Below are positions 1 to 64,000 of a stretch of DNA of 64,000 bases, in pieces. The stretch is from Chloroherpetonaceae bacterium (GTDB lineage Bacteria > Bacteroidota > Chlorobiia > Chlorobiales > Thermochlorobacteraceae): NCBI GenBank assembly GCA_025056565.1, contig JANWWA010000001.1, positions 407,966 through 471,965 on the forward strand, in the 5' to 3' direction. Position 1 is the stretch's first letter, and each line of letters starts with the position of its first letter. A program made the position numbers and the translations under genes. The notes below the pieces were generated by a model. The model searched no databases. It was not told the origin of the DNA and was given only the letters and a program-made list of their open reading frames with translations.

Positions 1-949
1 GCACAGGTGACTTTGTGGCTGGGTTGATAGCATAGCCACCTGTAAAGACGCCCGTTTTTTCTTTCTGCAAATCCGTGCGCTCCAAGTCGCTCTTCTTTGC
101 CGCTTCTTCACGATAGGCCTCAACCGCAGCGCGCTGCGCAGGCGTGGTTACTTGCTCCACAAGTGGGTGTTCTGGCGAAAGCACAACATAGGTTGCACCA
201 AATAGCGTATCGGGGCGAGTTGTAAAAACCGTAATTTTTTCGCTGCGTTCTGCCAGCGCAAAATCAATTTCGCAGCCTTCGCTTCTGCCAATCCAATTGC
301 GCTGCATTTCTTTGATGCTCTCGCTCCAGTCCAGCTCATCCAAGTCCTGCAGCAATCGTTCTGCGTAGGCTGTGATGCGCAGAACCCATTGGCGCAGTGG
401 CTTTCGAATCACTGTAAAGCCCTTTTCCAAGTATTCATCTACTTCTTCATTTGCTAGCACTACCTTTTGCTCCACACACCAATTGACAGGCACTTCGGCA
501 GTGTAAGCCAAACCTTTCTCATAGAGTTTGAGAAAAATCCATTGTGTCCACTTGTAGTAGTTTGGGTCCGTTGTGTTGATTTCTCGCGACCAATCATAAG
601 CAAAGCCAAAGCGCATTAAAGTTTGCTTGAAGCTCTGAATGTTTCGCTCGGTTGTGAGGCGCGGGTGCGTGCCCGTTTTGATGGCATACTGCTCAGCTGG
701 CAGTCCAAAGGCGTCCCAGCCCATTGGGTGCAGTACATTGAAGCCCTTGGCACGCTTGTAGCGGGCGACGATGTCAGTAGCGGTGTAGCCTTCAAGATGT
801 CCTACGTGCAAACCGCTGCCGCTTGGATACGGGAACATATCCAGCACATAAAACTTTGGCTTTGTAGGGTCTTCGGTTACCTCGAAGGTGCGATGGGCTT
901 GCCAGTAGGCTTGCCACTTTTTTTCAATCTCGGTAAAGTTGTATTTCAT
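1..949 (-). CDS. leuS: Leucyl-tRNA synthetase, N-terminal part (cut by window edge)
   Basis: Reading the minus strand from the ATG at 949 gives 316 open codons running off position 1. The product charges tRNA-Leu with leucine in the cytoplasm. The N-terminus [16 protein letters not shown], the class I HIGH-type motif in [11 protein letters not shown] and the following [16 protein letters not shown] are hallmarks of bacterial LeuRS. A later segment with [22 protein letters not shown] marks the start of the editing (CP1) domain. The KMSKS motif and anticodon domain lie outside the window. The next gene upstream on this strand starts at 1703 and ends 31 bases before this ATG. Very sure of the identity. 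Confidence 0.96.
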
Positions 950-980
950 TGTGATTTATGCGTAAAGCAATATGTTTTGA

Positions 981-1703
981 CTAAGTTTGACCGTTGCGAT
1001 GCACATCGTTGAAATTCAGAATGTCCATCGTATTGCCGCTCATTGCCATTGCGTAGATGTTGCGCTTTGTCAGAAACGCCACCTGCGATGGATTGAGCGA
1101 GAGGCTGGAGAAAATCGGGATAAGCTTTTTGCCCTTGTACTCTGGGAAATAGTCGAAAAACTCAGGCAGCACCTCAGCGAAATCTTCTATGTGATGCTGC
1201 CGAACTGTGGCTTTAGTCTCATTTAACAAGACCGTATCGCCTGAAACTAAAATTGCATCAAACTCCCTGCCCACTCCATCAGGCTTACTGCTGCTGGCAT
1301 ACACATTGAGCAGCATTCGGTCTATTTTCTTCAGACCGAAGTAGCGGTCAGCAACAGCTGGCAAGTTCGGTGCAACAATATCCTCGACAATCGTGCCGAG
1401 TCTGTTGGACAGCTCTCCCCACTTCTTGTTTAAGTTTTTGATGACTTCCCTTGTCTCCTTCTCGAAAACCTGTACCCCATCTTTGAGTGTCAGCATTCCA
1501 TCTTTGAGTGTCAGCATTTCATCTTGAAGAACACGCACTGCCTCTTTGAGCGTCTGCATCTCTTCCCTGAAGGCTTGCATCTCCTTATCGCGTTGGGCTT
1601 GTGCAATTTCGGCACGGCGCGCCGCTAGCGCACTCTGAGCCATATACTCGCCCAGTATGGCTTCAAGGTCAGTAAGCCGACGATTGAAGTCTGAACTGTC
1701 CAT
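981..1703 (-). CDS. Coiled-coil protein with PD-(D/E)XK nuclease-like C-terminus (DUF3782-like)
   Basis: 240 residues. About residues 1-100 are heptad-rich coiled coil (repeats of the type MLTLKDG). The C-terminal half contains GREFDAILVSGDTVLLNETK, which has the spacing of a PD-(D/E)XK core (D, then E-x-K). This matches what I know of the DUF3782/DUF3782-like families that are abundant in cyanobacteria, Chloroflexi and Chlorobi, whose function is not established. The coiled coil has a perfect 21-bp tandem duplication (1477-1518). It lies just upstream of leuS on the same strand, probably by chance. Nuclease activity is inferred from the motif only. Confidence 0.75.
   Translation of the reverse strand: MDSSDFNRRLTDLEAILGEYMAQSALAARRAEIAQAQRDKEMQAFREEMQTLKEAVRVLQDEMLTLKDGMLTLKDGVQVFEKETREVIKNLNKKWGELSNRLGTIVEDIVAPNLPAVADRYFGLKKIDRMLLNVYASSSKPDGVGREFDAILVSGDTVLLNETKATVRQHHIEDFAEVLPEFFDYFPEYKGKKLIPIFSSLSLNPSQVAFLTKRNIYAMAMSGNTMDILNFNDVHRNGQT
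1477..1518 (-). repeat. Perfect 21-bp tandem duplication inside coiled-coil gene
   Basis: Two identical 21-bp units lie back to back (1477-1497 and 1498-1518). Each encodes one heptad of the coiled coil (LTLKDGM/LTLKDGV), so the repeat lengthens the helix by exactly one heptad without changing the frame. Confidence 0.9.
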
Positions 1704-1933
1704 TGCCTGTGCATTCAGCTGTAACCTTGAAGATACTCAAACTATATCAAGTTTTGCGTCTCTCCTAACAGGGCTGCGAAAGCATAAAGTTGCAGTTTCT
1801 TCTCCCAGTTGGAAGAGGCTGCTCGCTCGAGCGCTCACTAATTGAGAATCCACTCTCGTTTTTTATCTTTCTCCGCTTTTTAGTCGACATTTAACCTTGT
1901 GAAGTAAAAAACTGAAAGACTTTCCTCTGAGCT

Positions 1934-3250
1934 ATGCAGAAACTTGCCTTTTACTTCAACCTGACGCGCCTTGCTTTCTTCCAGACATCTTTTGGCATTA
2001 TTTATGCGATTCTCACAGATACGCTCAATCGTGTCATGACGATTGAACTTGGCATTGCGGCTGCGCTAGTGGGCGCGCTCATTGGCATTCGTGAAGTAAT
2101 GGTTCTGCTTGGGGTAAAAATTTGGGCAGGCAATCTGTCCGATAAAACGCACTTCTTTGGCTACAAGCGCACGCCGTTTATTTTAGGCGGGCTTCTTCTC
2201 TGCAGTGCAATGTTTGCGCTCATTGCTCCACTGGCAATTGAACTTAACACAAACTTTTGGCTGTATTTGCCTCTACTGATTGCAGTCTTTACGATTTTTG
2301 GTATCGGTTACCACGCTTCGCTGACTACTTACTACGCCTTGATTGCGGACTATGTGGGCGAAAAATCCCTGAGCAAGGTTGCGGCAACCAGCTGGATTTT
2401 GATGGTGCTGACAGGCATTTTCACTTCGGTGGTGATGAGCAAAGCTTTGAAGGATTTTACAAATGAGAAGCTTATCGCAGCGATGCAAAATGCCAGCTTG
2501 CTTGCCCTTGCAATTGGTGTCGTCACGATTGTTGGCGTCGAACGCCGTGAGACTGATGCAGCGCAGCAAGATGGCGAAGCGCTATCGTTCTTTCAATCGC
2601 TGAGGCTGATTGCCGATTCGCCAATGACCAAAGCCTTCTTCGTTTATGTTTTCATCTCCATTTTCGCTGCATTTGGTAACGAACTGATTATGGAACCCTT
2701 CGGCGCAGATGTGCATGGGCTGAGCGTGAGTGAAACCACAAAGTTTCGTCAATATCTTGGCGGGGCGCAGCTGATCTTTATGTTGCTTACGGGTTTTTCC
2801 ATCAATCGCATTGGGCTAAAGAACGCTATCGTTTTTGGAAACACGGTTGCCACTGTTGGATTTTCTATCTTGTTCGCATCAGCTGTTACACTTAACCTCA
2901 AGCTGCTCTATATTGGCTTGGTCACTATTGGGATTGGGCTGGGCAGTTGCACCGTTGGCAATATCGTCTTTATGATTTCTATGCACGCAGGTCGCTCAGG
3001 CTTGTATTTGGGACTTTGGGGCACTGCGCAAAGCCTTGCGAATTTTACAGGCGAGTTAGGTATGGGTGCTGTGCGCGATGCCTTGATGCATCTTTTTCCC
3101 AATCCGACAATCGCATATAGCGCCGTTTTTGGATTAGAAATTTTAGCCTTCACTATTGCTTCATTGATGCTACCGCAATTTTCACAAGAAAAGTTTGAGG
3201 CAGAAAGCAAAGTCTCGCTCGCACGGGTGTTAGCCGTAGCGTCCGACTAA
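1934..3250 (+). CDS. BCD/PucC-family MFS transporter (bacteriochlorophyll delivery family)
   Basis: 438 residues, about 12 predicted membrane helices. The N-terminal stretch with DTLNRVMTIELGIAAALVGA, followed by GNLSDKTHFFGYKRTPFILGG, closely follows the PucC/LhaA/Bch2 pattern (LNRVM...ELG..A.LVGAL...SD...GY.RTP). Members of this family assist assembly of light-harvesting or bacteriochlorophyll-protein complexes in phototrophs; the transported molecule is not firmly established. The ATG at 1934 starts the first helix at once. The neighbours are a thioesterase and an SDR on the same strand, with pscC further on, so a role in pigment-protein assembly is likely. Sure of the family, less of the exact role. 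Confidence 0.88.
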   Translation: MQKLAFYFNLTRLAFFQTSFGIIYAILTDTLNRVMTIELGIAAALVGALIGIREVMVLLGVKIWAGNLSDKTHFFGYKRTPFILGGLLLCSAMFALIAPLAIELNTNFWLYLPLLIAVFTIFGIGYHASLTTYYALIADYVGEKSLSKVAATSWILMVLTGIFTSVVMSKALKDFTNEKLIAAMQNASLLALAIGVVTIVGVERRETDAAQQDGEALSFFQSLRLIADSPMTKAFFVYVFISIFAAFGNELIMEPFGADVHGLSVSETTKFRQYLGGAQLIFMLLTGFSINRIGLKNAIVFGNTVATVGFSILFASAVTLNLKLLYIGLVTIGIGLGSCTVGNIVFMISMHAGRSGLYLGLWGTAQSLANFTGELGMGAVRDALMHLFPNPTIAYSAVFGLEILAFTIASLMLPQFSQEKFEAESKVSLARVLAVASD

Positions 3251-3287
3251 TGCGTGCAGTTATTATCACAATTTTTACCGCTTTGCC

Positions 3288-3704
3288 ATGCGCACCACCT
3301 CGTTAGCTGCTTCTGCACATATTTTTGAGCACCATTTTCGTGTCTTACCTGAGGATATTGATGTGCAGAACCACGCCAGCAACATCTCTTACCTAAAGTG
3401 GGTGCAAGATGCAGCAGTATCGCACTGGCGGCACCGCGCCACACTTGAGCAACAAGAAGCCTTTACTTGGGTTGTTATTCGGCACGAGATTGACTACCTC
3501 AGACCCGCTTTTTTAGGGCAGGAACTGCTTGCAAAAACTTGGATTGGCAACGCTACTGCAGCGACTTGCGAGCGCTTCACCGAAATTTGGCGACCTAGCG
3601 ATCACTGTCTTCTGGCTAAAGCTCACAGTGTGTGGTGTTTACTTGACCGACAATCTTTTCGTCCAAGACGCATTACGCAGGATTTAGTAGAACGCTTTAC
3701 CTGA
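3288..3704 (+). CDS. Acyl-CoA thioesterase, 4HBT hot-dog family
   Basis: 138 residues, the usual size for a single hot-dog domain. The segment VLPEDIDVQNHASNISYLKW carries the 4-hydroxybenzoyl-CoA/YbgC/FadM-type active-site pattern (D-x-x-x-H-x-N-x-x-YL). It should hydrolyse an acyl-CoA thioester in the cytoplasm; the substrate cannot be told. It begins 37 bases after the BCD transporter on the same strand and may be cotranscribed with it. Confidence 0.8.
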   Translation: MRTTSLAASAHIFEHHFRVLPEDIDVQNHASNISYLKWVQDAAVSHWRHRATLEQQEAFTWVVIRHEIDYLRPAFLGQELLAKTWIGNATAATCERFTEIWRPSDHCLLAKAHSVWCLLDRQSFRPRRITQDLVERFT

Positions 3705-3825
3705 AAGCAGCGCCTCCAATCTAAGGTAGCCCTGTGCAGGACTTTTGCTTGGTTGTATTATTACGGGCGTTGCTAAATGAACTGCTCAATCACCATTCAA
3801 CCTATCCATAGAGGACATTCAAGCA

Positions 3826-4794
3826 ATGAAAAACGTGCTCATTATTGGCACAACGGGTGTTTTGGGGCGCGAGTTGGTGCCACGCCTGAAAGCCAAAGGC
3901 TACTATGTGCGTGGGCTCGTGCGCCCTGAGTCTAAGGAAAAGCTGCAAGCGGCTTATGCGGCGGGTCTACCTGAGTTCGAAGTTGCGTATGGCAACATTA
4001 TGGATCCTCCTAGCTTGCAAGCTGCCATGCAAGGCATTGATGTCGTCATTTCGTGCGTCAGTGCTGGGCAAGATCGCACGGCTGAATCGCGTGGCAAAGC
4101 TGAACACTACGGGCAGATGAATGCAATTGAAGCAGCAAAACGTGCAGGCGTCAAGCAGTTTATCTTCACCTCTACGCTTTTTCCGAAGAATTCCTTAGGC
4201 TACAGCTTCGTGTGGGCGAAACTTATGACGGAGGAAAAGTTACGTGAAAGCGGTCTAACCTATACGATATTTCGCCCCTGTGGATTTTTCTATGAGCTGT
4301 ATTATCGTGGCGAGCCCTTTGTGCAAGCTACCAATGCCTTCCCAATTTTGGGCGATGGCAAGACCACCACACAGATGTTAGCCGAGCAAGACGTTGCCAA
4401 GATGTATGTCGCAGCGATTGGCAACTTAGAGTGTATGAACCGCACTCTTGAAATCGGCGGTGGGCGCGTGATGACCTTTGATGAACTCATTGAAGAGTGG
4501 TCAAGGGTGCGCTTGAAATATGAAGGCAAGCCTGTTATTCCATTTCACATTCCTGTTACGCCGCTGCGCATTTTTGCCGAAGCCGTGAAACCTTTCTGGG
4601 AACAGGCTTGGGGCATCGTGCACCTGTTGGATTTTAGCTACGACAACATGGAATGCGATATGACCGAGCCCAAACGTATCTTAGGCATTGACCGCCTGAT
4701 GACACTCGAGGAATACATCACTGAGGCGTATGAGAAAAAATACGCCAGTCGCCGCCTCTCCGCAACTGCTGCACCTACCCCATCACACAATTAG
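3826..4794 (+). CDS. NmrA-like/atypical SDR oxidoreductase, possibly an 8-vinyl reductase-type enzyme
   Basis: 322 residues with an N-terminal Rossmann motif (IIGTTGVLGRELV, T-G-x-x-G-x-x-G). Later segments FTSTLFPKNSLGYSFVWAKL, YTIFRPCGFFYEL and FPILGDGKTTTQMLAEQDVA have the layout of atypical SDRs such as plant DVR/BciA (3,8-divinyl chlorophyllide 8-vinyl reductase), which share a FRP..FF segment and an .GDGK......EQDVA segment. Its position between the BCD transporter and pscC fits a tetrapyrrole role. That function is inference; other NmrA-like reductases or quinone-binding proteins are possible. It starts 121 bases after the thioesterase gene. Confidence 0.7.
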   Translation: MKNVLIIGTTGVLGRELVPRLKAKGYYVRGLVRPESKEKLQAAYAAGLPEFEVAYGNIMDPPSLQAAMQGIDVVISCVSAGQDRTAESRGKAEHYGQMNAIEAAKRAGVKQFIFTSTLFPKNSLGYSFVWAKLMTEEKLRESGLTYTIFRPCGFFYELYYRGEPFVQATNAFPILGDGKTTTQMLAEQDVAKMYVAAIGNLECMNRTLEIGGGRVMTFDELIEEWSRVRLKYEGKPVIPFHIPVTPLRIFAEAVKPFWEQAWGIVHLLDFSYDNMECDMTEPKRILGIDRLMTLEEYITEAYEKKYASRRLSATAAPTPSHN

Positions 4795-4968
4795 GACGTG
4801 GGGACGATACAGACGAATTTACTACTAACTGCTTTCAGCACGAGAGATGGGTTTTCATAGCAGGCTGGCGCTTTCAGACTGGCACGGCGCGCTAGCGAAA
4901 GAACTTTACGTAAATTTGAGTGGTTTCAGGGTGTAGTTTTGGCTACCTGCTCAGCACCTACGAGCTAC

Positions 4969-4997
4969 TTGCACAGTAATTGCAGCAAGTTTTATCC
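4969..4997 (+). promoter_or_regulatory. Candidate sigma-70-like promoter for pscC
   Basis: TTGCAC (4969-4974) and TTATCC (4992-4997) are separated by 17 bases, about 70 bases upstream of the pscC start. The -10 match is only partial and nothing else confirms it. The 271-base gap 4795-5065 otherwise shows only the small hairpin at 5011-5027. Confidence 0.3.
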
Positions 4998-5010
4998 AAC
5001 GATGTGTGGC

Positions 5011-5027
5011 TGTTGCAGGCAGCAACA
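5011..5027 (+). other. Stem-loop in the pscC leader
   Basis: TGTTGC (5011-5016) and GCAACA (5022-5027) form a perfect 6-bp stem with a 5-base loop, 38 bases before the pscC ATG. It would be in the 5' untranslated region if the upstream promoter is right. It could stabilise the transcript or be accidental. Confidence 0.4.
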
Positions 5028-5065
5028 ATCGGTGTCTATCAATAACCAATAACCTTTCTCGAACT

Positions 5066-6073
5066 ATGGAAAAGTCATCAATCAAGCTCTTTTTAGCGGT
5101 GGTCGGTGGCATTGTCGGGATTTTCCTGATTTATGTTGCGGTCGCTGCTTGGAATGGCGTGCCGATTAGCAAGGTCGCTTACACCTATGTTCGATACGTG
5201 GCACTATTCTTGGGCGCAAGTCTAACGGTCTGGATTGCAGGCAAATTCGTTCAGCAGTATAACTCTGGCTGGTTTTTGCCCATCATCTTTGTTGGAATGG
5301 CTTCTGTCTTCTTTGCGTGGATTGGTGTCGTGTCGACTAACCCACGTCAGGTCAGAATGTATAAGGACGGTCGACCTGCGCCGCGCACTGTCGCAGAACT
5401 CTCTGGCGAAGCGCCTGCATCTGCAGCACCAGCTGCTGAAACCGCCCCACCTTCTCTGACTTCAGCCGATGCTGCCAAAGCAGAGTATGACGAGCTGATG
5501 AAAAAATATGACTTCCCCGAACGGTTCCGCCAGTTCGACGAGACCTTTATCACCTCCGAATCAAAGGTGAATGAGTTCGTCGCACAGATGCTTGCCTCTA
5601 AGAACTCCAAAGGCGAACCGATTAAGGTTGAAGATGCGGACGTCTTCAAGATTCAGAACTACTTGATGAAGGAATTCCTGCGACGCAAGGAGGAAAAGGA
5701 GAAGAAAGCTTCGGAGTCCGCCTCAGCCGCTCCTGCACCCGCTCCTGCGCCCGTGGCTGCAGCGGAACCCGCTCCTGCGCCTGAACCTGCACCTGCTCCA
5801 GCACCGACCGAAGCAGCAGTTGTGCCTGCCTCCGCTGGTCAAGATGCCTTAGCCTATGAAGCGCTTTACCGTAAAAAGTGTGCGGGTTGCCACTCTTTGG
5901 CTGCTAACTTGGGCAAGATGCGCCAAAAGTGGATGAAAGACGATGCCAAAACACTGGAGCTGGTGAAGTGGATGCAGCGCCTCGCTAAGCAGGATCGCTC
6001 GAAAGCCTTTACCGACGAAGAGGCACAAAAAATTGCGGCCTACATTCGTGCTCCAGGTGCTAAGCTGAACTAA
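5066..6073 (+). CDS. pscC: Reaction-centre cytochrome c PscC (cytochrome c-551/cz) with an enlarged linker
   Basis: 335 residues from the ATG at 5066 (an upstream in-frame start at 5006 would precede the first membrane helix with a polar tail and is unlikely). Three N-terminal membrane helices (about residues 7-28, 36-60, 68-88) are followed by DGRPAPRTVAEL, matching the DG...RT.AEL stretch of Chlorobium PscC. The single haem motif CAGCH is at residues 272-276, with a likely Met ligand in LVKWMQRL. PscC passes electrons from the cytochrome bc complex to P840 of the type I reaction centre. Chlorobium PscC is about 206 residues; this one has roughly 130 extra residues: a charged, probably helical segment (about 135-218) and an Ala/Pro linker (about 222-255). 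A strong terminator follows. Confidence 0.9.
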   Translation: MEKSSIKLFLAVVGGIVGIFLIYVAVAAWNGVPISKVAYTYVRYVALFLGASLTVWIAGKFVQQYNSGWFLPIIFVGMASVFFAWIGVVSTNPRQVRMYKDGRPAPRTVAELSGEAPASAAPAAETAPPSLTSADAAKAEYDELMKKYDFPERFRQFDETFITSESKVNEFVAQMLASKNSKGEPIKVEDADVFKIQNYLMKEFLRRKEEKEKKASESASAAPAPAPAPVAAAEPAPAPEPAPAPAPTEAAVVPASAGQDALAYEALYRKKCAGCHSLAANLGKMRQKWMKDDAKTLELVKWMQRLAKQDRSKAFTDEEAQKIAAYIRAPGAKLN

Positions 6074-6098
6074 TTTGCCTCGTAGTGACAAGACTTTC

Positions 6099-6140
6099 AA
6101 GCGTTTCAAGGCAGTCGGTCTTGAAACGCTTTTCTTTTTG
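6099..6140 (+). terminator. Rho-independent terminator after pscC
   Basis: A perfect 12-bp stem (6099-6110 with 6120-6131, 9-base loop) is followed by TTCTTTTTG. It lies 26 bases after the pscC stop and ends before the sepiapterin reductase gene, so pscC is probably transcribed on its own. Confidence 0.88.
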
Positions 6141-6163
6141 CTGTCCATAGACCTCTAAATGCT

Positions 6164-6883
6164 ATGTCCGTTATCCTTATTACTGGTGCAGGCAAAGGCA
6201 TCGGTCGCGCTTTAGCGATAGAATTTGCGCAGCGTGCATCTGATACATTTAAGCCCAAACTGTTTTTAGCGTCTCGCACACAAGCAGATTTAGAAGCCGT
6301 GCAGCAAGTGTGCCAGTTGTATAGCGTAGAGACAGACTTTTGCACTGCTGACCTTGCAGAGATGGCAGCAGTCGAGCGCTTATACACCTGTGCTGTGCAG
6401 CGCTTTGGGCAAATTGACTGCCTTATCAACAATGCAGGCGTTGGTCGCTTTAAGCCGATTCTGGAGCTCACTGAGGACGACTATGACTACACGATGAACA
6501 CCAATCTCAAAGGGACGTTCTTTCTTACGCAAAAAGTCTTTCGCGATATGCAGGCGCGCCAAAGCGGCCACATCATCTTCATTACATCCGTCGCTGCCTT
6601 CACGCCCTTTGAGCAAAGTGCGATTTACTGTATGTCTAAGTTCGGTCAAAAAGGATTGATTGAAGTGCTGCGGCTCTACGGACGCAAGTGTAATGTGCGC
6701 ATCACGAATGTGATGCCCGGTGCAGTCTATACGCCAATGTGGGGCGAAGCGGGCGAGCACTTCCGAGATCGAATGATGATGCCTGAAGATGTTGCTAAAA
6801 TCGTGGTGGACGCTTTCCTCCAGCCTGAGCGCACCTGCGTTGAAGAAATCGTGTTGCGTCCGATTGCCGGCGATTTGTCGTAA
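6164..6883 (+). CDS. Sepiapterin reductase (SDR family)
   Basis: 239 residues. It shows the NADP-binding TGAGKGIGRALAIEF, the NNAGVGRF motif, and the catalytic Ser-Tyr-Lys set in FITSVAA and YCMSKFGQKG. Long stretches (LTEDDYDYTMNTNLKGTFFL, RLYGRKCNVRITNV, PGAVYTPMWG, MMMPEDVAK) closely follow the Chlorobium tepidum sepiapterin reductase as I remember it. That enzyme makes L-threo-tetrahydrobiopterin, and green sulfur bacteria contain glycosylated threo-biopterin (limipterin). The gene starts after the pscC terminator. No other pterin-pathway gene lies nearby. High confidence in the assignment. Confidence 0.88.
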   Translation: MSVILITGAGKGIGRALAIEFAQRASDTFKPKLFLASRTQADLEAVQQVCQLYSVETDFCTADLAEMAAVERLYTCAVQRFGQIDCLINNAGVGRFKPILELTEDDYDYTMNTNLKGTFFLTQKVFRDMQARQSGHIIFITSVAAFTPFEQSAIYCMSKFGQKGLIEVLRLYGRKCNVRITNVMPGAVYTPMWGEAGEHFRDRMMMPEDVAKIVVDAFLQPERTCVEEIVLRPIAGDLS

Positions 6884-6976
6884 AGTCCAACTACCTTGCA
6901 CCCAGCTTTTTAGGTTAGATAATTTTGGTTAATTTTGCGCTGCAAAACGGCGTAACCTTCCAAACAACTTGCACTG

Positions 6977-7495
6977 ATGAGCATCAGTAGTCTCCTCTTT
7001 GTGTTTCTCGGTGCACAGGTCATTGTGGCGTCAGTGGGCACAGTCTGGTCTCGTCATCCTGTAACGAGTGCGCTTTTCTTGGTGCTTAACTTTTTTGCGT
7101 TAGGCGGTCTTTACCTTTTGTTGGAAGCCCAATTCATTGCGGTCGTGCAAGTCTTGGTGTATGCGGGTGCGATTATGGTGCTTTTCCTTTTTACGATTAT
7201 GCTGCTCAACTTGGATAATGAAACCGCACTCTCTGAAAAATTCGATCTCAGAAAGGGTTTTGCTATCCTCCTTAGTGCTGCCTTGTTCTTAGAGCTGGTC
7301 TATATTTTGAGTCTCAAGCTTGATTTACCTGTGAAGCCTGCTATGTTGCCGCCCGAGCAAATGGGTGAAGCCAAGTTTATCGGCAAAGCGCTTCTGACCG
7401 ACTTTCTGTTTCCATTTGAAATTATCTCGGCACTCCTGCTTCTGGCGATTGTAGGTGCTGTGGTGCTGTCGAAGAAACGCCTTAATCCTTCATAG
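6977..7495 (+). CDS. nuoJ: NADH-quinone oxidoreductase subunit J
   Basis: 172 residues, normal NuoJ length, five predicted membrane helices. The conserved block QFIAVVQVLVYAGAIMVLFL and the following FTIMLLNL are diagnostic of NuoJ (complex I membrane arm). The final part SALLLLAIVGAVVLSKK matches the last helix. Unusually it stands alone: neither nuoH/nuoI upstream nor nuoK downstream is present, although these normally flank it. It is followed after 5 bases by a lipoprotein gene, so it may be cotranscribed with unrelated genes. A second copy or a dispersed nuo set elsewhere must be assumed. Confidence 0.9.
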   Translation: MSISSLLFVFLGAQVIVASVGTVWSRHPVTSALFLVLNFFALGGLYLLLEAQFIAVVQVLVYAGAIMVLFLFTIMLLNLDNETALSEKFDLRKGFAILLSAALFLELVYILSLKLDLPVKPAMLPPEQMGEAKFIGKALLTDFLFPFEIISALLLLAIVGAVVLSKKRLNPS

Positions 7496-7500
7496 CATTT

Positions 7501-8520
7501 ATGCAAAAGACTGGCGTGGCACTCTTGCTATGCGTGATGCTGCTTAGCTGCACCGCTAAAAGAGACCCCAGAAGGGTGGTAGAGCCAGCCGGCTCTGCTA
7601 ACTTTAGGGTCGGTCTTGTGTTTGATGTTGGCGGTCGTGGCGACAAGTCCTTTAACGATGCGGCATATTTAGGACTCGAGCGTGCCGCAAGGGAACTGTC
7701 GCTCAAGCTCGAGTATATTGAACCCGGCGAAGGTGCAGACCGACGCACAGCTCTCGAGCAGCTTGCTGCGCAGCCTGATGTCAAGCTGATTGTTGGTGCA
7801 GGGTTTATCTTCACGGACGACATCACCGATGTGGCTAAGGCGTTCCCAGACAAAAAGTTTGCCTGTGTCGACTACACGCTGGATAGCACACGCAAAATCC
7901 CCGAAAATCTCTTGCCGATTCTCTTCAAGGAAGAAGAAGGGTCATTTCTTGTCGGTGCGATTGCTGCCCTGACCAGCAAAACAGGTGTTATCGGCTTTGT
8001 GGGGGGCATGGATTCGCCCCTTATCAAAAAGTTTGAGCGCGGTTATACCAATGGTGCGAAATATGTTCGTCCTGACATCAAGGTCGAGGTTGGTTATGCA
8101 GGACTGAGCGGCGAGGGCTTCAAAAATCCTGCGAAAGGCAAGGAAATCGCTCTGATGCAGTACAGTAAAAATGCGGACATTATCTACCACGCATCAGGCA
8201 TTACTGGGTTAGGCGTTTTTGAAGCTGCACGGGAAAAGCAGAAATTGGCTATCGGCGTTGATATGAACCAAGAGGCTGAAGCGCCTGGGCTGGTGCTCAC
8301 CAGTATGGTGAAATTGGTCGACCAAGCGGTCTACAATGTGGCAAAGTCTGTCAAAGAAGGCACATTCAAGGGCGGCGCACCGCTAGTCTTGGGATTAGCA
8401 GAAAGAGGCGTCGACTACGTCTATAATGAAAAAAACCAATCGCTGATTACGCCCGAAGTGCGTGCAAAGGTCGAGGAACTTCGTGCTAAAATCATCAGCG
8501 GTGAGCTGAAACCACTTTAA
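7501..8520 (+). CDS. BMP/Med-family substrate-binding lipoprotein
   Basis: 339 residues. It has a lipoprotein signal peptide (LLLCVMLLSC, Cys about residue 17). The mature part starts RVGLVFDVGGRGDKSFND, the typical opening of the BMP/PnrA family of nucleoside-type ABC receptors, followed by LGLERAARELSL and KFACVDYT. Such proteins bind purine nucleosides or related ligands at the outer face of the cytoplasmic membrane and hand them to an ABC transporter. No permease or ATPase gene lies beside it, so its partner is elsewhere or its job differs. It starts 5 bases after the nuoJ stop. Confidence 0.85.
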   Translation: MQKTGVALLLCVMLLSCTAKRDPRRVVEPAGSANFRVGLVFDVGGRGDKSFNDAAYLGLERAARELSLKLEYIEPGEGADRRTALEQLAAQPDVKLIVGAGFIFTDDITDVAKAFPDKKFACVDYTLDSTRKIPENLLPILFKEEEGSFLVGAIAALTSKTGVIGFVGGMDSPLIKKFERGYTNGAKYVRPDIKVEVGYAGLSGEGFKNPAKGKEIALMQYSKNADIIYHASGITGLGVFEAAREKQKLAIGVDMNQEAEAPGLVLTSMVKLVDQAVYNVAKSVKEGTFKGGAPLVLGLAERGVDYVYNEKNQSLITPEVRAKVEELRAKIISGELKPL

Positions 8521-8547
8521 TTTCAAACTCAAAAAACTACTCAAACG

Positions 8548-9081
8548 ATGAAAAGCCGTCTTTCTCTCAGCATGTTACTTTTTGTCGCGCTCTTAATTGG
8601 CTGCGGTCCCAGCAAAGAGCAACTCCAGACGCTTGAGGAGATGAAAAAAGCTGTCAGCGACTTTGCTGCTGCTCACGATGCTGTCATGAAAGAACATCAG
8701 CAGGCAGACGAAGCGCACAAGAAAATGGAAATGAAGTATGACTCTTTGAAAGCAGCTAGTCAGTCGAACCCCGCTTTGGATTCAATGGTTACGGCACACA
8801 GAGCGGTCTTGGCACAGCACGACGCCATGATGAAAGCTCATATGGACAAAATGAAAGCCCACGATGAGCTGGTCAAAAAATACACGACCAAAATCGGTGA
8901 GCTTTCAGAGATGAAAAAAGCACTTGAGCAAATCAAACAGGAGCAAGAGGCTATGCGTGCGGAACATAGTAAGATGCAGCAAGAGCACGCCAATATGGAC
9001 GCTGACCACAAGAAGTTTGACGAACTGCTCTCTGCTCAAGCCAGCGCTGCGCAACCTAAAAATCAGCCAAAAAAGAAATAA
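8548..9081 (+). CDS. Lipoprotein with histidine-heptad coiled coil
   Basis: 177 residues. Signal peptide with lipobox LIGC (Cys 19), then almost entirely coiled coil, ending in a Lys/Pro-rich tail. Histidines fall exactly seven residues apart: 43, 50, 57 (Tyr 64 continues the register), then after a short break (SQSNPALDS) 84, 91, 98, 105 (Tyr 112), and again in the same register 140, 147, 154. Hydrophobic residues (V, M, F, L) tend to fall three or four places after each His, so the His sit at a core position. I recognise no family. Metal or haem binding, or pH sensing, is a guess. The next gene encodes a second coiled-coil lipoprotein. Confidence 0.8.
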   Translation: MKSRLSLSMLLFVALLIGCGPSKEQLQTLEEMKKAVSDFAAAHDAVMKEHQQADEAHKKMEMKYDSLKAASQSNPALDSMVTAHRAVLAQHDAMMKAHMDKMKAHDELVKKYTTKIGELSEMKKALEQIKQEQEAMRAEHSKMQQEHANMDADHKKFDELLSAQASAAQPKNQPKKK

Positions 9082-9107
9082 ATTACACGAGAAACCTGAA
9101 AGTCTAT

Positions 9108-9752
9108 ATGCCACTGACATTTGCAAGAGGCGTTAAAGTTGCGGCGCAGCACTGCGGGCATCTTGCTCGATTGGTGCTGGTTTTGTGGGTAGTGCTTGTA
9201 GCAGCGTGCCAGCCCCCTGCTCAAAACAAAGCGCTTATCGCAGAGATAGAGCAGTTTATCAGCACTCTCGAGCCTGAGATTGCCAAGTTCACAGAGAATC
9301 AAGAGCACATTAGTACAGAGCAGAAGGAGTTCAACGAAAAAAATGCTGCACTCAAAAAGAAGCTGGGCAAACACGACTCCACCTACAACGCTCTGACGAA
9401 GGCTCACCAGAAAATCGTTGACGAGCATGAAGCTAAGCTCAACTCGCTCAAAGATTTGATTGAGGCTAGCCGCGGACTTATTCCGAAGCTCCAAGACGGG
9501 TCATTTGCTTTTGACCGTCGGCTTATAGAGGAAGACTTCAAAGGTGGTGTCGTTGAAGGCAAGCCATTCGATGGCTTCAAGCAAAAAGCTGACAAGCTCC
9601 GCGCCGAACTGAGCAGTAACTATATGGACAGGCACAAAGAGCTTAAAGAGAAAATTAGGCGCTACGAAGCCCAGCTCGATAGTCTTGAACAAGCGGCAAA
9701 GATGGTTGCAACGGCTCCTACACCTCAAAGCCCAAAAACACGCAAGCGGTAA
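9108..9752 (+). CDS. Coiled-coil lipoprotein of unknown function
   Basis: 214 residues. After a long N-region, the hydrophobic LVLVLWVVLVAAC gives a lipobox (Cys 34). The mature protein is charged coiled coil (about residues 40-120), then a less regular stretch containing DGSFAFDRRLIEEDF, then another helix (about 165-205) and a basic tail. It starts 26 bases after the His-heptad lipoprotein and resembles it in architecture, with some His at heptad spacing (HQKIVDEHEA), so the pair probably act together or arose by duplication. No known domain recognised. Confidence 0.72.
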   Translation: MPLTFARGVKVAAQHCGHLARLVLVLWVVLVAACQPPAQNKALIAEIEQFISTLEPEIAKFTENQEHISTEQKEFNEKNAALKKKLGKHDSTYNALTKAHQKIVDEHEAKLNSLKDLIEASRGLIPKLQDGSFAFDRRLIEEDFKGGVVEGKPFDGFKQKADKLRAELSSNYMDRHKELKEKIRRYEAQLDSLEQAAKMVATAPTPQSPKTRKR

Positions 9753-9827
9753 GTTGTTCCTTTCAGCAAGGCACTGTGGCAGACAAGGAAAATGAACGCT
9801 AATTAGACTTCGTTTGCCACCCTGAAA

Positions 9828-9835
9828 AAGGAGGT
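9828..9835 (+). promoter_or_regulatory. Very strong Shine-Dalgarno sequence
   Basis: AAGGAGGT, a full complement of the 16S rRNA tail, lies 4 bases before the ATG at 9840. Most genes in this window have weak or no visible ribosome-binding site, so this one stands out and fixes the start of the SDR gene. Confidence 0.7.
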
Positions 9836-9839
9836 AAGT

Positions 9840-10841
9840 ATGAACATTCTGGTTACTGGCGCAACGGGCTTTATCGGTGCTGCTGTAGCTCGCAAACTTG
9901 TTCAGCGTGGCGAGCAAGTTACGCTTCTGGTGCGTAACCCTCACAAGTTATACGCTGTAGAAGATATTCTCAGCTCAGTCGAGATTCGCTATGGCGACGT
10001 TACTGATTTGCCGTCGCTTATCACTGCCACGAAAGGCATCACGCATATCTACCACTGTGCGGGCAAAGCCTACATTGGCCCCAAACGAGAAGCTGAGTTA
10101 TACGCTATCAATGTGCAAGGCACAAAGAACCTTCTGCAAGCAGCAGCTTACAACGATGTTCAGCGCATTGTCTATACCAGCTCCGTTTCTGCAATTGGCA
10201 TCACAGGCACGAAACAGCCTGCTGACGAATCACAGCGATGGAACTTAGATACGCTTAACGTGCCTTACTACACAAGCAAACATCTGGCAGAGGAAGCTGT
10301 GCGAGAAGCTGCACAAAAAGGGCAGGACTGCGTGATTGTCAATCCAAGCTATGTGTTCGGTGCTGGCGATATCAATTTCCATGCTGGACAGTTAATTCGT
10401 GATTTATACTACCACAAAGTTCCTGTCTACCCGACTGGTGGTGTCTGCGTCGCAGATGTTGAAGATGTGGCGGAAGGACATCTTGCAGCAATGGAAAAAG
10501 GTCAGCGTGGCGAGCGCTACATTTTAGGCGGCGAAAATCTGACCTACAAACAAATCTTCGACATTATTTGCCGCGTGGTGGGCGCACCGAAAGTTCTTGT
10601 GCCACTCTCGGAGAGTATTGTGAAGATTTTTGTTGCGCTCACTGAAAAAGCGCGTCGCCTCAGACGCATCACCGCTTTAGCCAACCGAGAAATTCTCATA
10701 TCTGCTACTAAGTTTTTCTATTTCACTTCTCAGAAGGCTATCAGTGAGCTTGGCTTTAGTAACGCTCGCAGCGTCGGTGATGCATTTGTGGAAACGATTG
10801 CACGCGCTTTTTCGTGGTATCGTGCTCACCGGTTAATTTAG
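9840..10841 (+). CDS. NAD-dependent epimerase/dehydratase family SDR (dihydroflavonol-reductase/HpnA-like)
   Basis: 333 residues, extended SDR. N-terminal ILVTGATGFIGAAVARKL (Rossmann TGxxGxxG), YTSSVSAIG with the catalytic Ser, and YYTSKHLAEEAV with the catalytic Tyr-x-x-x-Lys. VNPSYVFGAGD and RYILGGENLTYKQIF match the subgroup that includes dihydroflavonol 4-reductase-like proteins and the hopanoid-associated epimerase HpnA. The substrate cannot be decided from the sequence. A full-strength ribosome-binding site precedes it. The gene stands alone between the lipoproteins and a broken kinase gene. Confidence 0.82.
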   Translation: MNILVTGATGFIGAAVARKLVQRGEQVTLLVRNPHKLYAVEDILSSVEIRYGDVTDLPSLITATKGITHIYHCAGKAYIGPKREAELYAINVQGTKNLLQAAAYNDVQRIVYTSSVSAIGITGTKQPADESQRWNLDTLNVPYYTSKHLAEEAVREAAQKGQDCVIVNPSYVFGAGDINFHAGQLIRDLYYHKVPVYPTGGVCVADVEDVAEGHLAAMEKGQRGERYILGGENLTYKQIFDIICRVVGAPKVLVPLSESIVKIFVALTEKARRLRRITALANREILISATKFFYFTSQKAISELGFSNARSVGDAFVETIARAFSWYRAHRLI

Positions 10842-10920
10842 GCTGGCAACGCCGCATCAGTGGTATTGAGGCTCTTCCCGATTGTGCATCGTTTCTCGAT
10901 ACTTTGCTCTGATGGGTTTT

Positions 10921-11424
10921 TCAGCTTGCGCTGGCTTGGTTAGTTAGGCTCACTTTTGAGGCACAGGTTTCATCTGCAGGTCTGAGATTTTGCTCAAGTG
11001 CAGGTAGGGTAATAAAGAATGTCGCACCCATATTTTTTCCTGCCGATTCTACCCATACCTTACCACCATGTCGTTCTACAATTTCCTTCACGATGAAAAG
11101 CCCTAACCCTGATGAACTTTCGTTGCCTGTTGGTTGAGCGCTAAGGCGCTGAAACTTGCCAAACGCATTCTTGACATCTGCTTCAGTTAGCCCCTGTCCC
11201 TCATCTCTGACAGCAAGCACTGCTTGTATGCGATGGTTCTCACGCCGTTCTTCTATCGTTACCCAGATGGTGGTATTGACAGGTGAATACTTAATAGCGT
11301 TGGAAATCAGGTTATCAATTACACACACTATTTTCTCAGCACGCATAGCCGCCACAATCTTTTGCCTGTAACCCCTCTCTCTTTGCGCCTCGGCAAAAGT
11401 TGTTTTAAGAGTGCTCGGGAAATT
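10921..11424 (-). pseudogene. Truncated sensor histidine kinase (ATPase domain remnant)
   Basis: From the minus strand, the product contains a clear HATPase_c domain: N box (VIDNLISNAIKYSP), G1 box (RDEGQGL), F box (FGKFQRL) and G2 box (SSGLGLFIVKEIVERHGG). A GTG at 11355 would give 144 residues, but the frame stays open and kinase-like further upstream (LKTTFAEAQRERGYRQKI, as in the helix before an N box) until a TAA at 11425-11427. The His-containing dimerisation domain and any sensor are missing, and only 80 bases remain before the next gene. I read this as the remains of a kinase gene whose 5' part was deleted. A free-standing ATPase domain is the less likely alternative. Confidence 0.72.
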
Positions 11425-11504
11425 TTAACTTCCTCATTGTTGTTGCTCAGACTTACTAAGCAATTTGCGAGCCTCTGGCGGCTCTACACATAGATGACCT
11501 AACA

Positions 11505-13259
11505 ATGAGATACGCTAGGCTTTCACGATTGGGATACTTCTTGCTGCTGGCAATGACTTTTTCTGCCTGCGCAACGGTTCAGAACACGGCATTGCAGATT
11601 CCAGAGCGCAAAGTTCAGCCCGCTGAGCCGACAAAACCCAATTTGGCGAAAGCCATGCGATATTTTGTGAGCGGTGCGCTTTACGAAGCTAAGGAACAAT
11701 TCTCACAAGCGATTTTGGAGTATCAAGACGCTCTACGCTATGCGCCTAACGAAGCTGCTATTTACTTTTCCCTTGCAAAGTGTTATCAGCGACTTGGCAA
11801 ATTAGACCAAGCGATTCAAGCTGCACAGAAGGCCACCTCACTGGATAGCACTAACAAGTGGTATGACCATCTGCTTGCACAAATTTACTTTGAAGCTCAG
11901 CAATACGATGCCTCCGCTGCCACCTTAGAGCGCTTTTTGAGCAAAGCTCCGCACGATGTCAATGCCCTCTACATGCTGGCTGCTGCTCATACTGCCAGTG
12001 AGAAGTATGACAAAGCAATTGAAGTCTATGACCGCATTCTGAAAGTTTCCGGCACTGACCTCGAAGCCCTTTACAAAAAATTGCTCTTGCAGCTTCAGCT
12101 CAAGCGCGATGACGAAGCCACGCTCACGCTTCTGCAAATGATTGTGATTGACCCCACCAATGATGATCTCTACTATATGCTGGCAGAGATTTACCTCAAA
12201 TCGGCGCGCTATGAGGAAGCCCTTGCCACTTACGACGAGATTGCTGAGCGCACCCCGCACGAACCGCGTCTTTTTGCTGGCTACTCTGAAGTCTATATCC
12301 GTCAGCGCGACTGGAAACGCTTTGAAGCTATTGTTGAGAAAATGTTTGAGCATAGCTCCCGCACCAAAGAGGAGCGTATGACACTCGCCGAAGCCTACCT
12401 TAGCCGCGCTGCAAAAGATACGCTCTTTCTCAAACCTGCTGAGATTGTGCTAACCAAAGTGCAAAAGCTCTATCCCAAAGAGTGGAAACCGTATTGGTTT
12501 TTGGGTATTGTGCACATCGAGCAGCACAATCTTGCTCAGGCAATTGAGAATTTCAAGCAGCTCACCGTGCTGCGCCCTGATATGATTGCAGGCTGGGAGA
12601 ATCTGGGCATTGCCTACCTGCAAAAAAATGAGATTGAACAAGCTATACTCACCTTCAAGCTCGCTTTGAAGCGACAACCGCAACCGACTTTCCGCTCGCA
12701 AATGCTTTTAGGCATTGCTCTCAGTCAAGCGAACCGTGACCGTGAAGCCGTGGATGTGCTTGAGGCAGCTTTGCAATCTACTGACCAAGGCACTTCTGCA
12801 GAACGGGTGCAAGCCTACAGCACACTCGGTATTGCATATGACCGACTTGGCAGACCTGAAGACAGCCAGCGCAGCTATGAGGCTGCCTTGAAGCTCGATC
12901 CCGAAAATGCACTTGTGCTTAATAACCTTGCCTACTCTTTGGCAGAGCGTAATCAGCAGTTAGAGCGCTGCCTTGAGATGGCAAAACTTGCGGTTCAAAA
13001 AGAGCCGAATAACGGCGCTTATCTGGATACAATTGGCTGGGTCTATTTCAAGCTTGGAAACTATGAAGAGGCTCGTATCTGGATTGAGAAAGCGCTGAGT
13101 GCTGGTCGCGAAAGCCCCGCTGTTTTGGAACACTTGGGCGATGTCTATCACAAACTTGGCAAACCTGACAAAGCCAGAGAATTCTGGCAACGTGCCTTGC
13201 AAATGAACAGCAGCAGTGTCTCCCTGCGTGAGAAAGTCAGCGGCGCACGTATGCCATAG
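11505..13259 (+). CDS. Tetratricopeptide-repeat lipoprotein
   Basis: 584 residues. Lipoprotein signal peptide (LLLAMTFSAC, Cys about 23) followed by a long series of TPR units from about residue 45 to 575, for example ALRYAPNEAAIYFSLAKCYQ and ALKLDPENALVLNNLAYSLA. The typical TPR residues (W/L-G/A-Y-A-P) recur every 34 residues. It is likely to be a periplasmic or outer-membrane-anchored scaffold; the partners are unknown. It is transcribed divergently from the kinase remnant and is followed 81 bases later by ruvC. Confidence 0.88.
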   Translation: MRYARLSRLGYFLLLAMTFSACATVQNTALQIPERKVQPAEPTKPNLAKAMRYFVSGALYEAKEQFSQAILEYQDALRYAPNEAAIYFSLAKCYQRLGKLDQAIQAAQKATSLDSTNKWYDHLLAQIYFEAQQYDASAATLERFLSKAPHDVNALYMLAAAHTASEKYDKAIEVYDRILKVSGTDLEALYKKLLLQLQLKRDDEATLTLLQMIVIDPTNDDLYYMLAEIYLKSARYEEALATYDEIAERTPHEPRLFAGYSEVYIRQRDWKRFEAIVEKMFEHSSRTKEERMTLAEAYLSRAAKDTLFLKPAEIVLTKVQKLYPKEWKPYWFLGIVHIEQHNLAQAIENFKQLTVLRPDMIAGWENLGIAYLQKNEIEQAILTFKLALKRQPQPTFRSQMLLGIALSQANRDREAVDVLEAALQSTDQGTSAERVQAYSTLGIAYDRLGRPEDSQRSYEAALKLDPENALVLNNLAYSLAERNQQLERCLEMAKLAVQKEPNNGAYLDTIGWVYFKLGNYEEARIWIEKALSAGRESPAVLEHLGDVYHKLGKPDKAREFWQRALQMNSSSVSLREKVSGARMP

Positions 13260-13340
13260 TGCCGCTGTTCATTTCGCCTGAACACCCAGAATGCTTCTGT
13301 GTGTATTTTTGTCCTTTGCTAACTAATACCAACAAAGACG

Positions 13341-13904
13341 ATGCGCATCATCGGTATTGACCCGGGCTCGCTTACTACTGGCTACGGCATTATTGATGCT
13401 GCATCACAGGCAGTTGCTGCTGTTGATTTCGGTGTTGTATGCACTCATGCCAAAGAGGAGATGGCACTTCGCCTCAAACATATCTACGACAGGCTGTCGC
13501 AGCTATTGCAGCAATACCGACCCACTCGCCTTGCACTGGAAACTGCCTTCTATGGCAAGAATGCACAATCTGCGTTGAAATTAGGTCAAGTGCGCGGTGT
13601 CGTGCTTTTGCTTGCGGTCAGCTACGGCTTAGAGATTACCGAATACTCACCCCGCGAAGTAAAACAAGCCCTCACTGGCAATGGCAACGCTGCAAAGGAA
13701 CAGGTTGCCTTTATGGTGCGAAAGTTTCTCTGCCTTTCTGACACAGGTCCGTTCTTAGATGCCAGCGATGCCTTAGGCATTGCACTCTGCGATGCGCTCC
13801 GACATAACTCACCCCAAGCTGTTACCAAACGCACGCTTCAGCGTAAAAGCCAGAGTTGGAAACGTTTTCTTGAAGCTCATCCGCATCTCATTATTCAGTC
13901 TTAG
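13341..13904 (+). CDS. ruvC: Crossover junction endodeoxyribonuclease RuvC
   Basis: 187 residues. It resolves Holliday junctions together with RuvAB. The N-terminal IIGIDPGSLTTGYGII contains the first catalytic Asp; ALETAFYGKNAQSALKLGQV carries the catalytic Glu and conserved FYGKN motif; SDALGIALCDALRH holds the C-terminal catalytic Asp residues. Length is normal with a short basic C-terminal extension. ruvA and ruvB are not in the window. The tspO gene follows after 2 bases. Confidence 0.95.
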   Translation: MRIIGIDPGSLTTGYGIIDAASQAVAAVDFGVVCTHAKEEMALRLKHIYDRLSQLLQQYRPTRLALETAFYGKNAQSALKLGQVRGVVLLLAVSYGLEITEYSPREVKQALTGNGNAAKEQVAFMVRKFLCLSDTGPFLDASDALGIALCDALRHNSPQAVTKRTLQRKSQSWKRFLEAHPHLIIQS

Positions 13905-13906
13905 CA

Positions 13907-14431
13907 ATGAACAAGATTTACACTTTCTGGTCAAAGTTACGCTGGTATCACGGTGTGTTGTTCTTCTTTGTGATGAACTTGCTTTCGGGTGGCTGGATTG
14001 CCACGCGTTCTTATTTGGACGCTGTTGGTCGCCCACCGTTTATGCCACCTGACTGGGCTTTTGCGCCTATCTGGGTCGTGCTTCAAGCACTGATGGTGTG
14101 GGCTGGGTTTTTGCTCGTGCAAAAAATGCGCACAGAGCCGCAATACACTGTGCTCTTTTGGAGCTATACCTCACTATGGGGATTTTTTTCGATGTTTAGT
14201 TGGCTTTACTTCGGTCTTCATAGCCCAATTTTGGGCTTCCTGACTACGCTCGGAATGTTTGCCACCAATGCGCTTAACCTTTACTTTGGATTTCAAGCAC
14301 GCGACAAACGCTATGCACTTTTGCTTCTGCCGCTTATGATTTGGCTTACGCTTGCGCTTTCGGTCGCTGGCTGGCAATTCCTCTACACACCCGATGAACT
14401 CTTTTGCACGCAGCCTTTTGCGGTGCGCTAA
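13907..14431 (+). CDS. tspO: TspO/MBR family tryptophan-rich sensory protein
   Basis: 174 residues, five predicted membrane helices and many Trp. The segment VGRPPFMPPDWAFAPIWVVL is the family signature (PPF.PPDW.F.P.W..L), and ATNALNLYFGF with nearby Trp residues fits the fourth helix. TspO proteins bind porphyrins and cholesterol-like ligands; in Rhodobacter sphaeroides TspO modulates tetrapyrrole and photosynthesis gene expression. A tetrapyrrole-related role here is inference. It starts 2 bases after the ruvC stop, so the two are probably cotranscribed. Confidence 0.88.
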   Translation: MNKIYTFWSKLRWYHGVLFFFVMNLLSGGWIATRSYLDAVGRPPFMPPDWAFAPIWVVLQALMVWAGFLLVQKMRTEPQYTVLFWSYTSLWGFFSMFSWLYFGLHSPILGFLTTLGMFATNALNLYFGFQARDKRYALLLLPLMIWLTLALSVAGWQFLYTPDELFCTQPFAVR

Positions 14432-14482
14432 GTGCAGAGAGAGGGGGTAGAGACCCAAATTTGCAACCTAAAAACACGGTCT

Positions 14483-15508
14483 ATGCCGACACCAACGCTC
14501 AACATTTTAGTTACAGGTGGCGCTGGGTTTATTGGCTCAAATTTTATTCGTTACATGCTGGCAAAGCGCCCCACTTATAACCTCATTAACTACGACAAAC
14601 TCACTTACGCTGGCAACTTGGAAAACCTGCGCAATGTCGAGAATAAACCGCGCTACAAGTTTGTCAAGGGCGATATTTGCGATGCAGACAAACTGCGGGA
14701 GACTTTCGAGCAGCACCAAATCAATGTGGTTATCAACTTTGCGGCAGAATCGCACGTGGATCGCAGCATTATGGGTGCTCGCGTCTTTGTTGAAACCAAT
14801 GTATTAGGCACGCAGACGCTTCTGGAGGTCTCCAAAGAGTTCGGTGTTCAGCGATTCATTCAAATCTCGACAGATGAAGTCTATGGCACACTGGGTGAGA
14901 CTGGCTACTTTACAGAAGAGACCCCTCTGCGTCCGAACTCACCCTACTCTGCCAGCAAAGCAGGCGCTGACCTAATGGTGCGTGCATATGTGGAAACCTT
15001 CAAGCTACCATGCATCATTACGCGCTGCTCCAACAACTACGGTCCGTATCAATTCCCTGAAAAACTTATCCCGCTTACAATTGCAAACGCCCTTTACGAC
15101 AAGCCTATTCCCATCTATGGCGACGGAATGAATGTGCGCGACTGGCTCTATGTGGAAGACCACTGCAGCGCCATTGACCTTGTCCTTCACAAAGGCAAAG
15201 TGGGTGAAGTCTATAACATCGGCGGTAACAACGAAATGCCCAATCTCGAGATTGTTAAGCGCATTTTGGCATATCTGCAAAAACCAGAAAGCCTCATTAC
15301 TTTCGTAACTGACCGTCCTGGACACGACCGTCGCTACGCAATTGATGCCTCCAAAATCCAGCGAGAACTTGGCTGGAAACCTGCTGAAACCTTCGACTCT
15401 GCTTTGCCCAAAACCATCCAATGGTATCTTAACAACCGAGCATGGTGGGAACGTATCATCAGCGGCGAGTATCAAAAGTATTATGAACGCCAGTATGCCA
15501 ATCGTTAG
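14483..15508 (+). CDS. rfbB: dTDP-glucose 4,6-dehydratase
   Basis: 341 residues from the ATG at 14483, which puts the Rossmann motif (ILVTGGAGFIGSNFIRYML) at the usual place; an earlier in-frame GTG at 14432 only adds an unrelated tail. Motifs: FAAESHVDRSI, STDEVYGTLGETGYFTEETP with the Asp-Glu catalytic pair, YSASKAGADLMV (Tyr-x-x-x-Lys), TRCSNNYGPYQFPEKLIPL. It converts dTDP-glucose to dTDP-4-keto-6-deoxyglucose in rhamnose/deoxysugar synthesis. The rest of the rml genes are not here. It converges with the antiporter gene. Confidence 0.95.
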   Translation: MPTPTLNILVTGGAGFIGSNFIRYMLAKRPTYNLINYDKLTYAGNLENLRNVENKPRYKFVKGDICDADKLRETFEQHQINVVINFAAESHVDRSIMGARVFVETNVLGTQTLLEVSKEFGVQRFIQISTDEVYGTLGETGYFTEETPLRPNSPYSASKAGADLMVRAYVETFKLPCIITRCSNNYGPYQFPEKLIPLTIANALYDKPIPIYGDGMNVRDWLYVEDHCSAIDLVLHKGKVGEVYNIGGNNEMPNLEIVKRILAYLQKPESLITFVTDRPGHDRRYAIDASKIQRELGWKPAETFDSALPKTIQWYLNNRAWWERIISGEYQKYYERQYANR

Positions 15509-15528
15509 TAGGGGTAAATGTGCTCGGC

Positions 15529-15556
15529 AAGGTAGCCGCAATTTTCGCTCTACCTT
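15529..15556. terminator. Possible bidirectional hairpin between convergent genes
   Basis: AAGGTAG (15529-15535) and CTACCTT (15550-15556) form a 7-bp stem in the 54-base gap between rfbB and the convergent antiporter gene. No good T-run follows on either strand, so the terminator reading is tentative. Confidence 0.35.
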
Positions 15557-15562
15557 CTGCTG

Positions 15563-17281
15563 TTAGCTTAGGACTTCCTTGCGCACCTGAAGCTCCTTGT
15601 AGCCTTCTGTGTCAGTGCCGGGCTTTGTCCAATTGAAGGATTTTTCAAGAATCTCAAGCAACTGTTGGGCAATGCGCAGTCTTGGCACCAGCACATAATC
15701 TGCCCCCGCTTCATAGAGCTGCACAGCGTAGCCAATATCTTCGGAAATCACAATTGTCTTTGCTTTCGGCGCGTGCTGCTGCATGGCTTTCAAGAGATTC
15801 AAATTGGTTGTGCCTTTGAGCAAGGAATCTGGAATCGTGGAGATGACCACTTCAGCTTGCGAGATGCCTAAGTGGTGCAAAGTCTCCAGATGCGAAATAT
15901 CGCCATACTGCGCATCATAGCCCTTTTCACGCAGCGCCTGAATTACGGCTGGGTTGAAGTCGATAATGCGTATTTGTGATTTCAAGATGTGCTGCCGCAT
16001 TTCCAGCTCATAGATAAGCGAGCTTGCAAACTTGAAAAAGCCCAGGATGAAGATTGTTTTTTTGACCTGTTCATTACGCTCCTCTTCGCCGATGCGTTCC
16101 TTAAACCCAATTCGGCTCAGTGCTCGATTTATCCACAAAAAGATGTCATGACTTGCTGCAATAAGGTAGGTGGAAAGCACGGCTGTGATGACCAGCGTGA
16201 AGACGATGTAAGAAATGGTTTCCGCTTCAATGTGTTTGTAGCTCAGCCCGATTGCACTTGCAACTAATGCAAATTCCGAGATTTGCGAAAGGTTGATGGC
16301 ACTTACAATGCCCACTCGCCGCCCTAATCTTAGCCCAGCGAGAATCGGCCAAACCGTTATGGCTCGCGTCAGTAGCACTAGCACTGACAAACCGAGCGCA
16401 ACTCCTACGACCGATGCAGTCGGCATCGGAATTTGCATGCCTAACGCTACCAAGAACAGCATAATGAAGAAATCACGAATGTTGATGACCTTAGCCGCCA
16501 CATCTAAGTTGTAGGGGAAGGTTGAAAGGCTTACGCCTGCAATGAGTGCTCCCATTTCTTTGGAAAGCCCTGCCAGTGTAGCTAGTGAGGCAACCAAAAA
16601 ACACCATGCCAGCGACACCACCAGCATTAACTCTGGGAGCTTAGCAATCGTGTTGAAAAGGTATGGCAGCACATATTTGCTTAGTAGCAAGCAAAACACG
16701 ATAAGTCCTGCACCTCGTGCAAAGGAGCCGACCAGCGGCCATAGCTCCGGACTTGTTAGGTTAGGCTGAATAGCCAGGAAGATAATAGCCCAAATGTCTT
16801 GAAACACTAATACGCCTAACGTGATGCGTCCGACTAGCGTGTCCAGTTCGTGTTTTTCGTAAAGTGCTTTCACCACAATCATGGTGGAGCTAATGGCAAG
16901 CGAAAATGCAAGGTAGAGCTGTTCATACCGCCCATTTTTGTTTTCAAAACCCCACAGCCAGAGCACGCCCCAAGCTAATGCAAAGCACAGCGGCGCTTGC
17001 AATAGTCCCGTAATCGTTACAGCTTTTCCAGCTTGGAAAAGTTTTTTGAGGTCAATTTCTAAGCCGATAATAAAAAGGAGCAGAATTAAGCCGATTTCAG
17101 AGATAGATTGAATTTCAGATTCACTCTTAACCCACCCAAAACCAATTTTCGGACCAATTACAACGCCTGCCAAAATGTAGGCAATCAGCAGTGGCAAGCG
17201 CGCCATACGCGCCAGAAGTCCTAGCACTGTTGCCGCCATCACACTGATAGCAATAGCTGGCAAAAGTTCGTTATGATGCAT
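15563..17281 (-). CDS. Kef-type cation:proton antiporter with C-terminal RCK/TrkA-N-like domain
   Basis: 572 residues from the ATG at 17281 (a TTG at 17332 is in frame but adds a polar tail). About 12 membrane helices in residues 1-380 carry CPA2 features (LIAYILAGVVIGP, LFIIGLEIDLKKLF, ITLGVLVFQDIWAI). The C-terminal part (about 400-560) aligns with the TrkA-N regulatory fold: FILGFFKFASSLIYEL, RIIDFNPAVIQALREKGYDA, YGDISHLETLHHLGISQAEV. The expected nucleotide-binding GxGxxG is instead GFFKFA, so NAD(H) binding is doubtful. It likely exchanges K+ or Na+ for protons across the inner membrane. Convergent to rfbB. Confidence 0.88.
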   Translation of the reverse strand: MHHNELLPAIAISVMAATVLGLLARMARLPLLIAYILAGVVIGPKIGFGWVKSESEIQSISEIGLILLLFIIGLEIDLKKLFQAGKAVTITGLLQAPLCFALAWGVLWLWGFENKNGRYEQLYLAFSLAISSTMIVVKALYEKHELDTLVGRITLGVLVFQDIWAIIFLAIQPNLTSPELWPLVGSFARGAGLIVFCLLLSKYVLPYLFNTIAKLPELMLVVSLAWCFLVASLATLAGLSKEMGALIAGVSLSTFPYNLDVAAKVINIRDFFIMLFLVALGMQIPMPTASVVGVALGLSVLVLLTRAITVWPILAGLRLGRRVGIVSAINLSQISEFALVASAIGLSYKHIEAETISYIVFTLVITAVLSTYLIAASHDIFLWINRALSRIGFKERIGEEERNEQVKKTIFILGFFKFASSLIYELEMRQHILKSQIRIIDFNPAVIQALREKGYDAQYGDISHLETLHHLGISQAEVVISTIPDSLLKGTTNLNLLKAMQQHAPKAKTIVISEDIGYAVQLYEAGADYVLVPRLRIAQQLLEILEKSFNWTKPGTDTEGYKELQVRKEVLS

Positions 17282-17544
17282 CTTGAGTGTTTGCTCGTTT
17301 TCTGAGTTCGTTGCAACACAGCAGAACTGCAAAAGTAGGTTAAGCTCGCTAATTGTTGTCGTCTTCTCTCAGTTAAGGAATCGCACACTTTGCAGATTGG
17401 TATCAAGATGTGCCTTATGCGCTAAGGTCAATTTGGGCACACCAGTCTCTTCGCCTCAGTTTCCCCTGCTATGCTGCGTTGTACCCTTACCTTTACCCTC
17501 TCTGAAGAGAAGGGGACATCTCTTGCGGCACATCCACAGCTTGG

Positions 17545-18033
17545 TTATTCCTCGCTCTTGAAGTAGCGCACACGATATTCGGCAAAGTGTGAGGGGGCAC
17601 CAGCTTGTATGAAGGCTGGCAGCGATGGCGGATAGACAGGATATCGATGCAGCGATTCAATCGGCAGCCACGCTGTTTCCAAGATTAATTGCTGTTCCTC
17701 TGGCAGTTCAGGGTCTCGACCTGTGCGCAGTGTGCCGCCTGTAATCTCTGCTAAAAAACAGAGTGAGAGCACATGGCGCGCTGGCAAAATCAGCTCCTTG
17801 ACAAAGAGCATTCTGCCTACTTTGCAGAGTAAGCCAGTTTCCTCTTGCACTTCTCGCTTAACGGCTTGCTCCAATGTCTCGCCTACCTCTACAGCGCCAC
17901 CGGGCAAAATCCATGTCTCATCAGGCAAGTCTAAATCGGGCAAAAATCGACGATGCTTCACAAAGAGCACCGCATGTTCTTGAATGCAAAGCGCCGCCAC
18001 GCGCAGGCGAATGTATTGGTTACCTCCCGTCAT
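17545..18033 (-). CDS. NUDIX hydrolase
   Basis: 162 residues. The Nudix box GGAVEVGETLEQAVKREVQE followed by ETGL is complete (GX5EX7REUXEEXGU). The N-terminal beta strand region IRLRVAALCIQEHAVLFVKH and the ADP-ribose-type body are usual for small hydrolases of nucleoside diphosphate derivatives; the exact substrate is unknown. Its ATG lies 3 bases after the stop of the upstream 95-residue gene, so the two are almost certainly translated from one transcript. Confidence 0.88.
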   Translation of the reverse strand: MTGGNQYIRLRVAALCIQEHAVLFVKHRRFLPDLDLPDETWILPGGAVEVGETLEQAVKREVQEETGLLCKVGRMLFVKELILPARHVLSLCFLAEITGGTLRTGRDPELPEEQQLILETAWLPIESLHRYPVYPPSLPAFIQAGAPSHFAEYRVRYFKSEE

Positions 18034-18036
18034 TGC

Positions 18037-18324
18037 TCACGCAGAATGGTGGCGAAACAGCCCCTCTTTGGTCGCAAGAAAGTAGTAAGTTTCCAGCGGC
18101 TTTTGCAGCGCTTCCACAGGGAGAAACTCTTTTTTTGACTCTACCCACTCCAACGCTTGCACATCACCACTGACTAAGAGCGCTTGTAGCACTTCGTGCA
18201 AACGCGTTGCTTCCAAGTGTGTCTCTTCGGCTAATTCCTCAAAAGAGAGCACAAAATGCAATGCATCTAAAACGCGTTCCTCTTCCCTTGATAGCGGGGC
18301 GAAGGTTCGAGCTTTTTGATTCAC
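18037..18324 (-). CDS. Small helical protein, possibly winged-helix-like
   Basis: 95 residues from a GTG at 18324. I do not recognise the family. The first 60 residues (LSREEERVLDALHFVLSFEELAEETHLEATRLHEVLQAL) look like a helix-turn-helix or winged-helix arrangement: a helix, a short turn, EELAEETHLEATRLHEVL as the HTH pair, then a strand-like segment ending in YYFLATKEGLFRHH. It is coupled to the Nudix gene (3-base gap). Some Nudix proteins work with transcriptional regulators (NrtR style), which makes a regulator guess reasonable but unproved. Confidence 0.6.
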   Translation of the reverse strand: MNQKARTFAPLSREEERVLDALHFVLSFEELAEETHLEATRLHEVLQALLVSGDVQALEWVESKKEFLPVEALQKPLETYYFLATKEGLFRHHSA

Positions 18325-18404
18325 AGGCTTATGTGATTTTCATTATTTTTGGCGACCGCAAAGTATGCCGATCCAGAACCTAAGTTTTGCAAATTTAGAG
18401 AGAA

Positions 18405-19853
18405 ATGTTCAAACGCCTCTTTTTGCTCTCCATGCTGCTCTTTGCGCCACTGCTGCTTTGGGCACAGACCGAGCAGCCAACCGTTTGCTTTTACTTCAAG
18501 CGTCAAAATCCTTTAGACCTCGATGAAGGCTACACGCTCTTCATTTTGAATCATCGTCAGCGTTCTGATGAACTGCGACTGCGCCTTCCGTCTAAAACGA
18601 AATCCCTTATACTGGAGCTTGCAAGTGATCGCTCGATTCCAAGCTTGCCGCTCAGTAATGCTGAAATTGTCCAAGTCTTAGAAAACCGTCTTGCGTCGTT
18701 CTTTACGGAATTTGACAAGCGCAAACTTGCTTCGCCCGCTCAGTATAGAGACTTGATTGATGCGCTCCTTAGTGGTGAGCGCATTGTTCAGCAAGTTAGC
18801 GTTAGTGCCTTTGGTATCAAAGACCGTGTCATCGTCTTCAATGCCGATGCGGCTGAAGCGAACCCAGTTTTACTGAAAGACCCCAGCACTGCTGAAGCTC
18901 TTGCACTTTACAACTTTGCGGTGGGTGAATGGGCTTTTCGCCCTTCGCTTATTGACTACAAAGACCGCATTTTGAAAAGTGCGCTTGTTCTGCGTCTTAT
19001 TCGTCGCAGTGTGCTGGAGCAGATTTTTGATGTGCGCCAGCCGCAAGCCCAGCACACTGAACTGCCGATTGAGCAACTGAAACAAATCCAGAAAGCAGAT
19101 GAGCGAGCCACTTGGGCAGTGATTCTTGCGTTCCTGTCTGCAGTTGTGTCGCTCTATGCTGCAGTTGTTTCCACTGGCTTTTTGCGCCGAAAGCGCGACC
19201 AGATTTCTAAACTGGACGCCAAAGTGCGCCATCTCGAGTCCAAGCTCAATAAACCTTTCTATCAAGAAGTGTTGCAACAAAGCGACCCCAGTGCAGCGAG
19301 TGCACAAACAATTGAAATTCTCGCAGCTCGCCTTGCGGCGCTAGAACGGCACTTCAATCTCGCGCCGTCTGCCATAGAGATAAAAAGCGAACTCGGTCAG
19401 CGTCTTCAAGCGCTTATTCTTTCTTTCATTTCTCGCTGGCAAACTGCGCCCCCCATTCAAGAGAATGAACTTCTTCAAAAACTGCTCTTTTACCTCAATG
19501 AACTCCGCTCTGATTTAGTGCTTCTCGACACAGGCTTGCAGTCAAAGTCTTTTATTCAGAAGTGCGTTATTCCGCACATTGATAAAATCGATGCCCTCTT
19601 CCAAGCTGAGCCTGATGCGCCACTTAACACCCCTCACGGCGTGCAAGAATATCTCAAAGCGTTGATGGAAGCGCTGAATGTAACGGAGATAGAAGTTCGT
19701 CCTAAGCAGTCACTTTTCGACGTAGAAAAACACGAGAAGGTTGGCGCAGTGCTCAAAACGAATTATGAGCCGGGCACTGTTATCAAGGTGCTTCGACGCG
19801 GCTTAGTGTATGATGGCTCTATTCGCAAAGCCCAAGTCATTAAAGCTGAGTAA
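18405..19853 (+). CDS. Membrane-anchored protein with GrpE-like C-terminal domain
   Basis: 482 residues. A signal peptide (about 1-20, ending LLLWAQ) leads into a domain of about 210 residues that I do not recognise, with LLSGERIVQQVSVSAFGIKDR. A membrane helix (about 236-257, AVILAFLSAVVSLYAAVV) is followed by positive charges and a coiled coil (about 265-290). The C-terminus, about residues 435-482, has the GrpE beta-domain pattern: FDVEKHEKVG, then a PG-x-V-x-x-V stretch, then LRRGLVYDGSIRKAQVIKAE, compared with FDP..H.A....PG.V..V...GY.L.GR.IR.A.V in GrpE. A helical segment before it could be the four-helix bundle. The topology puts this domain in the cytoplasm. A GrpE-like exchange factor role for DnaK is inference. 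Confidence 0.75.
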   Translation: MFKRLFLLSMLLFAPLLLWAQTEQPTVCFYFKRQNPLDLDEGYTLFILNHRQRSDELRLRLPSKTKSLILELASDRSIPSLPLSNAEIVQVLENRLASFFTEFDKRKLASPAQYRDLIDALLSGERIVQQVSVSAFGIKDRVIVFNADAAEANPVLLKDPSTAEALALYNFAVGEWAFRPSLIDYKDRILKSALVLRLIRRSVLEQIFDVRQPQAQHTELPIEQLKQIQKADERATWAVILAFLSAVVSLYAAVVSTGFLRRKRDQISKLDAKVRHLESKLNKPFYQEVLQQSDPSAASAQTIEILAARLAALERHFNLAPSAIEIKSELGQRLQALILSFISRWQTAPPIQENELLQKLLFYLNELRSDLVLLDTGLQSKSFIQKCVIPHIDKIDALFQAEPDAPLNTPHGVQEYLKALMEALNVTEIEVRPKQSLFDVEKHEKVGAVLKTNYEPGTVIKVLRRGLVYDGSIRKAQVIKAE

Positions 19854-19885
19854 TCTCGTCCAACACCTGAAACCAACTTAACTGT

Positions 19886-20413
19886 ATGACAGTTATTCTT
19901 ATTTCACTGCTTACTGCTACGCTCTCTGTGCCATCGATTTATGACTTTACGCTTAGAACAATTGACGGCGTGGAAAAATCACTCGCTGATTACAGGGGCA
20001 AGGTGCTTCTTATCGTCAATGTGGCTTCTGAATGTGGCTACACGCCACAATATGCTGACCTTGAAAAACTCTACCGAACTTACCGTGAAAAAGGTTTGGC
20101 GGTGTTAGCTTTCCCTTCCAACGATTATGGCGGGCAAGAACCGGGTAGCAATGCAGACATCAAAAAGTTCTGCACCACGCGCTATGGCGTCAGCTTTGAC
20201 CTGTTTGAGAAAATTTCTACGCGCGGCGAAAAGAAGCACCCCCTCTACGCCTACCTTACCAGCCATGCTACGCCTTCGGGCGAAGTGGGCTGGAACTTTG
20301 AGAAGTTTCTTATCTCTCGTGATGGCAAAATTGTTGCACGCTTCAAAAGCAGTGTTAATCCAATGAGTCAGGAGGTTATCAAAGCCGTAGAGGCTGAGCT
20401 AGCAAAGAAGTAG
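19886..20413 (+). CDS. Glutathione peroxidase family thiol peroxidase
   Basis: 175 residues. It contains NVASECGYTPQY (catalytic Cys, not selenocysteine), FPSNDYGGQEPGSNADI (catalytic Gln) and GWNFEKFLI (Trp and Asn of the catalytic tetrad). These enzymes reduce peroxides, in bacteria usually with thioredoxin rather than glutathione. The first about 15 residues (MTVILISLLTATLSVPS) are hydrophobic and may be a signal peptide, so the protein could be exported. The gene lies 32 bases after the GrpE-like membrane protein on the same strand. Confidence 0.92.
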   Translation: MTVILISLLTATLSVPSIYDFTLRTIDGVEKSLADYRGKVLLIVNVASECGYTPQYADLEKLYRTYREKGLAVLAFPSNDYGGQEPGSNADIKKFCTTRYGVSFDLFEKISTRGEKKHPLYAYLTSHATPSGEVGWNFEKFLISRDGKIVARFKSSVNPMSQEVIKAVEAELAKK

Positions 20414-20485
20414 GCAGAAAAGTTAAAAAGATGCCTTGAAGTTAGAACTTGCTGCTTTCTTTCACTGGCAGGGAGCACAAAAGGC

Positions 20486-20758
20486 TCACTCCAAATTTCG
20501 CACTTTCATTGAGACCACTTCTTCAGTCAGAATATCGACCTTAAAGACCTTGTAGCGCCGCACCATATTGGAGAGCGCGTAGGAAGAATCATTGGTTGGC
20601 ATATCGTAGCCAATTGTTACAAACCAGAATTGTCCATCTTCTGATTTTTCAATTTCCTCGACGCAGATGTTCTGATACGGCGTGCTTTGCATTACATCAC
20701 GAAAGTGCGAAAGCGCCTTTTGCGCCGCTTCTTTGAAACCAACCACGTTTCTCGACAT
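20486..20758 (-). CDS. Hypothetical protein of 90 residues
   Basis: I do not recognise this protein. From the ATG at 20758 it reads MSRNVVGFKEAAQKALSHFR and continues with CVEEIEKSEDGQFWFVTIGY, YKVFKVDILTEEVVSMKVR, an alpha-beta arrangement suggesting a small compact domain. An in-frame start at 20791 exists but adds a Cys/Lys-rich tail. It sits between the glutathione peroxidase and an ABC ATPase gene, convergent with the first. The coding character (few rare codons, sensible composition) supports a real gene. Confidence 0.6.
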   Translation of the reverse strand: MSRNVVGFKEAAQKALSHFRDVMQSTPYQNICVEEIEKSEDGQFWFVTIGYDMPTNDSSYALSNMVRRYKVFKVDILTEEVVSMKVRNLE

Positions 20759-20847
20759 AATTTGTTTCTGCAAGCTTTTGCAAAGATACACCCTTTCTGA
20801 ACGTCTTTGCGCAGTGCGGCGTTGTTTTCAGGAAATGCTATACATCC

Positions 20848-21534
20848 ATGGTCGAGCTTCAAGACGTTGAAAAACTCTACAATGAGCACCTCTCCCCTGT
20901 GCAAGCCTTGTCCGGCATTTCTCTCACGATTGCCCGTAATGAACTGGTTGCCTTGATGGGTAGCTCAGGTAGCGGCAAAACCACTTTGCTCAATATCCTT
21001 TCCGCAATTGATAAGCCTACACGCGGCAAAGTCTTGATTGATGGCACAGACATTACTACAATGACGGAGCGGCAGCTTACGCTGTTTCGGCGCAAGAAAA
21101 TTGGCATTATTTTTCAGTTCTTTAATCTGATGCCTACGCTGACTGTGCTCGAAAATGTGCTCTTGCCGAGCAATCTGGCACGCTTACCAGAGCCAGAGAT
21201 GCGACAGCGCGCAGTGATGCTGCTCGAGCGTGTAGGTTTGAGACATCGCTTATCGCATAAGCCCTTCGAGCTGTCGGGTGGTGAAATGCAGCGCACGGCG
21301 ATTGCTCGGGCTTTGATAAATAATCCAGACCTCATTATTGCTGACGAACCCACCGGCAATTTGGACTCTAAGAATGCCGCGCAAATTTTGGAATTGGTGC
21401 AAGAACTGGCGCGAGAAGAAAAAAAGACTTTCATTATCGCTACTCATTCACACGACGTGGCACAAATTGCCGACCGTATCATCACGCTGCGTGATGGGAA
21501 GGTTGTCGAGGATGAACTGGCTGTTAAACCTTGA
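20848..21534 (+). CDS. ABC transporter ATP-binding protein (LolD/MacB type)
   Basis: 228 residues, a complete ABC ATPase. Walker [11 protein letters not shown]-loop [18 protein letters not shown], signature [15 protein letters not shown], Walker [14 protein letters not shown] and the H-loop ATHSHD are present. The FFNL-PTLT-ENV pattern is typical of the LolD/MacB/FtsE group, which works with MacB-type permeases in lipoprotein release or export. No permease gene is adjacent; nadE follows, with its ATG 17 bases downstream. The start at 20848 is a clear ATG at the first strand of the fold. Confidence 0.9.
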
Positions 21535-21551
21535 CTCGCCTTACAATAGGT

Positions 21552-22364
21552 ATGAATTACCAAATTGTCGAAGACATTCTGCTCAACTTCATTCGCACAG
21601 AAGTGCGCAAGTTCGGTTTCGAAAAAGTGGTTGTCGGCCTTTCGGGTGGTGTGGACTCAGCGGTCTCATGCACGCTTGCCACACGCGCTCTTGGCAAGGA
21701 GAACGTTCTTGCTGTGATGATGCCCTACAAGACCAGCAGCCCTGATAGCCTCAGCGATGCTGAACTGCTGGTCTCGCAGCTTGGCATTGCCTCTGAGCGA
21801 TGTGATATTACACCAATGGTAGATGCTTTCTTAGCCTCTCGCCCTGATGCCGATAAGGTGCGATGCGGCAATGTGATGGCACGAATGCGTATGATTGTGC
21901 TCTACGACATCTCTATGCGTGACCGGCGGCTCGTTATCGGCACCAGCAATAAGACAGAGCTGCTCTTGGGCTATGGGACACTTTTCGGCGATATGGCCTC
22001 AGCAATTAACCCAATTGGTGACCTCTACAAAACCCAAGTCTGGGAACTGGCTAAACACTTGGGCGTTCCGCAGCGCATCATTGAAAAAAAGCCCAGTGCC
22101 GATCTCTGGGAAGGTCAAACAGATGAAGATGAGCTGGGCTTCACTTATCAAGATGTCGACAGGGTGCTCTACCAGATGATAGACTTGCGGCTCAGCGATG
22201 ACGAAATTCTGAAGAATGGAACTTCTTTGGCGTTTTTGAGTAAAACGAGGCGGCTTGTGGTGCGTAGCCAATTCAAGCGCCTTACGCCGGTGATCGCTAA
22301 GCTTTCGCCGCGTACAATTGGCGCTGACTTTCGCTACGCACGTGATTGGCAAGCCATAAAATAG
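21552..22364 (+). CDS. nadE: NH3-dependent NAD+ synthetase
   Basis: 270 residues from the ATG at 21552 (the TTG at 21531 overlaps the preceding stop). PP-loop [18 protein letters not shown] for [35 protein letters not shown], and [17 protein letters not shown] with the C-terminal synthetase signature. It makes NAD+ from deamido-NAD+; there is no glutaminase domain, so it should use ammonia directly. Followed 19 bases later by the STAS gene on the same strand. Confidence 0.94.
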
Positions 22365-22383
22365 CCTAAAACTCAAAACGACG

Positions 22384-22770
22384 ATGCAGACGATTCTACT
22401 TTTAACCATTCCGCAACCAACGCAACACGATGCTGACTTAATGTCTCTGACCTTGAACACGCGCATTACGACCCTACGCGCCGTCGTTGAAGTCAGCGGC
22501 GAGCTTTGGGGCGGCGAGCAATCCCAACCGCTATATAACACCGTCACGAAACTGCTCGAGGACGGGCACAAGGAAATCGTTCTCAACATCAAAAACGTCT
22601 TCTTTGCCAATAGCTCCGGCGTAGGGTTACTTATTCGCTTGCACGTCAAAGCTGAAAAGCACGGTGCAAAGCTCATCATTGCCAACCCCAATCCTAACCT
22701 TAAAAAGGTCTTTGAGACGATGAACCTGCATCAAGTGATGCACATTCAAGCCGTAGATGATTTAACCTGA
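22384..22770 (+). CDS. STAS-domain protein (anti-sigma factor antagonist type)
   Basis: 128 residues. The STAS fold is visible from about residue 20: MSLTLNTRITTLRAVVEVSG, KEIVLNIKNVFFANSSGVG (the Ser in NSSG is the usual phosphorylation site), LIRLHVKAEKHGAKLIIANP, and FETMNLHQVMHIQ. The ATG at 22441 would give the usual compact 109-residue form; the upstream ATG adds 19 residues with no domain character. Such proteins act in partner-switching regulation with a kinase and phosphatase, neither of which is nearby. A hairpin follows the stop. Confidence 0.85.
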   Translation: MQTILLLTIPQPTQHDADLMSLTLNTRITTLRAVVEVSGELWGGEQSQPLYNTVTKLLEDGHKEIVLNIKNVFFANSSGVGLLIRLHVKAEKHGAKLIIANPNPNLKKVFETMNLHQVMHIQAVDDLT

Positions 22771-22780
22771 CACCGCTAAG

Positions 22781-22802
22781 CCCTCTCTCAACTGAGAGAG
22801 GG
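22781..22802 (+). terminator. Hairpin after the STAS gene
   Basis: CCCTCTCTC (22781-22789) pairs perfectly with GAGAGAGGG (22794-22802) around a 4-base loop, 10 bases after the STAS stop. Only a short TT follows, so it may be a weak terminator or an RNA-stabilising hairpin. Confidence 0.55.
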
Positions 22803-22842
22803 TTATACTGGTTTGCAGCTCCCCTTAACTTCTGCCCATAGA

Positions 22843-22975
22843 GCGGTCTTGAATTTGTCTTCGTGCTCGTTTTAACTTCACTCTGCTGAATGCTGTAGAG
22901 GCAGTGTTGGTCAAGGTATCTATGCAACACTAGCAGCGCCTGTTCGCTTCGTTCAAGACCGCAAGTTTAAGACCG
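22843..22975 (+). promoter_or_regulatory. Structured leader with alternative stems before the large outer-membrane protein
   Basis: An 11-bp perfect inverted repeat (22843-22853 with 22952-22962) would close a 120-nt RNA. Inside, AGTGTTG (22903-22909) pairs perfectly with CAACACT (22925-22931). A third arm, TTTAAGACCG (22966-22975), can pair with the same 5' arm (22844-22853) if one G-U pair is allowed, so two closing stems exclude each other. The third arm ends 10 bases before the TTG start at 22986. No named riboswitch class was recognised. Regulation of the downstream gene is inference. Confidence 0.5.
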
Positions 22976-22985
22976 TATCACGGCA

Positions 22986-25900
22986 TTGCTACAAGGGTTT
23001 GCATTTAGCGGCACGGGGTCGCTTCTGGCTCTATCGTCTTTTGGTGCATTTGTCCTTGCAGCGTTGTTTGGAACAAAGCTTTTTGCACAGCCTTCGGCTT
23101 CCCTCTCTTCTGCATTGAAACCGCCGCCGCTGTGCGGCGACAGCCTTTCTACCCGCCCCTTTCTCGAGCGCTACACCACAAACAGGGGCGAAAAAGTCTT
23201 TGTCCTTTACACCCTGCCAGTGGATTCACTCAAACTGCCTGACGAGTTCATTTTTCGTGGCTCTGAAAAAATCTTCTTTGACGGTCTTCCAGTGGATTCC
23301 ACGCGCTACCGCATAGACGATGTGCGTGGCATTCTTTACCTGCGCTACCTCTTTCGCGATAGCCTTCTGCATCGCTTGGAAGTTCGCTACCGCGCTCTGC
23401 CTTTCAGCTTGAAGCGCGAGTATTTGCGTCGAGAAATTCTTTTTCAGACCGCTCGCGATTCACTTCTGCCAGATATGCTGGCGGCTCGCAAGCCTAAAGC
23501 CCCCCTGCTGCAGATAGATGACATTTTCGCTGGCACAAGCCTTCGCCGCTCAGGCAGCTTGGTGCGCGGCATTACAGTGGGTTCAAATCAAGACTTGAAT
23601 GTCACTTCTGGTCTGCGGCTGCAGTTAGAAGGCACTCTTGCGCCCGGCGTTGAGATTGCCGCGGCGCTGACTGACGAAAATACCCCTATCCAGCCTGAAG
23701 GCAATACGCAAACTTTGCAAGAATTTGACCGAGTGTTTGTAGAAGTAAAAGCAGAGAAAGCCAGAGCCACAATTGGCGATTTTAATCTCTCACTTGGCGG
23801 CACAGAGTTTGCAAACCTTGAGCGTCGCTTACAGGGTGGCAAAGTTGAAGGCACATTCAATTTTTCAGAGACCAGCTCCATCTCAACGCTCCTCAGCTTT
23901 GCAAATGCACGTGGACGCTTTCACACTAATCAGTTTAACGGTCGTGATGGCGTGCAAGGCCCATACCGCTTGACTGGTCCAAATGGCGAGCCTTTTATCA
24001 TTGTGCTGGCTGGCACAGAGCGCGTGTATGTGAACGGCGAGCTAATGGTGCGCGGACAAAACAATGACTATGTGATTGAATATGCAACCGGCGAAATATA
24101 CTTTCAGCCACGTCGGCTCATTACGCAACAGTCGCGCATTACCGTCGACTTCCAATTCACGGAACGGCTTTATCCACGCAATTTCCTAACAAGCAAAACT
24201 GTTGCTTCACTCTTTGATGACCGCTTGCGTTTTCAAGCCTCGTTCATCTCTGAATCTGACGATGAAAACTCACCAATTGACTTTTTGCTGACAGAGCGTG
24301 GGCGAGAGAGTCTGCGGCAAGCAGGCGCAGACCGACTTCGTGCTACCGACACAACCGCATTCGTTGGCGTGGACTCCTTAGGTCGACCGCGTGGCGCATA
24401 CGTCAAAATTGACACTGTCATTCAAGGTGAGCGGCGGAGCATTTTTCGCTTTGTCGGCGAAGGCGCACCTTATGCATTCTGGAACCCGCCCTTCAGCATC
24501 GTGCCTGAAGGACAAGGTTCGTATCGACGTCTCAACTTTGGTATCTATGAGTATGTTGGCGAAGGTTTGGGCAACTATGTTCCCTTTGCGCTTTTACCCC
24601 TTCCTACAGCGCAAAATGTTTTAGACCTGTCGCTGCAGCTTTCTCCTGTCAAGGGTTTGTCTTTTTCGCTCGAAGGGGCGCTTTCGCAAAATGACCTCAA
24701 CAAATTCTCTCCGCTCGACGATTCGCTGCGAGATGGACGCGCCTACACGCTTAGTGCCACATTCTCACCGCAATCATTTGAGCTTTTCGGAGTGAAGCTG
24801 GGTGATTTTGACCTTCGGCTCTCTCAGCGCGAGACCTCTCGGCAGTTTGCGTTCATTGACCGCACATTGCCTGTTGACTTAAATCGCGACTTCAACCTGA
24901 TTGACTTTGACGGTCGTCTCCTTTTTACGGCGCAAGCCGCAGAGCGACTCCGCAGTGCCTTTCTGACCTATAAGCCAATCCGACCACTTGCTTTTTCATA
25001 CCGATTGGGGCAATTGGAGCGAGAAACTCTGTTCAGTGCCTTGCGCCAAGAAGTGGGTTTGCAACTGCGTTTGGATTCGCTCCTTAGTGTAACCTACTCT
25101 ATTGCTCACACAGCCAGTCAAAATGCGCTGACAGCAGAAAACGCTAACTGGGTACGGCACAGTGGGCAGCTTGGGGTAGAGCTGCGTCCTGCCAGCGGGG
25201 GATTTTGGAGCTTTTTGGCAAAGCCTTTCTTCAATTTGGAGCTTAGCGAAAAAGATACGCGTGCTGCTCTAACGGATACATTGCGTCCCGACAGCCATAA
25301 AATTCTTGATGCCGTAGTCGGCATTAGTCTTACAAACTTTCTGGGTCAGAATCTCTCTGCCAGCTTCGGTTACCGCACCGATGAGCTATTTGATTCGCAG
25401 ATGCCTTTCGGCGCTTCACTCATTCCAGCCTCCGCAGCCCATACTCTCTCAGCAGAGTGGCAACTTTTGCCAAGTAGCGACTTCTTAGCCTTTCTCAACT
25501 TTACGCATCGCGTGCGTCGTTTCAGTGAACGCTTTCGTGAGCGTGGCAACAGCGATGTGGAGACCTTTCTCCTGCGATTTCAGACACGCTACACCCCATT
25601 TCGTGCAGCTTTGGAGCTTGAGTGGCTCTATGATGTCTCCACCGAACAAACCTCTCGCTTAGAACGGCGATTTTTTGCCGTGCCACTTGGACGCGGCAAC
25701 TTTATCTGGCGCGATCGTAACGGGAACGGCTTGCGTGAATTTGATGAATTCATTCCTGTTACCTTTATCGGCGAAGTCGGTGATGACAATTTGCAGTATA
25801 TTCTTCGCACCTTCCCCAGCGATGAACTTTTTCCGACAATTGACCTTCGCACCAGTCTGCGATTCCGCCTGCGTCCAGCACGCTTTTTCAGTCAGCGTGA

Positions 25901-26717
25901 GTCTCTCTTTGAACACATTCTTTCTGCGCTCTCGAGCGAATCGCTCTTTCGCGTTGAAGAACGAAGCACAGAGCGCGAACTTAGCCGCATCTACCTCTTG
26001 GACTTTTCTCGCTTCCAGAACGACTCCACCACGCTGGTTGGCGCATTTACTGTTCAACAAGACATTTTCCTCTTTGAGACTGAGCTAACCAACCTACGCT
26101 TGCGCTTTCAGCAGCGGAGCAGCCTGAATCAGTTTAGTTTGGGTGTGGAGCGGCGGCTCTTTGTAGAGCGCAGCTTGCGCGCTGTTAGCCGCATCGGTTA
26201 CAGCTGGGGCATAGAGCTAAACTTTTTCTCAACACTTCACCGCTCATTTGCCAGCGCTCTGGAAGGACGAGATTTTGGCGGCATCAGTCGGCAATTTTTT
26301 ATTAGCGGCATTGGTCTATCAGCTGACATATCATACCGCCCCATCCAAGATTTAGAGCTAGGCATCCGCACCTCCTACGAGTGGCGAGAAGACACTTTCC
26401 CCGCTTCACGCATCGGACAAGCCGCCCTTGCCACGCTGAACACGCAGCAACTTCGTGCGATTTATTCGCTGCGCGGCAAAGGCCGCATCAGCGCACAGCT
26501 CGAGCGCACCGAAGCCACTCTCTCAGGCATTAGTCCCTTCGAAGCCGTCTTTGAGCTGACCAACGGAAATCCATTTGGCACCACACTCCTCTGGCGAATT
26601 GATGTGGATTATCGAGTGAGCAATTTCATTACGGCTTCCGCTGGGTACGACGGTCGTGCACTTCCAACTGGTCGCATTATTCACACTGGACGTGCTGAAG
26701 TGCGCGCCGTGTTTTGA
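22986..26717 (+). CDS. Large outer-membrane beta-barrel-like protein of unknown function
   Basis: 1243 residues from a TTG at 22986; the frame closes at 22970, and no better start precedes the signal peptide (hydrophobic to about residue 38, ending in LFAQ). Residues about 195-300 read GLRLQLEGTLAPGVEIAAAL and FDRVFVEVKAEKARATIGDF; around 340-400 come VYVNGELMVRGQNNDYVIEY and FQPRRLITQQSRITVDFQFT, a pattern shared by big conserved surface proteins of Bacteroidetes/Chlorobi. The remaining 800 residues alternate strands with aromatic ends, as in outer-membrane barrels, and the chain ends in a strand with a final Phe (RAVF). No enzymatic motif is seen. A structured leader precedes it. Confidence 0.75.
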   Translation: MLQGFAFSGTGSLLALSSFGAFVLAALFGTKLFAQPSASLSSALKPPPLCGDSLSTRPFLERYTTNRGEKVFVLYTLPVDSLKLPDEFIFRGSEKIFFDGLPVDSTRYRIDDVRGILYLRYLFRDSLLHRLEVRYRALPFSLKREYLRREILFQTARDSLLPDMLAARKPKAPLLQIDDIFAGTSLRRSGSLVRGITVGSNQDLNVTSGLRLQLEGTLAPGVEIAAALTDENTPIQPEGNTQTLQEFDRVFVEVKAEKARATIGDFNLSLGGTEFANLERRLQGGKVEGTFNFSETSSISTLLSFANARGRFHTNQFNGRDGVQGPYRLTGPNGEPFIIVLAGTERVYVNGELMVRGQNNDYVIEYATGEIYFQPRRLITQQSRITVDFQFTERLYPRNFLTSKTVASLFDDRLRFQASFISESDDENSPIDFLLTERGRESLRQAGADRLRATDTTAFVGVDSLGRPRGAYVKIDTVIQGERRSIFRFVGEGAPYAFWNPPFSIVPEGQGSYRRLNFGIYEYVGEGLGNYVPFALLPLPTAQNVLDLSLQLSPVKGLSFSLEGALSQNDLNKFSPLDDSLRDGRAYTLSATFSPQSFELFGVKLGDFDLRLSQRETSRQFAFIDRTLPVDLNRDFNLIDFDGRLLFTAQAAERLRSAFLTYKPIRPLAFSYRLGQLERETLFSALRQEVGLQLRLDSLLSVTYSIAHTASQNALTAENANWVRHSGQLGVELRPASGGFWSFLAKPFFNLELSEKDTRAALTDTLRPDSHKILDAVVGISLTNFLGQNLSASFGYRTDELFDSQMPFGASLIPASAAHTLSAEWQLLPSSDFLAFLNFTHRVRRFSERFRERGNSDVETFLLRFQTRYTPFRAALELEWLYDVSTEQTSRLERRFFAVPLGRGNFIWRDRNGNGLREFDEFIPVTFIGEVGDDNLQYILRTFPSDELFPTIDLRTSLRFRLRPARFFSQRESLFEHILSALSSESLFRVEERSTERELSRIYLLDFSRFQNDSTTLVGAFTVQQDIFLFETELTNLRLRFQQRSSLNQFSLGVERRLFVERSLRAVSRIGYSWGIELNFFSTLHRSFASALEGRDFGGISRQFFISGIGLSADISYRPIQDLELGIRTSYEWREDTFPASRIGQAALATLNTQQLRAIYSLRGKGRISAQLERTEATLSGISPFEAVFELTNGNPFGTTLLWRIDVDYRVSNFITASAGYDGRALPTGRIIHTGRAEVRAVF

Positions 26718-26857
26718 ACTTACACCTAAAAATTCGGTTCTCAGACAGCATCACTGCTGTGTATTGCCAATGCGATGCCCTGCAACCTTTTCTTTTTTGC
26801 CCCTAATGAGTATGTTCAGTGTATTTGTTGAAACTTGTTGGCTTATTTCGAGAATCT

Positions 26858-28969
26858 ATGGCGCGAACAAGAAAAACACTTCCTAAAAACCTGAGTGAAC
26901 CACTGCGCGACATTGTTGCACCTGAACTTTACATCAATCGGGAACTGAGCTGGATTGAGTTCAACAAGCGCGTGCTCAACGAAGCGCGCAACCCGTCGCA
27001 TCCACTCTTGGAGCGCGTTAAATTTATCGCAATCTTCAGCTCTAACCTCGATGAGTTCTTTATGATTCGCGTCTCTGGGTTAGAGGAGCAGGTTGAGGCT
27101 GGCATTACGATGCGCTCCTTTGATGGGATGACCCCCATGCAGCAGCTTCTGGAAATTCGCACTCGCGTCATTGATTTGCTGGCGGAGCATTCTCGCCTGT
27201 TCTACGACGAACTCATTCCGCAACTTGCAGACGCAGGCATTTCTTTTGTGCGCTATCAAGACCTTTCAGAGTCGCAAAAGACTGCGCTGGATAAGTATTT
27301 CGATGAACAGATTTTTCCTGTGCTTACACCTCTGGCGTTTGATCCCGGACATCCCTTCCCGTTTGTTTCCAATCTTTCGCTGTCGCTTGCGGTTCAGTTA
27401 AAGCCACACGAAAATTCTCCGCCACGTTTTGCTCGCGTGAAAGTTCCCGATGGGCTGCCGCGTCTTATTCGCCTTGACAAAATCAGCGGTTGCCGTGTGC
27501 CGAAGGGGAAAATTATGTTTGTCTGGATTGAAGATATCATTACCAACAACATCCAGAAACTTTTTCCGAATGTAACGATTATCTCCACACATCCTTTCCG
27601 CGTTACGCGTGATGCAGATATTGAAATTGAAGAAGATGAAGCAGGCGATTTGCTCGAGACGGTTTCGCAAGGTCTGCGTCAGCGTCGCTATGGCAGTGTG
27701 GTCAAGATGGATGTTAACCCCGGCATTCCTGATTACATTCGGCAAGTGCTCATTGAAAACCTTGAAATTGAGGACCGCAAGGTCTATGAAATTCCAGGCG
27801 CCTTAGGGCTAAGTAGCCTAATGGAAGTGATGTCGATTGACCGCCCTGATTTGAAAGATGCGCCGTTTGTGCCACGCAATCCCTTTGCACTTGCCGATGA
27901 CGAAGATATTTTCGCTCTGTTGCGGCGGCGCGATATGCTTTTGCATCACCCCTACGATTCGTTCCAACCTGTGATTGATTTTGTCCAGTGTGCCGCCACC
28001 GACCCTCATGTGCTGGCAATTAAGCAAACGCTCTATCGCGTAGGTAGCAAATCACCGATTGTGCAAGCCCTCATTGAAGCTGCTGAACGCGGTAAGCAAG
28101 TTGCCGTTCTGGTCGAGCTGAAAGCCCGTTTTGATGAAGAAAACAACATTGTTTGGGCACGTGCGCTGGAAAAAGCAGGCGCCCATGTCGTCTATGGCTT
28201 GCTTGGCTTAAAGACGCATGCCAAAATGCTACTGGTTGTGCGTCGTGAAGAGGATGGGCTGCGGCGATATGTGCATCTCAGCACCGGCAACTACAACGCC
28301 ACCACTGCACGCATTTACACTGACTACAGCCTCTTTACCTCCAATCCTGATATCGCTGCAGATGTATCTGAGCTATTTAACTACCTAACGGGCTATTCAC
28401 GTCAGGATCAGTATCGGAAACTCATTGTCGCACCGCTCAACATCCGCAAGTGGATTTTGGAGATGATTGAGCGTGAAATTGCCCATCAGCGCCAGCACGG
28501 CAATGGGCATATTATCTTGAAGCTCAATGCACTGGTTGACCCACAGGTTATTGCGGCACTCTATCGTGCTTCACAAGCAGGGGTCTGGATTGACCTTATT
28601 ATACGCGGCATTTGTTCACTTCGCCCCATGCAAAAAGGCATCAGCGACAACATCCGCGTCGTGAGCATTGTCGGACGATTTCTGGAACATAGCCGCGTGT
28701 TCTATTTTTATAACAATGGCGATGAAGAAGTCTATCTCGGCAGCGCTGACATGATGCAGCGCAATCTTGACCGACGCGTCGAGACGATCTTCCCGATTTT
28801 GGATATTTCGTTCAAAAAAAGTATCAAACACTGCTTAGAAATTATGCTGCAAGACAATGTCCAGTCGTGGATGCTTTATCCTGATGGCACCTATATGAAG
28901 ACCATACGAGAAGGCGAGCCGCTAAATAGCCAAATTGTATTCTTGCAACATCCACACATTACCTACTAA
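26858..28969 (+). CDS. ppk1: Polyphosphate kinase 1
   Basis: 703 residues from the ATG at 26858 (an earlier in-frame start at 26819 adds an unrelated segment). N-terminal [19 protein letters not shown], then the kinase core [33 protein letters not shown] with the His that is phosphorylated, [20 protein letters not shown], and [20 protein letters not shown] with the second catalytic His region. It reversibly polymerises ATP gamma-phosphate into polyphosphate at the membrane. rpiB starts 1 base after its stop. Confidence 0.95.
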
Positions 28970-28970
28970 A

Positions 28971-29438
28971 ATGAACATTGCAGTCGGTAGCGACCATGCG
29001 GGGTTTGAAAAGAAACAACGCATACTGGCGTGGTTAGGCGAAAAGCAATACACATACTTCGACTTCGGCACTTACTCAGCCGATTCTGTAGATTATCCCG
29101 ACTATGCACGTGCTGTGGCTAACGCAGTCGCTCAAGGGAAATTTGAACAAGGGATTTTGCTTTGTGGGAGCGGTGTGGGTGTTTCTATAGTCGCTAACAA
29201 GGTGAAGGGTATTCGCGCCGCATTAGTGTTTAACCCTGAAATTGCACGTCTGGCCCGCGCACACAACGATGCAAACATTATGTGCCTACCTGCGCGCTTT
29301 ATGAGCGATGCAGACATGCTCCAATGCCTTGAAAATTGGTTTGCAGCATCGTTTGAAGGCGGTCGGCATGCCCAGCGCGTTTCCAAAATTGAGCTTGATG
29401 CCACTTGTCTTGCGCCCTATCACAACCAAGCCTCATAA
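28971..29438 (+). CDS. rpiB: Ribose-5-phosphate isomerase B
   Basis: 155 residues from the ATG at 28971, directly after the ppk1 stop. N-terminal IAVGSDHAGFEKKQRILAWL (phosphate and substrate-binding Asp-His), GILLCGSGVGVSIVANKVKG with the catalytic Cys, and RAHNDANIMCLPARFM. It interconverts ribose 5-phosphate and ribulose 5-phosphate in the pentose phosphate and Calvin-type pathways; rpiB-type enzymes can also act on allose 6-phosphate. The phosphate theme with ppk1 is probably coincidental. Confidence 0.93.
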   Translation: MNIAVGSDHAGFEKKQRILAWLGEKQYTYFDFGTYSADSVDYPDYARAVANAVAQGKFEQGILLCGSGVGVSIVANKVKGIRAALVFNPEIARLARAHNDANIMCLPARFMSDADMLQCLENWFAASFEGGRHAQRVSKIELDATCLAPYHNQAS

Positions 29439-29530
29439 TCCGAAACGGTTAGGGCGCAAAAATCGTCTAACTAACTAAAACTCTACATAGTGTTCTTTGG
29501 AAGTATCGAACAACCAAACTCAATGCAACT

Positions 29531-30202
29531 ATGAGCCAACTTCAGTATCGCACCGATATTCGGACTTTGAAATCAACGGATACTCTTTCAGATGCGCTGC
29601 AGATTGTCCGTTCCAGTCAGCTCGGTGCCTTGCCTGTGCTTCGGCATCGCAAGCTCATTGGGATGCTGCATGCTGATGATGCCGCACTCATCAAAGCCGC
29701 AGAAGAAACTCCCTCTCAAACCCTTGGCTCAGTCAAGTTTGCAGACCCTCCATCGCTTCGGCACGATGCACACTGCTTAGACGCAATTAAGCAATTTCGC
29801 CGCACTTCGCTTTCGCTGCTTCCCGTTGTAGAAGCGGACGCGACATATCTGGGTGCTATTTTGCGCCGTGATGCCGAGCAGCAACTTCTCGAGCTCTTTT
29901 CGCTTCAAACCGATGGAATTTTAATAGAACTTGAAACCCCTGCCTCCATTCGCCTCTCAGAAGTGATTCGGCTCTTAGAGCAAAATGAGACGCGGCTTTT
30001 TACGGTTGGTACTCGCCCTGTACCTGACAGCACCGACCGCCAATTTCTCCTCTTTCATCTCTATACCCCTGATGCATATCGCCTGCAGCGCACACTTGAG
30101 CGCTATGGGTATCTCATTACCTATAACTCCCACGCTGGCGAAAGCATTTTGGACGATGCTGCACTTAGAGCGCAGGAATTTTTGCGCTATTTGGAGCTTT
30201 GA
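29531..30202 (+). CDS. CBS-domain pair protein with ACT-like C-terminus
   Basis: 223 residues. The first about 130 residues form two CBS motifs: TLSDALQIVRSSQLGALPVL and CLDAIKQFRRTSLSLLPVVE, each followed by a short strand. The rest (GILIELETPASIRLSEVIRL, LLFHLYTPDAYRLQRTLERY) looks like an ACT-type alpha-beta fold. CBS modules usually sense adenine nucleotides; the same pairing with ACT occurs in AcuB-like proteins. It faces kdsC tail to tail with a 9-base gap. Confidence 0.85.
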   Translation: MSQLQYRTDIRTLKSTDTLSDALQIVRSSQLGALPVLRHRKLIGMLHADDAALIKAAEETPSQTLGSVKFADPPSLRHDAHCLDAIKQFRRTSLSLLPVVEADATYLGAILRRDAEQQLLELFSLQTDGILIELETPASIRLSEVIRLLEQNETRLFTVGTRPVPDSTDRQFLLFHLYTPDAYRLQRTLERYGYLITYNSHAGESILDDAALRAQEFLRYLEL

Positions 30203-30211
30203 ACGTTTCCC

Positions 30212-30742
30212 TTACGACGTGATACCTCGCAACTGCAAAATATGCTCTGCGAAATCACGAAATGCTCCGTAGCCGCCACGTGCTTTGCAGATATAGTGTG
30301 CAACCGCTTGAATTGCTGGCATTGCATCACTGGGTGCAGCCGTGAGACTTACTTCACCAATTGTTTGCAGAATATCCAAGTCATTCATATCGTCGCCAAT
30401 GTAAGCCAGATTTTCCAGCGAAAGAGAAGTTTCACGCAGAATAACTTCTAAATGTGCACGCTTATCTTTGACGCCTAAGTAGAGAAACGGCATTCGTAGC
30501 TTTTCTGCACGCTTGCGCACACTTCCAGAATTCTCACCTGTGATGATAGCGGTTTCAATCCGTGCCAGCTTGCGCAGTCGTTCTACGCCCATTCCGTCTC
30601 TGATGGAAAAGCGCTTTAGCTCTTCCCCTCGCTCAGAGTAATAGACGCCCGTATCAGTCAGCACACCGTCGCTGTCTGTTAAGACCAGTTTGATGCGCAT
30701 TGCACGCCGCCGCTGTTCTGCAAGTGAGAGTTTTTTTGGCAT
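30212..30742 (-). CDS. kdsC: 3-deoxy-D-manno-octulosonate 8-phosphate phosphatase (KdsC-type HAD)
   Basis: 176 residues from the ATG at 30742 (the frame's TTG at 30754 is less likely). HAD motif I is LVLTDSDGVLTDTGVYYSER, a variant of the DVDGVLTDG seen in KdsC with Ser in the middle position; motif II is ETAIITGENSG, then Lys in GVKDK, and motif IV YIGDDMNDLDIL. The small size without a cap domain matches KdsC (C0 HAD, tetramer). It removes phosphate from KDO-8-P in lipopolysaccharide core synthesis. Confidence 0.88.
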   Translation of the reverse strand: MPKKLSLAEQRRRAMRIKLVLTDSDGVLTDTGVYYSERGEELKRFSIRDGMGVERLRKLARIETAIITGENSGSVRKRAEKLRMPFLYLGVKDKRAHLEVILRETSLSLENLAYIGDDMNDLDILQTIGEVSLTAAPSDAMPAIQAVAHYICKARGGYGAFRDFAEHILQLRGITS

Positions 30743-30836
30743 TGCGCGTCGCAAAGGAATTGGGCAAAGTTACGCCAAAATAACGGACAGTATGCAAGTC
30801 GCTTATTTTACCACTTTTTTCAGGGAGCCGATGCGG

Positions 30837-31655
30837 CTAATAGTCACGCTTTGCTGTTAGCGGGTTGAGCACGCCCTCCATTGATGCGATTTCAGCGGTA
30901 ATCGCTCCCACTGGCACCTTGATGGAAATTTTGACTGGAATTTTGTTGTCGTCGTCCGTCATCCAGATGAGAATGCGCCCTTCACTCTTAAAGAGACCTG
31001 CTCCCTGCACCAGCGGCTCAACCACAACCGTGTTAAATGTGCCAATTTCTGTCTCAATCACATCGCGGTAGCGCACCTTTACCTCGAGCGGATACTCCTT
31101 GTCATCGCTGACTTGTCTTAGAAAAATGCTCTGTCCGTTCCTAAATTCTTTAAGATTTAGCGTGCGCACATAGAAATATGCCGATACGATGTCCTGTGCA
31201 TATGGGCTGATGGTGAATTCCTTGTTGTAAATCAGGGAGCGTGCGCGACCGCTGCTATGGAAAAATTCAATCTCATCGTCTCTTGAAAACTTGCCCTCAC
31301 GGAGTCGTTGCTTGAAGTAAAGTGGGCAAAGCGCATCTCTGTGAATGAAGGTCTCATAGCGGTCGTCGACTTTGAAGAAGTTGTCAAACACGGGAATGGT
31401 GTTAGCTGTAAACACGACATGGTGGCATGGCTCACCGCGTATGATGGTATCTTTGACGACTGCAATTTCTGTGTTGGCTGCTTTTACAATTCCATACTTC
31501 AAGTGATAGCGTAGCCGCTCCCCTGTGCGAAATGTGTTGTTCGGCACTTTGCGGTATGTGAACGTTTCAGCCGATTCTTGCGCAAAAAGCAGTGCGCACA
31601 TCGCTGTTAGCAGCAGAACCGTTGAAGCAAAGTAGCAAGTCTGGTAGCGTATCAT
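30837..31655 (-). CDS. DUF3108 exported protein
   Basis: 272 residues with a signal peptide (LLLTAMCALLFAQ). The body follows the DUF3108 pattern: GERLRYHLKYGIVKAANTEI near residue 45, FFKVDDRYETFIH, FYVRTLNLKEFRNGQ, VEPLVQGAGLFKSEGRILIW, ending with PVGAITAEIASM. Such proteins are predicted outer-envelope beta proteins of unknown function common in Bacteroidetes and Chlorobi. It precedes kdsC on the same strand, with a 94-base gap. Confidence 0.85.
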   Translation of the reverse strand: MIRYQTCYFASTVLLLTAMCALLFAQESAETFTYRKVPNNTFRTGERLRYHLKYGIVKAANTEIAVVKDTIIRGEPCHHVVFTANTIPVFDNFFKVDDRYETFIHRDALCPLYFKQRLREGKFSRDDEIEFFHSSGRARSLIYNKEFTISPYAQDIVSAYFYVRTLNLKEFRNGQSIFLRQVSDDKEYPLEVKVRYRDVIETEIGTFNTVVVEPLVQGAGLFKSEGRILIWMTDDDNKIPVKISIKVPVGAITAEIASMEGVLNPLTAKRDY

Positions 31656-31814
31656 ATAGTTGTTTGGTTAAACGGCACTTTGGTTATTTTATCGTGCTGA
31701 TGGAGAAGACTAGTGCGAGCGAACTTGTGCTTGCCCTGATTTTTCACTGCTTCCTCTTTTTCCTCTACCCTTCTGCACCACCTCAATGCTTTCAACGCTG
31801 AGAGAGAGCAAAAG

Positions 31815-33521
31815 TTATGTGCGGCGCAGCACAGGTTGCTCCACCAGTTGGTAAAGCAAGGCTGCAGCAATACAAAGCCCGCTAATCAGCACACAGAACT
31901 TGGCAAACGCATCAATGTGGCGCACGTAGAACGTTTCACCCGTGCCAATCTCCAGTGCAGCAATCGTAAAAGCTTCCTTCCACCAAGGAATTTCACCATA
32001 TCCGCGTCCATAGCGGTCAATGAACAGTGACACACCTGTATTGGCACAGCGCGCCATGGCTCGGCGTGTCTCAATGCAGCGCAAGCGTGCAAACGCTGCG
32101 TGCTGATACGGTCCATATGACTTGCCAAACCACCCATCGTTGGTGATAATCGTCAGAAAGTCCGCACCCTTGCGCACAAACTCTGCCACGAACCCCGGAT
32201 AAATTGACTCATAGCAAATTAGCCCGCAGACCTTTAGGCTGTCTCCGCTTTTGGTTTTGAACTGCAAGAGTTTTATTTCGTTGCCTTTGCCCCAACTGCT
32301 GATGCCTGCCACCCCGATTGTAATGGTGGATAGCAGCGGCAAGTAGTCCAAATAAGGCACACGCTCCGCAAACGGCACCAGTTTCATCTTGTGGTAGATT
32401 TGTGGCATATCTGAGTCAAGCGTGATGAGCATTGAAGAATTGAATGAATCGTAGTATTTGCCTGTGTAACGGTCAAAGCGCGCTGTAGCTTGTCGTTGCG
32501 TGCTATCGCTGTAACGCACTACATCGGGGAAACCAGTCAGCAAAGGCGTCTGCCACTCTTGCACCTTCGCCCAAAGTGTTTCTCGGTGAAATTGATTGTA
32601 TGGCTCTAAGATGTAAAATGGAATAGTTGTCTCTGGATAGAGAATCATATCTACGGCTTCCTTGCGCAAAGCACGGTCTGTGAGGTCGTAGTGCTTTTGC
32701 ATCACAAAGGCTTCTTGATGCCGTTCCCACTTCACAAACGGGTCAATATTTGGCTGAATGATGGCCACTTTTGCTGTTTTATCTGTGGTGGGCAATGGCG
32801 CATTGAGCACCCACAGTGAATAAGCAAGTGGCGGCAGGAGCAGGAGCAGTGCAACCATGCCGCTTTCTGCCAGCCATTTCCAGCGCATCCGATGCTGCTG
32901 ATAGCGTTCATACCACACCAGCATACACACATTAAACAGTATAATCCAAAACGAAATCGCCCACACTCCGAACAGATCTGCATACTGAATGAGCCAGAAG
33001 AGATAAGACTGCGAATTGCCCAGCGTCATCCAGCCGAAAGAAATTTCCATATCGAGGTAAATCCATTCCCACGCTGTCCAAATAAACGGCAAGGCGATTA
33101 GCGCAATGTGCCAGCTGGTGCGCTTCCAGATGAAGTAAAACACAACTAACGGCACAGTAAGGAAAAAGCTCTGCGCCACATACATCAATGCACCGCCAAC
33201 TGCAGTAGAGAGCGCAACCCACCACACTGAGCAAAGCACAAACACAAACATTCCCAAATAGGCTGTGCGGTAAAATGCCCTAAACGAATCTGATTTTTTG
33301 AGTTGTAAGAGCAGTGGCACAAAGCCAATCCACGCCAGCGGTTCAAGATGAATAAAGGGATAGGTTGGAAAGGCAAAGCCCAGCATTGCACCCGATAGCA
33401 CAGGCAACCTGACTGCTTCAGCACGCAGCGCCTGAAGCAGTGTTTTTCGCAGCGGCATAGCTGGCGCCGCCACCGCACGGGACTTTGATGAGCTTTTGGC
33501 GGAGAGTGAGGTCTTTGGCAC
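31815..33521 (-). CDS. lnt: Apolipoprotein N-acyltransferase
   Basis: 568 residues from a GTG at 33521; an ATG at residue 23 (MPLRKTLLQALRAEAVRLPV) is a reasonable alternative. Several N-terminal membrane helices (FAFPTYPFIHLEPLAWIGFV), then a nitrilase/CN-hydrolase domain from about residue 245: ILYPETTIPFYI (catalytic Glu), YHKMKLVPFAERVPY (Lys), VCGLICYESIYPGFVAEFV (Cys), then NDGWFGKSYGPYQH. A last membrane helix follows. It adds the third acyl chain to lipoproteins, which fits the several lipoproteins in this window. Confidence 0.94.
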   Translation of the reverse strand: MPKTSLSAKSSSKSRAVAAPAMPLRKTLLQALRAEAVRLPVLSGAMLGFAFPTYPFIHLEPLAWIGFVPLLLQLKKSDSFRAFYRTAYLGMFVFVLCSVWWVALSTAVGGALMYVAQSFFLTVPLVVFYFIWKRTSWHIALIALPFIWTAWEWIYLDMEISFGWMTLGNSQSYLFWLIQYADLFGVWAISFWIILFNVCMLVWYERYQQHRMRWKWLAESGMVALLLLLPPLAYSLWVLNAPLPTTDKTAKVAIIQPNIDPFVKWERHQEAFVMQKHYDLTDRALRKEAVDMILYPETTIPFYILEPYNQFHRETLWAKVQEWQTPLLTGFPDVVRYSDSTQRQATARFDRYTGKYYDSFNSSMLITLDSDMPQIYHKMKLVPFAERVPYLDYLPLLSTITIGVAGISSWGKGNEIKLLQFKTKSGDSLKVCGLICYESIYPGFVAEFVRKGADFLTIITNDGWFGKSYGPYQHAAFARLRCIETRRAMARCANTGVSLFIDRYGRGYGEIPWWKEAFTIAALEIGTGETFYVRHIDAFAKFCVLISGLCIAAALLYQLVEQPVLRRT

Positions 33522-33639
33522 AGGTCTAAGCGACTTTATACACTTTCCTTCTCAGAGAAAATTGGCGCAATTAAGTCATTTCAGAGCTGCAAAGCAAACC
33601 TTTGCAGAGCCTACCTGTCTCTTGCTAATTGTCGAACAT

Positions 33640-34440
33640 TCACCCAGACTCGCATGCTGGCTCTCCCAGCTTTTTGCTAATGAGCACAATGCTATCGGCA
33701 ATTCCAAAACGAAGCATATCGTGGTAGCTAGAAAGCAATAACTTTGTTTCAAAGCCTACGCTGCGTAGATGCTCGAGCAGATCTATACCAAAGTTACGAT
33801 AGGCTAAAATTTCTCCGCGTAGCGGATCGCCATGATATTCAGGTGGCAGAAGATATTCTACTGCTTCACCGCTGAATCGAACTCGCTCTACAGTTGGGCG
33901 GTCAAGACACAGTGGCACGGTAAAGATATGCACGCCAGCGGGTTTCAAGACGCGCGCAATTTCCCGCACTGCTTGATGCCAGTTGCGCACATGCTCCAAG
34001 ACATCTTCCGTAATCACTGCATCAAAAGCGCTGTTGGGAAAGGTTAGGCATTCTAAGTTTTGGCAAAGCACTCCCCCCTTTTGCTTACCTGCAGGCACAT
34101 CGGGGAAAAATTCTGATGCAATGTAGTTTGGGTTTCCTTCTCCAATTGCCCTGTAAATTGGTTCGTTTGCCGAGGCACTGTAAAGTTTTCGCTGCATGAG
34201 CGCCCCACGATTTTCAGCCAATGAGGTAAGCGGCAGTCCAAAATGCTGCATAAGCCCTAATGCGACATGGCGCTTGCGCGATGAACTGCGGCACCACACA
34301 CAGAGCAGACTTTCACGCATTTGTGATCTATCTGGTAGGTTACCTGCTAAAAACAGCGAGCGCTTGCCACACACTGTGCACTTGCCAACACGATGCAGCG
34401 AGTAACTTTTAGCAAGGCGTATAACTGTTGTCCATCTCAT
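33640..34440 (-). CDS. Class I SAM-dependent methyltransferase with N-terminal zinc ribbon
   Basis: 266 residues from the ATG at 34440. A Cys4 ribbon-like segment comes first (CTVCGK ... LLCVWCRSSSRKR, about residues 20-55), then a methyltransferase fold in which CLTFPNSAFDAVITEDVLEH carries motif II/III and VREIARVLKPAGVHIFTVPL motif V. The glycine-rich SAM motif I is only weakly visible near NYIASEFFPDVPAGK. The substrate is unknown; proteins of this form occur near glycan and surface genes. It lies upstream of lnt on the same strand, 118 bases away. Confidence 0.8.
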   Translation of the reverse strand: MRWTTVIRLAKSYSLHRVGKCTVCGKRSLFLAGNLPDRSQMRESLLCVWCRSSSRKRHVALGLMQHFGLPLTSLAENRGALMQRKLYSASANEPIYRAIGEGNPNYIASEFFPDVPAGKQKGGVLCQNLECLTFPNSAFDAVITEDVLEHVRNWHQAVREIARVLKPAGVHIFTVPLCLDRPTVERVRFSGEAVEYLLPPEYHGDPLRGEILAYRNFGIDLLEHLRSVGFETKLLLSSYHDMLRFGIADSIVLISKKLGEPACESG

Positions 34441-34578
34441 TTTTCCCACACGCAGTTCCAGCTACGCTGCCAAGTTAGAAGGAAGAGATACAAGCATCAT
34501 TCTCGGGACACGTGATGTTTGAATGCACAATCTCGCCACGAAGTTGTTATCTTTATGTTTTCACATACTTCATAAGCT

Positions 34579-37005
34579 ATGAAAATTTCACTTAGCTGGC
34601 TCAAAACCTTTGCGCCTTCACTGACTTTATCTGCTGATGAAATTGCTGCAAAGCTCACTTCATTAGGCATTGAAGTTGAGGGTATTGAGCAGATAGGCGG
34701 TCGCTTCCAAAATGTTGTCGTTGGCAAAGTGCTCTCATGCGAAAAGCATCCTAATGCAGATAGACTAACGGTCTGCAAAGTTGATGTTGGACAAGCCGCA
34801 CCGCTGCAAATCGTTTGTGGTGCGCCGAATGTGGCAGTAGGACAATATGTGCCTGTGGCACTGGTTGGCGCAGTGCTGAATACGAAAAGCGGTGAAACAC
34901 TTACCATCAAAAAGTCCAAGATTCGCGGGATTGAGTCGATGGGTATGATTTGCGCCGAAGATGAATTAGGACTGTCTGATAACCACGATGGCATTATGGT
35001 TTTGGCGGAAGGTGATGCTCCCTTTGCATTAGGCACGCCCTTCGAGCAGTATGTTGAACATGACACTGTCTTTGACATCTCGATTACGCCTAACCGCCCT
35101 GATGTGCTTTCGCATCTTGGCGTAGCGCGAGAGCTTGTAGGCGTTACTGGCGTGGCCATGCCACATTATCGCGCTCTGCCATTTATAAAGTCTAATTCGC
35201 GAGTGCGCCTTGAAGATCCGGTTGCGTGTCCCCACTATGCCGCCGTGATTATTAAAGGCGTCAAAATTACGCCCTCCCCCGACTGGCTGCAGCGTCGATT
35301 GCGCACTATCGGTCTGCGACCAATCAACAACGTGGTAGATGTTACTAACTATGTGTTGCACTCTATCGGTCAGCCACTTCATGCCTTCGACTTGGATAAG
35401 CTCACTGAGCAACGCATTCGCGTGCGCACCGACATCTCTGGTGAATTTCTCACGCTTGATGGCAAAGTGCGCCAGATTGAACCCGGAATGATTATGATCT
35501 GCGACGCCGTGCAGCCTGTTGCAATTGGCGGGATTATGGGCGGCTTACACTCAGAAATTTCTGACACTACCACCAATGTTCTCTTGGAGTCCGCATACTT
35601 TCATCCCAAGTTCATTCGCAGAGCGGCAAAAAAGTTGGGGCTTTCAACTGATGCTTCCTATCGCTTTGAGCGAGGCGTCGACTGGGGACAGGTGCGCAGT
35701 GCTGCTGCACTGGCTACATCAATGATTTTGGAGCTAGCAGGTGGGCAGGTTGTAGAGACTACTGAAGCTATGGCTGCAGAACCAGTGCGCCGGTCGGTTT
35801 CGCTTAACCCAAGTCGCGTTAATGCGTTCCTAGGCACTGCCCTTGAGCCCTCACAAATGATTTCCATTTTAGTCGGTTTAGGCTTTGAGAGACGGACTCA
35901 ATCGCCTGAGCAAATTACTTTCTCCGTGCCCAGCTGGCGCGTAGATATTGCCGAAGAAGTTGACTTAATTGAGGAAATTGCCCGCATATATGGCTATGAC
36001 CAGATTGCGCCCGCAGAAAAGATGAACGCAGCATATCCTGCTATGCGTCCCTCCAAAGAACACTTCAACGACCGCTTGCGTGAGATGGTTATTGGAATGG
36101 GCTTCAAGGAAGTCTTAACTAACCCACTTCTCAAACTCTCAGAGGCAGAGCTTTTTTCAGCACGCGTCATTCGCACACTCAATCCTATTTCGGAGGAAAT
36201 GGAAGCGCTGCGACCGAGCCTTGTGCCTTCGCTGCTCAGGGTCATTGCGCACAATCAGAACCTCAGCAACTTCGATATGCGCATCTTTGAAATTGCACGC
36301 ATCTTCGAGCTTGCCTCCCCTGAAGAACCTACAGCGGTGAAGGGCTACAGAGAACAAGAAATGCTCGGATTGGCACTCACAGGTCGGCGTGCCCCGCGCA
36401 GTTGGGCTCATCCTAATGCGATGTCGGATTTCTTTGACTTAAAGGGTGCTGTTGAAGAAATTCTCCGACGAATGCATTTACTTGAAAAATCAAAGTTTAT
36501 TCCTTATACTCGTGACAGCCTGCGCTTAGAAATTGTTGCAGGTGGCAATGCGCCGACTGCGGGCATCTATGCAGGTCTGTTGCAGATTGTGCCAGCTGTT
36601 CATCTTAGCCAGTATGGCATTGAGCAGCCTGTGTATTTGGCAGAGTTGAATTTAGATGTGCTTCGTGCATTTGCTGATGAGCAGTACCAGTATGTTGCGC
36701 CTGCAAGGTTTCCTGCGGTTGTTCGTGACCTTGCTTTCTACGTGCCCTTCTCAGTGGCGTCCGCTGAAATGATTGCGGATATGCGCAAGGTCAGTAACCT
36801 TATTGAACAGGTAGAGGTATTTGATGTTTATGAACCGCCTGTGAATGGTCACAATGCAGAAAGCAAGCCACGACGCAGCGTTGCCTTCTCGCTAAAATTC
36901 GTCAGTCATACGCATACTTTCACAGAGTCTGAAATTTCTGCGTTGCTGACGAAAGTTATCGAGCAAGTTCAATCCAAGTACGGTGCGGAACTGCGCCAGT
37001 CCTAA
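34579..37005 (+). CDS. pheT: Phenylalanyl-tRNA synthetase beta subunit
   Basis: 808 residues, full length. N-terminal core MKISLSWLKTFAPSLTLSAD, tRNA-binding OB fold (VVGKVLSCEKHPNADRLTVC), B3/B4 editing domain (DISITPNRPDVLSHLGVARE), B5 (VSLNPSRVNAFLGTALEPSQ), catalytic-like core, and the C-terminal anticodon-binding FDX-ACB domain (RFPAVVRDLAFYV, then VAFSLKFVSHTHTFTESEIS). It pairs with the alpha subunit PheS, which is not in the window, so the two genes are separate here as in many Bacteroidetes and Chlorobi. Confidence 0.96.
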   Translation: MKISLSWLKTFAPSLTLSADEIAAKLTSLGIEVEGIEQIGGRFQNVVVGKVLSCEKHPNADRLTVCKVDVGQAAPLQIVCGAPNVAVGQYVPVALVGAVLNTKSGETLTIKKSKIRGIESMGMICAEDELGLSDNHDGIMVLAEGDAPFALGTPFEQYVEHDTVFDISITPNRPDVLSHLGVARELVGVTGVAMPHYRALPFIKSNSRVRLEDPVACPHYAAVIIKGVKITPSPDWLQRRLRTIGLRPINNVVDVTNYVLHSIGQPLHAFDLDKLTEQRIRVRTDISGEFLTLDGKVRQIEPGMIMICDAVQPVAIGGIMGGLHSEISDTTTNVLLESAYFHPKFIRRAAKKLGLSTDASYRFERGVDWGQVRSAAALATSMILELAGGQVVETTEAMAAEPVRRSVSLNPSRVNAFLGTALEPSQMISILVGLGFERRTQSPEQITFSVPSWRVDIAEEVDLIEEIARIYGYDQIAPAEKMNAAYPAMRPSKEHFNDRLREMVIGMGFKEVLTNPLLKLSEAELFSARVIRTLNPISEEMEALRPSLVPSLLRVIAHNQNLSNFDMRIFEIARIFELASPEEPTAVKGYREQEMLGLALTGRRAPRSWAHPNAMSDFFDLKGAVEEILRRMHLLEKSKFIPYTRDSLRLEIVAGGNAPTAGIYAGLLQIVPAVHLSQYGIEQPVYLAELNLDVLRAFADEQYQYVAPARFPAVVRDLAFYVPFSVASAEMIADMRKVSNLIEQVEVFDVYEPPVNGHNAESKPRRSVAFSLKFVSHTHTFTESEISALLTKVIEQVQSKYGAELRQS

Positions 37006-37117
37006 CCGTTGCGCAGGGCAAAGCAGTTGAAAACAGAGCTTTGCCAGTTCGGACAGCTCTTTGCAACTGCAGTTTCTCTGACCACATTGAGGAGTTTTGG
37101 CGACTACTTGAACAGAG

Positions 37118-37462
37118 ATGGATAAACAAGAGAAGCATCTGACGCCCGAAGCAGCACTGGAAGAATTGGAACGGTATGTAGAACACCTTGTGTCAGAAAA
37201 CTTAGCTCTGCGGCGTGAGAAGGAAGCTTTGTTGCGACAGCTGGAAGAGCAAACACACCTTGCTAATCAGCTTTTGCAGCAGCATGCTTCACTTGCGCCT
37301 GTTTCTTCGGACACTGCGCAACCGCCCACTACACCAGATGAGCCAGTCGTGGTTCTCACGGCCTCAGAGCGACTTTATTTCAAGGAACGCCTTACGCACC
37401 TTCTGGAAAGGATTACGCTTGAATTACATCGCTTAGATGCGTCAGGCACACCAAGCTCATAG
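37118..37462 (+). CDS. Small coiled-coil protein next to zapA
   Basis: 114 residues, no recognised family. Two charged heptad helices (EELERYVEHLVSENLALRRE and SERLYFKERLTHLLERITLE) are joined by a Pro/Thr-rich linker (SSDTAQPPTTPDEP). It begins 112 bases after pheT and ends 14 bases before zapA. The position just upstream of zapA and the coiled-coil nature resemble ZapB-like division proteins in other bacteria, but homology is not visible. A role at the division ring with ZapA is inferred from position only. Confidence 0.7.
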   Translation: MDKQEKHLTPEAALEELERYVEHLVSENLALRREKEALLRQLEEQTHLANQLLQQHASLAPVSSDTAQPPTTPDEPVVVLTASERLYFKERLTHLLERITLELHRLDASGTPSS

Positions 37463-37476
37463 CTTCATTTTCTGCA

Positions 37477-37761
37477 ATGGAACCCATCAAAGTGCGCATA
37501 TTTGGAGAAGAGTATCCGCTGCTGGTGGAAAATCGCTTTCTTACGGAATCAGCTGCTCAGCAAGTTGATGCTCAGATGCATGAATACCGCCGCAAAGGCA
37601 TAGATTTAGGTACCACAAAACTTGCAATTTTAACAGCTGTCAATTTTGCAGAAAAAGCCCTTGAGCTTGAACAGCGATTAAACCATCTTACCAGTAAAAT
37701 TACACAACTTACCCATCAAATTTCGCAACATTATACTGGTAAAAATCTTTATTCTAAATAA
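37477..37761 (+). CDS. zapA: Cell division protein ZapA
   Basis: 94 residues. It shows the ZapA N-terminal strand-turn (IKVRIFGEEYPLLVEN), the helix carrying ESAAQQVDAQMHEYRRKGI, LAILTAVNFAEKALELE and a C-terminal coiled coil (LEQRLNHLTSKITQLTHQIS). ZapA crosslinks FtsZ filaments. The order pheT - coiled-coil gene - zapA - RNA - rny is preserved in related bacteria as I recall it. Downstream lies a candidate 6S RNA. Confidence 0.9.
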   Translation: MEPIKVRIFGEEYPLLVENRFLTESAAQQVDAQMHEYRRKGIDLGTTKLAILTAVNFAEKALELEQRLNHLTSKITQLTHQISQHYTGKNLYSK

Positions 37762-37798
37762 CCAATTTGCTGTTCTGTTCTTTACCAAGTCGCTCTGA

Positions 37799-37846
37799 CC
37801 TAAGTGCTTATCTGAACATGGGTTTTAATCCGCACCAGTACTTAGG
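37799..37846 (+). other. Stem-loop between zapA and the candidate 6S RNA
   Basis: CCTAAGT (37799-37805) is perfectly complementary to ACTTAGG (37840-37846). The 3' arm overlaps the first two bases of the RNA's closing stem, so it may be a zapA transcript end or a pre-RNA fold that is removed on processing. There is no T-run. A clear promoter was not found. Confidence 0.35.
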
Positions 37847-38043
37847 GCTGTGCATTTGAACACAAAGAATCGTTGCTAATACAACAGGGAGCTGTTCTCT
37901 CGGCGTTGAATGCAGGCCTCACTCAGACTCAGCTCTGAGTTGTCTCAACAATCGCTGGGTTGATTGTTGGGCGCAGTGGAAGCACGAGACGTTGAGGACG
38001 CACCCATCTTGATGGTCTGGATTCTTTGGACCGAACACAGCCC
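37845..38043 (+). ncRNA. ssrS: Candidate 6S RNA (ssrS-like), 199 nt
   Basis: In the 366-base gap between zapA and rny no ORF is supported, but long-range complementarity is strong. GGGCTGTG (37845-37852) pairs perfectly with CACAGCCC (38036-38043), and CAAAGAATC (37863-37871) pairs perfectly with GATTCTTTG (38020-38028), giving two stacked stems that close a rod of about 199 nt. Toward the middle are AACAG/CTGTT and CCAT/ATGG side hairpins of a bubble, TCTCG/CGAGA, then apical hairpins CTCAGA/TCTGAG (37922-37939) and CAACAATC/GATTGTTG (37946-37969). Rod, bubble, size and location after zapA are the 6S RNA pattern; 6S RNA binds and inhibits housekeeping RNA polymerase. It could also be the rny leader. 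A T-run follows at about 38060. Confidence 0.65.
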
Positions 38044-38127
38044 GAGGACGACGTGCGGATTTTTTATTTCGTCAATTGTTTTTACCGTATTTCTAATACT
38101 TGTAACAACACGGAGACCATTTTAGCT

Positions 38128-39720
38128 ATGGAAAGTGTTTTGAATATCTCGATCAACTTTGTGGCAGTTATTGTCTCGTCATTGGTTTCCTTCATCATCG
38201 GCTTTTTTATCAGCCGCTACATTTTGGATAGAGTTGGCACGACCAAAGTCTTAGAAGCAGAGGAACGCGCTGCTCAAATCATTCAAGAAGCGCAGCGCGA
38301 AGCGCAGGCTCTCAAAGACGCAAAGATGGAAGAGGTCAACGAAGAGTGGCGACGCAAAAAGCGTGAGTTTGAGCAGGAAGTCAATATCAAGAACAACAAG
38401 TTTGCCCAAGCACAAAAGCAAGCGAAGGCAAAGGAAGAAGCGCTCAACCGCCGTGCTGAACAGCTTCAAAAGCGCGAAAAAGCCCTCGAGGAACTCCAGC
38501 GAGAGCTGCAGCAAAAGATGCAGTTTGTTGAGCAGCGTACCGCTGAACTGCAACATCTCATTTCCGAACAAAATCAGCGCTTGGAAAACATCAGTGGTTT
38601 GAATGCAGAAGATGCCAAAGCAATGCTGATTGAAAATCTTATCGCAAAAGCCAAAGAAGAAGCGGCAGAGACACTGAAAGCCATACACGACGAGACGGCA
38701 GCCAATGCTGAGAAAATTTCTGAAAAAGTCATTATGTCCGCTATTGAGCGCACGGCACCGAATTTAGCGATTGAAAACACGGTTACTGCTGTGCACCTGC
38801 AAAGCGATGAGCTAAAGGGTCGCATCATCGGTCGTGAAGGGCGCAATATCAAAGCCTTTGAAAATGTTACAGGCGCTGAAATTATCGTTGATGATACGCC
38901 TGAGGTGGTCATCATTTCCTGCTTTGACCCGATTCGCAGAGAGCTTGCCAAGATGACCTTGCAGCGCCTTTTAGCCGATGGGATCATTCACCCAGGCACG
39001 ATTGAAAAAGCCTACCAAGCGGCTCAGAAAGAGCTTGATGAACTTATTATGAGCGCAGGTGAAGACGCTGTAGTGCAGCTTGGCATCCCTAACTTTCACC
39101 CTGATATTGTCAAGCTCATTGGCAAGATGAAGTTCCGCACCAACTATGGGCAAAACTTGCTCAAGCATTCACTCGAGGTTGCTATGCTCGCAGGTTATAT
39201 GGCTGCCGAACTCAAATTAGATACGAAACTGGCTAAGCGAGCTGGGCTTTTGCACGATATTGGCAAAGTGTTGGAGTCGCAGGAACAGCCGCACGGCTTA
39301 GCTGGCGCTGAATTTTTGAAAAAGTATAAAGAACCGCCTATTGTAGTCAATGCCGTAGCGGCGCATCACGGTGATGTTCCCAAAGAGCATCCTATTGCCG
39401 AGTTGGTCGATATTGCAAATGTGATGTCTGGCTCTCGTCCCGGCTCACGCGGTGCAATTACCCCAGAAGGCTATATCAAGCGTTTGGAGAGCTTGGAAGA
39501 AATTGCCCGCTCTTTCCAAGGTGTGGCAAGAAGTTACGCCTTGCAGGCAGGTCGTGAAATCCGCGTTATTGTCGACGGTGAACGCATTAGCGACCAGCAA
39601 GCAGATGCGCTCGCACACGATATTGCACACAAGATTATGACCTCCGTGCAGTATCCCGGACAAATCAAGGTTACGGTGGTGCGAGAGACACGTGCGGTCG
39701 CATATGCGCGCGAGCGATAA
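38128..39720 (+). CDS. rny: Ribonuclease Y
   Basis: 530 residues from the ATG at 38128; the longer frame starting at 38026 runs back into the RNA gene and is not a real start. A single N-terminal membrane helix (FVAVIVSSLVSFIIGFFISR), a long coiled coil (about residues 35-210), a KH domain (HLQSDELKGRIIGREGRNIK) and an HD domain (HSLEVAMLAGYMAAELKLDT, LLHDIGK). RNase Y starts mRNA decay at the cytoplasmic membrane. Its gene follows zapA and the candidate 6S RNA. Confidence 0.95.
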   Translation: MESVLNISINFVAVIVSSLVSFIIGFFISRYILDRVGTTKVLEAEERAAQIIQEAQREAQALKDAKMEEVNEEWRRKKREFEQEVNIKNNKFAQAQKQAKAKEEALNRRAEQLQKREKALEELQRELQQKMQFVEQRTAELQHLISEQNQRLENISGLNAEDAKAMLIENLIAKAKEEAAETLKAIHDETAANAEKISEKVIMSAIERTAPNLAIENTVTAVHLQSDELKGRIIGREGRNIKAFENVTGAEIIVDDTPEVVIISCFDPIRRELAKMTLQRLLADGIIHPGTIEKAYQAAQKELDELIMSAGEDAVVQLGIPNFHPDIVKLIGKMKFRTNYGQNLLKHSLEVAMLAGYMAAELKLDTKLAKRAGLLHDIGKVLESQEQPHGLAGAEFLKKYKEPPIVVNAVAAHHGDVPKEHPIAELVDIANVMSGSRPGSRGAITPEGYIKRLESLEEIARSFQGVARSYALQAGREIRVIVDGERISDQQADALAHDIAHKIMTSVQYPGQIKVTVVRETRAVAYARER

Positions 39721-39807
39721 CGCTCGCCTCGCTTACTCTCTGTAACGTTGTTTCTTTGTCAAAGCTTTTTAACTTTGCGTGCTACAACGACTCCAACTGC
39801 TTTGGCA

Positions 39808-40206
39808 ATGAGAGTATTTTTGCTCAAATCAAAGATTCACCGTGCAACGGTTACGCATGCCGACCTTCACTACGAAGGCAGCATTACGATTGATATGGAC
39901 CTTGTTGAGGCTGCGCAGATGCTGCCATACGAGAAAGTGCAGGTCGTCAATAACCACAACGGTGCACGGTTTGAGACCTACATTATTCCGGGCAAGCGTG
40001 GCTCTGGCGTGGTGCAGCTCAATGGTGCTTGCGCTCGTCTTGCTGCAGTAGGCGATGAAATTATCATTATGACATATGCCGATATGACTCCTGAGGAAGC
40101 ACGCCTGCACCGCCCCGTAATTGTGCTGGTTAGCAAACAAAACGTGATCACTCACCGCTATGCTGCCGATGTACCTAATGCTGCCTCACTCTGCGATGCA
40201 TCTTAG
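39808..40206 (+). CDS. panD: Aspartate 1-decarboxylase precursor
   Basis: 132 residues from the ATG at 39808. [20 protein letters not shown] contains the Gly-Ser site where the proenzyme cleaves itself to form the pyruvoyl cofactor; [40 protein letters not shown] and the downstream [16 protein letters not shown] are typical. It makes beta-alanine for pantothenate and coenzyme A. Other pan genes are not here. Confidence 0.95.
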
Positions 40207-40240
40207 CACAACAACACTTAATTGAATCCTGCCAACTCTG

Positions 40241-40996
40241 ATGCACGATTTAGCAATTGTCGTCATGGCAGCCGGAAAAGGCACACGAATGAAGTCTGAC
40301 CTTGCTAAGGTGCTGCACCCTCTTCTGAATCGTCCGATGATTGACTATGTCTTAGACGCAGCTTTGCAGCTTTCACCGAAGAAGGTGGTGCTCATTGTTG
40401 GTCATCAAGCAGAGCGTGTCAAACAAGCCACGGCGGCATTCAAGGTCGAGTATGCCTTACAATCCCCTCAATTAGGCACTGGACATGCTGTGATGCAAGC
40501 TGAGCCACTGCTTAGTTGCTTCAACGGCGATGTAATGGTGCTCTCTGGTGATGCCCCTCTCATCACGGCTGCTACACTGCAAAAGCTCTGGGCGTATCAC
40601 TGCAAAGAAAATGCGGTTGCGACTGTGCTTACAGCAATCGTGGAAGACCCTACTGGATACGGTCGCATTATTCGTAGTCATAGCACCTCTCGCATTGTGA
40701 AGATGGTTGAACATAAAGACGCGTCGCCAGAGGAACGTGCAGTGCGCGAAATCAACTCTGGGGTTTATGTTTTTCAGAAAAAACCGCTCTTTGAGGCACT
40801 TCGCTGCATTCGCAATGACAACGCTCAGCAGGAATACTATTTGCCTGACGTGTTTAACATTTTCCTTGCTGAAGATCTGCCTGTAGCCGCTCTGACTACA
40901 GAGTCGCCTGATGAAATTTGCGGGGTCAACACTCCCGAACAGCTTCAAGAAGCAGAGGCTATTCTGCGTCGCCGCGTGTTTTTACCCCAAGCATAA
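40241..40996 (+). CDS. GlmU-type nucleotidyltransferase, uridyltransferase half only
   Basis: 251 residues. VVMAAGKGTRMKSDLAKVLH is the nucleotide-binding G-x-G-T-R-M motif; QLGTGHAVMQAEP, LSGDAPLI, PTGYGRIIR, VEHKDASPEERAVREINSGV and DNAQQEYYLPDVFNIF follow GlmU step by step. Bifunctional GlmU is about 450 residues; the C-terminal left-handed beta-helix acetyltransferase is missing and the frame simply ends. It should make UDP-GlcNAc from UTP and GlcNAc-1-P, with acetylation done elsewhere, or act on a related sugar. It follows panD after 34 bases. Confidence 0.85.
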   Translation: MHDLAIVVMAAGKGTRMKSDLAKVLHPLLNRPMIDYVLDAALQLSPKKVVLIVGHQAERVKQATAAFKVEYALQSPQLGTGHAVMQAEPLLSCFNGDVMVLSGDAPLITAATLQKLWAYHCKENAVATVLTAIVEDPTGYGRIIRSHSTSRIVKMVEHKDASPEERAVREINSGVYVFQKKPLFEALRCIRNDNAQQEYYLPDVFNIFLAEDLPVAALTTESPDEICGVNTPEQLQEAEAILRRRVFLPQA

Positions 40997-41032
40997 CTTG
41001 CAAGCTGCTATTTTTGCGCTAACGGTTTCTGT

Positions 41033-42175
41033 ATGCATTTTGAGCTGCAAAAAAAAGACACCCATACTGCTGCTCGCGCAGGCCGGCTGGTTACCGCTCA
41101 CGGCGAGATTCTTACGCCAGTTTTTATGCCAGTTGGCACGCGGGCTGCAGTGCGTGCGGTCGCCCCTCGTGAGCTTTTGGAAATCGGCGCACAAATCATT
41201 CTTGGCAACACTTATCATCTTTACCTGCGCCCTTCCACCGATGTTCTCTTCAAGGCTGGTGGCTTACATCGTTTTATGAGCTGGCACAAGCCAATTCTGA
41301 CAGACAGTGGTGGCTATCAAGTCTTTTCACTTTCTGATTTGCGTGAAATCTACGAGGAGGGCGTTGCATTTAAGTCGCACCTTGACGGCTCTCGGCACTT
41401 CTTTACACCTGAAAATGTGATTGATGCACAGCGCCGCATTGGCAGCGACATTATGATGGTGCTTGACGAATGTCCTCCATACAATGCAGATCGAGCTTAC
41501 ATCAAGGCTTCCAGCGAACTCACGATTCGCTGGGCTGCGCGTGCGCAGGCACACTTTGCAAAGACAGAACCGCTCTATGGCTACTCTCAGGCGCTCTTTG
41601 CGATTACGCAAGGTGGCACTTTTGAAGATTTGCGTGCTCAGTCCACCAAACGCTTAGTAGAGATGGATTTTGCAGGTTATGCTGTGGGTGGCTTAGCGGT
41701 CGGTGAGCCAGAGGACGCAATGTATCGAATGCTTGAGATTTCCGAACCACTTTTGCCTGAAGAGAAACCACGATACTTAATGGGCGTTGGCACACCTATT
41801 AACATTCTGAACGCAATTGAGCGGGGAATGGATATGTTTGACTGCGTGGTCCCCACGCGTGAAGGACGTAATGGCAGAGTCTATACGCGATACGGCACCC
41901 TCAACCTTCGCGCCGCCAAATATGCTGAGGATTTTCGCCCCCTTGATGAAGGCTTTGAGAACTATGTTTGCCAGAATTTTTCTCGTGCTTACCTACGTCA
42001 CTTGCTCAACGTTGACGAAATTTTAGGGTTGCAGCTTTGCTCCTTGCACAATCTTTCATTTTTTCTATGGCTGACTCGCACCGCGCGAGAGCATATTTTA
42101 GCTGGCACTTTCAAGGACTGGAAGGAGGCATTTACTGAACAATTCCAGTCTGGCGAACGTGCTGAGGTTCACTAA
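41033..42175 (+). CDS. tgt: Queuine tRNA-ribosyltransferase
   Basis: 380 residues. ARAGRLVTAHGEILTPVFMP, GNTYHLYLRP, LTDSGGYQVFSLSDLREIYE (catalytic Asp region), QGGTFEDLRAQS, GYAVGGLAVGEP and DMFDCVVPTREGRNGRVYTR (nucleophile Asp) are all present. It swaps guanine 34 for preQ1 in tRNAs with GUN anticodons. The zinc site is odd: where most bacterial enzymes have C-x-C-x-x-C, this one reads FENYVC, so two of the three Cys are absent, while the later His (SLHNLSFFL) is kept. The gene converges with mlaF. Confidence 0.93.
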   Translation: MHFELQKKDTHTAARAGRLVTAHGEILTPVFMPVGTRAAVRAVAPRELLEIGAQIILGNTYHLYLRPSTDVLFKAGGLHRFMSWHKPILTDSGGYQVFSLSDLREIYEEGVAFKSHLDGSRHFFTPENVIDAQRRIGSDIMMVLDECPPYNADRAYIKASSELTIRWAARAQAHFAKTEPLYGYSQALFAITQGGTFEDLRAQSTKRLVEMDFAGYAVGGLAVGEPEDAMYRMLEISEPLLPEEKPRYLMGVGTPINILNAIERGMDMFDCVVPTREGRNGRVYTRYGTLNLRAAKYAEDFRPLDEGFENYVCQNFSRAYLRHLLNVDEILGLQLCSLHNLSFFLWLTRTAREHILAGTFKDWKEAFTEQFQSGERAEVH

Positions 42176-42227
42176 GGCCCTGAAAGATTAACCACATCAT
42201 ATCTTGCGTTTCATTGTTACGGCTGGC

Positions 42228-43013
42228 TTAGCTTGCTTTTTGCTGCCTGCTTAGCCGTCCTAATTCATCTTCAATTTCAACGTCGTGGTAGGAGTTGCGG
42301 TCAACGAAATTGCGAATAATCGGGTCTTGTGTCGCAGCTAAATCGCTCGGCGAGCCGAGAAAGTAAATTTTACCTTCGTGCATCATCGCAACTCGGTCTG
42401 CCACCTTATAGACACTTTGCATATCGTGCGTTACGACCACCGATGTTACGCGCAGCGTCTTTGCCAGCGTTTGAATCAGTGTGTCAATTGAGTCCGACAT
42501 AATTGGGTCTAAGCCTGTCGTTGGCTCATCGTAAAAGATGTATTCAGGATTGGTTGCCAGCGCCCGCGCCAAGCCCACACGCTTGCGCATTCCGCCAGAG
42601 AGTTCTGCTGGCTTCAAATGCTCGATGTTCGGTAAGCCCACCATTTCGAGCTTTTCTGCCACGATTTTGCGAATCTCTTTCTCCGAGAGAGAAGTGTTTT
42701 CGCGCAGCGCAATCCCCACATTTTCACCGACGGTCATTGAATCAAAGAGTGCGGCGCCTTGAAACAAGAAGCCGAAGCGTAGTCGCAGTTTGTAAAGCTC
42801 CGCTTTGCTGAGTTGAGAAATCACTTTGCCATCTACGCGCACCTCACCGTCGTCGGGCATTAGCAACCCAACAATGTGTTTCAGCAACACAGATTTGCCG
42901 CATCCGCTTCGCCCGATGATGACCATCGTCTCCCCTGTCTGGATATCCAGCGTTACGCCTTGCAAGACGCGCTTATTGCGAAACGCTTTCTTCAAGTTCT
43001 TAATCTCAATCAT
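42228..43013 (-). CDS. mlaF: ABC transporter ATPase, MlaF/Ttg2A type
   Basis: 261 residues. Walker A GRSGCGKSVLLKHIVGLLMP, signature ELSGGMRKRVGLARALATNP, Walker B YIFYDEPTTGLDP, then TSVVVTHDMQSVYKVADRVA with the H-loop. The GRSGCGKSVLLKH and FLFQGAALFDSMTVGENVG stretches are typical of MlaF, which drives phospholipid movement with MlaE and MlaD. Neither mlaE nor mlaD is beside it: the neighbours are aroF upstream (41 bases) and tgt converging downstream. Confidence 0.88.
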   Translation of the reverse strand: MIEIKNLKKAFRNKRVLQGVTLDIQTGETMVIIGRSGCGKSVLLKHIVGLLMPDDGEVRVDGKVISQLSKAELYKLRLRFGFLFQGAALFDSMTVGENVGIALRENTSLSEKEIRKIVAEKLEMVGLPNIEHLKPAELSGGMRKRVGLARALATNPEYIFYDEPTTGLDPIMSDSIDTLIQTLAKTLRVTSVVVTHDMQSVYKVADRVAMMHEGKIYFLGSPSDLAATQDPIIRNFVDRNSYHDVEIEDELGRLSRQQKAS

Positions 43014-43054
43014 CCTTTGCTCAGTGTCAGGTTAAGCCGCGGTCTGCTCACAGC

Positions 43055-44095
43055 TCAGTTCATTTCTTCTTCGACCAGAATTGGCAACTTCCGATTTACA
43101 GCACCTGCAATGGGCACAAGCTCCCTTAGGAGTTGCACAAAGCGTTTTGGCTTTAGCGATTGTGGTCCGTCGGACAGTGCGCATTCTGGGTTCGGGTGCA
43201 CCTCTACCATAATGCCATCTGCCCCTGCTGCCACTGCTGCTTTTGCCATTGCAGGCACATACTCCCAAAATCCTGTGCCATGAGATGGATCTGCAATAAT
43301 TGGCAAATGCGATAGTGCCTTGATAACAGGAATCGCAGAGAGGTCTAAGGTGTTGCGTGTGTAAGTCTCGAATGTGCGAATACCCCGCTCGCAGAGAATC
43401 ACATTTGGATTACCGTTGCTGTAAATATACTCAGCTGCCATCAGGAATTCTTCAATTGTGGCTGCCATGCCGCGCTTCAGTAAAACGGGGTGCGGATACT
43501 TAGCGACCGCTTCCAGCAAAGAAAAGTTCTGCATATTACGCGCGCCTATTTGCAAAATATCAGTATGCTCTGCAACCAATGGCAAACTGTCAGTGTCTTT
43601 GACTTCTGTTACCACCAGCAGGCCATATTTTTCGGCTGCATCTTTTAGCAGTTTTAGTCCTTGTGCCTTCAGTCCTTGAAATGAATACGGCGAAGTTCTC
43701 GGCTTGAACGCACCGCCACGCATAATCTTTACACCTGTCTGCTGCAGTAGCGCCGCAACTTCGGAAATTTGCATTTCACTCTCGACTGAGCAAGGACCTG
43801 CCATCAGCTGCAACTCATCACCACCGATTGTTACCTCTCCAATGCGCACGACCGTATTCTGCGGCTTGACCTCTCGGCTTACCAGCTTGAATGGCTTGGT
43901 TATTGGCACAGCATCAATTACGCCGCTCATACTCATAAAAATTTCACGGTTGATTGGTCCTTTGTTACCCGTAATACCAATTGCTGTGCGCACATCGCTC
44001 GGAATTGGGTGTGGCGTAAAGCCCATTGCACGAACTTTTTCGCACACTGCTTCAATTTGCTCCTTTGTTGCATTGCAGCTCATTACAACAAGCAT
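43055..44095 (-). CDS. aroF: 3-deoxy-7-phosphoheptulonate synthase (DAHP synthase)
   Basis: 346 residues. A regulatory domain of about 70 residues ([39 protein letters not shown]) is followed by the KDPG-like barrel: [96 protein letters not shown]. It begins the shikimate pathway from phosphoenolpyruvate and erythrose 4-phosphate; aroA for the same pathway is at 53.5 kb. The class with this N-terminal domain is the Thermotoga/Bacillus-like type Ibeta. Confidence 0.94.
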
Positions 44096-44401
44096 TAGAG
44101 TATGCTCCTTTCTTTTGGTTATAGTTATGTTGGATATGGATTGAAAACAATCGGATAGAGAGACGAGCGGCTAAAGAGCCAGAAGATTAGCTACGCCAAG
44201 CGTCGCTACGCCAAGCTGTGCATCGCCAGTATCGGTAGGTCAAAGCAGTTGCGATGCAGTATGTTGGCTCGAGGTAAGTCATACTCAAGTATAAACAAAA
44301 GGTCGGATAAAATGCAAATGCACTGTACGCTACTGCACGCAATCGGGGGAATTAACTCTTGCAGACCCTTTTCTGAGGAAAAGGGTCTGCCTGAGCTTAC
44401 T
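44096..44401. other. Intergenic stretch between aroF and the PhoD-like gene
   Basis: A 306-base gap, probably holding the aroF promoter. It contains a 12-base direct repeat, GCTACGCCAAGC, at 44190-44201 and 44205-44216, and the perfect hairpin at 44361-44390. A 63-codon frame on the plus strand (44249-44440) overlaps the hairpin and looks non-coding. No tRNA or riboswitch was recognised. Confidence 0.5.
44361..44390 (-). terminator. Perfect hairpin after the PhoD-like gene
   Basis: GCAGACCCTTTTC (44361-44373) pairs with GAAAAGGGTCTGC (44378-44390), 13 bp with a 4-base loop, 11 bases past the stop of the minus-strand phosphatase gene. No T-run follows on the minus strand, but position and strength make a terminator or 3'-end stabiliser likely. 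Confidence 0.65.
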
Positions 44402-46606
44402 TTATTTGACCAGCATCATTTTCTTTGCATCGGAGAATGAGCCTGCTTGCAACTGATAGAAATACACGCCGCTGGCAAGGTCGCCTGCATTGAAACGCAC
44501 GGTGTAAGTGCCAGCGCTCTGGCGTTCATTCACTAGCGTGATAATAGAGCGACCGAGTGCATCGTAGATACGCAAGGTAACTTGCTGCGTTGATGGGATT
44601 GAGTAGCGGATGGTCGTCGTCGGGTTGAAAGGATTCGGGTAGTTTTGCTCCAGCTTGAAGTCTCGCGGTTGCGTATCCTCACGCTCAATCACACTGGATG
44701 CGGCTTGGCCGTTTGCACGAAAGAGTGCTGGAATGATGCCTGCACCTAATCCTAGATTGTCTGGGTCGTTGGTGAAAAAGACCAGCGTATCAATGTTCAA
44801 ACCTTGCGTGGAGGGACGGAATGTAACGGGCAATATCGCTAGCCCGCGTGGTGGAATCGCAACAGGGAACGGTGTTGGTGTTGTGCCGTTCAGGAGTGCC
44901 ACTGGCGCTGGTGTGGCACGTGCGCCCACTGTGCGTGTGTTGCGCACTTGCGAAACGGTTACGGTGTCAATGCCCGTGTTGATGAGCAGGACGCCCGCTG
45001 TAGAATCGCGACCCACTGTTATGTTGCCGTAGTCGAAGCCTTGCGGCGTAATGGTAATGTTGCGTGTTGCCACGCGGCTGCCACTGGGTTGCGTGTAACT
45101 GCCTAGAAAAGTTCCTTGGTCGTCAAAATAATCCACGCGCACAGAGTCGTTACCAAACACTGTTACGCGACCATAGTGGCTACGGAAGTTGCTTACTGCA
45201 CCCAGTCCCGGCGTGCGAGACTGGCGCGCTCGGTTCCAGACGAAAATGCCAAATTGCTCAAAGAGACTTACAATCTCCGAATTGTTCTGGTCTAACCCTC
45301 CTGCCATAAATTCGGGGAAGAGTGAATTTGCGCCCGTATCGGTGCCAATCGTGTGCGAGTCGCCACTTATCACAATCACATTCTGCACTCCGGCTTGACT
45401 TACTGCCGATACAAGCTGACGAATGCTCTCAGGGAAACCGCACCAGCCATCAGAAATATCAATTGCAATTTGCGCCGCTGTATAGACGCCATCAGGGATT
45501 CTCAATGGGTCAATACCTCGCACTCCCTGCAGCGAGAGCGCCAGTTCTAAAGCTGCCCGATGCGCTGGGTTGAAGGTCTCTGATGTTACGATAAACTTCC
45601 AGTGTGCAGTTGAGTTGCGCAGCCCATTGATAAGCCATGTCATCTGGTCATCGCTGATAATCTTGTGCGTGCTTGGTGGATTGAAAATCAGCCGTACACC
45701 ATTCGGGTTGGTTACGGAAAGTGGATTTGCTGCCCATTGCGCAATGTTCGGGAATGCATTAGTGTTTGGACTACGTGTTGAGCGTGTATCGAGCAGGAAA
45801 AATTCTGCATTGCCATAGCGGAATCTCTGCCAGACTCCACGGTTAGAGTCAGCCAGCGGATAATGTGGGAACATTGCGCGGTAACCACGCAGTGAAAGAT
45901 GCTGCGGCCCATTGTAGGTGCTATCAGTGTTGTTGTTCGCATGGTCGTGGTCGCTCCAGATGTATGCAACTGGCATCACGCGGAAGACTGAGTCCATCTG
46001 ATAGGTGCGGCTGTAGCGTGCCAAAAAGGCATTTCGCACATTAGCAAAGTTTAGGTTGAAGGTGTTCTCACGTGGATTGTTTGGGTTTTTGTCAGTTGTA
46101 TCGGGGTAGCCCCAGTCGCCCAAATGCAGCATAAAGCGAATGGTGTTATCGCGTGCAATGCGCGGGAATACATTGCCGATGTTGGAAGTGCCGGGCGGCG
46201 CATCGCCATCTTGTTGGCAAGAGCCAAAGGCAAAGGCAAAGCTGGTCGTTTCCCCATCTCGGGGTGCCGTGCGGAAGCGTCTGATTTCGCTGGCTGCCGT
46301 AACTGGCGTGCCGTTGATAACAGGGCGATAAAAATACTCCGTATTTGGCGCAAGTCCTGTAACCGCAATTGTCGCAAAGAGGTTGCTATCTACGGCTGCA
46401 GATTGCACTGTGCCCACAGTGGTGGCAAAGCTCGGGCTAGTGCTTAGTTGGAACGACAGGGTGCCTGCTCCGCTCAGGCGTGCGGTAATGCGCGCCGAAC
46501 TTGATGTTACCGCTCCCACAACAGGGCCGTGTGTAACGGTTACTTGTGCAAAAGCCGGCGCACTATGCAGCAAGATGAGACCGAGTAGCGTTAGAATGCG
46601 AGTCAT
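44402..46606 (-). CDS. PhoD-like phosphatase/phosphodiesterase with T9SS sorting domain
   Basis: 734 residues with a signal peptide (LLGLILLHSAPAFAQ). An N-terminal fibronectin-like domain (VTHGPVVGAVTSSSARITAR) is followed by the metallophosphatase: FAFGSCQQDGDAP, MLHLGDWGYPDTTDKN, YIWSDHDHANNNTDST, ISGDSHTIGTDTGANSLFPE with metal-binding Asp and His. Then comes an ASH-type Ig domain (GFDYGNITVGRDSTAGVLLI). The last 80 residues form a type A T9SS sorting tail (EQNYPNPFNPTTTIRYSIPS, LASGVYFYQLQAG, then KKMMLVK). It is therefore probably moved to the surface by type IX secretion. Substrate (phosphodiester or organic phosphate) unknown. Confidence 0.9.
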   Translation of the reverse strand: MTRILTLLGLILLHSAPAFAQVTVTHGPVVGAVTSSSARITARLSGAGTLSFQLSTSPSFATTVGTVQSAAVDSNLFATIAVTGLAPNTEYFYRPVINGTPVTAASEIRRFRTAPRDGETTSFAFAFGSCQQDGDAPPGTSNIGNVFPRIARDNTIRFMLHLGDWGYPDTTDKNPNNPRENTFNLNFANVRNAFLARYSRTYQMDSVFRVMPVAYIWSDHDHANNNTDSTYNGPQHLSLRGYRAMFPHYPLADSNRGVWQRFRYGNAEFFLLDTRSTRSPNTNAFPNIAQWAANPLSVTNPNGVRLIFNPPSTHKIISDDQMTWLINGLRNSTAHWKFIVTSETFNPAHRAALELALSLQGVRGIDPLRIPDGVYTAAQIAIDISDGWCGFPESIRQLVSAVSQAGVQNVIVISGDSHTIGTDTGANSLFPEFMAGGLDQNNSEIVSLFEQFGIFVWNRARQSRTPGLGAVSNFRSHYGRVTVFGNDSVRVDYFDDQGTFLGSYTQPSGSRVATRNITITPQGFDYGNITVGRDSTAGVLLINTGIDTVTVSQVRNTRTVGARATPAPVALLNGTTPTPFPVAIPPRGLAILPVTFRPSTQGLNIDTLVFFTNDPDNLGLGAGIIPALFRANGQAASSVIEREDTQPRDFKLEQNYPNPFNPTTTIRYSIPSTQQVTLRIYDALGRSIITLVNERQSAGTYTVRFNAGDLASGVYFYQLQAGSFSDAKKMMLVK

Positions 46607-46830
46607 AGCAAAACAAAGTTAAGTCGTTAGGGTAAGTTTGAAGTTGCAGTTGCAATCAAGTGGAACTTGTCGGGCGCAAAGTTACACGCTGGATTTTAGA
46701 CTCGTGTTACGCAAGCGTTAAATTTTTCAGGCTTCGTCGTTGTGCACCGCATTTTGTCTTCTTGTCCTACACAGAATCGGTGGCGATTTTGACTATCTTT
46801 GCGTGTTACAAAAACCAGTTTGGTCAAAGC

Positions 46831-47448
46831 GTGAGAAAGAAGCTTTCAGCTATTGTTGGTCTTAGTGCAGTGGTCTTATTCTTGATACTCGTGGAAAGCT
46901 GCGCAGTGCTACGTCAAGCAGAAGAAGCTCGAGCATTTGCACGCTGTCGGTTTCGCTTGGCATCGGTCAGCAACCTACGCCTTGCTGGAATTGACATTCA
47001 GAATGTCACCTCACGCAACCAACTTAGTGCAATTGATGCAGGGCGCTTGGCACTGGCAGTTGGGAATCGGTCGTTGCCGCTTACATTCAGGCTTAATATG
47101 GAAGCGCAAAACCCGAACTCTATCGCGGCAGCAATGAGTCAGATGTCTTGGACGCTTTACATTGACCAGATTGAAATGCTTTCAGGCAACCTCAGTGAGC
47201 GTGTTGAAATTGCTCCGAACAGTTCGACCATTGTGCCGCTTAACATCTCGGTTGACTTGTTTCAGGTACTCTCAGGTCAGTCTGCCGATGCAATTGCAAA
47301 CTTTGCATTCAATCTTCTGGGTGAAGGCAATCGACCAACGCGTATGCTACTTCGCATCAAACCTGTGCTAAATCTACTTGGCGTTGATTTCTCTTACGCT
47401 GTAGATGTCGGCGTTGAATTCTCGCAAGGTGGTGCGATGCCACGCTGA
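46831..47448 (+). CDS. LEA14-like (type 2 late embryogenesis abundant) lipoprotein
   Basis: 205 residues from a GTG at 46831 that directly precedes a lipoprotein signal peptide ([14 protein letters not shown]); the longer frame starting at 46660 has no good N-terminus. The rest, including [40 protein letters not shown] and [20 protein letters not shown], follows the LEA_2/WHy beta-sandwich (NPN motif). Such proteins are membrane-anchored and of uncertain function. The Glu at position -2 of the lipobox is unusual. Confidence 0.75.
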
Positions 47449-47525
47449 ACTTGGACGCACAACAATCTGGCTTCTTTCTTCAGAGAGCGCTGCTTTCTTT
47501 GCAGCATTCTTCAATTCACTTTGCC

Positions 47526-49058
47526 ATGAACACGGTCGTTATTTTGGACTTTGGCTCGCAATACACGCAGCTTATTGCTCGGCGCGTGCGTGAACTTGGT
47601 GTCTATTCTGAAATTCTACCCTATCACGCACCGATAGAAAAAGTTCTTTTGCTCCGCCCTAAGGCGCTTATCTTTTCAGGCGGTCCAGCCAGCGTATATG
47701 AAAAATCTGCTCCTTTGCCTGACACACGGCTCTACGACTTGAATTTGCCAATACTTGGCATTTGCTATGGCTTACAAGCGATTGCCAAGCAGTTTGGTGG
47801 CAAGGTTGAAGTGGCTAAAACGCGTGAGTATGGTCGTGCAAACTTGGTGATTCGGCGCAACGGTCAAGAAAGTTTGCTCTTCAAAAATGTGCCCGACTCG
47901 GTGGTTTGGATGAGCCATGGCGACAAAGTCACTGCCCTGCCCACTGGCTTTGCCATTACAGCTGAAAGCGAGCATTCAGAACTTTGCGCAGTGGAGTATG
48001 TGCAGAATGGGAAAAAAATTTATGGCTTGCAATTTCACCCAGAAGTGCATCATACCGCAGAAGGCAGGCGTATCCTTTCCAACTTTCTCTTTGAAATTGC
48101 AGGCATTGAGCCTGATTGGTCTCCCCAAAATTTCATTGAGGCAGAGCTTGAAAAAATCCGCAAGACCGTCGGCAAAGAAAGGGTTATCTGTGCACTTTCA
48201 GGCGGTGTTGATTCCACCGTAGCCGCTACGCTGGTCAGCCGTGCAATCGGCAAGCAACTGACCTGCATTTTTGTCGACAATGGGCTTTTGCGCAAAAATG
48301 AAGCAAAGGAAGTCAAAGCCGCCTTGCAATCACTTGGGTTGAAATTAAAAGTCGTCAATGCAGCCGACCTTTTCCTTTCGCGCCTAAGGGGCGTCATTGA
48401 CCCCGAGAAGAAACGCAAAATTATCGGCAAAACTTTCATTGAAGTTTTTGAGCAACACATTCACCGTGAGAAATTCTTAGTGCAAGGCACACTCTATCCT
48501 GATGTGATTGAAAGCCTTAGTGTGAAAGGTCCATCGCAGACGATTAAGACTCATCATAATGTTGGGGGCTTGCCCAAGAAAATGAAACTTAAACTCATTG
48601 AACCGCTGCGAGAGCTGTTTAAAGATGAGGTGCGAGAGGTCGGCAAGCTCTTAGGCGTGCCCGATGCTATTTTGAAGCGTCATCCTTTTCCCGGCCCTGG
48701 ATTAGCTGTGCGCGTTATCGGTGCGGTCTCCAAAGAACGGTGCGACCTTCTGCGAGAAGCTGATGCGATTTTCATTGAAGAGCTGAAAGCGGCCAATCTT
48801 TATGATTCAGTCTGGCAAGCCTTCGCCGTGCTTTTGCCAATTCAGACCGTTGGCGTGATGGGCGACAACCGCACTTACGAGAATGTGGTCGCACTCCGCG
48901 CTGTGCACTCTACCGATGGTATGACGGCTGACTGGGCAGAATTGCCGCCTGCTTTTTTGGCAAAGGTTTCAAACCGCATTATCAACGAAGTGCGTGGCAT
49001 CAATCGTGTGGTCTATGACATTAGCTCCAAACCACCTGCCACGATTGAGTGGGAGTAG
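47526..49058 (+). CDS. guaA: GMP synthase (glutamine-hydrolysing)
   Basis: 510 residues from the ATG at 47526 (the frame's earlier start is an unrelated tail). Glutamine amidotransferase half: [37 protein letters not shown] with the catalytic Cys, [11 protein letters not shown] with the His. Synthetase half: [20 protein letters not shown] (PP-loop), [46 protein letters not shown]. Converts XMP to GMP using glutamine. Full length and normal. Confidence 0.96.
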
Positions 49059-49077
49059 TGATGCTCTGCACCACAGT

Positions 49078-49935
49078 TTAGCGCAAGTGTGGTTGATGCA
49101 CATCAGTTAGCACAGGTGAAAGTGCATGTTTAGACTTCTTGCGTGCTCGCTTTGGTAGGAGTCGCTCCAAGAGTTGAATGCGCAGTTCCTCAGTATTGCG
49201 AATCGGAATGAGCCGACCATTCTCCGCAAGTGAAATTTGTCCCGTCTCCTCAGACACGACCACGACGATTGCATCAGTTGCTTCCGTTAGTCCTACGGCT
49301 GCACGGTGTCGCATACCGTATTTGCTGGGCAGCGTGTCATTTTGCGTTAGGGGCAAGATGCATCGTGCTGCCTCAATGCGCTGGTTATCAATAATCACGG
49401 CACCATCATGCAGCGGTGTATTCGGATAGAAAAGCGATGCCAAGAGTTTGCGCGACAGCCGCGCGTTGAGTTCTTCACCTGTCTCAACATACATACGAAG
49501 CCCTACGCTACGCGCAAACACAATTAAGGCGCCGATGCGTCGAGCTGCCAGTTCTTCAACGGCTGCCACTGTTTCATTGACCACGTCTGTGCTTGACTGT
49601 TGAAATAGTCGTCCAAACACGCGGCTTTGTCCAAGAAACAGCAGTAAGCGCCGAATCTCAGGCTGAAACAAGATGACGACAAGGATAATCCAGACACTTG
49701 TGAGACGACTGAATATCCAGTTGAGGGATGATAAGTTTAAGAAACTGGCTGCTCCCGAACCTGCTACAATTACCAGCAATCCAATAAAAATCTGCGCCGC
49801 TACCGTACCTTTGATGTATTGATAGACCTTGTAGAAGACTACCGTCACCAACATCACATCGACAGCATCAAGTGCTGTAAAGCTCAAAAAGCCCAACTTG
49901 AAGAGCTCAGGGTTTTCAAAATTAAATGGGAACAT
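49078..49935 (-). CDS. dacA: Diadenylate cyclase (c-di-AMP synthase)
   Basis: 285 residues. Three N-terminal membrane helices (VDVMLVTVVFYKVYQYIKGT, LLVIVAGSGAASFLNLS, RLTSVWIILVVILFQPEIRR), then the DAC domain with the DGA motif (PNTPLHDGAVIIDNQRIEAA) and the RHR motif (YGMRHRAAVGLTEATDAIVV). It makes cyclic di-AMP from ATP, a messenger that controls osmolyte and potassium handling. The start overlaps folP by 14 bases, last gene of the M50-MORN-folP-dacA run. Confidence 0.94.
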   Translation of the reverse strand: MFPFNFENPELFKLGFLSFTALDAVDVMLVTVVFYKVYQYIKGTVAAQIFIGLLVIVAGSGAASFLNLSSLNWIFSRLTSVWIILVVILFQPEIRRLLLFLGQSRVFGRLFQQSSTDVVNETVAAVEELAARRIGALIVFARSVGLRMYVETGEELNARLSRKLLASLFYPNTPLHDGAVIIDNQRIEAARCILPLTQNDTLPSKYGMRHRAAVGLTEATDAIVVVVSEETGQISLAENGRLIPIRNTEELRIQLLERLLPKRARKKSKHALSPVLTDVHQPHLR

Positions 49936-50848
49936 CGTTGCGCTCTTCTACGGAATTGGATTGCATCGTTGCTAAAAACACTTCAATTGTCTCTACGGTC
50001 GCCTTCACATCGTGCACGCGCAAGATATTCGCACCGTGCATTAGCGCAATGGTGTTGGCGGCAATTGTGCCAAACAGGCGTTCTGAGGGCGGCACTACTG
50101 CATCACCTTTCGAGATTACTTTGCCAATAAACGATTTGCGCGAAAGACCTACTAAGATTGGTCGGCTTAGTGCTTTAAACTCCCTTAGGCGGCGCAGCAG
50201 TTCGTAGTTGTCCTCCACACTTTTGCCGAAACCAAATCCCACATCAATAGCCACGTCAGTCAGTCCCACTCGCTCTGCCTGTTGAATCGACTCAGCGAGT
50301 GCCTGCATCACTTCTGCTACGAGATTTTTGTAAGCCGTCTTTTCGTGATAGCTCCACTGCATTGTCTCTGGGCGCTTAGGGAGATGCATGATGACGGCTG
50401 CTGCACCGTAGCGAGCACACACCTCTGGCATCTTCGTATCGCGGCCAAAGCCTGAAATATCATTGACGATACTTGCGCCCCGTTGAAGTGCGGCTTCTGC
50501 CACTACCGCCTTCGTTGTATCGACCGAGATTGGAATAGACAGCCGTTTGGAAAGTTGCTCTACAGCTGGCAGGATACGGCGCATTTCTTCCTCAGCGCTG
50601 ATAGGCACCGCACCCGGGCGTGTCGACTCGCCCCCAATGTCAATGATGTCAGCACCTTCTTGCTCAAACTGCAAGGCGGTCTCGAGCACACTATCGTAGT
50701 CGATTTTACCTGCGTGGTAAAACCTGCCTCCATCTGAGAATGAATCAGGCGTTAAGTTCAGCACTGCCATCACACGAGGGCGACGAAGGTCTAGCACAAA
50801 GTCACGACACTGTAAGCGCAGCAGGTCTGAACCAATGTTCGGTTTCAT
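49922..50848 (-). CDS. folP: Dihydropteroate synthase
   Basis: 308 residues. VMAVLNLTPDSFSDGGRFYH, ADIIDIGGESTRPGAVPISA, ISVDTTKAVVAEAAL, IVNDISGF and LVGLSRKSFIGKVI are the standard pterin-binding motifs, ending with ILRVHDVKATVETIEV. It condenses p-aminobenzoate with the pterin pyrophosphate in folate synthesis. It overlaps the preceding MORN gene by 4 bases (ATGA) and dacA by 14. folP-dacA pairs are common in Bacteroidetes/Chlorobi. Confidence 0.95.
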   Translation of the reverse strand: MKPNIGSDLLRLQCRDFVLDLRRPRVMAVLNLTPDSFSDGGRFYHAGKIDYDSVLETALQFEQEGADIIDIGGESTRPGAVPISAEEEMRRILPAVEQLSKRLSIPISVDTTKAVVAEAALQRGASIVNDISGFGRDTKMPEVCARYGAAAVIMHLPKRPETMQWSYHEKTAYKNLVAEVMQALAESIQQAERVGLTDVAIDVGFGFGKSVEDNYELLRRLREFKALSRPILVGLSRKSFIGKVISKGDAVVPPSERLFGTIAANTIALMHGANILRVHDVKATVETIEVFLATMQSNSVEERNDVPI

Positions 50849-51288
50849 TGTGTGGTTTGTGTGGTTTCTTGCGTTGGTGTGCGGGTGTAGTTTCTGAATG
50901 TGCTATCAATCATTCGACCTTTGTGGAATACAGCTTCCCACTGCAGCCGCCCATTCGGCTCGTAGAACCTTGCTAAGCCTTCCAGCATACTTTTCTCGTA
51001 GTATTCTTCGGACTTCAGTTGTCCATTTTCGTAATAACTTCTTGTCAGCCCGTGCTGTACTCCATCTTGGAAGAAGGCTTCTCGGCGCAGTTGCCCATTT
51101 GGGTAGTAGGTGCGTGCCATGCCGTGTGGCTTGCCATCTTTGAACATCACCACTGAGCGCAACGCACCATTAGGGTAGTATTCTTTCACTTCGCCGTGAT
51201 GGCGGCGCAGCTCGTAAAATGTAAATGCACCCAGCGCGCCGAGCAATAAAATCGTGAAACCGAAAAATGCAATGGTGTATCTGTGCAT
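50845..51288 (-). CDS. MORN-repeat (YwqK-like) protein with N-terminal membrane anchor
   Basis: 147 residues. A hydrophobic N-terminal helix (IAFFGFTILLLGALGAFTFY) is followed by four MORN-type repeats of about 23 residues, e.g. EYYPNGALRSVVMFKDGKPH and SYYENGQLKSEEYYEKSMLE. It belongs to what databases call YwqK-family antitoxins, but that name does not show an antitoxin role here. Stop and folP start overlap (ATGA); 3 bases separate it from the upstream M50 protease. Confidence 0.85.
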   Translation of the reverse strand: MHRYTIAFFGFTILLLGALGAFTFYELRRHHGEVKEYYPNGALRSVVMFKDGKPHGMARTYYPNGQLRREAFFQDGVQHGLTRSYYENGQLKSEEYYEKSMLEGLARFYEPNGRLQWEAVFHKGRMIDSTFRNYTRTPTQETTQTTQ

Positions 51289-51291
51289 CGC

Positions 51292-52392
51292 TTAGGGCAA
51301 TTGTGAAAATGGAACTGGTGTAAAGCAAAGCACAAAAATAATGATGCTTATCCAACCAATCACCATTCGTTTTGTGTCCAAGGGGTGTTCATCATACACG
51401 GGTGGGTGGTCAATTTTGACGAAACGCGCAAGGATGATTGCCCAAATAATCCAACTTCCCCAAGAGACTTCATAGACCCATTTTGGGAATCCAAATCCCT
51501 CAAACTCAAAATTTGCAAATACACTCAGAACCGCCACTGCCCACTCTGCAAAAGTAGGTATGCCCAGCCCCACGATGAGAATTAGAAATGCACGCGCAAT
51601 AATCTGGTGCTTGCGTCGCCCAAACATTGCATAGATGATGTGCCCACCATCTAACTGACCAATTGGCAATAGATTCAGCGCCGTTACAAAACACCCCAAC
51701 CAACCTGCGAAAAGAAACGGATAATGATACATTTCAGTCATCGGCGGAATGTTGGGACTTGCAAAAGCTTTTTCCAGTAACCAGTATAGGAGATTTTTGC
51801 CTGTAAAGAGTGCCCCTTTGATTTCTGGAATATAACCCAGCGCTTGATACTCAGGGTGAATCTGGTAGATGTATTCAATAGGTGGAAGGGTCGCAAAGCC
51901 GTAAATCAAGACACCCAGCGCAATGACAAACCCACAAATTGGGCCATAGACACCGATGTCAAATAGACTGGTTGAGTCTGGAATTCGCTCACGCGTGCGA
52001 ATGAGTGCGCCAAAGGTGCCAATGTTAAGCAAAATTGGAATTGGCGGCATCGGTATGTAATACGGCAAAGACGCGCGGACGCTATGATACATTGCTGCAA
52101 AGAAGTGTCCAAATTCGTGGCATGTCAGAAAGAGCAGAAAGGATACTGAGAAAGGCAAGCCAAATGCAAAGTTTTTCCGAATAATTTCGAAGTTGGTGAG
52201 ATCAATGTTTTTGCCAACCCATTGCGCTCCTGCCAAAGTCGTTGTCGCAAATGTTGTGACGAAAAGCAAAAGGTGCAGCCAGTATTTTTGTTCACCGACA
52301 CGCTGGCGAAAGGTGAGGTTTCGGCTGCGCAACGAGACGGGACTACCTTCTGCATTGAAGAGCAAGCGAGAGTTAAACAAGTTATCGGACAT
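51292..52392 (-). CDS. Site-2-protease-like M50 metallopeptidase
   Basis: 366 residues, about six membrane helices. The zinc motif HEFGHFFAAMYHSV (HExxH) lies in the second helix near residue 91, and NLLPIGQLDGGHIIYAMFGR gives the third metal ligand (the LDGGH motif). Proteases of this class cut substrates within the membrane; this group, lacking PDZ domains, resembles the chloroplast EGY1/Bacteroidetes type. A loop of 40-50 residues before the NLLPIG segment is usual for it. First gene of the operon that runs into folP and dacA. Confidence 0.9.
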   Translation of the reverse strand: MSDNLFNSRLLFNAEGSPVSLRSRNLTFRQRVGEQKYWLHLLLFVTTFATTTLAGAQWVGKNIDLTNFEIIRKNFAFGLPFSVSFLLFLTCHEFGHFFAAMYHSVRASLPYYIPMPPIPILLNIGTFGALIRTRERIPDSTSLFDIGVYGPICGFVIALGVLIYGFATLPPIEYIYQIHPEYQALGYIPEIKGALFTGKNLLYWLLEKAFASPNIPPMTEMYHYPFLFAGWLGCFVTALNLLPIGQLDGGHIIYAMFGRRKHQIIARAFLILIVGLGIPTFAEWAVAVLSVFANFEFEGFGFPKWVYEVSWGSWIIWAIILARFVKIDHPPVYDEHPLDTKRMVIGWISIIIFVLCFTPVPFSQLP

Positions 52393-52590
52393 TTACACCT
52401 CTTTGTTTGATTTGCAGGAACATAGCAAACTTTGCTCAAATTTTTGGGTGCATTTTGTCGCTGAGTGCTTTTCTTCACGCTGAATGCGTGTGTTACTCCA
52501 CCCTTTCCCAACACCAACCTATTAGCCAAAAGTTTGAATGCACCCGCCTCTTCGGCTCTTGCAGCACTGGAACTTTTCTCTCACTCGGTA

Positions 52591-53520
52591 TTACCTTTCA
52601 GGTGGACGCTCAAAAATGAACAGCAGTGGACGACGATCATCTTTGGAGAGCTTGCGGTGGTCGCCGTTGGTATCATAGACGACATAGATGTTCGTCTGGC
52701 TCATTGTCAATCCTTCTGCCAAGCCGAAGCGCATATCGCTATACTGCAAGCTATCGCGCGCTGCAATTTCTCGATACGACCAGCATTGTGCTTCAAAGAC
52801 GCTATCCTGTGACAGGGATAACTCTACAATTGCATCGTGGTTGCGAGCCAGTGCAAACAGTCGTCCTTGCTCATAGTGCAGTCCAGCAAAGTCAGGCACG
52901 CGTGGCGGCGCAAGCTGCATGGCTGTATAGTCGCACACATAGATTTTCTTGACATCCCATTCTTCCGGACGCAGTGAATCTCGGACTAGGCGAATTAAAC
53001 CTCGGGGGGAGCGCTCTGCTGCCACAAAGAATTCATTGGGACTTATTAATGCCAATCCTTCAGGGTATGCGTTAAATTTCTGAAATAGCCCTGCTGCCTT
53101 CCCCGCTTCTTCAAAGCTGGGCATCAGCCACTTTGCCACTGCACCATCGTGGCTTACAAAGAAGATGCGGCATTCTGATTCACTGACGATGTAAAAGTTG
53201 CCGCAACTGTCACAATCCAATCCCTCAAAATCAGGGCGAAGCGAAGGTGCAGGAAAGCGCACAAATGGTTCAGCGACAACCTTATCCTCGCCAACTCTCA
53301 AGCGAAAAATCATATCACCGTGGTCATCACAAATGGCATACAGCGTATCACGGTATAGCGCCAGTCCTGATAGCTCAAGGTTCGGCACAGCGGATTCTAT
53401 TGGCAAGACCGCCTTTAGTTTCAAATGGGTGGTGGGTACTTCTCGCTGCACATACTGAACTTTTGGTGGAGTCTCGCAAGCCGCAAGTATGAGCCACAGC
53501 ACAAAGACAATGCGGGACAT
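52591..53520 (-). CDS. Lipoprotein with esterase-like/SdiA-regulated beta-propeller domain
   Basis: 309 residues from the ATG at 53520. Lipobox LILAAC near residue 15 of the mature frame, then a repeat-type beta protein: LELSGLALYRDTLYAICDDH, SLRPDFEGLDCDSCGNFYIV, FNAYPEGLALISPNEFFVAA, MRFGLAEGLTMSQTNIYVVY. This matches the esterase-like activity of phytase/SdiA-regulated family, whose members are exported beta-propellers; phosphatase activity is not proven for most. It follows aroA after 25 bases. Confidence 0.8.
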   Translation of the reverse strand: MSRIVFVLWLILAACETPPKVQYVQREVPTTHLKLKAVLPIESAVPNLELSGLALYRDTLYAICDDHGDMIFRLRVGEDKVVAEPFVRFPAPSLRPDFEGLDCDSCGNFYIVSESECRIFFVSHDGAVAKWLMPSFEEAGKAAGLFQKFNAYPEGLALISPNEFFVAAERSPRGLIRLVRDSLRPEEWDVKKIYVCDYTAMQLAPPRVPDFAGLHYEQGRLFALARNHDAIVELSLSQDSVFEAQCWSYREIAARDSLQYSDMRFGLAEGLTMSQTNIYVVYDTNGDHRKLSKDDRRPLLFIFERPPER

Positions 53521-53545
53521 AAGGTTGGTTCGAGTTAGCACAATT

Positions 53546-54859
53546 CTAAGCCGTAATGAGTGCTTTCAGTACTTCGAAAAAGTTTGGGAACGAGACAGGG
53601 ATAGAGGCTACTTCGCTTAGCACCAGCTCTGCACCTGCACAGTACGATGCAATGTGAAACGCCATTGCAATGCGATGGTCGCCGAAGGTTTCAATATGCA
53701 CGGGGGCACTCGGCACAAACTTGCGCTGCCGCACCAAGAAGCCATCGGGGTATTCTTCACATTCAAAGCCCATTCTGCGGAGGTTTTTAACCAATGCGGC
53801 AATTCGATCTGATTCTTTCGTGCGCAGTTCCTCAGCATTTTGCAGCTCAAAGCGCTCGGTTGCCAGTGCGGACAGCATTGCCAGCATAGGGATTTCATCA
53901 ATCACACTGGCGACAGTTTGCTTACCAGAAATACAGAGTGGTGTAGTTAGCTTAGAGGTTGTTACCACTATACTGCCGACTGGTTCACCGCATTCATCTT
54001 GGACAGATTCTACTGCAATGCATGCGCCAGCTGCTCGGAGCAAATCCAAATATGCAATGCGTGTTGGATTAAGACAGACGCGCTGAAGCACCAGTTCTGA
54101 CCTATCTGCCAGTAGAGCGAGTGCGATGAGGAATGCCGCTGCAGATGGGTCTGCTGGGATTACAAAGTGTCGGGCTGGCAGAGTCGCTATGCCAGAGACG
54201 CGTGTGCGGTAGTATCCATTCGGCAAGCATTCCCTCTCCAAGCCTAACATTCGCTCGGTATGGTCTCGTGAGCAAGCTGGCTCAATAATTTCGCTTGTGC
54301 CGTCAGCATGCAGCGCCGCAAAAATGATAGCAGACTTGACCTGCGCCGACGCAATAGGTGATGTGTAGGAAATGGGTCTTAGGTGCTTAGAGCCTGTGAT
54401 GCGAATGGGTGCAGTTTGAGCTGGCGAGAGTGCAACTTCAGCTCCCATCGCTGACAGGGGGTCTGCAATGCGCTTCATCGGTCGCCTCATCAACGATGCA
54501 TCGCCGATTAGCACGCTTGAGAAAGGCTGTGCTGCCAGAATGCCTGCCAGCATTCGCATCGTAGAGCCAGAGTTATGGCACTCAATTGCATTTGCCGCTG
54601 GTTTCAAACTCCACAGCCCGTTTGCACGAATGCGGACAGTGCGTCGGTCGTTATGAATGGTTTGCACGACTTCCAGACCCAGTGCCGCCAGTGCTTGCAA
54701 GGTGGTTTGGTTATCGAGCCCTCCTGAAAAGTTGTCAATATGCGATGTGCCGTGTGCCAGTGCAGCAATCAAAGCTGCGCGATGTGAAATGGACTTATCG
54801 GGCGGTAAGCTATTGACCGTGCCAGTAATTGTGAGCTTACGCAAGGTGTGCGGGTTCAT
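53546..54859 (-). CDS. aroA: 3-phosphoshikimate 1-carboxyvinyltransferase (EPSP synthase)
   Basis: 437 residues from the ATG at 54859. LPPDKSISHRAALIAALAHG (phosphate/substrate-binding Lys-Ser-x-Ser-His-Arg), ECHNSGSTMRMLAGILA, GDASLMRRPMKRIADPLSAM, SAQVKSAIIFAALHADGTSE, VIDEIPMLAMLSALA, ESDRIAALVKNLRRMG and FGDHRIAMAFHIAS are present. It makes EPSP from shikimate 3-phosphate and PEP. Its ATG overlaps the stop of the HAD gene (ATGA), so translation is coupled. aroF is at 43 kb, away from this operon. Confidence 0.95.
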   Translation of the reverse strand: MNPHTLRKLTITGTVNSLPPDKSISHRAALIAALAHGTSHIDNFSGGLDNQTTLQALAALGLEVVQTIHNDRRTVRIRANGLWSLKPAANAIECHNSGSTMRMLAGILAAQPFSSVLIGDASLMRRPMKRIADPLSAMGAEVALSPAQTAPIRITGSKHLRPISYTSPIASAQVKSAIIFAALHADGTSEIIEPACSRDHTERMLGLERECLPNGYYRTRVSGIATLPARHFVIPADPSAAAFLIALALLADRSELVLQRVCLNPTRIAYLDLLRAAGACIAVESVQDECGEPVGSIVVTTSKLTTPLCISGKQTVASVIDEIPMLAMLSALATERFELQNAEELRTKESDRIAALVKNLRRMGFECEEYPDGFLVRQRKFVPSAPVHIETFGDHRIAMAFHIASYCAGAELVLSEVASIPVSFPNFFEVLKALITA

Positions 54860-55545
54860 ACACAAATTGCTTCAATGACGGCTGAGGTATCCGCAAAGTT
54901 TTCAAAGACATAATCAGGCTGATAGGTTTGCAACTGCTCTGCCGTGTAAAAGCCAGTGGCAACGGCAATCGCTTTGGAGTTTAGCACTTTAGCGCAGTTA
55001 ATGTCGTGCGGCGTATCACCAATAATCACCACATCCTTGCCAGAGAAGCGTATGCCAGTATGAGCATAAGCACGTTCGACTGCAATGGGTGGTAGTTCGT
55101 CCCGTGTTTTTGCATCGTCTGCAAACGCCCCAAATGGAAAGTAATGATTTAGCCCGGGCAGCGTGATTTTGTAACGACCCGACTCTTCAAAATTACCTGT
55201 CAGCAACCCCAGCGTGATATGGGCTTGAGCAGCGAGCGCTTGTAACAATTCTAGCACACCCGTCATCAGCCTGATGTGCTCTAAGCGCGCTCGCTCTTTG
55301 AATAGCTGAATGTAGGTGCGCTTGACTTCCTCAAACCCTTTGGCAATTTCTTCATCACTTAGCCCTGCATCTTTCATCACTTCAGTGATAATGACGCTAT
55401 CGAGCTTACCTGCAAAGTCATGTGTGCGTGCTGCGCCTTCCGTGCCATAGACGCGACGCAGCGACTCAATCAGTGCGTTGCGGCTAATCCCCTCGACTTT
55501 CAGGAGCGTACCATCAATGTCAAACAAGACCAGTTTTGGTTTCAT
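54856..55545 (-). CDS. HAD-family hydrolase (phosphoglycolate phosphatase-like)
   Basis: 229 residues. HAD motif I LVLFDIDGTLLKVEG (nucleophile Asp and acid Asp), a helical cap, motif II GLLTGN, and motif IV VVIIGDTPHDINCAKVLNSK. The cap and the TGNFEESGRYKITLPGLNHY stretch place it in the phosphoglycolate phosphatase/beta-phosphoglucomutase-like group; the substrate is unknown. Its stop overlaps the aroA start. Confidence 0.88.
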   Translation of the reverse strand: MKPKLVLFDIDGTLLKVEGISRNALIESLRRVYGTEGAARTHDFAGKLDSVIITEVMKDAGLSDEEIAKGFEEVKRTYIQLFKERARLEHIRLMTGVLELLQALAAQAHITLGLLTGNFEESGRYKITLPGLNHYFPFGAFADDAKTRDELPPIAVERAYAHTGIRFSGKDVVIIGDTPHDINCAKVLNSKAIAVATGFYTAEQLQTYQPDYVFENFADTSAVIEAICV

Positions 55546-55625
55546 CAGGCGATTTGGTTGCGTCGTCAGAAAAGTGAAAAAATAGCGAAAACAACGATAA
55601 CGAGGAGAAGTAACCTAATTAGCCT

Positions 55626-55651
55626 CGCTGGCAGCATGGATTCCGCCAGCG
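55626..55651 (-). terminator. Weak hairpin between DUF4292 and HAD genes
   Basis: CGCTGGC (55626-55632) pairs with GCCAGCG (55645-55651). Downstream of the DUF4292 stop on the minus strand, but without a T-run, so only a tentative transcript end. Confidence 0.3.
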
Positions 55652-55673
55652 TTTCGTTTCAACTTATTCGCAT

Positions 55674-56546
55674 TTAGCGCTGAAAGAAGTTGAGTTCCTC
55701 CAAGCGGCGAATCATAGCGGCTCTGGGCGCTTGAAAGGAAATTGCGAAGTCTTTCGGGTTAATCGTTCTGGCTAAGTAGTAAATTTTCACTCGGCGTGCG
55801 GTGCTCGCTTCTAAGGCAGCGTATTGCCATGCTATGGCTTCAATGCGTTTTGGTAAAAGCCGTTGCAGACTATCCGCTGCTGCTAACTCAAACTCCTCAA
55901 ATGTTACCTTGAGCACTGGGCGACTCAGGCTGTCAAGGCGCACCCAAGCGTAAATTTGCTGCGAAAGGCTATCCAGCTCTATCACTTCCTTTTCCGCACC
56001 GACTTGAAAGACATACAGAATGCGTCCATTTTGAGCGTGCAGGCTTTGAAGAGAATCCAGCGGACTGCTAAGGTGTGCAATGCCTAAAAATGCATCACTG
56101 GCTTGTGCAAAACTTGCGGCAAAACCAACAGCCCGGCGAATGTTCTCTGGCTTATTTTGACCAACCAGAAGTAGATTCTGCAGTGGCACATACACAAATA
56201 CGCTATCCTCTCGCAAGAACGATTCTGCTGCCACTATACCTAAGAAAATGGTGCCGACGATATACATTGCTTCATTGCGCTTGATTTTTACAAGGCAGCT
56301 TAGCGTTTGACGGATTTCAGGTGCGTCAATTTCTACATTAGCGTAGCCTTCAAGCGTCTGAATGCTCTGGTAGCCTGACGCAGCCTTTTGGAGAGGCACT
56401 AAGTAGCGCTCATCTATAGCTTGGGACTGCACGGGTGTGTTGGGAAAACTGGGCTTCTCTACTTTTGTAGTGCGGCAACTCATACTTAGCCCAGCTAAGA
56501 GCATAACCATTGCAGCAAGGTAGTGGGGCATTTGCGGGCGTGGCAT
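55674..56546 (-). CDS. DUF4292 lipoprotein
   Basis: 290 residues from the ATG at 56546 (the longer frame is an unrelated tail). Lipoprotein signal (MLLAGLSMSC), then SIQTLEGYANVEIDAPEIRQ, CLVKIKRNEAMYIVGTIFLG, VAAESFLREDSVFVYVPLQN, a LolA/LolB-like beta layout that corresponds to DUF4292 of Bacteroidetes/Chlorobi. These are thought to be envelope proteins, perhaps lipid-handling. The ferredoxin gene ends 14 bases before it. Confidence 0.82.
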   Translation of the reverse strand: MPRPQMPHYLAAMVMLLAGLSMSCRTTKVEKPSFPNTPVQSQAIDERYLVPLQKAASGYQSIQTLEGYANVEIDAPEIRQTLSCLVKIKRNEAMYIVGTIFLGIVAAESFLREDSVFVYVPLQNLLLVGQNKPENIRRAVGFAASFAQASDAFLGIAHLSSPLDSLQSLHAQNGRILYVFQVGAEKEVIELDSLSQQIYAWVRLDSLSRPVLKVTFEEFELAAADSLQRLLPKRIEAIAWQYAALEASTARRVKIYYLARTINPKDFAISFQAPRAAMIRRLEELNFFQR

Positions 56547-56560
56547 CGCGGTGGTCTCTC

Positions 56561-56872
56561 CTATTTTTCTACAATTACGCTTAGGTCGTGGGTTGGCGAA
56601 ATTTGGCACGCTAACCGTTCATTATCTTTCAGCAGGCCTTGTGAGAGAAACTCTTTTTCAGCGCGTGTCAGCTTTCCCAGTTTTTCGGCTCCTGCGACAA
56701 CCTGCACTCGGCATGTGGTGCACAGTCCCAAGCCGCCACAGGCGCCTCCGATGCTCAATCCCTCGTCTAAGGCCAAATCTTGCAGTGTTCTTCCAGTCGG
56801 GTTATCAGTTGTTATCCGCACGATTTCTTCTTTCTCTGCACCATATCGCACGGTGATGCAAATTTCGGCCAT
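56561..56872 (-). CDS. 2Fe-2S ferredoxin (plant/adrenodoxin-like fold)
   Basis: 103 residues from the ATG at 56872, preceded at a good distance by AGGTGA; a GTG at 56884 is in frame but lacks this. Cluster ligands lie in GGACGGLGLCTTCRV (Cys-x5-Cys-x2-Cys), with the fourth in RLACQ. It transfers single electrons in the cytoplasm; the partner is unknown. It directly follows the SRPBCC gene (9-base gap) and precedes the DUF4292 lipoprotein. Green-bacterial chlorosome proteins also carry related domains, but this protein has no extra region. Confidence 0.9.
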   Translation of the reverse strand: MAEICITVRYGAEKEEIVRITTDNPTGRTLQDLALDEGLSIGGACGGLGLCTTCRVQVVAGAEKLGKLTRAEKEFLSQGLLKDNERLACQISPTHDLSVIVEK

Positions 56873-56880
56873 CTCCAGCT

Positions 56881-57423
56881 TCACCTGCTGCTTTGCAGTT
56901 CTTGGTAGAGTGCATTGACGCTGCGCTGCACAAAAGTGTTGGCAATTTCCTGCATTCGATTCTTCATCTGGCTACACATGAAGGCTTGTCCCATCAACGC
57001 CCCTAATGGATGAAGTTCTGAGCCAGAATGGCGGCGCAGCTTAATGTGGAGGTTCATTTTCACCAGCGTGTGTGGTTCATCGCCTTCATTCTGAGGCACT
57101 GATTCAAACGAGAGTGAACACGCCATCCAATTATGTGCTTCGTCATCGGGCGTATGATGCGTGAAGACTTCCCCATTCTTGCAAAATTCCGTCGGAATCG
57201 TGATGTGCAAAGTAGGGGCAAGCGGCATCTCTACATCATAATGCCACTCGTAGAGCGGTTGCCCTGCTTGGCTTTTGCCAATGAGCTTGACGGCTCGCAC
57301 CGATGGCATATACTTTTCAAAGGTCTGCGGCTGCGACAGAAATTGCATTAGCGGCTTTTTTTCAATCGGGACATCATAGACGGTGCAGACTTGTGCATCA
57401 ATGCAAAAGTTCGCAGTGCTCAT
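56881..57423 (-). CDS. SRPBCC/START-like domain protein
   Basis: 180 residues from the ATG at 57423 (the upstream in-frame extension has a membrane-helix-like segment but lies across the promoter of asnS). Features: FEKYMPSVRAVKLIGKSQAG, PLYEWHYDVEMPLAPTLHIT, TLVKMNLHIKLRRHSGSELH, the long C-terminal helix NRMQEIANTFVQRSVNALYQ. This is the polyketide-cyclase/START-like fold that binds hydrophobic ligands. Function unknown; the following ferredoxin suggests a redox or pigment-related setting, but that is speculative. Confidence 0.7.
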   Translation of the reverse strand: MSTANFCIDAQVCTVYDVPIEKKPLMQFLSQPQTFEKYMPSVRAVKLIGKSQAGQPLYEWHYDVEMPLAPTLHITIPTEFCKNGEVFTHHTPDDEAHNWMACSLSFESVPQNEGDEPHTLVKMNLHIKLRRHSGSELHPLGALMGQAFMCSQMKNRMQEIANTFVQRSVNALYQELQSSR

Positions 57424-57643
57424 TTTTTGCCCGGTTTGGTTGAGCAAATATACAAACGCATAGATTATCGCTATCGCCACTGCTTGGACAACTCTTTCGC
57501 TGATACCAGATCTTTCCGAATTGACACCGTCCCCTTCCACCGACAAGGCACAGAAGGTAAGTTTTACCACGCCTCACCGCTGCTTGCATCGCTCAATCTG
57601 GGTGAATTTGTATCTTTGGGTTTAATTACTTTTCCAAAGAACT

Positions 57644-59002
57644 ATGCAAGCAGAGACGCTTTCAAGACCGGTTGTATCTATTTCGCATCTTGGTGAGCAC
57701 CTTGGTGAAGTGGTAGTCATCAAGGGGTGGCTCTATAACATTCGTTCTTCAGGCAAGCTGATGTTTCCTGAAATCCGAGATGGTTCAGGCATCGTGCAAG
57801 GCGTTGTGTCTAAGAAAGATGTCAGCGAGCAAGTCTGGGAAACGTGTGAGCGACTGACGCAAGAAAGTTCAATTATCGTCACAGGGGAGGTCAGCCGCCA
57901 TCCGAAGTTGCCCGATACCTACGAGCTACAAATCCGCGACCTTGAGCTGGTGCATCTGGCTCAAGGTTACCCCATTACACCTAAGGAACACGGCATAGAG
58001 TTTCTCTCTGACCACCGCCATCTTTGGCTGCGCTCTCGCCGCCAGTGGGCAATTATGCGCGTGCGCCACGAGGTCATTAACGCTATTCGTGACTTTTTCA
58101 ATGCACGTGAGTTCATTTTGGTTGACTCACCCATCATTACACCCAACGCAGTTGAAGGCACCACAACGCTTTTTGAACTGGACTACTTCGACTTGGGCAA
58201 AGCCTATCTGACACAGTCAGGGCAACTTTATGCTGAAGCCTCTGCAATGGCGTTTGGCAAAGTCTATACATTTGGTCCCACATTTCGCGCTGAAAAATCA
58301 AAGACCCGCCGCCACCTTACAGAGTTCTGGATGGTAGAGCCTGAAATGGCTTACTATGACCTTGAAATGAATATGAACTTAGCAGAAGAGCTTGTGGAAT
58401 ATGTGGTGCAGCGCACGCTTGAGCGGCGCAAAGAGGAACTCAAACTCTTGGAGCGTGACCTCAGCAAATTGGAAAAAGTTACGCGCCCATTTTACCGCCT
58501 CTCTTACACCGACGCCGTAAAGTGGCTCAATGAACACAATGTCAAGCTCATCAAAAAGCAAGAGGACGGCAGTGAGCTCCGTATTGACTTTCCTTGGGGT
58601 GAAGACTTTGGTGCTCCGCAGGAAGAGGCGATTATGCAACAGTTCGATAAGCCCTGCATTATCCACCGCTATCCTGCTGCTGTCAAAGCCTTCTATATGA
58701 AGCGCGACCCTGAAAACCCAGAGTTGGCGCTCGCAATGGATATGCTGGCTCCCGAAGGCGCTGGCGAAATCATCGGCGGCTCACAGCGCGAAGATGACTA
58801 CGAAACGCTCGTCCAGCGCATCAAAGAACATAACCTGCCGATGCAGCCTTTTGAGTGGTATTTGGATTTACGCCGCTACGGCAGTGTGCCTCACTCGGGC
58901 TTTGGCATGGGCTTAGAGCGCGTGGTTAAGTGGATTTGCGGTCTTGAGCACATTCGCGAAACTTCACCTTATCCAAGAATGATCTACCGCAATACACCCT
59001 AA
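57644..59002 (+). CDS. asnS: Asparaginyl-tRNA synthetase
   Basis: 452 residues. N-terminal OB anticodon-binding domain ([20 protein letters not shown]), then the class II core: motif 2 [20 protein letters not shown] with [15 protein letters not shown], motif 3 [20 protein letters not shown]. The GLERVV....GL..IRET.PYPR ending is typical of AsnRS rather than AspRS. It charges tRNA-Asn, so an amidation route for Asn-tRNA may not be needed. Divergent from the SRPBCC gene, with 220 bases between starts. Confidence 0.94.
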
Positions 59003-59057
59003 CTTGAACGCTGCTTGCCGAGGTCATCAAGCGAGTTCTGTGGTGTGTCGGTCTCTT

Positions 59058-59114
59058 CCACAGGTAGGCAGTGCAACATCTGCCGCCCTGCTTGTGGGTT
59101 TAAGTAACTTTTTT
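59058..59114 (+). terminator. Possible terminator after asnS
   Basis: CCACAG (59058-59063) with TTGTGG (59092-59097), and an inner GGCAG/CTGCC stem, form a two-part hairpin. A run of six T follows at 59109-59114. The imperfect stem leaves this uncertain. Confidence 0.4.
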
Positions 59115-59178
59115 CATGCATTGATTTCTTCTTTCTTGTAAAAGCCGTCCGATTCGGCTATGTTTAGGCACAAATTCA

Positions 59179-59745
59179 ATGGTTATGCGCCTTGTTGCAT
59201 TTGCTTGCATAGTCGGCAGTGTGATTTTTTGCCTCAGCGCACTTGCATATTCACAAAAAAACCCTGTCAGTTCTATGTCGTCTGTCGAACAGAAGCTTGC
59301 TTCAATGGGCATTACCTTGCCCCCTGTTACCAAGCCACTTGCGGCTTACACGCCCGCTGTGCAATCGGGCAATATGGTCTATGTATCGGGTCAATTGCCG
59401 CTTGTAAATGGCGAATTGGTTCGCCCCGGTGGCAAAGGCAAAGTTGGCGCTATCGTCAGCAAGGAAGATGCCAAAGCAGCGGCACGGATATGTGCTATTA
59501 ATTCTCTTGCCGCACTTAAATCACTCATTGGTGATTTGGATAGAGTGGTGCGCGTGGTCAAACTGACTGTGTTCGTTGCAAGCGAGTCGGGCTTTACGGA
59601 GCAACCTTTCGTTGGGAATGGCGCTTCCGAATTCTTCAAAGAAGTGTTTGGTGAGAAAGGCGAACATGCCCGTAGCGCCGTCGGCGTCGCCGAGTTACCC
59701 TTGGGCGCAAGTGTGGAAGTGGAAGCCATCTATGAAGTGCGTTAG
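59179..59745 (+). CDS. RidA/YjgF-family protein with signal peptide
   Basis: 188 residues. A clear signal peptide (LVAFACIVGSVIFCLSALAY) precedes the RidA domain: TLPPVTKPLAAYTPAVQSGN, MVYVSGQLPLVNGELVRPGG, DRVVRVVKLTVFVASESGF, ARSAVGVAELPLGASVEVEA with the conserved Arg and terminal Glu. RidA deaminates reactive enamines in the cytoplasm; an exported copy is unusual, though this subgroup (longer, with a signal) is known in other bacteria. It has no obvious operon partner. Confidence 0.88.
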   Translation: MVMRLVAFACIVGSVIFCLSALAYSQKNPVSSMSSVEQKLASMGITLPPVTKPLAAYTPAVQSGNMVYVSGQLPLVNGELVRPGGKGKVGAIVSKEDAKAAARICAINSLAALKSLIGDLDRVVRVVKLTVFVASESGFTEQPFVGNGASEFFKEVFGEKGEHARSAVGVAELPLGASVEVEAIYEVR

Positions 59746-59905
59746 TGATTGCTGCTGCTTTTGTTCTTTGCATTTATTGCAGTTCATAGCCCGCAGCCTG
59801 CCGTGTTGCAGCTTTCAGCCATAGCGCTCCGTGATGGGGGAATTTCTAAGGGCTTGACGCAGTTTCTTGGTTCTAATCCTTATTTTCAACCTTAACGATT
59901 GCACT

Positions 59906-60457
59906 ATGAAGACATCAGTTGCATCATCTCGCTCTAAGAAAAGTGCGGCAAAGGTCGTGGCATCGACGCCTACTTCATCGAACCCGCCATCGATTGCACA
60001 GGTCGAGGAAATTTTCCGTGAGTTCTTGCGCAAGAAAGGCTATCGCGTCACACCTGAGCGCAGTGCGATTTTGCGCGAAATCTACGCCGACCCTGGACAC
60101 TTCGATGCCGATGAGCTTTTTATCAAGCTCAAGCAGAAAAAGTATGCCATCTCGCGCGCCACAGTCTACAACACGCTGGATTTGCTCGTGGAGTGCAACC
60201 TTGTGAGTCAGAATAGTTTTGGGCACAAGCACCTGCATTACGAGCGCACCTACGGCTATGAACATCACGACCACATTATTTGCAATCAATGCGGTGAAGT
60301 CTTCGAGTTCACCTGTCCGCAGATCGAGGCACAGCAGGAAGCCGTCTGCCGTCAGTTTGGCTTTGAAATCAAGCAACATACGCTTCAGATTTTTGCCGAC
60401 TGCACCAAGCCTGACTGCGAGCGCAAGAAGCGTGCCACGTTTGGAGCATCGAACTAA
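59906..60457 (+). CDS. fur: Fur-family transcriptional regulator
   Basis: 183 residues from the ATG at 59906. After a Ser/Ala-rich tail of about 35 residues, the winged helix EIFREFLRKKGYRVTPERSA and YAISRATVYNTLDLLVECNL is clear, followed by the metal part YGYEHHDHIICNQCGEVFEF and a second Cys pair (CTKPDC). Fur, PerR and Zur share this outline, and I cannot choose between them. The downstream TonB receptor overlaps its end, which favours iron or zinc uptake control. The N-terminal tail is longer than usual. Confidence 0.9.
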   Translation: MKTSVASSRSKKSAAKVVASTPTSSNPPSIAQVEEIFREFLRKKGYRVTPERSAILREIYADPGHFDADELFIKLKQKKYAISRATVYNTLDLLVECNLVSQNSFGHKHLHYERTYGYEHHDHIICNQCGEVFEFTCPQIEAQQEAVCRQFGFEIKQHTLQIFADCTKPDCERKKRATFGASN

Positions 60458-62759
60458 TCCACTGGCACAGCTCATTGCTCTGTCTGTCTGCCTTTGTTTT
60501 TTCTTCTTTACACATCTCTTTCCACTTTTTGCACAGTCTACTCAGCCAACTGGGTTTGGCACGCTGCGTGGCACTGTTTTCGAAAGCCGCGTTACGCTCG
60601 AGCAAGTTTCGCAGTCAGACTCGCTCGGACATCTTACGACCACAACGATTCGCAAGCGCACTGCACTGCCCGTCATTGGCGCACGTGTCGCTTTGCGGGG
60701 CACTTCCTACGGCGCAATTACCGACACGGCTGGCTTCTACCAAATTAAGGGTATCCCACGTGGCACTTACGATATCATCTACTCCGCACAAGGCTATAAG
60801 ACCTTCGTCTTCAAGTCTATTACCATTAAGAGCGATACCATTACGGAGATTGACATGGCACTTTCGCCTATTGTCTCCGAAGCGAGCGAAATCACCGTTA
60901 CGGCTGACCGCTATGAGCGAAAACTGCAAGAACTGTCACTTTCAGTCTCCATCCTGAAACCTGATTTCATTGTAGAGCGCAATAGCAATACGCTGGACGA
61001 GGCGCTGCGCTATGTTTCTGGCGTTAGTTTTACCAACCAGACGCCCAACATTCGTGCTTCCAGTGGCGTTAGCTTCGGCGTGGGCAATCGCGTGCAACTT
61101 CTGCTCGATAATGTGCCCTTTCTTGCTCCCGATGATGGCTCCGCACGTTGGGACGCTTTTCCTGTAGATTTTATTGAGCGTGTTGAAGTCATTAAAGGGG
61201 CTTCATCGGCGCTCTATGGCTCGGCTGGACTGGGGGGCACAATTAACATTGTCACCAGAAATGACTTTCAAAACCGCACTTCGCTGCTCACTTATGTGGG
61301 TCTCTTTGATAAGCCGGCTTTTGAGATTTGGCAATGGTCGGAGCGAGCGCGCTGGCAATCGGGCTTTGAGCTGTCGCATGCACAAAATTTCGGCAAGTTT
61401 TGCATCTATGGCTCTCTTACACGGCGCGTCAGCGATAGCTACCGTGAAAATGCGGATTTTCGCCGCTGGCGACTCTTTACCAAAGCAACCTATCAATTCT
61501 CTGATGCCGCCTCACTTTCACTGGTTGGCACCTTTGCTGAAGAACAGCGCGGCAATGGTTTTTTCTGGCGCAATATTGATGCTGCGTTGCTCGACGGCTC
61601 ACCTACGAAACCTCGCATTGCTTCAGACAATCTCATTTTTGCGCCAACACTTAACCTGAAACTATCCAGTCTGGCTTCTCTCATCGTGCGCAATCGCTTC
61701 TACCGCTCCCGCTTTGAAGATACCGATGGTCTCACTTCGCTTTCCTCTCAGCTTGGCACAGACGCACAGCTTTTGATAGATTTTGGTAAAGGGTTCATTG
61801 TTACAGGCGGTGTGGAGGGCTTCCTTACCGATGTGCGCTCAAACCTTTATGGCAATCATTCGGCTGTTGGTGCTGCGATTTACTTGCAGAGTGACCTTCC
61901 GCTGTTCAAGAGCCTAATTGCCAGCTTCGGGGTGCGTGCCGATGGACTTTCCGTGAATAGAGAGTCGCTCATCGGACGCTTCAATCCGCGTTTTGGACTG
62001 AATTGGACGCTTGGTCAGCATCACACCCTACGAGGCAATTTTGGCACAGCGTTTCGCAATCCTACGATTAGCGAGCGCTTTGTCGCAACACAGACTGGTT
62101 TTATTCAAGTGCAGCCTAATCCCAGCCTGCGTCCCGAAAGCAGTATGAGCTTCGAGCTTGGCTATCTTTTTAGCTACAGCCTTCCAGTTGAACTTTTCCG
62201 CAATTTTGCCCTTACGAATGTCTCGCTTGATGTGGCTGCTTTTTCAAATGTGTATGACAATTTGATTGAGGTACGTCCAACGCCTGCTGGCTTTTTTTCT
62301 TTCCAGAATATTACCGCTGCCAATGTTTTAGGCTACGAAATTTCCTCCACATTTGCCTTCAACCAGCGGCTTTTGCTTCTTACGCTTTCCTACACGCATA
62401 CCAATCCGATTGACTACACCGACGCAGCAAATGTTCGCTGGCTGCGATACCGCCACCGCCGACTGTTTTATGTCAATGCAGAAGCAAATGTTGGCTTTCT
62501 TACGCTTGAATGGAACTACCGCTTTCTCAGTCGCTTTGACACAATCGACCCTGAACTGATGCTTATCGTGCCTGACGGCAATCGCTTGGTCGATGCGCAT
62601 ATCTCAGATGCACGGCTTGGCACTCGATTTGCTTTCGGCACAGTTGGTTTTGTCGTCAATTTGATGGTGCGAAATCTATTTAACTACAACTATGTAGAGC
62701 AGCCGGGCAGCCTTGCGCCGATTCGCCATTTCATTTTGCAAGTGCGCGCCAGTGTGTAG
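60432..62759 (+). CDS. TonB-dependent receptor with N-terminal carboxypeptidase-regulatory-like domain
   Basis: 775 residues from a GTG at 60432 inside the fur gene (26-base overlap); the frame reaches further back but without a signal sequence. Signal peptide LIALSVCLCFFFFTHLFPLF, then a CarboxypepD_reg domain (ALPVIGARVALRGTSYGAIT, DTAGFYQIKGIPRGTYDIIY), plug (SNTLDEALRYVSGVSF, VEVIKGASSALYGSAGLGGT), and a barrel ending in a terminal strand (LQVRASV). It imports a metal chelate, vitamin or sugar in an energy-dependent way. The overlap with fur suggests metal-linked regulation. Confidence 0.9.
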   Translation: MPRLEHRTNPLAQLIALSVCLCFFFFTHLFPLFAQSTQPTGFGTLRGTVFESRVTLEQVSQSDSLGHLTTTTIRKRTALPVIGARVALRGTSYGAITDTAGFYQIKGIPRGTYDIIYSAQGYKTFVFKSITIKSDTITEIDMALSPIVSEASEITVTADRYERKLQELSLSVSILKPDFIVERNSNTLDEALRYVSGVSFTNQTPNIRASSGVSFGVGNRVQLLLDNVPFLAPDDGSARWDAFPVDFIERVEVIKGASSALYGSAGLGGTINIVTRNDFQNRTSLLTYVGLFDKPAFEIWQWSERARWQSGFELSHAQNFGKFCIYGSLTRRVSDSYRENADFRRWRLFTKATYQFSDAASLSLVGTFAEEQRGNGFFWRNIDAALLDGSPTKPRIASDNLIFAPTLNLKLSSLASLIVRNRFYRSRFEDTDGLTSLSSQLGTDAQLLIDFGKGFIVTGGVEGFLTDVRSNLYGNHSAVGAAIYLQSDLPLFKSLIASFGVRADGLSVNRESLIGRFNPRFGLNWTLGQHHTLRGNFGTAFRNPTISERFVATQTGFIQVQPNPSLRPESSMSFELGYLFSYSLPVELFRNFALTNVSLDVAAFSNVYDNLIEVRPTPAGFFSFQNITAANVLGYEISSTFAFNQRLLLLTLSYTHTNPIDYTDAANVRWLRYRHRRLFYVNAEANVGFLTLEWNYRFLSRFDTIDPELMLIVPDGNRLVDAHISDARLGTRFAFGTVGFVVNLMVRNLFNYNYVEQPGSLAPIRHFILQVRASV

Positions 62760-62809
62760 CGCCGAAACGTCTCACTTTCTTCTTTCGTTAGGCTCGGAAA
62801 CTGTGCACT

Positions 62810-63469
62810 ATGCAAGTGTTCGTTCTCATTTCTCTGCTTTTCGCTTCCTTTGTGCTATACAGTGAAGCTCAAACTAAACCTGAGAATGCGCTCACCATGT
62901 CGCAAGTTACAAATGGGCAAACGGAGGTTATGACGGTTGGTGGCGGTTGTTTTTGGTGCGTAGAAGCCGTCTTCCAGCGAGTAGAAGGTGTCTTGAAGGT
63001 AGAGTCGGGCTACGCAGGTGGCACGGTGCCTAATCCAACCTATCAGCAGGTCTGCACCGGCACCACTGGACACGCAGAGGTCGTGCAAGTAACATTTGAC
63101 CCAAAGAAAATTTCCTACAAAGAACTTTTAGAAATTTTTTTCCGCACTCATGACCCTACTACGCCTAATCGCCAAGGCAATGATGTAGGGCCTCAATACC
63201 GCTCCATTATTCTCTACCACAGTGAGGCGCAGCGCCAGATTGCTGAAGAGGTCATCCGTGAAACCAATGCTGCAAAAATTTGGCGAGACCCCATCGTCAC
63301 AGAAGTGGTGCCTTTCACGGTTTTCTACAAAGCCGAAGCTTATCATCAAAATTACTACAACCAAAACCGCCTGCGTAATCCATACTGCATTTTTGTTATT
63401 GACCCGAAGGTAGAAAAACTGCGAAAGGAGTATAAAGCCAAGCTAAAAAAAGAATACGCCAAAGATTGA
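62810..63469 (+). CDS. msrA: Peptide methionine sulfoxide reductase A, exported
   Basis: 219 residues. A signal peptide ([17 protein letters not shown]) precedes the MsrA core: [20 protein letters not shown] with the catalytic Cys in [57 protein letters not shown]. It repairs methionine-S-sulfoxide; with a signal peptide it would protect envelope proteins. No msrB fusion. Confidence 0.93.
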
Positions 63470-63552
63470 AGTTAGCTGCGTGATAGTTGCGTTTTGCAAG
63501 CTTGCGGGGACACGTTTTTGTGAGCGAGCAATAGGTTTGAACCATGTGCAAC

Positions 63553-63930
63553 CTAATGCCCCAGGTAAATCGATTGGTCTGGAATAAACACCGTCACATC
63601 GCCATAGATGCGGCACTGGCACCCTAAGCGCGATTTGAGCGTCAGTCCGACTGCTTCATCGAGTTGCTCTTCTTCTTCTTCGCTCATCTCAGGTAAATTT
63701 TCCATTCCCTTCTCAATAATCACATGGCAAGTTGAGCAAGCACACGCGCCCCCGCAGTTGTGCTGCAGGCGAATCGCATTTTCCATACAGGCTTCCAGAA
63801 TAGTCGTGCCTTCATCTACCTCTACTACACGCTCTACACCGGGCTGATTGTAAAAGTGGAAGGTTACCTTGTGGCGTGGCGTAGTTACCGCCTCAGGCTT
63901 CCCCAATGTGCTTGTTTGACTTGCACTCAT
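63553..63930 (-). CDS. 2Fe-2S ferredoxin (adrenodoxin/Isc type)
   Basis: 125 residues from the ATG at 63930 (a GTG at 63939 is in frame). VEVDEGTTILEACMENAIRL, then HNCGGACACSTCHVII with Cys-x5-Cys-x2-Cys, EEEEEQLDEAVGLTLKSRLG and CQCRIYGDVTVFIP with the last ligand. This is the ISC-assembly/adrenodoxin kind of ferredoxin. It converges with msrA and is distinct from the ferredoxin at 56.6 kb. About 25 residues precede the domain and look disordered. Confidence 0.92.
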   Translation of the reverse strand: MSASQTSTLGKPEAVTTPRHKVTFHFYNQPGVERVVEVDEGTTILEACMENAIRLQHNCGGACACSTCHVIIEKGMENLPEMSEEEEEQLDEAVGLTLKSRLGCQCRIYGDVTVFIPDQSIYLGH

Positions 63931-64000
63931 TGCTGTCACTTATTTGTTGTTGTATCAGTGAGAACGCATTTAGAGGTCACTTCATTTCGGGCTTTTGGTT

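Follow-up and report, generated by a model that had tools for sequence, protein, structure and literature searches.

A divergent 6S RNA between zapA and rny in the Chlorobia

6S RNA, a well-known small RNA, mimics an open promoter and thereby shuts RNA polymerase off. Here we ask whether such an RNA is encoded in the gap that separates zapA from rny in a heat-loving photosynthetic bacterium of the Chlorobiales, whose genome is of the Candidatus Thermochlorobacter type. A preliminary description of the window (the whole 64,000-nucleotide stretch analysed) had named a candidate 6S RNA there, a 199-nt rod at 37845-38043. This proposal is borne out by a full-length match to the Rfam 6S model, the only one in the genome, by the position between zapA and rny and by covarying stems. 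The element is a divergent but genuine 6S RNA, and we put the probability that it is the 6S RNA of this organism at about 95%. It occupies positions 37829-38060 of the forward strand (about 232 nt), and its parts and neighbours are the following:

37477-37761, + strand: zapA, the upstream neighbour (Pfam ZapA, E 6.7e-14)
37829-38060, + strand: 6S RNA gene (ssrS), predicted mature RNA of about 232 nt with approximate ends (RF00013, 30.0 bits; covariance model R1, see below, 154.7 bits)
37830-37835, + strand: outermost closing stem, 5' strand CCGCAC, pairing with 38053-38058; overlooked in the preliminary description
37845-37852, + strand: second closing stem, 5' strand GGGCUGUG, 8 bp (covariation helices 2 and 3)
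37863-37871, + strand: third closing stem, 5' strand CAAAGAAUC, 9 bp (helix 4); by homology the putative template of the product RNA
37872-37886, + strand: central bubble, 5' strand, mean pairing probability 0.23 and 74% A+U over 50 loci
37887-37919, + strand: upper stem, 5' strand, with conserved GGGAGC and GCAGGCCU; pairs invariant or compensated (helices 5-8)
37920-37976, + strand: apical head of two hairpins, 37921-37940 and 37941-37975
37977-38005, + strand: upper stem, 3' strand, with conserved UGGAAGC and CCC
38006-38019, + strand: central bubble, 3' strand, following a conserved CCCAC/CCCAU; mean pairing probability 0.56 over 50 loci
38020-38028, + strand: third closing stem, 3' strand GAUUCUUUG, pairing with 37863-37871
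38036-38043, + strand: second closing stem, 3' strand CACAGCCC, pairing with 37845-37852
38053-38058, + strand: outermost closing stem, 3' strand GTGCGG, pairing with 37830-37835
38060-38065, + strand: T-run TTTTTT abutting the outermost closing stem, also present in relatives
38128-39720, + strand: rny (RNase Y), the downstream neighbour (Pfam RNase_Y_N, E 7.6e-44; HD and KH domains)

Read from the outside inward, the RNA has a closing stem in three segments, then a central bubble, an upper stem and, at its apex, a head of two hairpins. Both complementary end segments that had been reported, of 8 bp (37845-37852 with 38036-38043) and 9 bp (37863-37871 with 38020-38028), are present, and the rod that they close is real; its limits, however, had been drawn too narrowly, because the CCGCAC/GTGCGG stem pairs outside them and extends the element from 199 to about 232 nt. 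The T-run placed just after the rod likewise exists, but it abuts this outer stem and not position 38043, and the two together form a probable terminator. The gap had also been said to hold no supported ORF, and this stands: the element has none of its own, and the rny frame enters it only if extended upstream to a TTG at 38026. Consensus scans recognised no promoter upstream of the element and yielded nothing useful for terminators, as the latter scan cannot detect a stem that encloses the entire RNA.

The identity of the element was examined with the Rfam 6S and 6S-Flavo models, both of which the preliminary description had suggested. At gathering cut-offs, Rfam gave no match in the window. 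Below them, RF00013 (6S) aligned to 37829-38060 from model position 1 to 187, with 30.0 bits and an E-value of 2.3e-4, so that the homology covers the whole model length. It is the only meaningful Rfam match to the element, and at E<=1 the genome contains no other 6S match. Since 30.0 bits is below the curated cut-off of 46.4 bits, default annotation misses the element, which is not a formal member of RF00013. Searching the window genome with the 6S-Flavo model (RF01685, cut-off 85 bits) returned nothing at E<=1, and a 6S-Flavo identity was rejected on this ground.

To the extent that the element departs from the curated family, one may think of a different polymerase-binding RNA that has only the outline of 6S, for example an Ms1-like RNA, which binds the core enzyme. 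The sub-threshold Rfam score would agree with this, as would features unlike those of E. coli 6S (the two-hairpin head). We nevertheless consider it highly improbable, given that a full-length 6S profile match is found at the zapA locus common to proteobacterial 6S (PMC7641849) and that no other relevant Rfam family matches the element at E<=10. The 6S assignment is also in line with the architecture. Like RF00013 and E. coli ssrS, the element is a rod in which a closing stem, a central bubble and an upper stem lead up to an apex, it shares with the RF00013 consensus a conserved GGG...CCCAC core pairing, and it is encoded directly after zapA, as is E. coli ssrS. The element is longer (about 232 nt versus 183 in E. 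coli) and its head consists of two hairpins.

Support for the structure comes from an alignment (A1) of 50 distinct locus sequences, in which covariation was counted on the named structure of 38 pairs; a consensus computed by RNAalifold from all of A1 was poor, owing to misalignment of the variable head, and the named structure was counted in its place. Overall, 91.5% of cells are paired, and 18 of the 38 pairs show two-sided changes, in 71 cells. In 500 shuffles of A1 the means were 8.4 two-sided pairs and 18.3 cells, and none reached the observed 18 and 71. These shuffles ignore the relatedness of the sequences, which is preserved in a control with slid partners; there pairing falls to 40-49%, with 6-11 two-sided pairs against the 18 observed. 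Moreover, when 3' strands were exchanged among 26 representatives with less than 85% identity, the native pairing energy was matched in 0 of 20000 permutations, with the same result for the closing stems and for the upper stem.

Covariation in both closing stems had been set as a test by the preliminary description, and it was found in both. The 8-bp stem, the most variable of all, has two-sided changes in six of its seven counted pairs, and the 9-bp stem, with 98% of cells paired, in four of six. The outermost stem is paired in 98.7% of cells over the 50 loci and is nearly invariant, so its support comes from conservation and not from covariation. The alternative that the pairing arose by chance in an intergenic stretch draws only on the fact that folds of single sequences can mislead. 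It is refuted by the compensatory changes in both stems, and it also disagrees with the conservation of the element across the whole class and with the fold of the region (-89.9 kcal/mol versus -72.6 for shuffles; z -3.5, 0 of 200 shuffles equally stable); we give it practically no weight.

Folds and covariation in the 50 loci agree on a rod with a closing stem, an asymmetric central bubble, an upper stem and an apex. In many relatives, per-sequence folds place a small hairpin in the 3' bubble strand after CCCACC. In the upper stem, GGG/CCC, GCAGGCCU and UGGAAGC are invariant; its inner part is less well kept (76% of cells paired), partly because the register differs between families. The head forms two hairpins in 48 of the 50 loci, with a mean z of -3.3 in 26 representatives, and its sequence is not conserved. 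The gap holds an evolutionarily constrained, gene-sized RNA rod with an A/U-rich bubble and a two-hairpin head, placed after zapA and homologous to 6S.

By homology with known 6S RNAs, we infer that this rod binds RNA polymerase and serves as a template for product RNAs. It would imitate the melted DNA of an open promoter, so that the housekeeping holoenzyme would bind the bubble and be sequestered as growth slows. When nucleotides return, polymerase would begin to transcribe the 5' strand of the bubble near 37873-37874 and copy towards 37863, giving a short product RNA, about AACGAUUCUUUGUG; this synthesis would melt the third closing stem and release the enzyme. The proposed start is based on sequence analogy at the bubble edge, where E. 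coli has GAGCCGAU, the element has GAAUCGUU at the aligned bases and one relative has GAACCGAU; in E. coli, product RNA starts there at U44.

RF00013 matched 76 of 98 Chlorobia genomes at E<=0.1, but in none of the 98 was the cut-off passed, which indicates that the class is systematically missed by default annotation. R1 is a covariance model made from A1; its 50 training loci include the window sequence, and the remaining loci lie outside the training set. R1 finds the element in 93 of the 98 genomes and in 73 of 74 good assemblies. The single exception among the latter (G020) also lacks pheT and rny, so that an assembly gap, rather than loss of the element, explains it. Two weak extra R1 matches (E about 0.002-0.006), one of them on the opposite strand of the element itself, were treated as chance. 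In the reciprocal test R1 did not find E. coli 6S, and against 20 6S-Flavo loci it gave one weak match only; the family link therefore rests on the RF00013 profile, the shared locus and the architecture.

Comparison of the zapA-rny gap in relatives, another suggestion of the preliminary description, showed that the element is kept there in the loci examined. The gap measures 291-490 nt in the 50 loci and the element lies inside it, directly upstream of rny, in all of them; for two of them (L023 and L032), in which tblastn with the ZapA of the window gave no hit, distance from rny defined the gap. A position after zapA is usual for 6S genes, though not obligatory. The RNase Y of the window is 86% identical to that of Candidatus Thermochlorobacter aerophilum, the nearest named relative. 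Just downstream of zapA, some 20 nt ahead of the point where 6S begins, Chlorobiaceae loci (e.g. L001, L011, L021) share a conserved TTACATTGA that may be a -10 element; the Thermochlorobacter family is without it, and several of its loci carry TTCTTTGAAA in its stead.

Outside the order, a phylum-wide RF00013 search in which position was not used gave seven matches, all downstream of pheT, and R1 recovered every one of them (E 3.5e-17 to 1.3e-4). Six sit after pheT and directly before rny, and four of these have ZapA just upstream by tblastn (L056 and L061 do not). The seventh, in family f16, follows pheT and a ZapA N-terminus, and rny was not found adjacent. Two hairpins form the head in five of six loci examined from two other families, the sixth being cut at an earlier motif copy; in the third outside family (f16, L091) the head is short and lacks them.

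The constant neighbourhood of rny raises the question of whether the element is instead a structured 5' leader of that gene, exerting cis control of RNase Y through a closing stem and T-run that act as an attenuator. The element does lie directly upstream of rny in 50 of 50 loci, with the T-run directly after the closing stem. The matching profile, however, is that of 6S, a free RNA; the f16 element has no detectable rny adjoining; in E. coli fau, not rny, follows zapA and 6S; and the head sequence varies freely while the rod is kept. We judge a leader very unlikely, if somewhat less so than an Ms1-like RNA, and retain the 6S reading.

In E. coli, ssrS lies directly after zapA and is followed by fau, and ssrS after zapA is a known arrangement in beta- and gamma-proteobacteria (PMC7641849). 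6S-Flavo was proposed as the 6S of Bacteroidetes (Weinberg et al. 2010, PMC2864571), and in the same phylum Bacteroides thetaiotaomicron expresses a 6S RNA with product RNAs, as seen by dRNA-seq (PMC7366714). Among the 21 RF01685 matches in Bacteroidia, 20 are directly upstream of rny with a ZapA gene upstream (Pfam-confirmed for one), the same position in the same phylum as the element. 6S-Flavo further shares with it a GCAGGCC-like motif, and its outer closing stem likewise abuts a T-run; the RF01685 model itself spans 108 nt, a rod shorter than the element and topped by one apical hairpin, in contrast to the two-hairpin head. The remaining match (L089, in G126; 38 bits) is weak, lies away from zapA and rny and is probably due to chance. 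The 6S-Flavo loci L069-L088 have an extra outer stem beyond the 108-nt model (at about positions 1450-1700), as in L070, with GCCCACATTG/CAATGTGGGC and then a T-run, which suggests that RF01685 is truncated.

Since 6S matches in other classes and 6S-Flavo share this place, the zapA-6S-rny locus looks ancestral in Bacteroidota. A wider proposal, for which we would give slightly less than even odds, is that the 6S of Chlorobia and some neighbouring classes forms a subtype of its own, marked by a conserved head of two hairpins, that zapA-6S-rny is ancestral to Bacteroidota, that RF00013-like 6S and 6S-Flavo are one orthologous gene split by models, and that the extra hairpin might reach a surface of polymerase or sigma that is unused in E. 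coli.

The less ordinary points are that a whole class was missed, that the head has two hairpins and that the locus is common with 6S-Flavo. Too low a score from the standard model has left a global transcription regulator unannotated across a mostly phototrophic class (98 genomes tested). A lineage-specific model can be built from the present alignment and structure, which also provide a covariation-backed reference; the element is useful for annotation and for the Rfam model, and 6S control of energy-limited states in green sulfur bacteria becomes testable. The zapA locus is common to the 6S RNAs of Chlorobia, other Bacteroidota, 6S-Flavo included, and Proteobacteria. A literature search, with the main 6S-distribution survey outside its scope, found no report of a Chlorobi 6S or its transcripts; earlier surveys (Wehner et al. 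2014) may include some Chlorobi candidates, and we do not claim a first report.

Between pheT and zapA, the window also contains an ORF of 114 aa (37118-37462), predicted to form a coiled coil and without a Pfam family above cut-off. It may encode a ZapB-like partner; the ORF at the equivalent place in a Bacteroidia locus (L069) has a weak ZapB match (E 0.0033).
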